Assembly (NCBI GenBank): GCA_013821455.1
Contig: JACDGS010000002.1
Span: 1 to 32,300 of the forward strand
DNA: 32,300 nucleotides
Direction of reading: 5' to 3'
Origin: Chthoniobacterales bacterium
GTDB taxonomy: Bacteria; Verrucomicrobiota; Verrucomicrobiia; Chthoniobacterales; UBA10450
Shown: positions 1 to 32,300 of the stretch, piece by piece
Position numbering within the stretch: position 1 is the first letter of the stretch
How the letters are laid out: the number at the start of each line of letters is the position of its first letter
Position numbers and translations under genes: made by a program
The notes under the pieces: model-generated
What the model saw: the letters and a program-made list of their open reading frames with translations, nothing else
What the model was told of the DNA's origin: nothing
Databases searched by the model: none

Positions 1-33
1 GGGGAGCCGGAGTCCGATCCTCCGATTCTCCAT

Positions 34-60
34 TCGTTAGGCGTTAGCTTTTCGTTAGGC
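34..60 (+). repeat. Two direct copies of the iterated 9-mer upstream of bufB
   Basis: Exact TCGTTAGGC copies start at 34 and 52, 18 bases apart, and a partial GTTAG lies between them. The second copy ends 6 bases before the bufB ATG. No Shine-Dalgarno sequence is visible there, so the motif occupies the normal ribosome-binding position. A pair with the same 18-base spacing recurs at 19941-19967. Confidence 0.85.
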
Positions 61-66
61 GACTTC

Positions 67-921
67 ATGCCCGCGAATCCGTTCAATAACTTCAACGATC
101 TCGGCATCGGCATCGGCCTGCGCGTGCCGCATTACCAGCATATTCTCGCGAAGAAGCCGGTCGTCGATTGGTTCGAGATCATCTCGGAAAATTTCATGGT
201 CGATGGCGGGCGGCCGCTCGAAGTGCTCGACCAGATTCTCGAGCAATACCGCGTCGTGCAGCACGGCGTGGCGATGTATTTCGGCTCGGCCGATCGGCTT
301 AGTCGCGAACACCTGAAAAAAATCAAACGGCTCGTCAAAAGGACGAACACGCCGTGGCTGAGCGATCACCTCTGCTGGGGCAGCGTCGATGGACGCTACA
401 CGCATGATTTGCTCCCGATGCCTTACACTTTCGCCGCGGCCAAAACCACGGCCGACAACATCCGCGAAGCGAGCGAGTTTCTGGAAGTCCCGATCTGCGT
501 CGAAAACGTGAGCAGCTATACGGAATTCCACGCCTCCGAAATGACCGAGTGGGAATTTCTCTCCGAAGTGGTCGAGAAAGCCGACTGCGGAATCCTGCTC
601 GACGTGAACAACATTTACGTCTCCTCGCAGAATCATAATTTCGATCCCTACGATTATCTGAACAACGTCCCGCATCATCGCGTCGGGCAGATTCACATCG
701 CGGGACATTCCAAGTTCGAAAAATACATCCTCGATACCCACGACCATCCGGTGCTCGATCCGGTCTGGAAGATGTATGCGCACGCCCTCAAGCTCGTCGG
801 CAAAACCGCCACGCTGCTGGAGTGGGACGATCGCATCCCCAGCTTCGACGAAGTCCACCACGAGGCGCTGAAAGCGAACCAGTTTGTCGAAAAACAAACC
901 CAAAGCGCCGCCGCGGCCTAA
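67..921 (+). CDS. bufB: DUF692 multinuclear iron enzyme, bufferin maturase (BufB-like)
   Basis: This 284-aa protein is a full-length DUF692 (MbnB/TglH superfamily) enzyme. These TIM-barrel enzymes bind two or three irons and oxidise cysteines of ribosomally made peptides; the bufferin branch turns cysteines of a DUF2282-type precursor into copper-binding heterocycles. The family hallmarks appear in order: GIGLR then HY near the N-terminus, FEIISENF, HGVAMYFGS, LSDHLCW, HDLLPMPY, VENVSSY, LLDVNN, IHIAGH, DTHDHPV and TLLEWDD, which together supply the His, Asp, Glu and Asn metal ligands. The downstream DUF2063 and DoxX genes give the BufB-BufC-BufD order, so a BufA precursor is expected just upstream of base 1. 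The stop TAA lies inside a GCCTAACGA motif. The domain assignment is firm; the exact product is inferred from context. Confidence 0.9.
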   Translation: MPANPFNNFNDLGIGIGLRVPHYQHILAKKPVVDWFEIISENFMVDGGRPLEVLDQILEQYRVVQHGVAMYFGSADRLSREHLKKIKRLVKRTNTPWLSDHLCWGSVDGRYTHDLLPMPYTFAAAKTTADNIREASEFLEVPICVENVSSYTEFHASEMTEWEFLSEVVEKADCGILLDVNNIYVSSQNHNFDPYDYLNNVPHHRVGQIHIAGHSKFEKYILDTHDHPVLDPVWKMYAHALKLVGKTATLLEWDDRIPSFDEVHHEALKANQFVEKQTQSAAAA

Positions 922-1894
922 CGAACAAGGAGCGGCGGTTTTAAACCGCCGTGCCCCGGCGCTTACAAAGCGCCGCTCCTTGCCTGTTACCTCCCGCGCG
1001 CAACTCAAAGAACTGCAGTCGCTCATGGCGACGGCTGTCTTCCGTCCGCTGAACGCGCGCGACGGCATGCAGTCGCGCTGGACCGACGGCAGCAGCACCG
1101 CCGCGGTCGCGGAGAGCTTCATGAAGCCTAACGATCGCCTAACGAGCTTCGAGCGGCTGGAGATTTACAACCGCGTCTATTGGTTCCGCGTTCTCGATTG
1201 CCTCTACGAAGACTACCCGGCCTTGCGCGCGATTGTGGGCGACAAAAAATTCATGAAACTCGCCACGGCTTACCTGGCGAAATATCCCTCCGAATCGTTC
1301 ACCCTGCGCAACCTCGGTTCGCGTCTCGAAAAATTCCTCCGCGAAGAGCCAAACTGGATTGCGCCTAACGAGGAGCTCGCGCTCGACATGGTCCGCTTCG
1401 AGTGGGCGCAAGTGGTCGCGTTCGACGATGCCGCGCTCCCGAAAATCACGACCGACGATCTGCTCGATACGCCGCCGGATAAATTACGGCTCGGTCTGCA
1501 GCCCTACATCTCGCTCCTCGAATTGAACTACGGCGTCGATAAGTTTTTCGCCGCGGTAAAGAAGCGGGAAGGCGACGTCCTCCGCGGCGAAACGAGCAAC
1601 ACGCCCGACGCCATGCCACAGGCGCCGAACCGCAAACGCCGCCCGCGCCTGCCGAAACACGAACGCGTTTACCTCCTCGTTCATCGTTACGACAACATGC
1701 TTTACTACAAACGGCTCGAGCCTGAAGCGTTCGGCATCCTGCAGGGTTTTCGCGACGGCCTGACCGTGGAAGAAAGTTGCGTCGCCGCGCTCTCAGATTC
1801 CAAACGCCACGACGTCGATTGGTCGCGCCAGATCCAGGAATGGTTCCACGACTGGTCGGCCCTCGGCTGGTTTTGCCAGGACAAAAAATCATGA
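884..1894 (+). CDS. bufC: DUF2063 protein, bufferin partner (BufC-like)
   Basis: This is a DUF2063 (COG3219) family protein, the usual partner of DUF692 enzymes, thought to help recognise or deliver the precursor peptide. The conserved region starts at about residue 40 (AQLKELQSLM) and runs through YNRVYWFRVLDCLYEDYPALR to a C-terminal part ending DWSALGWFC. The listed start is a TTG at 884 that overlaps bufB by 38 bases. Codons from about 927 to 981 are read through a palindromic element, so the N-terminal segment EQGAAVLNRRAPALTKRRSL is repeat-encoded rather than family sequence. In-frame alternatives are TTG 980, at the edge of the repeat, and ATG 1025. The stop overlaps the next gene in ATGA. 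The family call is strong; the start is uncertain. Confidence 0.85.
   Translation: MSKNKPKAPPRPNEQGAAVLNRRAPALTKRRSLPVTSRAQLKELQSLMATAVFRPLNARDGMQSRWTDGSSTAAVAESFMKPNDRLTSFERLEIYNRVYWFRVLDCLYEDYPALRAIVGDKKFMKLATAYLAKYPSESFTLRNLGSRLEKFLREEPNWIAPNEELALDMVRFEWAQVVAFDDAALPKITTDDLLDTPPDKLRLGLQPYISLLELNYGVDKFFAAVKKREGDVLRGETSNTPDAMPQAPNRKRRPRLPKHERVYLLVHRYDNMLYYKRLEPEAFGILQGFRDGLTVEESCVAALSDSKRHDVDWSRQIQEWFHDWSALGWFCQDKKS
927..981. repeat. Cloverleaf-like palindromic element at the bufB/bufC junction
   Basis: An outer stem pairs AAGGAGCGGCG (927-937) with CGCCGCTCCTT (971-981). Two inner hairpins lie within it: CGGCGGTTT/AAACCGCCG around 933-951, and CGGCGCTT/AAGCGCCG around 957-974. The outer and inner stems share bases, so alternative folds compete. 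The element begins 5 bases after the bufB stop codon and is translated in frame if bufC starts at 884. Confidence 0.8.
1126..1145 (-). repeat. Tandem pair of the iterated 9-mer inside bufC
   Basis: Two exact GCCTAACGA copies start at 1126 and 1137, an 11-base period of about one helical turn. Because 11 is not a multiple of three, they are read in different frames: the first encodes Pro-Asn-Asp and the second Leu-Thr. Confidence 0.85.
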
Positions 1895-2367
1895 GCGCCG
1901 CCCAAAAATTTTACCGGCTCCTCATTGCTATCGGGAGCAGCCTGCAATCCCCCTTCCTCCTCGTCATTCGCCTCTACTGGGGCTGGCAATTTTTCCTCGC
2001 CGGCAAAGGCAAACTCTCCGATCTCGAAAAACCAACGCAGTTTTTCCAAAGTCTCGGAATTCTTTTCCCGCACGCGCAGGCCATCCTCGCCGGCGCGACT
2101 GAATGTTTCGGTGGCCTGCTCCTGCTCATCGGCCTGGCTTCGCGCCTGATTTCCATCCCGCTGATGATTCTGCTGAGCGTCGCCTATCTCACCGCCGATC
2201 TGCCGCTGGTAAAAGGGATCTTCACCGATCCGGATAAGTTTCTCGCGGCCGACGAATTTCTTTTTCTTTTCGTGGTCGTGATCGTCTTCATTTTCGGCCC
2301 GGGAAAATTTTCCGTCGATTGGCTGTTGCAGCGGAAGTTTGCCGAACCGTCGTCTCGTCGCGCATAG
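1891..2367 (+). CDS. bufD: DoxX-family membrane protein (BufD-like)
   Basis: This 158-aa protein starts at the ATG that overlaps the bufC stop (ATGA); longer in-frame versions would lie entirely inside bufC. It has the four-helix DoxX pattern: a first helix ending in RLYWGWQFFLAGKGKL, then AILAGATECFGGLLLLIGL, then IPLMILLSVAYLTA, and a last helix FLFLFVVVIVFIFGPG followed by a short charged tail. DoxX proteins are small inner-membrane proteins found with redox enzymes and are the fourth member of bufferin operons. A role in the electron supply or membrane coupling of the maturation system is inferred. Spacing and order support co-transcription with bufB and bufC. Confidence 0.85.
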   Translation: MSAAQKFYRLLIAIGSSLQSPFLLVIRLYWGWQFFLAGKGKLSDLEKPTQFFQSLGILFPHAQAILAGATECFGGLLLLIGLASRLISIPLMILLSVAYLTADLPLVKGIFTDPDKFLAADEFLFLFVVVIVFIFGPGKFSVDWLLQRKFAEPSSRRA

Positions 2368-2373
2368 GACGTT

Positions 2374-4551
2374 TTGCCAGTCGTTAGGCCAACGTTAGGC
2401 CAGGTTTTCGCGCTGAGCCTGCTCGGGCTGGCCGCGGTCCTCGCGCTGCTTTTTTTTGCGGTCTTTCATCTTTCGCTCGAGACCACGATCGCCAGCTCCG
2501 AACGAATCCGCGACGGCGCCAGCCGCGAGATCAGCGAGCGCGTCGCTGGGTTCCTCGCGAAAGCGCCGGCCGCCGCCGCTCAATTCCAGGAGGAAACCGA
2601 TCGCGGTTTGGTCAACGCGGGCGATCCGCTCGCGGTCGAGTCCGCTCTTTTCGTGCTGCTCCTGTCCACGCCCGACATTTCCGAGGCGACATTTACCTAC
2701 GGAAAACAAATGGGTTTCGATCAAAACGGGCTCCTGCAACTCGCGCCCGCTCCGCGCGGTCAGGTCAGTGTGGTGCGCGCTTCGAGCTCGAAGGACGACG
2801 ACCGATTTTGGAGCCGCCAACTCCAGCAGGAGAACGGCGCGTTCGTGGCGGACCGGCGCGAGCTGAACGCCGGTTCATCTTTCTCCACCGCTCCGCTCCG
2901 TCGCGAATCCGGCGAGAAAATTCCCGACCCGACAGCGCATGCCACCTTCATCACGCCGGCGCGGAAAGATTTTTCCGGTCAACTTTTGTGGAGCGATTTG
3001 CATTGGTCGCAGCTCGACGCCGCCTTGCCCGAGGCGCAGCGGCGCGCGGAAGTGAGCGTGCAACAAGTGGTGACCGACGCGGCGGGAAACTTTGCCGGCG
3101 TCCTGCGCGTGGGACTGCTCCTGAAACAACTCGATCGCGCGGTGCAGTTGCAAATCGCGCCGAGCGGCCAACCCGAACCGCATCGCATTTTCCTCTGCGA
3201 CGCCGCGGGCCATCTCATCACCCGCGTTTCGCCTAACGACCGTCTCGAGGAGAGGAACGGCGATCTGCGCATCGCGCCGGCTCACCTTCCGCCGGAAATC
3301 ATCGCGGCTGTTTCCGAACCGATGCTCCGCGCCGTCAGCGAAAAAAATCCGAGCAGCTCCGGGATGTTCCGTTTCCAGGGCGAAGAATATCTGACCACTT
3401 TCCGCGCGCTCCCCGGAACGCAGGATTGGATCGTCGGGATCGTCGTTCCTCGTTCCTATTACGTCGGCCGGCTGACCACGATTCGCGACGAATTGCTCGC
3501 GGTCTCGTTCGGCATGATGGCCCTGCTCATCGCCGGCGGCAGCTTCATTTTGCGTCGCGTGCAGCGCGCGCACGGACAGATCGTGCACGAGAGCCTAACG
3601 ATGAACGCGTTTGAATTTTCGCCTTCCCCGACTTCGGCGCCCTTCCGCGATGTCAGCGAAGTTTTGGAGAGTCTGGAGAAAGCCAAGACCGCGATGCGCG
3701 CGATGAGCAAATACGTGCCGGTCGATCTGGTGCGCCGGCTTTACCGAAGCAAAACCGAGCCGATCCTCGGCGCGGAATTGATGGAGATCGCGATCATGTT
3801 TACCGACGTGCAGGATTTCACGACGCACTCGGAGCGGCTCGCGCCTAACGAACTCGCGACCGCGCTCGGCAGTTACCTGCAACTGATGGTCGGAATCATC
3901 CAGCAGGAGACCGGCGGCACGATCGATAAATTCATCGGCGACGCGATCATGACTTTCTGGAACGCGCCCGAGCCGGTGGCCGAGCCCGCGCGCATGGCTT
4001 GTCTCGCGGCGTTGCGCTGCCGGGCCGCGAGCCACGCTCTGACGCAGTCGCCCGCCTGGAAAGAGTTGCCGCCTTTTGAGACGCGCTTCGGTCTGCACCA
4101 CGACGAAGCGCTCGTCGGTCATTTCGGCGCGCCCGACCGGATGAATTACACCGCGATCGGCGACGCCGTGAATCTCGCTTCGCGTCTCGAAGGATTAAAC
4201 AAACAGTACGGCACCAGCATCATCGCAAGCTATCGCATCGTGGTCGCAACGGGCGCGCAATTCGACTTCCGCCTGCTCGATAAGGTTGCCGTGAAAGGCA
4301 AATCCGACGCGATCAAAATCTACGAATTGCTCGGCGAGAAAGGTGAAGCCGACGCGATGCGCGAGACGGTTACGACCTACGAAGATGCTTTCGCTTTCTA
4401 CAACGCGCGGAATTTTTCCGAGGCCGCGCACCTCCTAGCTTCGTTGCCTAACGACGCGCCGGCTCGCATCCTGCTCGAACGCTGCCGGGCGTATCAAGAA
4501 GAGCCGCCGCCGGCGGATTGGGACGGCGTTTACATTTCCATGTCGAAATGA
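2374..4551 (+). CDS. Membrane sensor class III adenylate cyclase
   Basis: This 725-aa protein has a first membrane helix at about residues 10-30 and an extracytoplasmic sensor region of about 330 residues, probably Cache-like. A second helix follows at about 374-391, then a linker and a class III nucleotide cyclase domain at about 470-650. The catalytic residues are present: metal-binding D478 (FTDVQDF) and D523 (KFIGDAIMTFW), substrate Lys K519, Thr593 at the base-recognition position, and transition-state N600 and R604 (IGDAVNLASR). Lys plus Thr favours ATP, so the product is probably cAMP. The only possible start is TTG 2374, because an in-frame TAG (the bufD stop) lies 9 bases upstream and no other start precedes the first helix. 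The first ten codons run through two copies of the iterated motif. Its link to the bufferin genes is unproven. Confidence 0.88.
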   Translation: MPVVRPTLGQVFALSLLGLAAVLALLFFAVFHLSLETTIASSERIRDGASREISERVAGFLAKAPAAAAQFQEETDRGLVNAGDPLAVESALFVLLLSTPDISEATFTYGKQMGFDQNGLLQLAPAPRGQVSVVRASSSKDDDRFWSRQLQQENGAFVADRRELNAGSSFSTAPLRRESGEKIPDPTAHATFITPARKDFSGQLLWSDLHWSQLDAALPEAQRRAEVSVQQVVTDAAGNFAGVLRVGLLLKQLDRAVQLQIAPSGQPEPHRIFLCDAAGHLITRVSPNDRLEERNGDLRIAPAHLPPEIIAAVSEPMLRAVSEKNPSSSGMFRFQGEEYLTTFRALPGTQDWIVGIVVPRSYYVGRLTTIRDELLAVSFGMMALLIAGGSFILRRVQRAHGQIVHESLTMNAFEFSPSPTSAPFRDVSEVLESLEKAKTAMRAMSKYVPVDLVRRLYRSKTEPILGAELMEIAIMFTDVQDFTTHSERLAPNELATALGSYLQLMVGIIQQETGGTIDKFIGDAIMTFWNAPEPVAEPARMACLAALRCRAASHALTQSPAWKELPPFETRFGLHHDEALVGHFGAPDRMNYTAIGDAVNLASRLEGLNKQYGTSIIASYRIVVATGAQFDFRLLDKVAVKGKSDAIKIYELLGEKGEADAMRETVTTYEDAFAFYNARNFSEAAHLLASLPNDAPARILLERCRAYQEEPPPADWDGVYISMSK
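2381..2400 (+). repeat. Tandem pair of the iterated motif at the cyclase start
   Basis: TCGTTAGGC at 2381 is followed by CGTTAGGC at 2393, with the cores 11 bases apart. Both lie within the first nine codons after the TTG start, encoding Val-Arg and Leu-Gly, and so form the translation-initiation region of the cyclase. Confidence 0.85.
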
Positions 4552-4575
4552 GTCCGGGAAAAACTCCGGCTCGTA

Positions 4576-6375
4576 ATGAATAAGAAGAAAATGAAAAGTA
4601 TCCTGCGCCGCTGGGCGTTCCTTAGTCTCGCCTTTGCGGCGCTCGTCGCGCGGCCCGTTTCGGCTGCGGAAAAGCCGGCCATCGAATGGCACGAATGGTC
4701 CGACGATATCTTCGCGCAGGCGCAGAAAGAGCATCGTTTCGTCCTGCTCGATCTCGAAGCCGTCTGGTGTCACTGGTGCCACGTCATGGACGTCGAGACT
4801 TACGCCGATCCGAAGGTGATCGAACTCGTTAGGGCGAAATATCTCGCGGTCAAAGTCGATCAGGATTCGCGGCCCGATATTTCGAATCGCTACGAAGATT
4901 ACGGCTGGCCGGCGACGGTCGTGTTCAACAGCGACGGCAGCGAGATCGTGAAGCGCCAGGGTTATCTGCCGCCGAAGATGATGGCCTCAATGTTGCAGGC
5001 GATCATCGACGATCCCTCGCCGGGGCCTTCGATCACGAAGGAAACGCCGCTCGAGCCGGCGAGCGGCGTTGGCCTAACGACCGCGCAGCGCAAGAAACTC
5101 GAGCAGGAACTGCGCGCAGATTACGACTCGAAAAATAAAGGCTGGGGCACGGTGCAGAAGTTTCTCGACTGGGACATCATCGAGTTTTGCCTCGAGCAAA
5201 CCATCGCGGGAAATCACGAGTTCGAGAAGATGGCGCGCGAGACGCTCGACGCGCAGTTGCAGTTGATCGATCCGGGCTGGGGCGGGGTCTATCAATATTC
5301 GACCGACGGCGATTGGCAGCATCCGCACTTCGAAAAGATCATGCAGTTCCAGGCGGAGAACCTGCGCATTTACGCCGAAGCCTACGCGCTCTGGCAGGAC
5401 CCGAAATATCTCGCCGCCGCCCAGCACATCCGCGAATACCTGCGCAATTTCCTCACCAGTCCGGAGGGCGCTTTCTACACCAGCCAGGATGCCGATCTGG
5501 TCGAAGGCGAACACTCGGCCGATTACTTCGCGCTCGACGACAAGGCGCGCCGCGCCAAGGGAATTCCGCGGGTCGATCAGCATATTTACACGCGCGAAAA
5601 CGGTTGGGCGATCAACGCGCTCGCGACTTTAGCGGCGGTCACGGGCGACGCCGGCACGCTGGCGGAGGCGACGCGCGCGGCGGACTGGATCGTCGCGCAT
5701 CGTTCGTTAGGCGGCGGCGGTTTCAGCCACGATGAGAAAGATCCGGGCGGTCCGTATTTTGGAGATCAGGTTTATCTCGCGCGCGCTTTTCTGAAGCTCT
5801 ACGAAACGACCGCCGACCGGAAATGGCTGCAACACGCGACAGAGACGGCGCAGTTCGCAGCCGATCATTTTCAAAGCAACGCCGGTTATGTCGCCTTCAC
5901 TGGTTCGTTAGGCAAAAAGCTCGCGCCCAAACCGCAGGTGGATGAGAACACGGCCTTCGCGCGCCTAACGAATGAGTTGAATTTCTGCACCGGCAATGCG
6001 GCGGACCGCGGCCGGGCGGAGCACGCGATGCATTATCTCGCTGCGCCCGGCGTCGCGGCGCGGCGCGGATTTTTGGTCGGCGGCATTTTGCTGGCCGATC
6101 GCGAATTGAGCCGGCCGCCATTGCACCTAACGATCATCGGCGCGAAGGACGACCCGAAAGCGCATGAGCTTTTCGCGGCCGCGCTGCGTCAGCCCGCGCC
6201 CTACAAGCGGTTGGAATGGTGGGATACCAAAGAAGGCCCGCTCCCGAATCCCGACGTGGAATATCCGACGTTCGATCGCGCGGCGGCATTTGTTTGCACG
6301 GAGAAGAATTGTTCCGCGCCGATCTTCGACGAGGCGAAAATCGGCGGGTTCATTAAGCGCTCCCATACGCGATGA
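4576..6375 (+). CDS. Exported thioredoxin-fold DUF255 protein (YyaL/SPATA20-like)
   Basis: This 599-aa protein starts with a basic, hydrophobic signal peptide that probably ends at VSAAEK (about residue 31). A thioredoxin-like DUF255 domain follows (about 35-150) with the family signature at 64-69, W-C65-H-W-C68-H then VMD. The rest is an alpha/alpha-barrel six-hairpin region typical of YyaL proteins. Family members usually have around 650-700 residues and are usually annotated as cytoplasmic, so the export signal and slightly short length are notable. The biochemical role of the family is not settled. The stop overlaps msrA by four bases, which suggests shared envelope redox work. Iterated-motif copies lie inside at 5072, 5704, 5905 and 5963. 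Confidence 0.85.
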   Translation: MNKKKMKSILRRWAFLSLAFAALVARPVSAAEKPAIEWHEWSDDIFAQAQKEHRFVLLDLEAVWCHWCHVMDVETYADPKVIELVRAKYLAVKVDQDSRPDISNRYEDYGWPATVVFNSDGSEIVKRQGYLPPKMMASMLQAIIDDPSPGPSITKETPLEPASGVGLTTAQRKKLEQELRADYDSKNKGWGTVQKFLDWDIIEFCLEQTIAGNHEFEKMARETLDAQLQLIDPGWGGVYQYSTDGDWQHPHFEKIMQFQAENLRIYAEAYALWQDPKYLAAAQHIREYLRNFLTSPEGAFYTSQDADLVEGEHSADYFALDDKARRAKGIPRVDQHIYTRENGWAINALATLAAVTGDAGTLAEATRAADWIVAHRSLGGGGFSHDEKDPGGPYFGDQVYLARAFLKLYETTADRKWLQHATETAQFAADHFQSNAGYVAFTGSLGKKLAPKPQVDENTAFARLTNELNFCTGNAADRGRAEHAMHYLAAPGVAARRGFLVGGILLADRELSRPPLHLTIIGAKDDPKAHELFAAALRQPAPYKRLEWWDTKEGPLPNPDVEYPTFDRAAAFVCTEKNCSAPIFDEAKIGGFIKRSHTR

Positions 6376-6971
6376 AACTGACGTTTTTAGTTGCGGCGTT
6401 TCTCACGCTGGTAAGCGGATTACCGGCACAAACAGCTCCCGTGAAAACGGAGAAGGCCGTTTTCGCCGGCGGATGTTTTTGGTGCATGCAACCGCCATTC
6501 GATCACGCGCCCGGTGTGATCTCGACGACGGTCGGTTACGCGGGCGGCGCGGAACCAAACCCCACCTATCGCCAGGTCTCCTCCGGCGAAACGGGTCATC
6601 GCGAGGCGATCGAGGTCACCTTCGATCCGGCGAAAACGAGCTACGCGAAGATGCTGGAAGTCTTTTGGCAGAACATCGATCCGATTCAAACTGACGGGCA
6701 GTTTCACGATATCGGCGCGCAGTACACGAGCGCGATTTTTTACAGCGACGACGAGCAGCGGAAAGCGGCCGAAGAGTCCAAGGAAGCGCTGGCAAAATCC
6801 GGGAAATTCCAAAAGCCGATCGCGACCGTGATTTTGCCCGGCGGCAAGTTTTGGCCAGCCGAGGAATATCATCAAAAATATTATCTCAAGAACCGGATGT
6901 CTTACGGCATGTATCATTTCGCTTCGGGACGCGATTCGTTTAAGCGGCGTTACTGGGGCGCGACGCCCTAG
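6372..6971 (+). CDS. msrA: Exported peptide-methionine (S)-S-oxide reductase
   Basis: This 199-aa MsrA reduces the S form of methionine sulfoxide in oxidised proteins. A signal peptide of about 20 residues (hydrophobic core FLVAAFLTLVSGLPA) implies action outside the cytoplasm. The catalytic motif GGCFWC places the nucleophilic cysteine at C35, followed by W37 and C38. The conserved stretches VGYAGG, PTYRQVSSGETGHREA, FHDIGAQYTSAIF and AEEYHQKYY are all present, so the core is complete. The start overlaps the preceding DUF255 gene (ATGA), so the two are probably translated together. MsrA needs a thiol donor, and the neighbouring thioredoxin-fold protein is a candidate partner, which is inference. 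A long palindrome follows downstream. Confidence 0.95.
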   Translation: MKLTFLVAAFLTLVSGLPAQTAPVKTEKAVFAGGCFWCMQPPFDHAPGVISTTVGYAGGAEPNPTYRQVSSGETGHREAIEVTFDPAKTSYAKMLEVFWQNIDPIQTDGQFHDIGAQYTSAIFYSDDEQRKAAEESKEALAKSGKFQKPIATVILPGGKFWPAEEYHQKYYLKNRMSYGMYHFASGRDSFKRRYWGATP

Positions 6972-7003
6972 CGGTTCGTAGCACCAGAAGCGCGAGTCGT
7001 CGG

Positions 7004-7128
7004 CTGGGGAGCGCACGCGCCTCGCGTGCTGGCGATGGCGCCCCGCCATCGCGAACTTTAGTCACGTTGCGAAAAGCCTGTTTTGGCGAGGCGCCAAAAC
7101 CAGCACGCGAGGCGCGTGCGCTCCCCAG
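7004..7128. repeat. Long palindromic element with perfect 29-bp arms
   Basis: The left arm 7004-7032 and right arm 7100-7128 are perfect 29-base inverted repeats. Inside are two smaller hairpins: CGATGGCG/GCCATCG near 7034-7051 and TTTTGGCG/CGCCAAAA near 7081-7099. It fills most of the 284-base gap between msrA and the cupin gene. It belongs to the same family as the element at 9682-9834 and may act as a terminator or mRNA-end stabiliser here. The rest of the gap (7129-7255) holds one exact iterated motif at 7184, a degenerate copy 10 bases on, and no recognisable gene. Confidence 0.9.
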
Positions 7129-7255
7129 AGCCGCGCTTTTACTCACGTTTCATCCGATACGAGACCGTAGCCCACAATTACACTCGTTAGGCAAGGTTAG
7201 GCCGACGGCGGGGAATAAAGGTGCGGCGGGAGACTCTCAAAGCCGATACTGAAAT

Positions 7256-7585
7256 ATGAAATTGACTCATATCTTCAACGCCGGGTCCGGATTCAAAGTG
7301 CTCGAGACGACCGAACGCAGCCAGACTGGCCTGCTTACTTTGGATAAGGGCGAAGCGAGCAACGACGACCCGAGCGTGCACCAGGATAGCGACCAGGTGC
7401 TGGTCGTTCTGCAAGGCGAAGTGACGGCCGAAATCGCCGACGAAAGCGCGGTTATGAAAACCGGCGATGCGGTCGTGGTTCCCGCGAAAACTCCGCACAA
7501 GTTCATCAACAAAGGCGAGGAACGTGTCGTCACTTTCAGCGTCTATGCGGGTCCCGCTTTTCCTCCCGACAAGAAGAGTGACTGA
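7256..7585 (+). CDS. Small single-domain cupin protein
   Basis: This 109-aa protein is a one-domain cupin. It has a conserved-barrel pattern with HQDSDQVLVVLQGEVTAEI in the first cupin motif and GDAVVVPAKTPHKFIN in the second. A His from the first motif and the His of TPHKF are likely metal ligands, while other canonical ligands are not clearly present. Cupins of this size are usually small-molecule-binding or isomerase-like proteins, and the substrate cannot be read from the sequence. A YagU-like membrane protein gene follows after a 3-base gap, so the two are probably co-transcribed. No signal peptide is seen. Confidence 0.8.
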   Translation: MKLTHIFNAGSGFKVLETTERSQTGLLTLDKGEASNDDPSVHQDSDQVLVVLQGEVTAEIADESAVMKTGDAVVVPAKTPHKFINKGEERVVTFSVYAGPAFPPDKKSD

Positions 7586-7588
7586 CGT

Positions 7589-8086
7589 ATGAATTCAGAA
7601 GAAATAGATTCCAAGGCGGCCTCGATCGGTGTCGCGCAGACGTTTCTCATCGGTCTGGCCGGCGGCGTGGTCGCGACGGCGGTGAAGACGCTCTGTGAGA
7701 TCATCTCGCCCCCGCGCGCACCGGGCGTGCCGTCGCCGTTAGGCAACGTGATCGATGCGGTGGCGATGCTGACCACCGGACATCCGCTCCCGGAAGCGAC
7801 CAAGCATTGGGCGGAGCCGGTTGTGCATTTTCTTTTCGGGATGGGCGCAGGCGCGGTTTACGCGCTGCTGGTGCGGAAGATTCCGCTCGTGCGGTGGGGC
7901 TACGGCGTGCTCTTTGGCATCGCTTTCTGGCTGGGCGCGCACGAGATCATTTTGCCGCTGATGAACCTTTCACCGACGCCCGCGCAGATGACGCTTTGGG
8001 AACAGGGCAACGAATTCGTCTCCCACATTTTCTTTGGTCTCTCGCTCGAGTTCGCGCGCCGCTTTTTTGTGCGGAAAGCGGCCTAA
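7589..8086 (+). CDS. DUF1440 (YagU-like) membrane protein
   Basis: This 165-aa protein has about four hydrophobic helices (TFLIGLAGGVVATAVKTL, VVHFLFGMGAGAVYALLV, YGVLFGIAFWLGAHEIILPL and the helix near IFFGLSLEFARRFF). The pattern GLAGGVVATAVKTLCE followed by PP near residue 40, and WLGAHEIILPLMNL later, fits the DUF1440/YagU family of inner-membrane proteins. E. coli YagU has been linked to acid resistance. The stop TAA sits inside GCCTAACCA, a near-copy of the iterated motif. The gene lies between the cupin and a GMC oxidoreductase, all on the same strand, but its role here is unknown. Confidence 0.75.
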   Translation: MNSEEIDSKAASIGVAQTFLIGLAGGVVATAVKTLCEIISPPRAPGVPSPLGNVIDAVAMLTTGHPLPEATKHWAEPVVHFLFGMGAGAVYALLVRKIPLVRWGYGVLFGIAFWLGAHEIILPLMNLSPTPAQMTLWEQGNEFVSHIFFGLSLEFARRFFVRKAA

Positions 8087-8109
8087 CCAATTTTGCTTCT
8101 CGTTAGGCG

Positions 8110-9657
8110 ATGACGTCGAGCGATTCTTACGACGTTATTATTATCGGGACCGGGGCGGGCGGCGGCACGCTCGCGCACCGGCTCGCGCCGAGTGGCAAAC
8201 GCATCCTCATCCTCGAACGCGGCGGCTTTCTTCCCAGGGAAAAGCAAAACTGGGAGTCGAAGGCGATCTTCCAGGAGATGCGTTACCACACGGCGGAGAC
8301 GTGGTACGATGGCGACGGCAAGAGCTTCATGGCGCACACCGGCTACTTCGTCGGTGGGAACACGAAAGTGTACGGCGGCGCGATGTTTCGTTTGCGCGAG
8401 CGCGATTTTGAAGAGGTCCAGCACAAGGGTGGTATTTCGCCGGAGTGGCCGGTGAAGTACCGCGACTTCGCGCCCTATTACGCGCAGGCGGAAAAGCTTT
8501 ACGACGTGCACGGCGAGCGCGGCGTCGATCCGACGGAGCCGCTGATCGCGGAGGATTATCCCTTTCCCGCGCTGCCGCACGAGCCGCGGATTCAGGAGGT
8601 GTTCGATGGCTTGAAGAAACGCGGACACGCGCCGTTCAAATTGCCGCTCGCGGTCAAGCGCCTAACGAACGATCCGCTGCACAGTCCGTGCATTCGCTGC
8701 AACACTTGCGACGGCTTTCCCTGCCTCATCGACGCGAAGGCCGACTCGGATGTGAACGGCATCCGGCCGGTGATGGATCGGCCTAACGTTTGCCTAACGT
8801 TGCGCGCGAAAGTGACCCGTTTGCTCACGGAAAAAACCGCCCGGGAAATTTCCGCGGTCGAGGCCGAAGTGGACGGGCAGTTGCGGCGGTTTCGCGGCAA
8901 TATCGTTGTCGTGGCAGCGGGCGCGATTAATTCCGCGGCGCTGCTTCTGCGGAGCGCGTCGGATAAACATCGCGAAGGGCTCGCGAATTCCTCGGGACAG
9001 GTTGGTCGTAATTATATGCGGCACGTGAACGGCGCGATGCTCGGCCTGAGCCGGCGACGCAATCCGGTCGTCTTTCAAAAGACTTTGGCGATGAACGATT
9101 ATTACTGGGGCGACGACGACTATCCTTTTCCGATGGGCCACATCCAGCTCCTTGGCAAAACCGATCGCGGCATCATTGGATCCGATGCGCCATTTTTCGC
9201 GCCGAATTTCGTGCTCGAGCAAATGGCGCAGCACTCGATCGATTGGTGGCTGACGGCGGAAGATCTGCCGCATCCGGAGAATCGAGTGACGATCGATCGG
9301 GAGGGCGCGATTCATTTGAGCCAGCGCGATCGCTATCACGAGCATTTCGATCGACTCGTTAGGCGCTGGAAAAGCGAGTTGAAGGAGGTAGATGCCGACG
9401 GCTGTTTTATGCCGCTTTCGTTTTATCTGGCGCAGAAGATTCCGCTCATGGGCGTGGCGCATCAAAACGGGACCTGCCGCTTCGGCGAGGAGGCGAAGAC
9501 TTCCGTGCTTAACATTTTCTGCCAGACTCACGACGTGGATAATCTGTATGTGGTGGATGGCAGTTTTTTTCCGTCCTGCGGCGCGGTGAATCCCAGCCTA
9601 ACGATCGCGGCGAACGCGCTGCGGGTGGGCGATCATCTGCTGGAACGGCTCGGATAA
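8110..9657 (+). CDS. GMC-family FAD-dependent oxidoreductase
   Basis: This 515-aa protein belongs to the glucose-methanol-choline oxidoreductase family, which oxidises alcohols or sugars with FAD. The N-terminal dinucleotide fold has GTGAGG at 13-18 (YDVIIIGTGAGGGTLAHRL) and ends its second strand in LILERGG. A cysteine-rich segment, CIRCNTCDGFPC (about 196-207), is typical of the bacterial plant-sugar-like branch. The C-terminal part carries HQNGTCRFG beginning at H451 and CGAVNPSLTIAANALR with N494, the usual catalytic His/Asn region. There is no export signal. The ATG follows TCGTTAGGCG directly, with no clear Shine-Dalgarno. The substrate cannot be assigned. The next gene begins 4 bases after its stop. 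Confidence 0.9.
   Translation: MTSSDSYDVIIIGTGAGGGTLAHRLAPSGKRILILERGGFLPREKQNWESKAIFQEMRYHTAETWYDGDGKSFMAHTGYFVGGNTKVYGGAMFRLRERDFEEVQHKGGISPEWPVKYRDFAPYYAQAEKLYDVHGERGVDPTEPLIAEDYPFPALPHEPRIQEVFDGLKKRGHAPFKLPLAVKRLTNDPLHSPCIRCNTCDGFPCLIDAKADSDVNGIRPVMDRPNVCLTLRAKVTRLLTEKTAREISAVEAEVDGQLRRFRGNIVVVAAGAINSAALLLRSASDKHREGLANSSGQVGRNYMRHVNGAMLGLSRRRNPVVFQKTLAMNDYYWGDDDYPFPMGHIQLLGKTDRGIIGSDAPFFAPNFVLEQMAQHSIDWWLTAEDLPHPENRVTIDREGAIHLSQRDRYHEHFDRLVRRWKSELKEVDADGCFMPLSFYLAQKIPLMGVAHQNGTCRFGEEAKTSVLNIFCQTHDVDNLYVVDGSFFPSCGAVNPSLTIAANALRVGDHLLERLG
8781..8800 (-). repeat. Tandem pair of the iterated motif inside the GMC gene
   Basis: Two GCCTAACGT copies start at 8781 and 8792, again with an 11-base period. 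Both share the same altered last base (T instead of A). They are read as Pro-Asn-Val and Cys-Leu-Thr. Confidence 0.85.
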
Positions 9658-9661
9658 AGCC

Positions 9662-11410
9662 GTGGAAGCGGTGCGGCAGCTCCGGGTAGCGCATGCGTCC
9701 CGCGTGCTGGCGACGGCGTTCCGCGGTCGCGAACTTTTTGGAATGTTCGAGCGGGTCTTGCGCGAGGTGCGTTTCGGAAAAGTTCGTTGCGGTGAAACAC
9801 CGCAACCAGCACGCGAGACGCATGCGCTACCCGGATGGATCGCTCCGGCCTGCGCTTTGCTTCTGGCCTGCGCGTGCACGGCAGGCGAGGGCGTGAAAGT
9901 CACCGGGTTTGAAATGACGGTCGCGGATCTGCCGCGCGCGGTTTCGTTTTATACCGGTGTCCTGCAATTTCAGTTCGTTAGGCAAGAAAAGAAAGAGGGC
10001 TACGTCGCGGCTCAACTTCGGCTCGGCGAGGAGACGCTTATCCTGCGCGATTACGCGAAAAACGGCCGGCCGGTTCCAAATGAGCTGAAGGCTAACGATC
10101 GCTCCTTCGAGCATCTCGCGATCGTGGTTGTGGACATGGAAGCGGCTTACTCACGGTTGCTCGCGCGGCACACGCGGATCGAGTCGGCGGGCGTGCAGCG
10201 GTTGCCGGATTGGGACTTCGACGCGGCCGGGATTCGCGCCGTTTATTTTCGCGATCCCGATGGGCATTTTCTCGAGCTAATTTGTTTCCCTAACGATAAG
10301 GGCGAACCGCGCTGGCATGAGCGCAACGGCCCGCTTTTTCGCGGGATCGATCATTCCGCGATCGTGGTTTCGGATATCAAACGGAGCGTTGCTTTTTATC
10401 GCGACCAAATCGGACTGACCCTCATCGGCAATAGCTTCAACTACGGCGGCGAACAGGAATTACTCAGCGGCGTTCCCGGCGCGCGAGTGCGGATCGCGTC
10501 GTTCCGCGGGGCGAAAGGTCCGGGAGTGGAACTGCTGCAATATGAAGTGCCCGGCCTAACGACAACGCTGTCGCGCGAAGCTGCGCCTAACGACACCGCA
10601 TATTGGCAAATCAATCTCGAAGCCGGGGCGCACCCGACGGAAACGCTGCATGATCCCGATGGACATGCGCTCGCTTTCGCGCCGCGGCCAGCGGGCGCCT
10701 CGTTAGGGGATTTCGCCTGGGACGCGTGGCGGCGGCATTGGCCGCGTTATCTCATGGAGGGCGCGGAGCTCGGGATTTTCATGATCGTCGCGCTCGGTCT
10801 CGCGCTCGTGCTCGAATATCCGAAATCGCGCGTGCATCGGGCGATCGCCTCGCCGCTTTTGCGCCGTTTTATTTTTGGCCTCGGCATCGGCGTCACGGTG
10901 GTGTTTTTGATCTACTCCACCTGGGGCCGGCAATCGGGCGCGCAGTTCAATCCGGCGGTGACGCTCTCTATGCTTTACCTGCATCGGATCATTCCCTGGG
11001 ACGCGTTTTTTTACATCGTCGCGCAGTTTATCGGCGGGTGGCTCGGGGTCATTTTAATGGCGGCGCCGTTCCCAAAAGCGAGCGCAAACCAAAAGGTGAA
11101 TTACGTCGTGACCGAGCCGGGAAAGCCGGGCGTGGCTGTCGCCTTCGTGGCGGAGTTTGTCATTTCGTTCGTTCTCCTCGCGACGTTGCGACTCGTTTAC
11201 CAAAGCGATTGGCTGAAGCCGCAGCTCGGTTTTTTCGCCGGATTTTTGCTCTGCGTCTATATCACCTTCGAGTCGCCCTACTCGGGCATGAGTTTGAACC
11301 CGGCCCGGAGCGTCGCTTCCGCCATCCCAGCGCGGAGCTGGAAAGCGATGTGGATTTATTTCGTGGCCACGATTTCCGCGATGCTGCTCGCGGTCGTCCT
11401 CTTCCACTGA
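9662..11410 (+). CDS. Fusion: two VOC (glyoxalase-fold) domains plus an aquaporin
   Basis: One uninterrupted 582-codon frame joins two families. Residues ~78-210 and ~218-330 are two VOC domains (MTVADLPRAVSFYTGVLQF with DPDGHFLELI, then SAIVVSDIKRSVAFYRDQIGL with DPDGHALAF). The second lacks the usual final Glu, so metal binding is probably altered. Residues ~345-582 form a MIP channel with both half-helix motifs, N430-P-A (SGAQFNPAVTLS) and N546-P-A (SGMSLNPARSVASA), and about six helices. The first ~55 codons read through a palindromic element. A hydrophobic stretch (ACALLLACAC, ~62-71) follows and could be a signal or lipoprotein sequence. GTG 9893 just before the first VOC domain is an alternative start. 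Exporting the VOC part would conflict with the usual N-in topology of aquaporins. Confidence 0.8.
   Translation: MEAVRQLRVAHASRVLATAFRGRELFGMFERVLREVRFGKVRCGETPQPARETHALPGWIAPACALLLACACTAGEGVKVTGFEMTVADLPRAVSFYTGVLQFQFVRQEKKEGYVAAQLRLGEETLILRDYAKNGRPVPNELKANDRSFEHLAIVVVDMEAAYSRLLARHTRIESAGVQRLPDWDFDAAGIRAVYFRDPDGHFLELICFPNDKGEPRWHERNGPLFRGIDHSAIVVSDIKRSVAFYRDQIGLTLIGNSFNYGGEQELLSGVPGARVRIASFRGAKGPGVELLQYEVPGLTTTLSREAAPNDTAYWQINLEAGAHPTETLHDPDGHALAFAPRPAGASLGDFAWDAWRRHWPRYLMEGAELGIFMIVALGLALVLEYPKSRVHRAIASPLLRRFIFGLGIGVTVVFLIYSTWGRQSGAQFNPAVTLSMLYLHRIIPWDAFFYIVAQFIGGWLGVILMAAPFPKASANQKVNYVVTEPGKPGVAVAFVAEFVISFVLLATLRLVYQSDWLKPQLGFFAGFLLCVYITFESPYSGMSLNPARSVASAIPARSWKAMWIYFVATISAMLLAVVLFH
9682..9834. 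repeat. Long palindromic element, same family as 7004-7128
   Basis: The arms 9682-9710 and 9806-9834 are 29-base inverted repeats with one mismatch. An inner perfect hairpin GTTGCGGTG/CACCGCAAC lies near 9786-9806, and a weaker one follows the left arm. Compared with the element at 7004-7128, several arm positions differ between elements but change together on both arms (for example GCGCACGCG with CGCGTGCGC against GCGCATGCG with CGCATGCGC), so pairing is conserved. It is read in frame as the 5' part of the VOC-aquaporin coding sequence if translation starts at 9662. Confidence 0.9.
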
Positions 11411-11481
11411 TTCGTTAGGCTAGAAAAAATTTGCGGAGAGCGTGCGACAGAAAATCTTTCGTCTGCGTTCAAAAAATTATT

Positions 11482-11509
11482 TTGCCAAGCAAACGCCCAT
11501 TCATAGAAT
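11482..11509 (+). promoter_or_regulatory. Candidate sigma-70 promoter of the act operon
   Basis: TTGCCA (11482-11487) and TAGAAT (11504-11509) are separated by 16 bases, in the AT-richer 230-base gap upstream of actA. This would give a leader of about 120 bases. No other likely promoter or RNA structure was recognised in 11411-11640. One iterated motif sits at 11412. The actA ATG has no visible Shine-Dalgarno. Confidence 0.45.
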
Positions 11510-11640
11510 GGCCGCACTCGCCTCTCCGCGTCTCACTCAATTTTTCTTTTACTTTCTGAAGTCGACTCGTCCATCATCTCCAACTCCAGCGTTGACCAAG
11601 TGGCGGACGATCGTGGCCGGACTCAAAGCGCGCTGATTGT

Positions 11641-12366
11641 ATGGCGAATTTCTTTCCGCGCTGGACGAACTGGCTTCCGCTCAAAATCACGATCTGCGGG
11701 ATCGTGCTCATCAGCGCGGTCTGCGGCGCGACCTGGTATTACGACACGCCGAAATATACGCGGGTCGGTTATCAGCCGGTGCAGCCGGTGCCGTTCCCGC
11801 ACGATCTGCACGTGACGCAGCTCGGGATGGATTGCCGTTATTGCCACAATGCGGTCGAGCTCGCGGCGCACTCGAACGTGCCTGACACGCAGGTCTGCAT
11901 GAATTGCCACACGCAGGTGCAAAAGGAGAATCCGAAGTTGCAGCCAGTGCGCGACAGTTGGACGACGGGTCAGCCGGTGCCGTGGGTGCAGATTCATCGC
12001 ACGCCGGATTACGTTTATTATAATCACTCGGCGCACGTGAATCGCGGGATCAGTTGTTATAGCTGCCACGGCGACGTCAATCACATGCCAGTGGTTTATC
12101 ATGCGAAGCCGCACAGCATGGCGTGGTGTCTGGAATGCCATCGCGCGCCGGAGAATTTTTTGCGGCCGGAAGATCAGATTACAAATCTGGATTGGAAACC
12201 CGATGATGTAGAGCCAGCGGCTTTCGTGGCGAAATACGGTGAGCCTGCGGGCGTGAAGGACGATTGGTCGCAGAAGAAGCATCTCACGCAGCGCGAGATT
12301 GGGCTGACGCTGAAGCAACGGTGGAATATTCAGCCGCCGACAAATTGTCAGGGGTGTCATCGATGA
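11641..12366 (+). CDS. actA: Alternative complex III, pentaheme cytochrome c subunit
   Basis: This 241-aa protein is the multiheme cytochrome of alternative complex III, which passes quinol electrons toward a periplasmic acceptor. It has an N-terminal membrane anchor at about residues 14-34 and five CXXCH heme sites, starting at C65, C86, C139, C163 and C236; the last is followed only by Arg241. Five hemes match the known ActA subunits. The repeated FPHDLHVTQLGMDCRYCH and YSCHGDVNHM contexts are typical of this family. It is the first gene of a collinear actABCDEF set. A long palindrome separates it from actB, which could lower actB expression or stabilise the actA mRNA end. Confidence 0.93.
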   Translation: MANFFPRWTNWLPLKITICGIVLISAVCGATWYYDTPKYTRVGYQPVQPVPFPHDLHVTQLGMDCRYCHNAVELAAHSNVPDTQVCMNCHTQVQKENPKLQPVRDSWTTGQPVPWVQIHRTPDYVYYNHSAHVNRGISCYSCHGDVNHMPVVYHAKPHSMAWCLECHRAPENFLRPEDQITNLDWKPDDVEPAAFVAKYGEPAGVKDDWSQKKHLTQREIGLTLKQRWNIQPPTNCQGCHR

Positions 12367-12404
12367 GCGCGCGTTGCTTTTTCATTTGCGCCCGGAGCGC
12401 ACGG

Positions 12405-12514
12405 CGTAACTCAGGCATCCTGCCTGACAAGTCGAGCGGGCTTCCAGCCCGCAGGTTAGTGAAACGCCAGGCTGGAAGCCCGCGTTACTCGTCAGGCAGG
12501 ATGCCTGAGTTACG
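12405..12514. repeat. Palindromic element between actA and actB
   Basis: Perfect 24-base inverted arms lie at 12405-12428 and 12491-12514. A second, inner inverted pair follows: CGGGCTTCCAGCC on the left (about 12437-12449) and GGCTGGAAGCCCG on the right (about 12470-12482). The left inner segment can also fold on itself (GCGGGCT/AGCCCGC). The arm sequence differs from the 7004 and 9682 family. It fills most of the 163-base actA-actB gap and ends 15 bases before the actB ATG. Confidence 0.9.
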
Positions 12515-12529
12515 GCAGGCAATCACCTT

Positions 12530-15500
12530 ATGAAGCGCATTCTGCAACATCCCGCGCCTAACGAGACCGGCCGTCAGTACTGGCGCAGCGTCGGCGAGCT
12601 GAGCGACACGCCGGAATTCCGCGGCTGGCTGGAGCGCGAATTTCCCGCGGGCGCGGCGGAACTTGGCGGTGACGAAACTTCGCGGCGCAGCTTCCTCAAG
12701 CTCATGGGCGCTTCGATGGCGCTGGCCGGTTTTGGGCTGAGCAGTTGCCGCAAACCGGAAATGCATCTCGTGCCTTTCACGAAAAGCGCCGAGTGGGTTA
12801 TCCCAGGAAAATTCCTTTACTACGCGACTGCGATGCCGCGGCGTTACGGCGCGATGCCGCTCGTCGTCGCGACGGTCGATGGACGGCCGATTAAGATCGA
12901 GGGCAACCCGAATCATCCCGAGAGCAACGGCGCGAGCGACGCTTTCGCGCAGGCTTCAGTACTCGATCTCTACGATCCGTCGCGCTCACAGCGATTCGTT
13001 AGGCAAAACAAGCTCTCTGATCGCGCCACCTTCGAAAAATATCTCGCGGAGCTGCGTCCGAAAATGGCGGCGAACGGCGGCGCCGGGCTGGCGTTTCTGG
13101 TCGAGGAAACCTGGTCGCCGACCCGCGATCGTTTGCGTACGGAATTGCAAAAGCAATTCCCGAAAATGCGGTGGTGCGTTTACGACCCGCTCCTGAGCGA
13201 GGCGCAGCATTTCTCGACCGAAATGAGCTTTGGCCAAAATGTGCGAGCCATCCCGCAGTTCGATAAAGCGGACGTTGTCTTCGCGCTCGACAGCGATTTT
13301 CTGAATTGCGGCGAAGGCGATCTCGCCGCCGTGCGCGGGTTCACTTCGCGCCGCCGCGTGCGCGAGGCGAAGGACTCGATGAATCGACTCTACGTGGTCG
13401 AAAATCATTACACGCTGACGGGCGCGATGGCCGATCATCGGCTCCGTTTTTCCGCGAGCCAGATCTCCACGATCACGCATGCGCTCGCGCTCAAGATCGC
13501 GGCCGGGACGAAGGACCCGGGCTTGTCGTCGGTCCTCATCACGCTCAAGGCGCCGGAAAAAGCGGAGAAGTTTGATGAGCGCTGGCTGGATGAAGCAGCG
13601 GCCGATTTATTGAGCAAACCGGGCGCGAGCCTCGTCGTGGCTGGACCGCAGCAGCCGGTCGTGGTGCAGCTCATGGTCTATGCGATGAACGTGGCGTTGC
13701 GGAATGTCGGCACGACACTTCTCGTGCGCGAGATGCCGAAGACCGCACGCGCCATCAGCATTCTGCAATTGGCGAGCGAGATCGATGCGGGCCGCATCCA
13801 GCAGCTTTTCATTTTTGGCGGCGACCCGGTTTACAACGCGCCGCGCTCCGTCGCGCTCGACCGCACAACGCGGCGGCAGCTCGATTGGGCCGACCTGCAA
13901 AAACGGGTTCCCGACGTCGTTAGGCTGGGACAATACGAGGATGCGACTTCCGCCTTGAGCCAATGGCATGTTCCCTCCGCACATTATCTCGAGAGCTGGA
14001 GCGATGGCCTAACGAACGGCGGATCCCACGTCGCGATGCAGCCAATGATCCTGCCGCTCTTCGGCGGGTTGTCGGAGATAGACCTCCTGCAAATGGTCGG
14101 CGGCCAGCCCGCGCCGAAGGGTCCGGAGCTGGTGCAGGAAACTTTTCGCCTAACGAATCCTCCGGGAGACTTCGACACGGCCTGGACGAAATTTTTGCAC
14201 GACGGTTTCGCCACGCACATCCCAGCAACAAACCGCCCCGCGAAGTTCAACGGCAACACTGCCGGCGGCGTGGCGCACACGCTTTGGAATATCCCGCCAG
14301 CGCCGACGAAGGAGTCGCCGGAAATCGTGCTCGTGCCGAGCTACGCGATGGATGACGGCCGCTATATCAATAACGGCTGGCTCCAGGAGATGCCCGACCC
14401 GATCACAAAACTGACTTGGGACAACGCGGCGTTGATGAGTCCGGCCTACGCGCACCACGTGGGCGTGAAAGATGGCGACCTCGTGCGCATCACCGTTTCG
14501 GAACCTCCACCGCCGGAAGTCAAACCGCGGCCGGGGCAACCTCCCACGCCGACTCCGCCGCCGCGCCCGCAAGTGCAACATGAGCTTGTCATCGCGGCGC
14601 TCGTCATGCCGGGGCACGCAGATAACTCGGTCACGGTGTCGTTAGGCTACGGCCGCAAACACACCGGCCCTGTGGGCGAGGATGCAGGCTTCAACGGCTA
14701 CCTGCTGCGCACCAGCTCAAACACGCATTTCATCGTCGCCGATGGCCGCGTAGTCGGCAGCGTGACGGTGAAAAAAGTCGGCACAAAATATCCGCTCTCG
14801 ATCACACAGGAACATTACTCGATCGAAGGCCGCGGACTCGTTAGAGAAGCGACGCTCGATCATTACCGCGCCGACGAAGATTTCGTAAAGAAGATCGCAG
14901 GCGATGAAGAATTGCCGGCGCAGTTGCCCTCGCTTTACACCCATCCGCCGCTGACCGCGCCGGAGCAATGGGGGATGACGGTCGATCTTAATACCTGCAC
15001 CGGCTGCAGCGCCTGCGTCATCGCTTGTCAGGCGGAAAATAACATCCCGATCGTCGGCAAATTGCAGGTCGGCCACGGGCGCTCCATGCATTGGATTCGG
15101 ATCGACCGCTACTACGCGAGCGCGAAGCCTTACAACCAGGACCACAACGAGTGGCCGGAGAATCCGGAGATCGTGCACGAGCCGATGATGTGCCAGCACT
15201 GCGAGAACGCGCCCTGCGAAACCGTCTGCCCGGTGAACGCGACCATTCACAGCGAGTCCGGGTTGAACGTGATGGTTTATAATCGTTGCATCGGCACGCG
15301 GTATTGCGCGAATAACTGCCCCTTCAAAGTGCGGCGTTTTAATTTCTTCGACTACACGCAGCGTCCGGTGGGCAAGGAAAAGATCGGCGGATTTTCCGTC
15401 TATCAGGAATACCTCGGGCCTTTCACGGAGAAGGGCGCGCCGGATACGATGAAGCTGCAAAAAAATCCAAACGTGACCGTGCGCATGCGCGGCGTGATGG

Positions 15501-15832
15501 AGAAGTGCACCTATTGCGTGCAGCGAATCGAGGAAGCGCTGATCGCCGCACATGTGCGCGCGGGAGCGTCGGACAAGACGCTGATTCCGCGGGATTCGTT
15601 CACGAGCGCGTGCGCGCAGGCTTGCCCGGCGGAGGCGATTGTTTTTGGCGACATCGCCGATCCGGAAACGCGCGTCTCCAAAGTAAAAGCAGAGAACCGA
15701 AATTATCGGCTGCTGGAATATTTGAACGTGAAGACGCGCACGAGTTATCTGGCGCGGATTCGCAACCCCAATCCGAAGATGCCCGATGCTCGCAATATTG
15801 GTGTTGCCAGCCCAGCGGAGGAGAAGGCGTGA
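12530..15832 (+). CDS. actB: Alternative complex III, molybdopterin-like/iron-sulfur subunit
   Basis: This 1100-aa protein is the large peripheral ActB subunit. A Tat signal (R52-R53 in [10 protein letters not shown]) comes after a family-typical leader containing GRQYWRS and [10 protein letters not shown]. The B1 part resembles molybdopterin oxidoreductases, although ACIII members are known to lack the cofactor. The B2 part (about 815 to the C-terminus) carries ferredoxin-type cysteine clusters: C823-x2-C826-x2-C829-x3-C833, [26 protein letters not shown], and CTYC with a later CAQACP. These fit the four Fe-S clusters of the complex. A proline-rich loop ([20 protein letters not shown]) near residues 660-680 is an unusual insertion. 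Iterated-motif copies lie at 12556, 12996, 13917, 14007, 14148 and 14639. Confidence 0.93.
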
Positions 15833-15857
15833 AATTAGTAAAGGCGCGCCAACCCGT

Positions 15858-15982
15858 TTGTCATCCCGAGCCGGCGCAGCGCGGCGAGGGACCCCTCCAA
15901 TGCAATTTGCGCGCTCTCGTTAGGCGAATCCGTGGATTGCAATTGCGGGGTCCCTCGCCGTCTCCGCGGCTCGGGATGACAA
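15858..15982. repeat. Palindromic element between actB and actC
   Basis: Outer arms TTGTCATCCCGAGCCG (15858-15873) and CGGCTCGGGATGACAA (15967-15982) match perfectly. Inner arms CGGCGAGGGACCCC (15882-15895) and GGGGTCCCTCGCCG (15947-15960) also match perfectly. The loop contains an exact TCGTTAGGC at 15917. The TCATCCCGAGC core is, from memory, a common dispersed repeat in several environmental phyla. It occupies most of the 170-base actB-actC gap. Confidence 0.9.
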
Positions 15983-16002
15983 CTTTTGGAGGTCAGCTCT
16001 AA

Positions 16003-17466
16003 ATGGACGGCGCGCCTACAACTGCCCCGGACGTGATTAGAGCCGAAGCATCGGCGTCCGTCACGCAACCGCTCGCGCGCGTCCCGCTGGTTCTGAACAA
16101 GCGCAATTTCGATTGGGTCACGAATCGCATTGCCGGCGCAGTTGAAGGGGGGACGCCGCGCTGGTGGTGGGTCTCGTTCGCAATCACGGTGATGATCGCA
16201 GGCTTCGGCTTGTTTTGCCTCGGCTACCAAATCTCCACCGGCGTCGGCACTTGGGGACTGAATCACCCGATCGGTTGGGCGTGGGACATCACCAACTTCG
16301 TTTTCTGGATCGGTATCGGTCACGCCGGCACGCTCATTTCTGCGATCTTGTTTTTGCTCCGCCAGAAATGGCGCACCTCGATCAACCGCTCGGCCGAAGC
16401 GATGACGCTCTTCGCCGTCATCTGCGCCGCGATTTTCCCGGGCGTGCACGTCGGCCGCGTTTGGATGGCGTGGTTCCTTGCGCCGGTCCCGAATCAATAC
16501 GCGATCTGGCCTAACTTTCGCAGTCCGCTTCTGTGGGACGTCTTCGCGGTCTCGACTTACTTCTCCGTCTCCGTACTATTTTGGTACACCGGCCTAATCC
16601 CCGATCTCGGCACCCTGCGCGACCGCGCGACTTCGAAAATCAAAAAATTCCTCTACGGAATTTTCGCGCTCGGCTGGCGCGGCTCGAATCGCAATTGGCG
16701 CCATTACGAGATGGCCTACCTGCTTCTCGCCGGTCTCTCGACCCCGCTCGTGTTGTCGGTCCACAGCGTCGTCTCATTCGACTTCGCCACCTCCATTGTC
16801 CCGACGTGGCACACGACGATTTTCCCACCCTACTTCGTCGCGGGCGCGATCTTCGGCGGATTCGCCATGGTACTCACGCTGATGATTCCGGCGCGCGCGA
16901 TTTTTAAACTGCAGGACATCATCACGCCGCAGCACATCGACAAAATGGCGAAGATCATTTTGCTCACCGGCTCGATCGTCGGTTACGCCTATATGATGGA
17001 ATTTTTCATCGCCTGGTACAGTGGGAATCAGTACGAGAAGTTCGCGTTCTACAACCGCATCTTCGGTCCCTATTGGTGGTACTGGTGGGTCGGCATGCTT
17101 TTCTGCAACACGCTTTCGCCGCAGCTCTTTTGGTTCAAGTGGTGCCGGCAAAACATCTTCGTCGTTTACTTCGTCTGCATGTGCGTGAACGCCGGCATGT
17201 GGTTCGAGCGGTTCATCATCATCGTCGGCGGCTTGCATCGCGATTTTCTGCCGTCGTCGTGGGGATTTTTTACTCCGACCTGGGTCGATATCTGGACCTT
17301 CGTCGGGACGTTCGGAATTTTCCTTTCACTCTTCCTGCTCTTCATCCGTTTCCTCCCGATGATCGCGATGTCGGAAATAAAAATCGTCCTGCCGGAAGCT
17401 GACGCGCATTACGCCACGCCGGAAGAACATCATACCGTCGCGGCCGGAGGAATGGAGCGCAGATGA
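16003..17466 (+). CDS. actC: Alternative complex III, NrfD-like integral membrane subunit
   Basis: This 487-aa polytopic protein has about ten hydrophobic helices and belongs to the NrfD/PsrC-like ActC subunits, which hold the quinol site and are thought to couple electron transfer to charge movement. Family features visible are the N-terminal [17 protein letters not shown] region, [21 protein letters not shown], an [17 protein letters not shown] helix and WYSGNQYE near the middle. A cytoplasmic-type loop with an [16 protein letters not shown] basic patch sits at about residues 208-222. The stop overlaps actD in ATGA. There is no exact copy of the iterated motif inside, only GCCTAACTT at 16509, which is unusual for this window. 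Confidence 0.92.
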
Positions 17467-18020
17467 TCACGCCGAGCGGAAATCGTGTTTACGGAATCGC
17501 GGCGGAATATCCGAGTGCGGCGGCTCTGTACGAGGCGGCTAAAGTTGTGCGCGACGCGGGCTTCAAGCGCTGGGATGTGCATTCGCCGTTTCCGATTCAC
17601 GGCATGGATGACGCCATGGGGCTTGGCAAATCCTGGCTCAGTGCGGTTGTGCTTATTGGTGGAATCACCGGACTGCTCACCGCATGTGTTCTGGAATTTG
17701 GCCCGTCGTGGTATCTCTATCCGCTCGATGTCCACGGGAAGCCGACCAACTTCTGGACCGTCCCCGCGTTCTTCCCGATCATGTTCGAGCTGACGATTCT
17801 CTGTTCCGCCTTCAGCGCGTTTTTGGCGATGCTGATGATGAATCTGCTCCCGCGTTGGAATCATCCGATGTTTAACTGGGATCGCTTCAAACGCGTCACG
17901 AACGACGGTTTCTTCCTCGTCCTGGAAGCGCGCGACCCGCGCTTCAGCGAGAACGAAGCCGTGCAGTTGCTCGAGAAAACCGGCGGCCAGTACATCACCG
18001 CCATCCACGAGGAGGCCTAA
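17463..18020 (+). CDS. actD: Alternative complex III subunit D (DUF3341)
   Basis: This 185-aa membrane protein matches the DUF3341/ActD subunit. A short soluble N-terminal part includes [44 protein letters not shown], summarised here as the family's VRDAGF then SPFPIHGMD signature. Two helices follow at about 58-80 and 98-128, then a soluble tail ending AIHEEA. A good ribosome site (GGAGG) lies 8-14 bases upstream within the end of actC. ActD anchors the complex and has no cofactor. The stop TAA is supplied by a GCCTAACGA motif, and actE starts 3 bases later at the ATG that follows. Confidence 0.92.
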
Positions 18021-18023
18021 CGA

Positions 18024-18755
18024 ATGCTGCGCGCCTTCTTCCTCATTTTTATTCTGGTCGGGATCGCGTGGCTTTCGGTCTTTGGTTTTCGCGGGCAGAA
18101 GAGCAGCCGGCCCGAGATCGAAATTTTTCCCGACATGGTGCGGCAACCGAAAGTGCGCGCGCAGGCCGAGCTGAAGTTCTTCGCGGATGAGCGCGGCGGC
18201 CGCCAGCCGGTCGAAGGCACGGTGCCGATCGGCTACAACATGCCCTTGCCTAACGACGAAGGCAGCGCAGTAGATGAAGCGGGCGAGAACGCGATGCATG
18301 CACGGCTCGGCTTCAGCGAAGGGACTGATTATTACAACACGGGCAAGATGGGCGAGAACTGGGGCACCGGTTTCCCCATCGATGTCACGCCGGCGCTTCT
18401 GCAGCGAGGCCAGCAGCGTTTCAACGTGAACTGTGCCGTCTGCCACGGACCGCTCGCGGGCGGCGACGGCATCGTAAAGCAGTACGGCCTAACGACAGTG
18501 GTGAGCTTGCAGGACGACCGCATTCGCAAGATGGCCGATGGCGAGATCTTCAACACCATTACCCACGGCAAGAACACGATGATGGCCTACGGCCCGCGTG
18601 TCGTGGTGCAGGATCGCTGGGCGATCATTTGTTATTTGCGCACTTTGCAACGGAGTCAGCACGCGACCGAAGCCGATATCCCAACGGAGCATCGCGCGGA
18701 CTTGGAGAAAAAACCGGAGCCACCTAAACCCGCGGCGGAGCCAGCGAAGAAATGA
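18024..18755 (+). CDS. actE: Alternative complex III, monoheme cytochrome c subunit
   Basis: This 243-aa protein has an N-terminal anchor (residues ~3-20) and then the family stretch EIFPDMVRQPKVRAQ with FFADERGGRQPVEGTVP. One heme site follows, C137-A-V-C140-H141, with a candidate Met ligand in KNTMMAYGP. It is the second cytochrome of ACIII and a probable exit point for electrons. The C-terminus is a Lys/Pro/Ala-rich tail (KKPEPPKPAAEPAKK), one of several such tails in this operon. The stop overlaps actF (ATGA). Two GCCTAACGA copies lie inside, at 18248 (Pro-Asn-Asp) and 18487 (Leu-Thr). Confidence 0.92.
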   Translation: MLRAFFLIFILVGIAWLSVFGFRGQKSSRPEIEIFPDMVRQPKVRAQAELKFFADERGGRQPVEGTVPIGYNMPLPNDEGSAVDEAGENAMHARLGFSEGTDYYNTGKMGENWGTGFPIDVTPALLQRGQQRFNVNCAVCHGPLAGGDGIVKQYGLTTVVSLQDDRIRKMADGEIFNTITHGKNTMMAYGPRVVVQDRWAIICYLRTLQRSQHATEADIPTEHRADLEKKPEPPKPAAEPAKK

Positions 18756-19954
18756 GCGATCGATCCCACGTCCTGCCTGCGCCGGAAGGCGAATTTTTTG
18801 AGACGAATCGCTTCGCCGGTCTCTCGCTCATTTGCGGAGCGGTTGGGCTCATCGGGCTGGTGCTTAGTTTCATCGGCGCGTTCGTTTCGCCAGTGCAATT
18901 CAGTTTCTCCTGGCTCTTCGCCTTCATCTTTTTCTTCACCCTCTGCATCGGTTGTCTCTTCTGGACGATCGTGCATCACGTCGTCGATGCGGAGTGGTCG
19001 GTGGTCGTTAGGCGACAGCTCGAGAACATCGCGCTGCTCATGCCGGTGCTGGCCGTTCTGTTCCTGCCGATCTTGTTGTGGCGGAAATATCTCTATCGCT
19101 GGATGGATGTACCGCTCGGAGTGGACGCCGGTCTCGACGCCAAGCGCGCTTATCTGAACTGGGGATTCTTCCTCGGCCGGGCGATTTTCTTCTTTGTCGC
19201 GCTCAGTCTCGTCGCCTGGTTGATGCGCAGTCTTTCGGTGCGCCAGGATCGCGACGGAAATCCTCGTTTCACCCTCATGATGCGGAAGCTCGGTTTTGTC
19301 GGGCTGCCGATCTTTGCGCTTTGCCTAACGTTCGGCGCCTTCGACTGGCTGATGAGTTTGAACTGGCATTGGTTCTCCACCATGTGGGGCCCGTACATTT
19401 TCGCCGGGACGGCTGGAAGCTCGATGGCGCTGCTCATCCTTGTCATCACGGCCCTGCGACGCGCGGGTTACCTCAAGGAAGTAGTGAGCATCGAGCACTA
19501 CCACATCATGGGTAAGTGGCTCCTCGCCTTCACCGTTTTCTGGGCCTACATCGGCTTCAGCCAATACATGCTCTATTGGTACGCCAACATCCCGGAGGAG
19601 ACGCAGTACTTCATCATCCGGAATACGGAATCATGGAATGTGCTCTCGTGGTTCCTGGTCATCGGCCGCTTCTTCGTTCCGTTCGCGCTCCTGCTCCCGC
19701 GCGCGACGAAGAAAAGCGTGACCGGTATTTGCTGCCTCGCCGGTTGGATTCTCTGCATGCAGCTGCTCGACATGTACATCATCGTCCTCCCCGCGCTGCA
19801 CGGTACCGGCGTGCATCTGAGCATTCTTGATTTCCCGCCGCTGTTCGCCATCGGTGGCACGCTCGCTTTTTTCTACCTGCGCATTGTCGGCAAAACGTCG
19901 CTCTTCCCCGTGCGCGATCCCCGGCTGCTGGAATCTCTTCGCCTAACGAACTAG
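18752..19954 (+). CDS. actF: Alternative complex III, second NrfD-like membrane subunit
   Basis: This 400-aa protein has about ten hydrophobic helices and the ActF landmarks: GLSLICGAVGLIGL in helix 1, TLCIGCLFWTIVHHVVDAEWSVVVRRQLE after helix 2, TFGAFDWLMSLNWHWFSTMWGPY, and EHYHIMGKW followed by FWAYIGFSQYMLYWYANIPEET. It is the pseudo-paralogue of ActC and lines the other putative ion path of the complex. It overlaps actE by four bases. The C-terminus ends in RLTN, encoded by an iterated motif at 19941 just before the stop. Confidence 0.92.
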   Translation: MSDRSHVLPAPEGEFFETNRFAGLSLICGAVGLIGLVLSFIGAFVSPVQFSFSWLFAFIFFFTLCIGCLFWTIVHHVVDAEWSVVVRRQLENIALLMPVLAVLFLPILLWRKYLYRWMDVPLGVDAGLDAKRAYLNWGFFLGRAIFFFVALSLVAWLMRSLSVRQDRDGNPRFTLMMRKLGFVGLPIFALCLTFGAFDWLMSLNWHWFSTMWGPYIFAGTAGSSMALLILVITALRRAGYLKEVVSIEHYHIMGKWLLAFTVFWAYIGFSQYMLYWYANIPEETQYFIIRNTESWNVLSWFLVIGRFFVPFALLLPRATKKSVTGICCLAGWILCMQLLDMYIIVLPALHGTGVHLSILDFPPLFAIGGTLAFFYLRIVGKTSLFPVRDPRLLESLRLTN

Positions 19955-19967
19955 CCGTGCCTAACGA
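19941..19967 (-). repeat. Two iterated 9-mers spanning the actF stop and the next start
   Basis: Exact GCCTAACGA copies start at 19941 and 19959, 18 bases apart. The first encodes Leu-Thr at the end of actF; the second encodes Pro-Asn-Asp directly after the GTG start of the following gene. Together they frame the junction. Confidence 0.85.
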
Positions 19968-20631
19968 CGACACTCTCCTTCATCCCGATCAGCCGCGCTT
20001 CCTCTTTCCGGCCTGGTTATGGGCGGTAACGTTGTTTATCTTTTTCGCCGTCATCGTCGCCATCACTTTCGGCGCGATGAAGCGCGGTTCGACCTACGAA
20101 GCGGAACGGGCCGACGCGCGGGTGACGAAGTTGAAAACCGCGCGCGAAGATTGGGATAAAACTTCCAATACTTACGGCTGGGTCGATCAGGCGAAAGGCG
20201 TCGCGCATATCCCGATCGCGCGTGCGATGGAAGTAGAATTGCCTGAGCTGCAGGCGCGCAAACCCGAGGCAGCCGGTCCGATCGGCACGCCTGCGCCCGA
20301 CGCCGCGCCGGTGACGGCAACGGGCGCCGCGCAGCCAGCTAATCCGACAGCCGTCGCTCCCGCAGCGTCAGCGACTCCGAAGGCGACGACCGCGGAAGGA
20401 AATGATTCCGAGGGGCACAATCAACCGGCCGCCGCCGCTAATCCGCCGAGCGCTCCGCGCAACACGCAGCCGGGACTTGGGACCACGCCAGCGGCGAAGC
20501 CGAAATCCAAAACCGAAATCGCACCGATCACGCCGACAGCGACACCAGTGAAACATCCGGTGGGCACGCCGATCCCGGTTCGTGGCGCCGGAGCGCCGGC
20601 CCCAAGCGCGACATCTTCACCTCGACCCTGA
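19957..20631 (+). CDS. Single-helix membrane protein with Ala/Pro-rich tail, ACIII-associated
   Basis: This 224-aa protein starts at a GTG only 2 bases after the actF stop. One membrane helix spans about residues 18-40 (PAWLWAVTLFIFFAVIVAITFG). A charged segment follows, then the motif YGWVDQAKGVAHIPIARAM (about 68-86), which I recall from small proteins that accompany ACIII and oxidase genes in related phyla. The last ~130 residues are low-complexity Ala/Pro/Thr. No heme, metal or catalytic motif is visible. An accessory or assembly role in the respiratory complex is likely from its position and is inference. Confidence 0.7.
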   Translation: MPNDDTLLHPDQPRFLFPAWLWAVTLFIFFAVIVAITFGAMKRGSTYEAERADARVTKLKTAREDWDKTSNTYGWVDQAKGVAHIPIARAMEVELPELQARKPEAAGPIGTPAPDAAPVTATGAAQPANPTAVAPAASATPKATTAEGNDSEGHNQPAAAANPPSAPRNTQPGLGTTPAAKPKSKTEIAPITPTATPVKHPVGTPIPVRGAGAPAPSATSSPRP

Positions 20632-20635
20632 CCCC

Positions 20636-20821
20636 ATGCGCCTCACCGATTTTTTCGCGAGCCTGCGACGGCAGGATGAAAACGCGACCGTTATTTTTTC
20701 GGAAGCAGAACCGATTGGCCGGGCGACCGATCTCGTGATGCCTTACCGGCCGTTTTTCTCAAAGCAGCGGCGCCAAAATTCTTCGCCCGCGCGAACCGCG
20801 GCCACGCCTAACGAACAATGA
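20636..20821 (+). CDS. Small hypothetical protein between ACIII and ccoN-like genes
   Basis: A 61-aa ORF starts 4 bases after the previous stop and ends in an ATGA overlap with the ccoN-like gene. The sequence is soluble and basic toward the end (MPYRPFFSKQRRQ) and has no membrane helix, so it is not CcoQ or CcoS. Position and tight overlap argue that it is translated, but I recognise no family. Its last codons come from an iterated motif (Pro-Asn-Glu). It could instead be just the leader region of the next gene. Confidence 0.5.
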   Translation: MRLTDFFASLRRQDENATVIFSEAEPIGRATDLVMPYRPFFSKQRRQNSSPARTAATPNEQ

Positions 20822-22305
20822 GCACGACTGTCGAGATCGAACCCGAGCCGCTGCTCAGTCCCGCGGATGTGACCGCCGCAGAAGTCGATCGCGTCGAGCG
20901 AGCGCTGATCGATTCTTCCACGCGGTTGCCGGTTCTCGTTTTCTACACCTCGGCCATCGCTTGGCTGATTCTCTCCACTCTTCTCTCGATTGTGACGGCG
21001 CTGAAATTGCACGCGCCGGACACTCTGGCTGAAGTGCCGTTCCTGACCTGGGGACGGCTCAGCCCTGCGCAGTTCGACATTCTTATTTACGGTTGGGCGT
21101 CGATGGCGGGAATGGGCACTGCGATCTGGCTCATGGCGCGTCTTTGCCGGACGACTCTGCGGCATCCGCTGCTCCTCATCAGCGGCGCAGCGTTCTGGAA
21201 TCTCGGCGTGCTCATGGGCACCGTGGGAATCTTGGCCGGCGGCAGCACAGGTTACGAGTGGCTCGAATATCCGGGTTACGCCGCGGTCGCGCTCTTCTGC
21301 GCTTATCTCCTCATCATGACCTGGGGTTTGATCATGTTCCGCTTCCGGCGGCGCGGCCACGTTTACATCACGCAATGGTATTTGTTAGGCGCTTTCCTCT
21401 GGTTCCCGTGGCTCTACGCCGCCGCGCAGTTGATGCTGTTTGTTTTCCCGGTTCAGGGCGTGATGCAGGCGGCGGTGAATTGGTGGTTCGCGAATAATCT
21501 GCTCTTTCTCTGGTTCGGCTCGATCGGACTCGGGACGGCGTATTACATGATCCCGAAAGTGATCGGGCGTCCGGTGCACAGCTATTATTTGGCGACGCTG
21601 GGCTTTTGGACTTTCGCGTTGTTCTCGAGTTGGACCGGAATGCAGCGACTGATCGACGGACCATTTCCCGCGTGGATGGTCACGGCCAGCATCGCGGCGA
21701 CGATCCTCACGCTGATTCCCGTCGCGACTGTTGGGCTTAATCATCACATGACGATGCGCGGATTTTTCCCGCTCCTGCGCTATAGCCCAACGCTGCGCTT
21801 CACGGTTTTCGGCGCGATTTCCTACACCGCGTTCAGCTTCGTCGGGGTAATGATGTCGCTCCGCTCGATGGCTCGCCTCGTGCATTTCACCGAGGTGAGC
21901 GTGGGCTACACTTACCTTGGGCTCTACGCATTTTTCACCATGGTGATGTTCGGCTCGATGTACTACATCGTGCCGCGGCTGGTGGGCCGCGAATGGCGTT
22001 ACGCGTCGCTGATCAAGCTGCACTTTTGGTCGGCCACGTACGGCATTGGCCTGATGGTGTTGCTGCTGCTCGTCGGCGGTTTCGCGCAGGGCGTGAGCCT
22101 GAATGATCCCACGCTGCCGTTCTCCGAGAGCATGGATACGATTGCGCCTTATCTGCGCGGGCGAAGTTTGTCCGGTCTCTTATTGACCATCTCGCATTTT
22201 GTTTTCGCGTTTCATTTCGGCCTCATGCTGCTCGGCTTCGGCCGGACGGCCAGCGTGCCCACGTTCCTGAATCCGCTCGAACGCGAACCCGGAGGAGGAC
22301 ACTGA
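20818..22305 (+). CDS. CcoN-like cbb3 subunit I homologue lacking all heme/Cu ligands
   Basis: This 495-aa, roughly 12-helix protein aligns along its length with cbb3 oxidase subunit I: WGRLSP, then NWWF...MIPKVIGRPVHSYYLA, then RFTVFGAISYTAFSF, then HFTEVSVG, then YYIVPRLVGREW. By eye against Pseudomonas stutzeri CcoN recalled from memory, every cofactor ligand is replaced: low-spin heme H60 by Q85; copper ligands H207, H257 and H258 by N226, Q276 and R277; heme b3 H345 by Y364; and the second low-spin heme ligand H347 by Y366. The fold is otherwise intact and the frame is open, so this looks like a kept, non-catalytic homologue rather than a decaying gene. It probably serves as a membrane scaffold for the cytochromes encoded next. 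It is likely to be mislabelled an oxidase by similarity. Confidence 0.88.
   Translation: MSTTVEIEPEPLLSPADVTAAEVDRVERALIDSSTRLPVLVFYTSAIAWLILSTLLSIVTALKLHAPDTLAEVPFLTWGRLSPAQFDILIYGWASMAGMGTAIWLMARLCRTTLRHPLLLISGAAFWNLGVLMGTVGILAGGSTGYEWLEYPGYAAVALFCAYLLIMTWGLIMFRFRRRGHVYITQWYLLGAFLWFPWLYAAAQLMLFVFPVQGVMQAAVNWWFANNLLFLWFGSIGLGTAYYMIPKVIGRPVHSYYLATLGFWTFALFSSWTGMQRLIDGPFPAWMVTASIAATILTLIPVATVGLNHHMTMRGFFPLLRYSPTLRFTVFGAISYTAFSFVGVMMSLRSMARLVHFTEVSVGYTYLGLYAFFTMVMFGSMYYIVPRLVGREWRYASLIKLHFWSATYGIGLMVLLLLVGGFAQGVSLNDPTLPFSESMDTIAPYLRGRSLSGLLLTISHFVFAFHFGLMLLGFGRTASVPTFLNPLEREPGGGH
22291..22298 (+). promoter_or_regulatory. Strong ribosome binding site for the ccoO-like gene
   Basis: GGAGGAGG ends 6 bases before the ATG at 22305. 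It is one of the few strong Shine-Dalgarno sequences in the window and fixes this start, which overlaps the previous stop by one base (TGATG). Confidence 0.7.
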
Positions 22306-23198
22306 TGAAAGGTTTGCAGGCACTCTTCATCGGTATCTTCGGGATTTTCGCTTTCTCCTGGCTGGGCATGACCGTGATTCCAAATTTGCAGATCGGCAGT
22401 CTCAACCCGCAGACGGATGAAGATGGCGGAGATGTTTATCCCGCGCCGCCCTCCGGGATGGCGACACGCGGTGCCCAGGTCTATGCCGCAAATGGATGCG
22501 TCTATTGCCATTCGCAGCAAGTCCGGCCGGATTACGGCGGCTCCGATCTTGAGCGCAAATGGGGTGAACGTCGCAGCGCGCCGCGCGATTACATTTTCGA
22601 GCCGATCGTCCTCCTCGGAAAAATGAGAGTCGGTCCCGATCTCGCGAATGTTGGTCACCGTCCCGCGTTGCAGGAGAAAGGTGCGGCCGCGCCCACATCT
22701 CCGACCGCAGGGACAGCCGCCTCGCCTGCCGCGAGCCCGTCGTTAGGCGCGAGCCCGGCTGTCGCCGCGGCTTCGGCTTCGCCTGCCCCTGCTGTCCTAC
22801 CCGCCGCCGGCGACAAGCCCGCGCCTAACGTCGCCACGACCGCGCCCGCGTTGGTCGGGGACGTTGCCGCCCTCACGAGCGACGGCCAACCTATTCCCTA
22901 TTCCGCCGCGTGGCATCACCGGCACCTCTACGCGCCGCGCAGCGTGAACGAAGATTCCATCATGCCGGCTTATCGATTCCTTTATCAAAAACGGCGCATC
23001 TCCGGCGTCATCTCGCCGGACTCGCTCAATTTCGTCGGCGCAACGAATGATGATCCGGAATCCGGCTGGGAGATCGTCCCGAGCTATGACGCGAAATGTC
23101 TCGTCGCTTATCTGATGTCGCGCGATCAATCGCACGCCTTGAAAGAAGCGAAGTCGCCCGTGATTGCGGCGGCCCCAGGAAAGGTGGCGCAAAAATGA
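22305..23198 (+). CDS. CcoO-like membrane-anchored monoheme cytochrome c
   Basis: This 297-aa protein resembles the CcoO subunit of cbb3 oxidases. It has an N-terminal anchor (about 5-25) and a heme site C65-V-Y-C68-H69 followed by the CcoO-typical SQQVRP. It then has KMRVGPDLANVG, WHHRHLYAPRSV and SIMPAY with the axial Met at about M220. Unlike its partner CcoN homologue, it keeps its heme ligands. Residues ~120-198, between GHR and YSAAW, are an Ala/Pro-rich low-complexity insertion absent from ordinary CcoO, where these elements are nearly adjacent. Two iterated motifs (22740, 22823) lie inside that insertion. It probably relays electrons from ACIII. The stop overlaps the next start (ATGA). 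Confidence 0.88.
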   Translation: MKGLQALFIGIFGIFAFSWLGMTVIPNLQIGSLNPQTDEDGGDVYPAPPSGMATRGAQVYAANGCVYCHSQQVRPDYGGSDLERKWGERRSAPRDYIFEPIVLLGKMRVGPDLANVGHRPALQEKGAAAPTSPTAGTAASPAASPSLGASPAVAAASASPAPAVLPAAGDKPAPNVATTAPALVGDVAALTSDGQPIPYSAAWHHRHLYAPRSVNEDSIMPAYRFLYQKRRISGVISPDSLNFVGATNDDPESGWEIVPSYDAKCLVAYLMSRDQSHALKEAKSPVIAAAPGKVAQK

Positions 23199-23965
23199 CC
23201 GGGCACCTTCCGCCAAACCCGCAACATCAGGGCATGGACTACGGCGAGACCGAAGCCCTGCATGAATCGCACGCCGCGATCGTTAGGGAAAAAGTCGAGC
23301 CCCGCATGGGCCGCGAGCCACTCTCGCTTTGGCTGATCACCATCTATGGATTGGCGGTCTTCTTCGGCGGCGCTTACCTCGGGCGTTACGGCGGAAATTG
23401 GAGCGGCGATGGTCTCGACTATCTCGGCGGCGCACCGCGCGTCGCCAGCCACGCAGGTGCCGGCGGAGCGGCAGCCGAACAAACCACCGAACTAACTCCC
23501 GCGCAGAAGGGCGCGAAGATTTTTTCGGCCAACTGTGCCACGTGCCATCAGGCAAACGGACTTGGCGTCGCCGGACAATATCCGCCTCTGGCCGGTTCCG
23601 AGATCGTCATCGGCGGGTCCCGCCGTCCGGTCATGATTTTGCTCAAAGGGCTGCAAGGTCCTCTCACGGTCAAGGGTCAGAAGTTTGGCTCTGCGGTCAT
23701 GCAGCCGTGGGACAAAACTCTCACCGACCAGAAGATCGCCGACGTCCTGACCTACGTACGTCAGGAATGGGGTAACACTGCCAGCCCGATCTCCGCTGAA
23801 GGAGTCGCCGCCATGCGCAAGGAGTTGGCCAGTCGCGCCGAATCGTGGACCGAGCCCGACATCCTCGCAGTCCCGGCGACGGAAGATGCACCGGGAGCAG
23901 CGCCCGCCGCTCCGGGCGGAGAAGCCAAGCCAGGCGCCAGCCCAGCCGCGCCGCCGAAGGCGTAG
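23195..23965 (+). CDS. Membrane-anchored monoheme class I cytochrome c
   Basis: The start is the ATG at 23195 overlapping the previous stop (ATGA); an upstream extension would read into the ccoO-like gene. The 256-aa protein has one anchor at about residues 46-63 and a heme site C114-A-T-C117-H118 in the context KIFSANCATCHQANGLGV. A probable Met ligand is M169 (SAVMQPW). It ends in a ~40-residue Ala/Pro/Gly tail. It has one heme, whereas CcoP usually has two, so it is a cytochrome in the CcoP position rather than a normal CcoP. It is the last gene of the 12-kb respiratory run. Confidence 0.85.
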   Translation: MTGHLPPNPQHQGMDYGETEALHESHAAIVREKVEPRMGREPLSLWLITIYGLAVFFGGAYLGRYGGNWSGDGLDYLGGAPRVASHAGAGGAAAEQTTELTPAQKGAKIFSANCATCHQANGLGVAGQYPPLAGSEIVIGGSRRPVMILLKGLQGPLTVKGQKFGSAVMQPWDKTLTDQKIADVLTYVRQEWGNTASPISAEGVAAMRKELASRAESWTEPDILAVPATEDAPGAAPAAPGGEAKPGASPAAPPKA

Positions 23966-23994
23966 AGTTCCGCCTAACGAACAAGGTCGGGGCG

Positions 23995-24405
23995 TTAACT
24001 TCCGGGCAAACCAGTAAGCAACTTGCCCAAAACGATAGTCGTTTGTTCTCGATCAAACTGACTTGAGGCCACGCCGAGAACGAATTTTTCCCATTCGTCG
24101 ATCGGCAACTTCTCGTTAGGCAAGAGATCGTTTGCCTCCAGGAAAACGAGACACGACGCGAGCGCCGTGCGTTTGTTGCCATCGAGGAAAGCGTGATTGC
24201 AACAGAGGTAATACAAGTAGGCAGCCGCCACTTCCACCGGCTCGGTCATGAGCGGTTGCCCCATCATGGTCGCTTGCGGCGCGGCGATGGCAGATTCTAG
24301 GAGTGCTTTATCTCGGATGCCCGCAAGGCCACCATGGGCAGCCAGCACTTCAGCATGAATCGCCTCGACCGCGGCAACGGTCAGGTGAATCAGCGGAGTG
24401 CTCAC
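23995..24405 (-). CDS. doc: Doc-family toxin (Fic fold)
   Basis: This 136-aa protein has the death-on-curing Fic-fold motif HAFLDGNKR (HxFx[D/N]GNKR) near residues 70-78. Upstream it carries the typical Doc helix pattern GIRDKALLESAIAAPQ. Doc toxins phosphorylate elongation factor Tu and stop translation until bound by an antitoxin. The GTG start overlaps the upstream antitoxin stop in GTGA, a normal toxin-antitoxin arrangement. It faces the end of the respiratory operon convergently with a 29-base gap that contains one iterated motif. The toxin family is clear; activity is not shown. Confidence 0.92.
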   Translation of the reverse strand: MSTPLIHLTVAAVEAIHAEVLAAHGGLAGIRDKALLESAIAAPQATMMGQPLMTEPVEVAAAYLYYLCCNHAFLDGNKRTALASCLVFLEANDLLPNEKLPIDEWEKFVLGVASSQFDREQTTIVLGKLLTGLPGS

Positions 24406-24629
24406 GAGAGCCGTTTAAACAATTTCGAGTTACGCCGAATGAGACGTTTGGCTGAGGCCGCCGCCACTTTGGCATCGATAGAAGTCCGCACCGGCGTCAG
24501 GGTGATCGCCCCTCCGTCGTGGATCGTCACCGAAAGCTGATCTCCCAAACGAAGTCGCGCCAAGTCGAGAAAAGCGGAGTCGAGAATAATGCCTTGGGAG
24601 TTGCCAATTTTCGCGATCGTCTTCGTCAT
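24402..24629 (-). CDS. AbrB/MazE-type antitoxin paired with Doc
   Basis: This 75-aa protein begins with the AbrB/MazE swapped-hairpin DNA-binding domain (TKTIAKIGNSQGIIL, then LRLGDQLSVTIHDGGAITLTPV). It continues into a basic C-terminal helix likely to grip the toxin. It is predicted to neutralise Doc and to repress its own promoter. Doc is classically paired with Phd; AbrB-fold partners are known for Doc-like toxins. It lies upstream of doc with a 4-base overlap. The promoter described at 24636-24663 would start transcription at or next to its ATG. Confidence 0.88.
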   Translation of the reverse strand: MTKTIAKIGNSQGIILDSAFLDLARLRLGDQLSVTIHDGGAITLTPVRTSIDAKVAAASAKRLIRRNSKLFKRLS

Positions 24630-24635
24630 GCGGTA

Positions 24636-24663
24636 ATATTAAGTTTTACGACAACGGTGGCAA
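24636..24663 (-). promoter_or_regulatory. Promoter of the antitoxin-doc pair, possibly leaderless
   Basis: Read on the minus strand, TTGCCA (24663-24658) and TAATAT (24641-24636) are 16 bases apart, a good sigma-70 match. The -10 box ends only 6 bases before the ATG at 24629, so the transcript would have almost no leader. The -35 box lies inside the 3' end of the GT2 gene. Confidence 0.6.
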
Positions 24664-25380
24664 CTTGTTTCGTCGCGAGAAACGCAGGCCGACAATCTGC
24701 AGGATGAACTCTCCGTATTGGCGCAGCGTCACTTTGCTCCCGCCGATTACTCGCTCGCGGAAAACGTAAGGAACCTCTTTGATTTCGCGGAAGCGTCCCG
24801 TCGCGAGGACGTCGAGAAGGATTTTGTAGCCGAGTGGATTGATGCGCGTGAGATCCAACGCAGAGGCGCGCACAAGGAAGAGCCCGCTCATGGGGTCGGT
24901 TACCTTTCGTGCTTCGGGGACGAGAATGAATGCGAGCGCCTGGGCGCCGCGCGAGAGCGCCCGGCGCGACCATTTCCAATCGCTCACGCCGCCGCCTGGA
25001 AGATGGCGCGTTCCTAGCGCGAGGTCCGCGCCGGCTTGCATCGCCGCGAGGAGCGGCGCGATGACCGGCGGCGGATGTTGCAGGTCGGCGTCGATCACGC
25101 CCCAAATTTCGCCGCGCGCGATTTTCCAACCGGCCACAACGGCAGAAGAAAGTCCGCGCGCCGATTGACGTCGCAGGACGCGCACCTGCTCAAGCCTCAC
25201 ACCTATTTTTTCGGCGAGTTCCCAAGTGCGATCGGGGCTGTCGTCATCCACGACGATCAATTCGTAGCGACGCGCGATTTCGCGATCGAGAATCGAGCAC
25301 AACTCCACGATGAGCGGTTCGATATTTCCGCTCTCGTTGAAGGTCGGGATAACAAGCGAAAGGAGGATGTCCGACGGCAT
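24646..25380 (-). CDS. GT2 glycosyltransferase, polyprenol-phosphate sugar synthase (DPM1-like)
   Basis: This 244-aa GT-A fold enzyme resembles dolichol/polyprenol-phosphate mannose synthase. The N-terminus has LSLVIPTFNESGNI, then ELIVVDDDSPDRTWE and the DXD-like GVIDADLQHPP. Further on are GTRHLPGGGVSDWKWSRR and DPMSGLFLVR, all family hallmarks. The C-terminus has no membrane helices, as in the soluble DPM1 type. It makes a lipid-linked sugar, and the GT-C enzyme encoded 27 bases upstream is a likely user of that donor. No Shine-Dalgarno was identified. The sugar cannot be fixed from sequence. Confidence 0.88.
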   Translation of the reverse strand: MPSDILLSLVIPTFNESGNIEPLIVELCSILDREIARRYELIVVDDDSPDRTWELAEKIGVRLEQVRVLRRQSARGLSSAVVAGWKIARGEIWGVIDADLQHPPPVIAPLLAAMQAGADLALGTRHLPGGGVSDWKWSRRALSRGAQALAFILVPEARKVTDPMSGLFLVRASALDLTRINPLGYKILLDVLATGRFREIKEVPYVFRERVIGGSKVTLRQYGEFILQIVGLRFSRRNKLPPLS

Positions 25381-25407
25381 ACTAAAATGAGCGGTGCTGC
25401 GGACCGG

Positions 25408-27111
25408 CTAATTTCCCGACGTCGCGCGACGACGTTCCAGGATGCTGATGCGCCCGTCGAGGAAATCAATTTTCCTCGGGTAGAAGAAGCGCGAAACCGC
25501 CGGCAGATCCTGATCGAACCTCACCGAGTAAGGAAAGCGCTCCGCCAGCAACTGCGCGTAATACTTTTGCGCGACTGAGGTCGGCATCTTCAAATCCGGA
25601 GCATAGACGGTGACGAAATCCGGATGGCGCTCTAGCAAAGCCGCCTCGGTAAAAACCTGTTCGTTAGGCTCGCCTTCCGCAAGCCGCTCCGCTTCAATCC
25701 AGCGATTGCCTTTGAGGATGCGCCCGAAAAGTTCCGAGCGGCCGGTGACCGACGGCATGCGCAAATCGACGCCCCGACCCGGACGCACGTTCGTTAGGTT
25801 CGGGTCGCCCACTTTCAGCTCTACCAGGTTCAGCGTCTCGAGTTTCGACCAACGTGGACTGCGCGGACTCGACTCGATGATCTTGCCGCGCGCGTTGTGC
25901 TGGAGCAGCCAGGTTTGCGCAGCGAGTCGCGGGTCGCTTGCGAAACGCTGGCCGACCATCGCCGAGCAAATCGCGTTGTAACAAATCACCGGAGCGAGCA
26001 GCGCGTAAAGCCAACGGCGTCGCGCTTCCATCTGCGCGAGAAACGGCCCGGCCATGAGGATGACAAACGGCACAACCGGGAGAACGAAACGCGAAGGCAG
26101 TCGCGCAAACGCTCCGATTTTCAAATAATACAAAACGAAAAAGCTGGCCATGAGGAGAAAGCCGGCGACGCGCTCGCGGCGGCGCCACCGGGGATTCGCC
26201 ACCAACGCGAGCGAGGCGAGAACCAGAACCCAAAGGACGATCGTCCCGGGCCAGCCGAGAATTTCCGAAAACTGCCGCAGGAATAGCCCATACCCGTAGC
26301 CGTGCTGACCGCCGTAAACGGGCGTCACTTCGTAGTTATACATGAAGTCGGCGAGGAAGCGTTTCGACTCGATCACCGCGTAAGGATTGCCCATGAGAAA
26401 TCCTATGGGCACCAGCGCCACGCCGAGAATTACGCGCCAATCGAAAAACGCGCGGCGGAACGAGGTGCAGTTAGGCGAAAGCCAGTGCGCCAGCGGGATC
26501 AGAATGCCGGCGGCGAGTCCGTTATATTTGGTGGCGGTCGTTAGGCCAACAAGCAAGCCGGCCCAAACGTAATCGCGCGTCTTGCCGCGCTGCACGATGC
26601 GTTGCGCAAAAAAGAGCGAAGCGAAAAGGAAAAAGAGCAGCGGCGAATCGCAGGAGAGAAAGTGCGCCGAAACAACAAAGCCTGCAGAAGTGCCAAGGAA
26701 AAGCGCGCTCACTCGCGCCGCCAACAGTCCGAAGAAACGCAAGCTGATCACGTAACCAAAAACGATTGTGCCCAGAAAAAGAAGCAGCACGAGAAGGCGC
26801 GAGCCCATGAGCCGCACGTGATTCCACTCTTGTTTCGTGCCGGTAAATCGTTCGGTGATCGTCTCAGCGGCCTGCACCGGAAGGAGAACCACGAAGTGAT
26901 TCAGGTAAGTGTCGAACGGCGGCTTCTGAAAAAAGGTTGGTCGCAATCCATCGAGATCGCGCATCGCCATTTGGTCGCGATTCCAGTCTTCCACCCGCCC
27001 CCATCCCATTCCGCGGAGACAGAAAAGCGCAGCCGCGAGGAGGATCGCGGCCAGCCACGGGTCGATCGAGCGCGCGACTCGCCGCCAACTCTGTCCGGCG
27101 CTGTTCTTCAT
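25408..27111 (-). CDS. GT-C (PMT/ArnT-like) membrane glycosyltransferase
   Basis: This 567-aa protein has about ten to twelve hydrophobic helices and a C-terminal soluble region of ~150 residues. The first external loop has the acidic pair typical of GT-C enzymes (GWGRVEDWNRDQMAMRDLDG), and KPPFDTYLNH matches the K-P-P part of the PMT_2/ArnT family. Such enzymes move a sugar from a polyprenyl-phosphate donor to protein, lipid A or glycan outside the membrane. The DPM1-like gene next to it is the natural donor synthase. The acceptor is unknown. Three motif copies (25661, 26538 and the variant 25791) lie inside. Confidence 0.83.
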   Translation of the reverse strand: MKNSAGQSWRRVARSIDPWLAAILLAAALFCLRGMGWGRVEDWNRDQMAMRDLDGLRPTFFQKPPFDTYLNHFVVLLPVQAAETITERFTGTKQEWNHVRLMGSRLLVLLLFLGTIVFGYVISLRFFGLLAARVSALFLGTSAGFVVSAHFLSCDSPLLFFLFASLFFAQRIVQRGKTRDYVWAGLLVGLTTATKYNGLAAGILIPLAHWLSPNCTSFRRAFFDWRVILGVALVPIGFLMGNPYAVIESKRFLADFMYNYEVTPVYGGQHGYGYGLFLRQFSEILGWPGTIVLWVLVLASLALVANPRWRRRERVAGFLLMASFFVLYYLKIGAFARLPSRFVLPVVPFVILMAGPFLAQMEARRRWLYALLAPVICYNAICSAMVGQRFASDPRLAAQTWLLQHNARGKIIESSPRSPRWSKLETLNLVELKVGDPNLTNVRPGRGVDLRMPSVTGRSELFGRILKGNRWIEAERLAEGEPNEQVFTEAALLERHPDFVTVYAPDLKMPTSVAQKYYAQLLAERFPYSVRFDQDLPAVSRFFYPRKIDFLDGRISILERRRATSGN

Positions 27112-27167
27112 GCTTTTTGCAGCGCGCCTAATGATTTCAGTTCCGGCCTAACGAATCGGCCTGAAGG

Positions 27168-27365
27168 TTATTGTCCCGGCACGTGCGGCAAAGTGGCTTC
27201 GTCCGGTACGTCGAGCGGATTGGGGCCCGCGGGCGTGCCGGAAAGCGTCGCGGGATGATCGAGCTGCTGCTCTTCGCCGGAAGGCAGATCGGGCGCGAAC
27301 GAAGCGCAACCCGCGAAAACCACCAACGCGCCGATCCCCATGCCCCACGCAAAAGCTCGCTTCAT
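27168..27365 (-). CDS. Small predicted lipoprotein
   Basis: This 65-aa protein has a signal peptide with a clear lipobox, LVVFAGC, ending at Cys20. The mature part is about 46 residues, acidic and rich in Pro, with no recognised domain. The start is fixed by a strong GAGGAGGAG Shine-Dalgarno 12 bases upstream. Two longer readings in other frames here are shadows. It probably lies in the same transcript as the genes on either side. Confidence 0.75.
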   Translation of the reverse strand: MKRAFAWGMGIGALVVFAGCASFAPDLPSGEEQQLDHPATLSGTPAGPNPLDVPDEATLPHVPGQ

Positions 27366-27377
27366 TCCGGGAAGTAA

Positions 27378-27386
27378 CTCCTCCTC
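27378..27386 (-). promoter_or_regulatory. Ribosome binding site of the small lipoprotein
   Basis: GAGGAGGAG on the minus strand, 12 bases before the ATG at 27365. Strong sites of this kind are rare in the window, and it supports this short gene as real. Confidence 0.6.
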
Positions 27387-27422
27387 TGCGAGTCAGCAAC
27401 CGGCGCGATTTCCTCGGAACGG

Positions 27423-28127
27423 CTACGGCTTCACGCGCGGTGCGTCCATCAACGCGAGGATGCGATTTCTCTTGGCGTCGTAGTCGAGCGAACGGAACTG
27501 CCGAATTTCTTCCAAACGTCGCAGGCCATTTATCGTGTCGAGGAAACGGGTGTAGGACGAGGCAAGCTCCGTCGTTTCTAGATAGCGTCCGCGCAAATTA
27601 TGGTCGCGAAAAGCGCCCGGATTCTGCGCCTCGAAAAGATGGAAACGCAGCCAGCGCCGGTCAGCGCGCGAGACGCGTTGCGTCTTGCGAAAAAACGCGA
27701 CGAAGAGAAGCAGCACCAGATAAGTATCGACCCGCGCCTGCAATTCGAGATCGCGCGCGAAATCCTCCGCTTCGATCCGGCGCTCGCCCTTGCGAAACTG
27801 CAAAGCAGCGTGCAGCGCGTGGTTGATTTCCTCCACGAACATGATGAGCGAGCGGATGTTTCGATTCGTTAGGCCAGCGCGCGGGTCGTGTTGCTCGAGC
27901 TGGTCGATGAGCCAGCGCGAATAATAAATCCCGACGTAAAGCTGGTCGTCCGCCGTCCGCAGAAAGGTGCGCGCCAATTCGCTCAGCTCGCGCGCGGAGG
28001 CGCCGGCGAGTTTCGTCAACTGCCGGCAGCGTCGTTGATCGATCAGGCAATCCTCGAGATTGATCCCGACCTGCGCGTAGGTGCGCTCGAAGAGCCGCTG
28101 GATTTGGCTGAAGAGCGTTTCGTTCAC
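27423..28127 (-). CDS. Hypothetical protein, second of an overlapping pair
   Basis: This 234-aa, mostly helical and highly charged protein starts at a GTG that overlaps the stop of the upstream gene (GTGA). One hydrophobic stretch, DTYLVLLLFVAFF (about 145-157), could be a buried or membrane helix. Other regions are Arg- and Glu-rich (ERRIEAEDFARDLELQARVD, FLDTINGLRRLEEIRQFRSLDY). I recognise no family. Coupled translation with the preceding gene, and shared helical character, suggest the two form one complex. A start further in is unlikely given the overlap. Confidence 0.65.
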   Translation of the reverse strand: MNETLFSQIQRLFERTYAQVGINLEDCLIDQRRCRQLTKLAGASARELSELARTFLRTADDQLYVGIYYSRWLIDQLEQHDPRAGLTNRNIRSLIMFVEEINHALHAALQFRKGERRIEAEDFARDLELQARVDTYLVLLLFVAFFRKTQRVSRADRRWLRFHLFEAQNPGAFRDHNLRGRYLETTELASSYTRFLDTINGLRRLEEIRQFRSLDYDAKRNRILALMDAPRVKP

Positions 28128-28816
28128 AAGAGCAGCGACGCGCTTCCGTCATCGTCCAGGTTGAGCAACTCATCCGAGAGATGATTGAGCGCGAGCCGGA
28201 CTTCGTGAAAGCGATCGGCCAGCTCTTCGAAAACGTCGTTCAACTCGCAGCGGCGCGCGGTCGAATGGGAAGCAACCAACTGAAAATTGGTGCGGCCAAT
28301 GTTCTCGTAAAATTCCAGGTCCGGCGCGCCGCGGCGGCTGCGGCGCTGCGTGTTCTCGTGAAAGATTCCGCTGACAAAAAGGGAGTAGTTCCCGACGTGC
28401 GCCCGCAGCAAAAAAGTTTCCGCGGAGTTCGCGCGTGAGAGAGCGATGAGCATGTCGGAAACGTATTGGCGGCCGTCGCCTTCAGCTCCGTGCGGCGCGC
28501 GCAGTCCGTTTGCGCGCGAAAAGGTTTCCAGCAACGAAGCAACGTAATCGCAGAGTTTGCGATCCGTTAGGCCGGCCCGGCGCAGGACGTGGCGCGCCAG
28601 CACATAAAAATAAAACGCGGACGAGATCGCGAGCTGGCCGCCGTGACAGAGAATCGCCTCCACGATCCGCGGCTGGTCGAGCACGGCGTCGCGCGCGGAC
28701 TCGTCACCGAGGAGATCGACGAGTGAGACGGATTCGTTAGGCGAACGCGCCAGCGTGCGCACGATGAATTGAAAATCCGCTGCCGTGAACCGCGCCCGAC
28801 AATTCGCCGTGATCAT
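28124..28816 (-). CDS. Hypothetical protein, first of an overlapping pair
   Basis: The chosen start is ATG 28816, giving 230 aa. A longer in-frame version reaches 29002, but it would run into the start of the divergent regulator and its extra residues look non-coding. The protein is helical, with conserved-looking segments FTAADFQFIVRTLARSP, HGGQLAISSAFYFYVLARHVL and ELADRFHEVRLALNHLSDELL. No catalytic or membrane motif is seen and I recognise no family. It is divergently arranged from a sigma-54 response regulator, so joint regulation is possible but unproven. Confidence 0.65.
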   Translation of the reverse strand: MITANCRARFTAADFQFIVRTLARSPNESVSLVDLLGDESARDAVLDQPRIVEAILCHGGQLAISSAFYFYVLARHVLRRAGLTDRKLCDYVASLLETFSRANGLRAPHGAEGDGRQYVSDMLIALSRANSAETFLLRAHVGNYSLFVSGIFHENTQRRSRRGAPDLEFYENIGRTNFQLVASHSTARRCELNDVFEELADRFHEVRLALNHLSDELLNLDDDGSASLLL

Positions 28817-28913
28817 CGGAAGCACATCATGAGCATCACGGGTGCCAGCAGGCAAGAATGAAATCTCCCGACGCGCGAGGTTCCCCTTCAGATTCCAGGC
28901 TGTTGGGGTCGGT

Positions 28914-28942
28914 TTGGCGTCACACGAAACGGCGGCTAAAGT
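28914..28942 (+). promoter_or_regulatory. Candidate promoter of the response regulator gene
   Basis: TTGGCG (28914-28919) and TAAAGT (28937-28942) are 17 bases apart, 21 bases before the ATG at 28964. It lies in the ~147-base divergent gap. No sigma-54 -24/-12 site was recognised there. Confidence 0.4.
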
Positions 28943-28963
28943 CTCGGCGTTTCGCACTGCCCG

Positions 28964-30400
28964 ATGCAACCCACTGTTCTCATCGTCGATGACGAAAAAC
29001 ACACCCGCGACGGTTTGCGGAGTTTGTTAGGCAACGAATACGACACTTACGTCGCGGCCGATATTCAAAGCGCGCTCGACGTCCTCGAGCGCGACGAGAT
29101 CGATGTCCTCATCACCGATCTGCGGCTCGGTGGCGAGGATGGGATGACGCTGATCGAGCGCGCGCTGAAACTCCCGCACGCGCCCGTTTGCATCATGATG
29201 ACGGCGTACGGTTCGGTCGATACCGCGGTCGAAGCGATGAAGCGCGGCGCCTACGATTTTGTGACCAAGCCGCTCAATCTCGACAAGGTGGAAATCCTCG
29301 TCGCGCGCGCGCTCGGCAGCCGCCGCCTCGAGCGCGAAAATCGTTCGCTCCGCAAACAAGTGGATGAACGTTTCGGGCTGGAAAATTTACTCGGCGACTC
29401 GGTCGCGTTGCGCGAGGTGCTCGATACCATTCGGCAGGTTGCGCCTTCCTCCGCAAACATTTTGCTCGAAGGCGAAAGCGGCACAGGCAAGGAACTGGCG
29501 GCGCACGCGATTCACAATCTCAGCCGCCGGCACAACGGAAAATTTGTGACCGTGCATTGCGCCGCGCTTTCGCCGCAACTGCTCGAAAGCGAATTATTCG
29601 GCCACGAGCGCGGCGCGTTCACCGGCGCGCACGAGCGCCGCATCGGCCGCTTCGAACAAGCGAACGGCGGCACGATTTTCCTCGATGAAATCGGCGAAAT
29701 CGACGCGAGCACACAGGTGAAATTGCTCCGCGTGATCAGTGAGGAGCGCGCCTTCGAACGCGTGGGCGGGTCGCAGACTTTGCGTGCCGACATCCGCCTG
29801 ATCGCCGCGACAAACAAGAATCTCGAAAAGATGGTGAGCGAGGAAAAATTTCGCGACGATCTCTACTTTCGACTCAACGTGGTGAAGATCACGATGCCGC
29901 CGTTGCGCGCGCGCAAGGAAGACATTCCGCTTCTCGTCCGTTCGTTTTTGCGGCATTTCTCACGCGCGAATGAGCGCGACGTTCTCGACATCACCGCCGA
30001 CGCGATGAACACGTTGATCACTTACGACTGGCCCGGAAATGTGCGTGAGCTGCGTACGGCAATCGAGCACGGCGTCGTCATGGCGACGGGCGCGAAGGTG
30101 ACGTTGCGCGATTTGCCGCCGGCCGTCCGACAGGCGGGAGGCGCCGCTTTGCCTGCGGGCGTTGCGCGCGTGAAAGCCTTTGACGAAAAAGCCAGTCCGC
30201 TCGATCTCCACGCCACGGAACAGCGCGTGATTTTGCAAGCGCTCTCCGCGACTAAAGGGAATATCACCGCCGCCGCAAAAAAGCTCGGCATCAGCCGGCG
30301 GACGCTGCACCGCAAAATCAACGAGATGAACGCCTGCCAGGATCGGTCTGAAAACAGTGGTGAAACCCTTCAGCTCGAAAGCGAAAGCCGGTCACACTGA
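28964..30400 (+). CDS. Sigma-54-dependent response regulator (NtrC family)
   Basis: This 478-aa protein has the full NtrC layout. A receiver domain (about 4-120) has the acidic pocket D9-D10, phospho-acceptor D52 (LITDLRL), T79 region (MMTAYGS) and the K of FVTKPL. The AAA+ domain (about 142-370) has Walker A GESGTGKE at 170-177 and the sigma-54 contact loop GAFTGA at 217-222. Its Walker B region is GGTIFLDEIGEID. A C-terminal Fis-type helix-turn-helix includes NITAAAKKLGISRRTLHRKI. It would activate sigma-54 promoters when phosphorylated. No sensor kinase is encoded in the window. The gene contains no exact copy of the iterated motif, only TTGTTAGGC at 29024. Confidence 0.95.
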   Translation: MQPTVLIVDDEKHTRDGLRSLLGNEYDTYVAADIQSALDVLERDEIDVLITDLRLGGEDGMTLIERALKLPHAPVCIMMTAYGSVDTAVEAMKRGAYDFVTKPLNLDKVEILVARALGSRRLERENRSLRKQVDERFGLENLLGDSVALREVLDTIRQVAPSSANILLEGESGTGKELAAHAIHNLSRRHNGKFVTVHCAALSPQLLESELFGHERGAFTGAHERRIGRFEQANGGTIFLDEIGEIDASTQVKLLRVISEERAFERVGGSQTLRADIRLIAATNKNLEKMVSEEKFRDDLYFRLNVVKITMPPLRARKEDIPLLVRSFLRHFSRANERDVLDITADAMNTLITYDWPGNVRELRTAIEHGVVMATGAKVTLRDLPPAVRQAGGAALPAGVARVKAFDEKASPLDLHATEQRVILQALSATKGNITAAAKKLGISRRTLHRKINEMNACQDRSENSGETLQLESESRSH

Positions 30401-30451
30401 TGAATCGGCTGCCCTTCGACATCGTCGTCAGGACCTCATCGTTCTCCGCCC

Positions 30452-32191
30452 ATGCCCGGTAGCGCGAACGCGATTCAGCGTCTCATCCACGGCCTCGAAA
30501 TGGGCGGTGCGGCGGTTTGGGTGCGGCGCGCTCTCACTGCACTGGCGATCCTCGCGCTCGCACTTTTTTATTTGGTGCATGAGTTCCGCGGACTTGCTTC
30601 GTCACAGGGAATGGACCAGGCGCAAATCGGCCGCGAGCTGCTGCACGGACACGGCTGGGCGACGAAGTTTGCGCGACCGCTCGCGATCGGGCAGGCGCAA
30701 CGCCACGGGAAAAATCCCGCGGCGAAAGTGTGGGTCGATACTTACAACGCGCCACTGCCGCCGTTGGTCGATGCGATCGCACTGCTCACTGTGAAAGCTC
30801 GTCTCAAGATGACACCGAGCGACGTCATTTATGCGGGCGATAGAGCGATCGCGGCGATGTCCATCCTGCTCTTCCTCGCAGCGGTGACCGTTTTATTCTT
30901 TACCGCGCGAAGGCTTTTCGACCAGCGACTCGCGCTCCTCAGTTGCGGGCTGGTTTTGGTCTGCGACACGCTCTGGCAATACACGCTCTCGGGTTTGCCG
31001 CAGATGCTGCTGCTCTTTCTTTTCAATCTCACAATTTATCTGCTCGTGCGGGCGATCGAGGCGCAGAGCGAAGGGCGCTCCGTCGGTCTTTGGCTCGCCG
31101 CGGCCGGCGTGGGCTTTGGGCTGCTGGCGCTTTCAAATGCCCTAACGATTTGGATTTTTCTTCCGGCCCTGGCTTTTTGTGGCTTCTATTTTCGGCCGCG
31201 CATTTGGGCCGCGCTCCTCGTCCTTCTGCCTTTCGTCCTTCTCTACACTCCCTGGTTGATCCGCAATTATCTCGTCTCCGGTAATCCCGCTGGCCTCGCC
31301 TTCTACGCGCTCTTCGACAAGATCGGGATGAGCGAAGCCGCCCACATGCGACACACCGCGGTCAACTTTTCCGGCATGTCCCTCCGTTTTTGGTCCGACA
31401 AAATCAGCGGTAACATCGTCGATCAACTCGGCGGCATTCTGCGTTACCTCGGCGGGAGCGTGGTCGCGCTTTTTTTCTTTGCCACTCTGCTCCATCCCTT
31501 CCGGCGCGTGGAGACCGCCGCAATGCGCTGGCTCGTGCTCGTGATGTGGTGCGGCGCGCTCGCGGGTATGGCGGTTTATGGAATCCCGGAGGAACAGGGA
31601 ATGGCCGCGAATCAGCTCCATCTTCTTTTCATCCCGGTCATGACCGCGTTTGGACTGGCGTTTTTGCTCGTGCAATGGCAGCGCTTCGGGATCGAATACC
31701 GCGTGGCGCGCATCGGTTTTCTCACCTTGCTCTTTCTCATTTGTGGCATCCCGATCCTTGTCACCGCTTTTTTTTCTTCATCGCGACAAAGCATCCGCTG
31801 GCCTCCGTATCTGCCGCCTTATATCGCGGTCATCGGCGGTTGGATGCAGCCTAACGAGATCACTGCGACCGACATGCCGTGGGCCGTCGCCTGGTATGCC
31901 GACCGGCGCGCGCTCTGGCTGCCGGATACGGTCCAGAGCTACGTCGAAGACAGCGACTACAACGTCCTCGGCAGTCCGATCAACGGCCTCTATCTCACCC
32001 CGATCAGCGGCAGTCAGAATTCTCTGCACGACATTCTGAAAGGCGACTATCGCGATTGGGCTTCGGTGATTTTGCGCAGTGTCGATCTGCAAAAATTCCC
32101 CCTGAAATGGGCCACGCTCGTCCTCGGTCTCGACAACGAATGCGTTTTCTTCAGCGACCACGACCGGCAGAAAACTCCTGCCCAACCATGA
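30452..32191 (+). CDS. Predicted GT-C-like membrane glycosyltransferase
   Basis: This 579-aa polytopic protein has about ten to twelve helices, an external loop after helix 1 (QGMDQAQIGRELLHG) and a NAPLPPLVDA segment in the place where GT-C enzymes have K-P-P. The C-terminal ~130 residues are soluble and look extracytoplasmic. Overall layout resembles the ArnT/PMT-like family and the minus-strand protein at 25408-27111, but the first-loop acidic pair is less clear, so the call is weaker. Fifty-one bases separate it from the regulator gene, and its stop overlaps glmM in ATGA. A role in envelope glycan building is inference. One motif copy at 31849 encodes Pro-Asn-Glu. Confidence 0.65.
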   Translation: MPGSANAIQRLIHGLEMGGAAVWVRRALTALAILALALFYLVHEFRGLASSQGMDQAQIGRELLHGHGWATKFARPLAIGQAQRHGKNPAAKVWVDTYNAPLPPLVDAIALLTVKARLKMTPSDVIYAGDRAIAAMSILLFLAAVTVLFFTARRLFDQRLALLSCGLVLVCDTLWQYTLSGLPQMLLLFLFNLTIYLLVRAIEAQSEGRSVGLWLAAAGVGFGLLALSNALTIWIFLPALAFCGFYFRPRIWAALLVLLPFVLLYTPWLIRNYLVSGNPAGLAFYALFDKIGMSEAAHMRHTAVNFSGMSLRFWSDKISGNIVDQLGGILRYLGGSVVALFFFATLLHPFRRVETAAMRWLVLVMWCGALAGMAVYGIPEEQGMAANQLHLLFIPVMTAFGLAFLLVQWQRFGIEYRVARIGFLTLLFLICGIPILVTAFFSSSRQSIRWPPYLPPYIAVIGGWMQPNEITATDMPWAVAWYADRRALWLPDTVQSYVEDSDYNVLGSPINGLYLTPISGSQNSLHDILKGDYRDWASVILRSVDLQKFPLKWATLVLGLDNECVFFSDHDRQKTPAQP

Positions 32192-32300
32192 GCGCGCCTT
32201 CCGCGAGAAAAATTTTCGGGACCGATGGCGTGCGCGGCGTGGCGAATGTCGAACCCGTCACCGCGAGACCGCGTTGAAACTTGGCCGTACTGCTGCGCAC
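32188..32300 (+). pseudogene. glmM: 5' end of phosphoglucosamine mutase, apparent frameshift
   Basis: The first codons read MSAPSARKIFGTDGVRGVANVEPVTA, the unmistakable GlmM start with its GTDGVRG motif. The enzyme makes glucosamine-1-phosphate for peptidoglycan and lipopolysaccharide. After VTA the frame runs into TGA at 32275-32277. Adding one G near 32264-32266 restores E-T-A-L-K-L-G-R-T-A-A-H, which matches the family. GlmM is normally essential, so a sequencing or assembly error is more likely than a true loss. The gene is cut by the window end. Confidence 0.8.

Follow-up and report, generated by a model that had tools for sequence, protein, structure and literature searches.

A conserved cbb3 oxidase subunit I homolog lacking heme and copper ligands in ACIII gene clusters of Verrucomicrobiota

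A ligand-less CcoN in Chthoniobacterales

To our knowledge, subunit I of heme-copper oxidases has been assumed to be catalytic wherever it is found. We describe a homolog of the cbb3 (C-type) subunit I, CcoN, in which all six histidines that serve as heme and CuB ligands are replaced. The gene is intact and under purifying selection, and the loss of ligands is recurrent across Verrucomicrobiota rather than peculiar to this one gene. The protein is probably a structural part, not the oxidase of annotations and papers.

The gene lies in a stretch of 32,300 nt from a Chthoniobacterales bacterium (GCA_013821455.1, contig JACDGS010000002.1, positions 1-32,300, forward strand), which is called the window below. 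The relevant features, all on the + strand, are as follows.

11641..12366, +: actA, penta-heme cytochrome c with five CXXCH motifs and no sixth mobile heme
12530..15832, +: actB, assigned by gene order and by its identity to actB of related loci
16003..17466, +: actC, NrfD family
17463..18020, +: actD, assigned by PF11821
18024..18755, +: actE, mono-heme cytochrome c
18752..19954, +: actF, assigned by gene order and conservation
19957..20631, +: orf199, small Pro/Ala-rich protein with one TM
20818..22305, +: ligand-less ccoN, cbb3 subunit I homolog of 495 aa without heme or CuB ligands
21070..21072, +: codon CAG, Q85, opposite the first low-spin heme b His (H60 of 3MK7_A)
21493..21495, +: codon AAT, N226, opposite a CuB His (H207)
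21625..21627, +: codon TCG, S270, opposite the cross-linked Tyr
21643..21648, +: codons CAG CGA, Q276 and R277, opposite the CuB His pair H257/H258
21907..21909, +: codon TAC, Y364, opposite the heme b3 His (H347)
21913..21915, +: codon TAC, Y366, opposite the second low-spin heme His (H349)
22305..23198, +: ccoO, mono-heme cytochrome c subunit II (CVYCH, MPAY), its start overlapping the ccoN stop
23195..23965, +: membrane-anchored mono-heme cytochrome c (CATCH), weakly CcoP-like, its start overlapping the ccoO stop

The reading frame runs uninterrupted from an ATG at 20818 to a stop codon ending at 22305. The protein aligns by phmmer with P. stutzeri CcoN (3MK7_A, E=8e-42) and matches Pfam COX1 (PF00115, E=2e-51, 175 bits); thus, the twelve-helix COX1 fold is present. 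Its AF2 model (mean pLDDT 83, pTM 0.86) has 3mk7_A as the best Foldseek match (TM 0.84/0.89, rmsd 2.3 Å), so that the comparison with 3MK7 proposed in a first-pass annotation of this DNA finds the CcoN fold kept.

That annotation had also claimed, from an alignment by eye, that the six ligands are replaced by Q85, N226, Q276, R277, Y364 and Y366. With the ligand numbering of 3MK7 (H60, H207, H257/H258, H347, H349), the alignment to 3MK7_A and an alignment to ligand-complete homologs (L059, L061 and L063, 54-59% identity) agree with this assignment. Relocated ligands were ruled out by an inventory of histidines: all ten internal His of the protein lie outside the ligand columns, and nearly all of their columns also hold His in 38 ligand-complete homologs. 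Each of the six replacement codons (CAG, AAT, CAG, CGA, TAC, TAC) encodes a residue one base away from His.

Judged by alignment and model, the protein would have no binding site for heme b, heme b3 or CuB, and it is predicted to be unable to reduce O2. The low-spin His pair, the heme b3 His, the CuB His and the Tyr that mark a C-type subunit I are all missing. By these function-defining sequence features, it is a homolog of the C-type subunit I that falls outside the C-type oxygen reductases. The expectation that automatic annotation would call it an oxygen reductase holds for the Pfam COX1 match and for published descriptions of cbb3 (see below), but not for NCBIfam TIGR00780 (ccoN), against which it scores 158 bits, below the 583 cut-off.

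Purifying selection on the gene

For pairs among the window gene, L001, L003 and L002, NG86 dN/dS values are 0.069, 0.044, 0.041 and 0.103; the values are approximate, as dS is ~1-1.5. They are close to those of two ligand-complete CcoN pairs (0.057 and 0.073, NG86) and to the values for the CcoO and ActF encoded alongside. The residues at the six ligand sites, QNQRYY in the window, are identical in the independent assemblies L001 and L003 (86-91% identical). Among columns that are invariant in ligand-complete CcoN, 39 stay at ≥90% in the ligand-less proteins, and 41 drop to ≤50%; the six ligands and the Tyr are all among the latter.

The absence of every catalytic residue might suggest that the gene is decaying or misassembled. 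However, the frame is open in every complete locus, dN/dS is 0.04-0.10 with dS close to 1 or higher, and the identical pattern recurs in independent assemblies. Ligand-less copies are also found in closed genomes of cultured Methylacidiphilum. We reject this explanation, whose probability we regard as negligible, on the strength of the dN/dS values and the independent assemblies. The gene is under purifying selection and is not a pseudogene, and the earlier claim that it is intact stands.

Stepwise and repeated loss of ligands

Our first survey comprised 79 CcoN loci from genome contigs, to which clusters of relatives and a phylum-wide sample were later added. All six His are kept in 13 of the 79 loci. 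More than 50 Chthoniobacterales loci read H-N-Q-R-Y-H at the ligand sites, which means that the binuclear center is lost and the low-spin pair is kept. The low-spin ligands are lost as well in the window, L001 and L003 (QNQRYY), L035 and L044 (QNQRYQ), L040 (QNQQYE), L047 (YNQRYD) and L064 (FQTRQQ), and one of the two is lost in L002, L008 and L022. On the tree, L002 and L008 adjoin the window's clade, and the remaining full losses sit on separate branches. The order read from this tree is that, in the window's family, the binuclear center was lost first and the low-spin heme pair later, repeatedly. The description of the family as cofactor-free is therefore apt for several clades, the window's among them, but not for the family as a whole, in which most close homologs (52 loci) lack the O2 site but keep the low-spin pair.

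Ligand-less CcoN proteins, with many differing residues at the sites, occur in families f1, f3-f7, f13-f18 and f20. Among 154 scorable CcoN proteins, 44 have six His and 107 have two or fewer, and the cross-linked Tyr is gone in every lineage without the binuclear center. When the ligand-less proteins are all constrained to a single clade, with the ligand columns left out of account, the log-likelihood drops by 120 units (p-AU 2e-6). A single origin is thus rejected by the AU test, long branches being a reason for caution, and the O2-reducing center has been lost at least twice in Verrucomicrobiota. Because several ligand-less rows are on long branches, further losses are possible and the count is a minimum.

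Tyrosine is known as a heme ligand in other proteins, which counts against a cofactor-free reading and might even allow for an active oxidase that uses Tyr, Gln, Arg and Asn as atypical ligands. Yet CuB needs three nitrogen ligands, for which the window protein offers N226, Q276 and R277. Moreover, the replacements vary between lineages, and the Tyr cofactor has disappeared from every lineage that lost the center. We therefore judge such an oxidase to be very improbable.

Several individual patterns were also recorded. The first low-spin His (position 85) is kept in every sampled locus of families f15 and f18 (L151-L153, L155, L158-L166, L189, L190), and I, L or V stands at the partner site of this lone His85. 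In f17, L171, L173, L175, L177 and L180 show parallel His-to-Gln replacement at four of the six ligand sites (QQ-RH-QQ). In L095 (G051:C100, HRYHHHH), a single CuB ligand is changed, possibly as a first step of loss or through a sequencing error; in L085 of the same family, all six ligands are gone.

Restriction to ACIII clusters

In the window, actABCDEF lies directly upstream of orf199 and ccoN, as recognized by ActD (PF11821), the NrfD protein, the five-heme ActA and the conserved order. The arrangement of actA-F, the small open reading frame, ccoN, ccoO and the cytochrome c gene is conserved among related loci. Most loci encode an orf199-type protein between actF and ccoN, whether or not CcoN is ligand-complete, and the window's copy has no Pfam or NCBIfam match. 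The reading frames of ccoN, ccoO and the cytochrome c overlap by 1-4 bases. The neighboring cytochromes were claimed to keep their hemes, and indeed CcoO has its CXXCH motif and Met ligand (CVYCH, MPAY), and CATCH is present in the cytochrome c encoded behind it. The latter is not a di-heme CcoP: it carries one CXXCH and scores 35.5 bits with the ccoP model, versus 180.

The search proposed earlier for homologs with the same substitutions beside actF retrieved L001 and L003, which share the window's pattern, and a much wider association. All ligand-less CcoN genes with upstream sequence are preceded by actF (104/104, also tallied as 91/91), none of the 26 CcoN without actF upstream is ligand-less (all 26 are ligand-complete), and 33 ACIII-linked copies are ligand-complete, although the rows in these counts are phylogenetically non-independent. 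CcoO keeps its CXXCH in 107/107 ligand-less loci with sequence there.

No ligand loss was found in 19 CcoN from Acidobacteriota and five from Polynucleobacter relatives, all of which keep six His. The sole ligand-less copy in an Acidobacteriota-labelled bin (L044/L200, G340) belongs to a cluster of verrucomicrobial type and is probably mis-binned. On these samples, a spread of the loss to other phyla was rejected.

Two further observations concern the surroundings of the cluster. Just behind the cytochrome c gene, a Fic/Doc-like protein with the motif HAFLDGNKRTA is encoded on the opposite strand (23995-24405, -). The window genome also has a second ACIII cluster (L083, G000:C67:40000-56000), whose ActB-F are 35-50% identical; the oxidase behind it has a CoxB that carries heme c, and no CcoN is present there.

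The "cbb3 oxidase" of Methylacidiphilum

Family f16 is a methanotroph family, with AMO/pMMO genes in 6/6 genomes tested. The ACIII-linked CcoN of strains SolV and Kam1 has the ligand-less form, with S-E-S-H-F-V at the six ligand sites (string SESSHFV). No second CcoN was found in the SolV and Kam1 genomes, and the ~198-bit COX1 match in f16 is a NorB-like protein, as read in Kam1 and one other genome. On the basis of these residues, the "cbb3" of Methylacidiphilum SolV and Kam1 cannot be an oxidase.

The genes adjoining ACIII have been listed as a cbb3 oxidase and tied to high oxygen affinity (PMC6688271 for Kam1; PMC8498564; PMC10205796). An ACIII-linked cbb3 of verrucomicrobial methanotrophs and Opitutaceae is credited to Refojo 2010 in the citation given by PMC8498564. 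Ligand loss goes unmentioned in these papers on ACIII-linked cbb3 (PMC6688271, PMC8498564, PMC10205796). More generally, no earlier report of a conserved family of heme-copper oxidase subunit I without any cofactor ligand was found in the open-access literature searched.

An aa3 oxidase as candidate partner

In many relatives, the cytochrome c gene is followed on the same strand by coxA, coxC and coxB, which encode a complete A-type oxidase. Within f1, this is the case for L004, L013, L017-L019, L022, L036, L038, L053, L056 and others. CoxA is encoded downstream of ligand-less CcoN in families f1, f5, f6, f13, f15, f16 and f18; it is not adjacent to the ccoN cluster in the window, nor in f14, f17 and f20. 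The CoxA ortholog of the window genome is encoded on contig C11 (L084), has all A-type motifs and shares 82-86% identity with the CoxA encoded behind the cluster in f1 loci. The earlier suggestion that a true oxidase is encoded elsewhere was thus correct. The partner is likely this specific aa3 oxidase, whose genes stand behind the cluster in many relatives. A true CcoN encoded elsewhere was considered as the partner and rejected, because no second CcoN was found in the contigs of the window genome, which gave just two other COX1 matches.

A neighboring coxA does not alone explain the loss of ligands, because coxA is absent in some families (for example, f17) and also follows ligand-complete CcoN (L059, L061, L122, L123). 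A causal role for this neighbor is therefore not established.

In 26/26 ligand-less loci tested, ActA has five hemes, and CoxB has CuA and no heme c. The bridge to the oxidase is the sixth heme of ActA in the ACIII supercomplex of F. johnsoniae (PMC8552683) and a heme on oxidase subunit II in that of R. marinus (PMC5928083). Because both known heme bridges are missing here, the link requires a further cytochrome c. The natural bridge would be CcoO together with the membrane cytochrome c, with the ligand-less CcoN as their holder in the membrane.

Possible roles of the ligand-less subunit

We favor, with some reservation, a role as a pseudo-oxidase that holds cytochromes c between ACIII and aa3. 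The protein has retained its fold, and its gene its position among the ACIII genes; it would act as a membrane scaffold that carries mono-heme CcoO and the neighboring membrane cytochrome c. Electrons would then pass from menaquinol to ACIII (ActB/ActA/ActE), to CcoO and/or the membrane cytochrome c, and to CuA of a separate aa3 oxidase. The ancestral state may have been ACIII with an active cbb3 oxidase. Once an A-type oxidase was available, O2 reduction could have moved there, and first the binuclear center and later the low-spin heme could have decayed, repeatedly. We consider the chances evenly balanced that the dead subunit is a standing part of a supercomplex of this composition (ACIII, CcoO and membrane cytochrome held by the ligand-less CcoN, and aa3) and arose repeatedly from active ACIII-cbb3. 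The association of the protein with ACIII and the oxidase is read from gene order in relatives, and soluble cytochromes c could serve as alternative carriers in place of such a bridge. The hub proposed in the first-pass annotation, which would dock ACIII to cytochromes c, is likewise a putative role.

The overlapping reading frames of ccoN, ccoO and the cytochrome c gene, the unfailing presence of CcoO, and the families in which CoxA is not adjacent would also fit a protein with no more than an assembly or anchor role, which stabilizes CcoO and the cytochrome c as they mature or enter the membrane, with no bridging of ACIII and oxidase. However, this role leaves the restriction to ACIII clusters unexplained (104 linked copies, 0/26 unlinked), and one TM helix is enough to anchor a cytochrome c. 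We therefore regard it as rather unlikely.

A pure scaffold would need no low-spin ligands, and their retention in 52 close homologs argues against such a role. Along with the lone H85 of f15 and f18, this retention raises the possibility of a new redox or transport function, such as a heme b relay or quinone site where relatives have retained low-spin ligands, or an ion channel derived from the old proton paths. However, the window protein and several other lineages have independently lost both low-spin ligands, and no common substitute has emerged: position 85 holds A, Q, F, Y, C, L, R or S, and position 364 holds Y, Q, F, R, L, A, V, E, T or M. We consider a new function less probable still than a role confined to assembly or anchoring, and prefer a scaffold for cytochromes c.

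Implications

As a result of these findings, Methylacidiphilum and many soil Verrucomicrobiota, including relatives of Candidatus Udaeobacter, lose a presumed high-affinity cbb3 oxidase, from which papers or annotation derive a microaerobic capacity. In one gene within one cluster, there is a graded series from six His, to loss of the binuclear center, to loss of both hemes, which lets the change from enzyme to structural part be traced. Transfer from ACIII to an oxidase without the extra heme becomes directly testable in cultured bacteria that are non-pathogenic. If the proposed bridge is real, it would be a third solution to the linking of ACIII and oxidase, beside a six-heme ActA and a heme-bearing oxidase subunit II.

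Comparison with known systems

The ligand-less protein shares with CcoN of the cbb3 oxidase (PDB 3MK7) its fold over ~450 aligned residues (26% identity), and in both cases the gene for the CcoO partner lies directly behind. In contrast to cbb3, the protein lacks all six ligand histidines and the cross-linked Tyr, its gene sits in an ACIII cluster, and a mono-heme cytochrome c takes the place of the di-heme CcoP. The ACIII-cbb3 clusters described for methanotrophs and Opitutaceae have the same components (act genes, ccoN, ccoO, a cytochrome c and aa3 genes), but the methanotroph papers treat CcoN as an active cbb3 oxidase. In Methylacidiphilum caldifontis IT6, N2O reductase genes have been reported within the ACIII-cbb3-aa3 cluster (PMC11102522).

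As in the supercomplexes of F. johnsoniae and R. marinus, ACIII would feed an A-type oxidase encoded downstream. Unlike in those systems, neither ActA nor subunit II bears the bridging heme, and ccoN, ccoO and the cytochrome c gene lie in between. Within ACIII itself, ActF is a cofactor-free paralog of the catalytic membrane subunit ActC that is kept in the same complex (PMC5928083). The ligand-less CcoN resembles ActF in this respect, although ActF has the NrfD/PsrC fold, whereas CcoN has that of the heme-copper oxidases.
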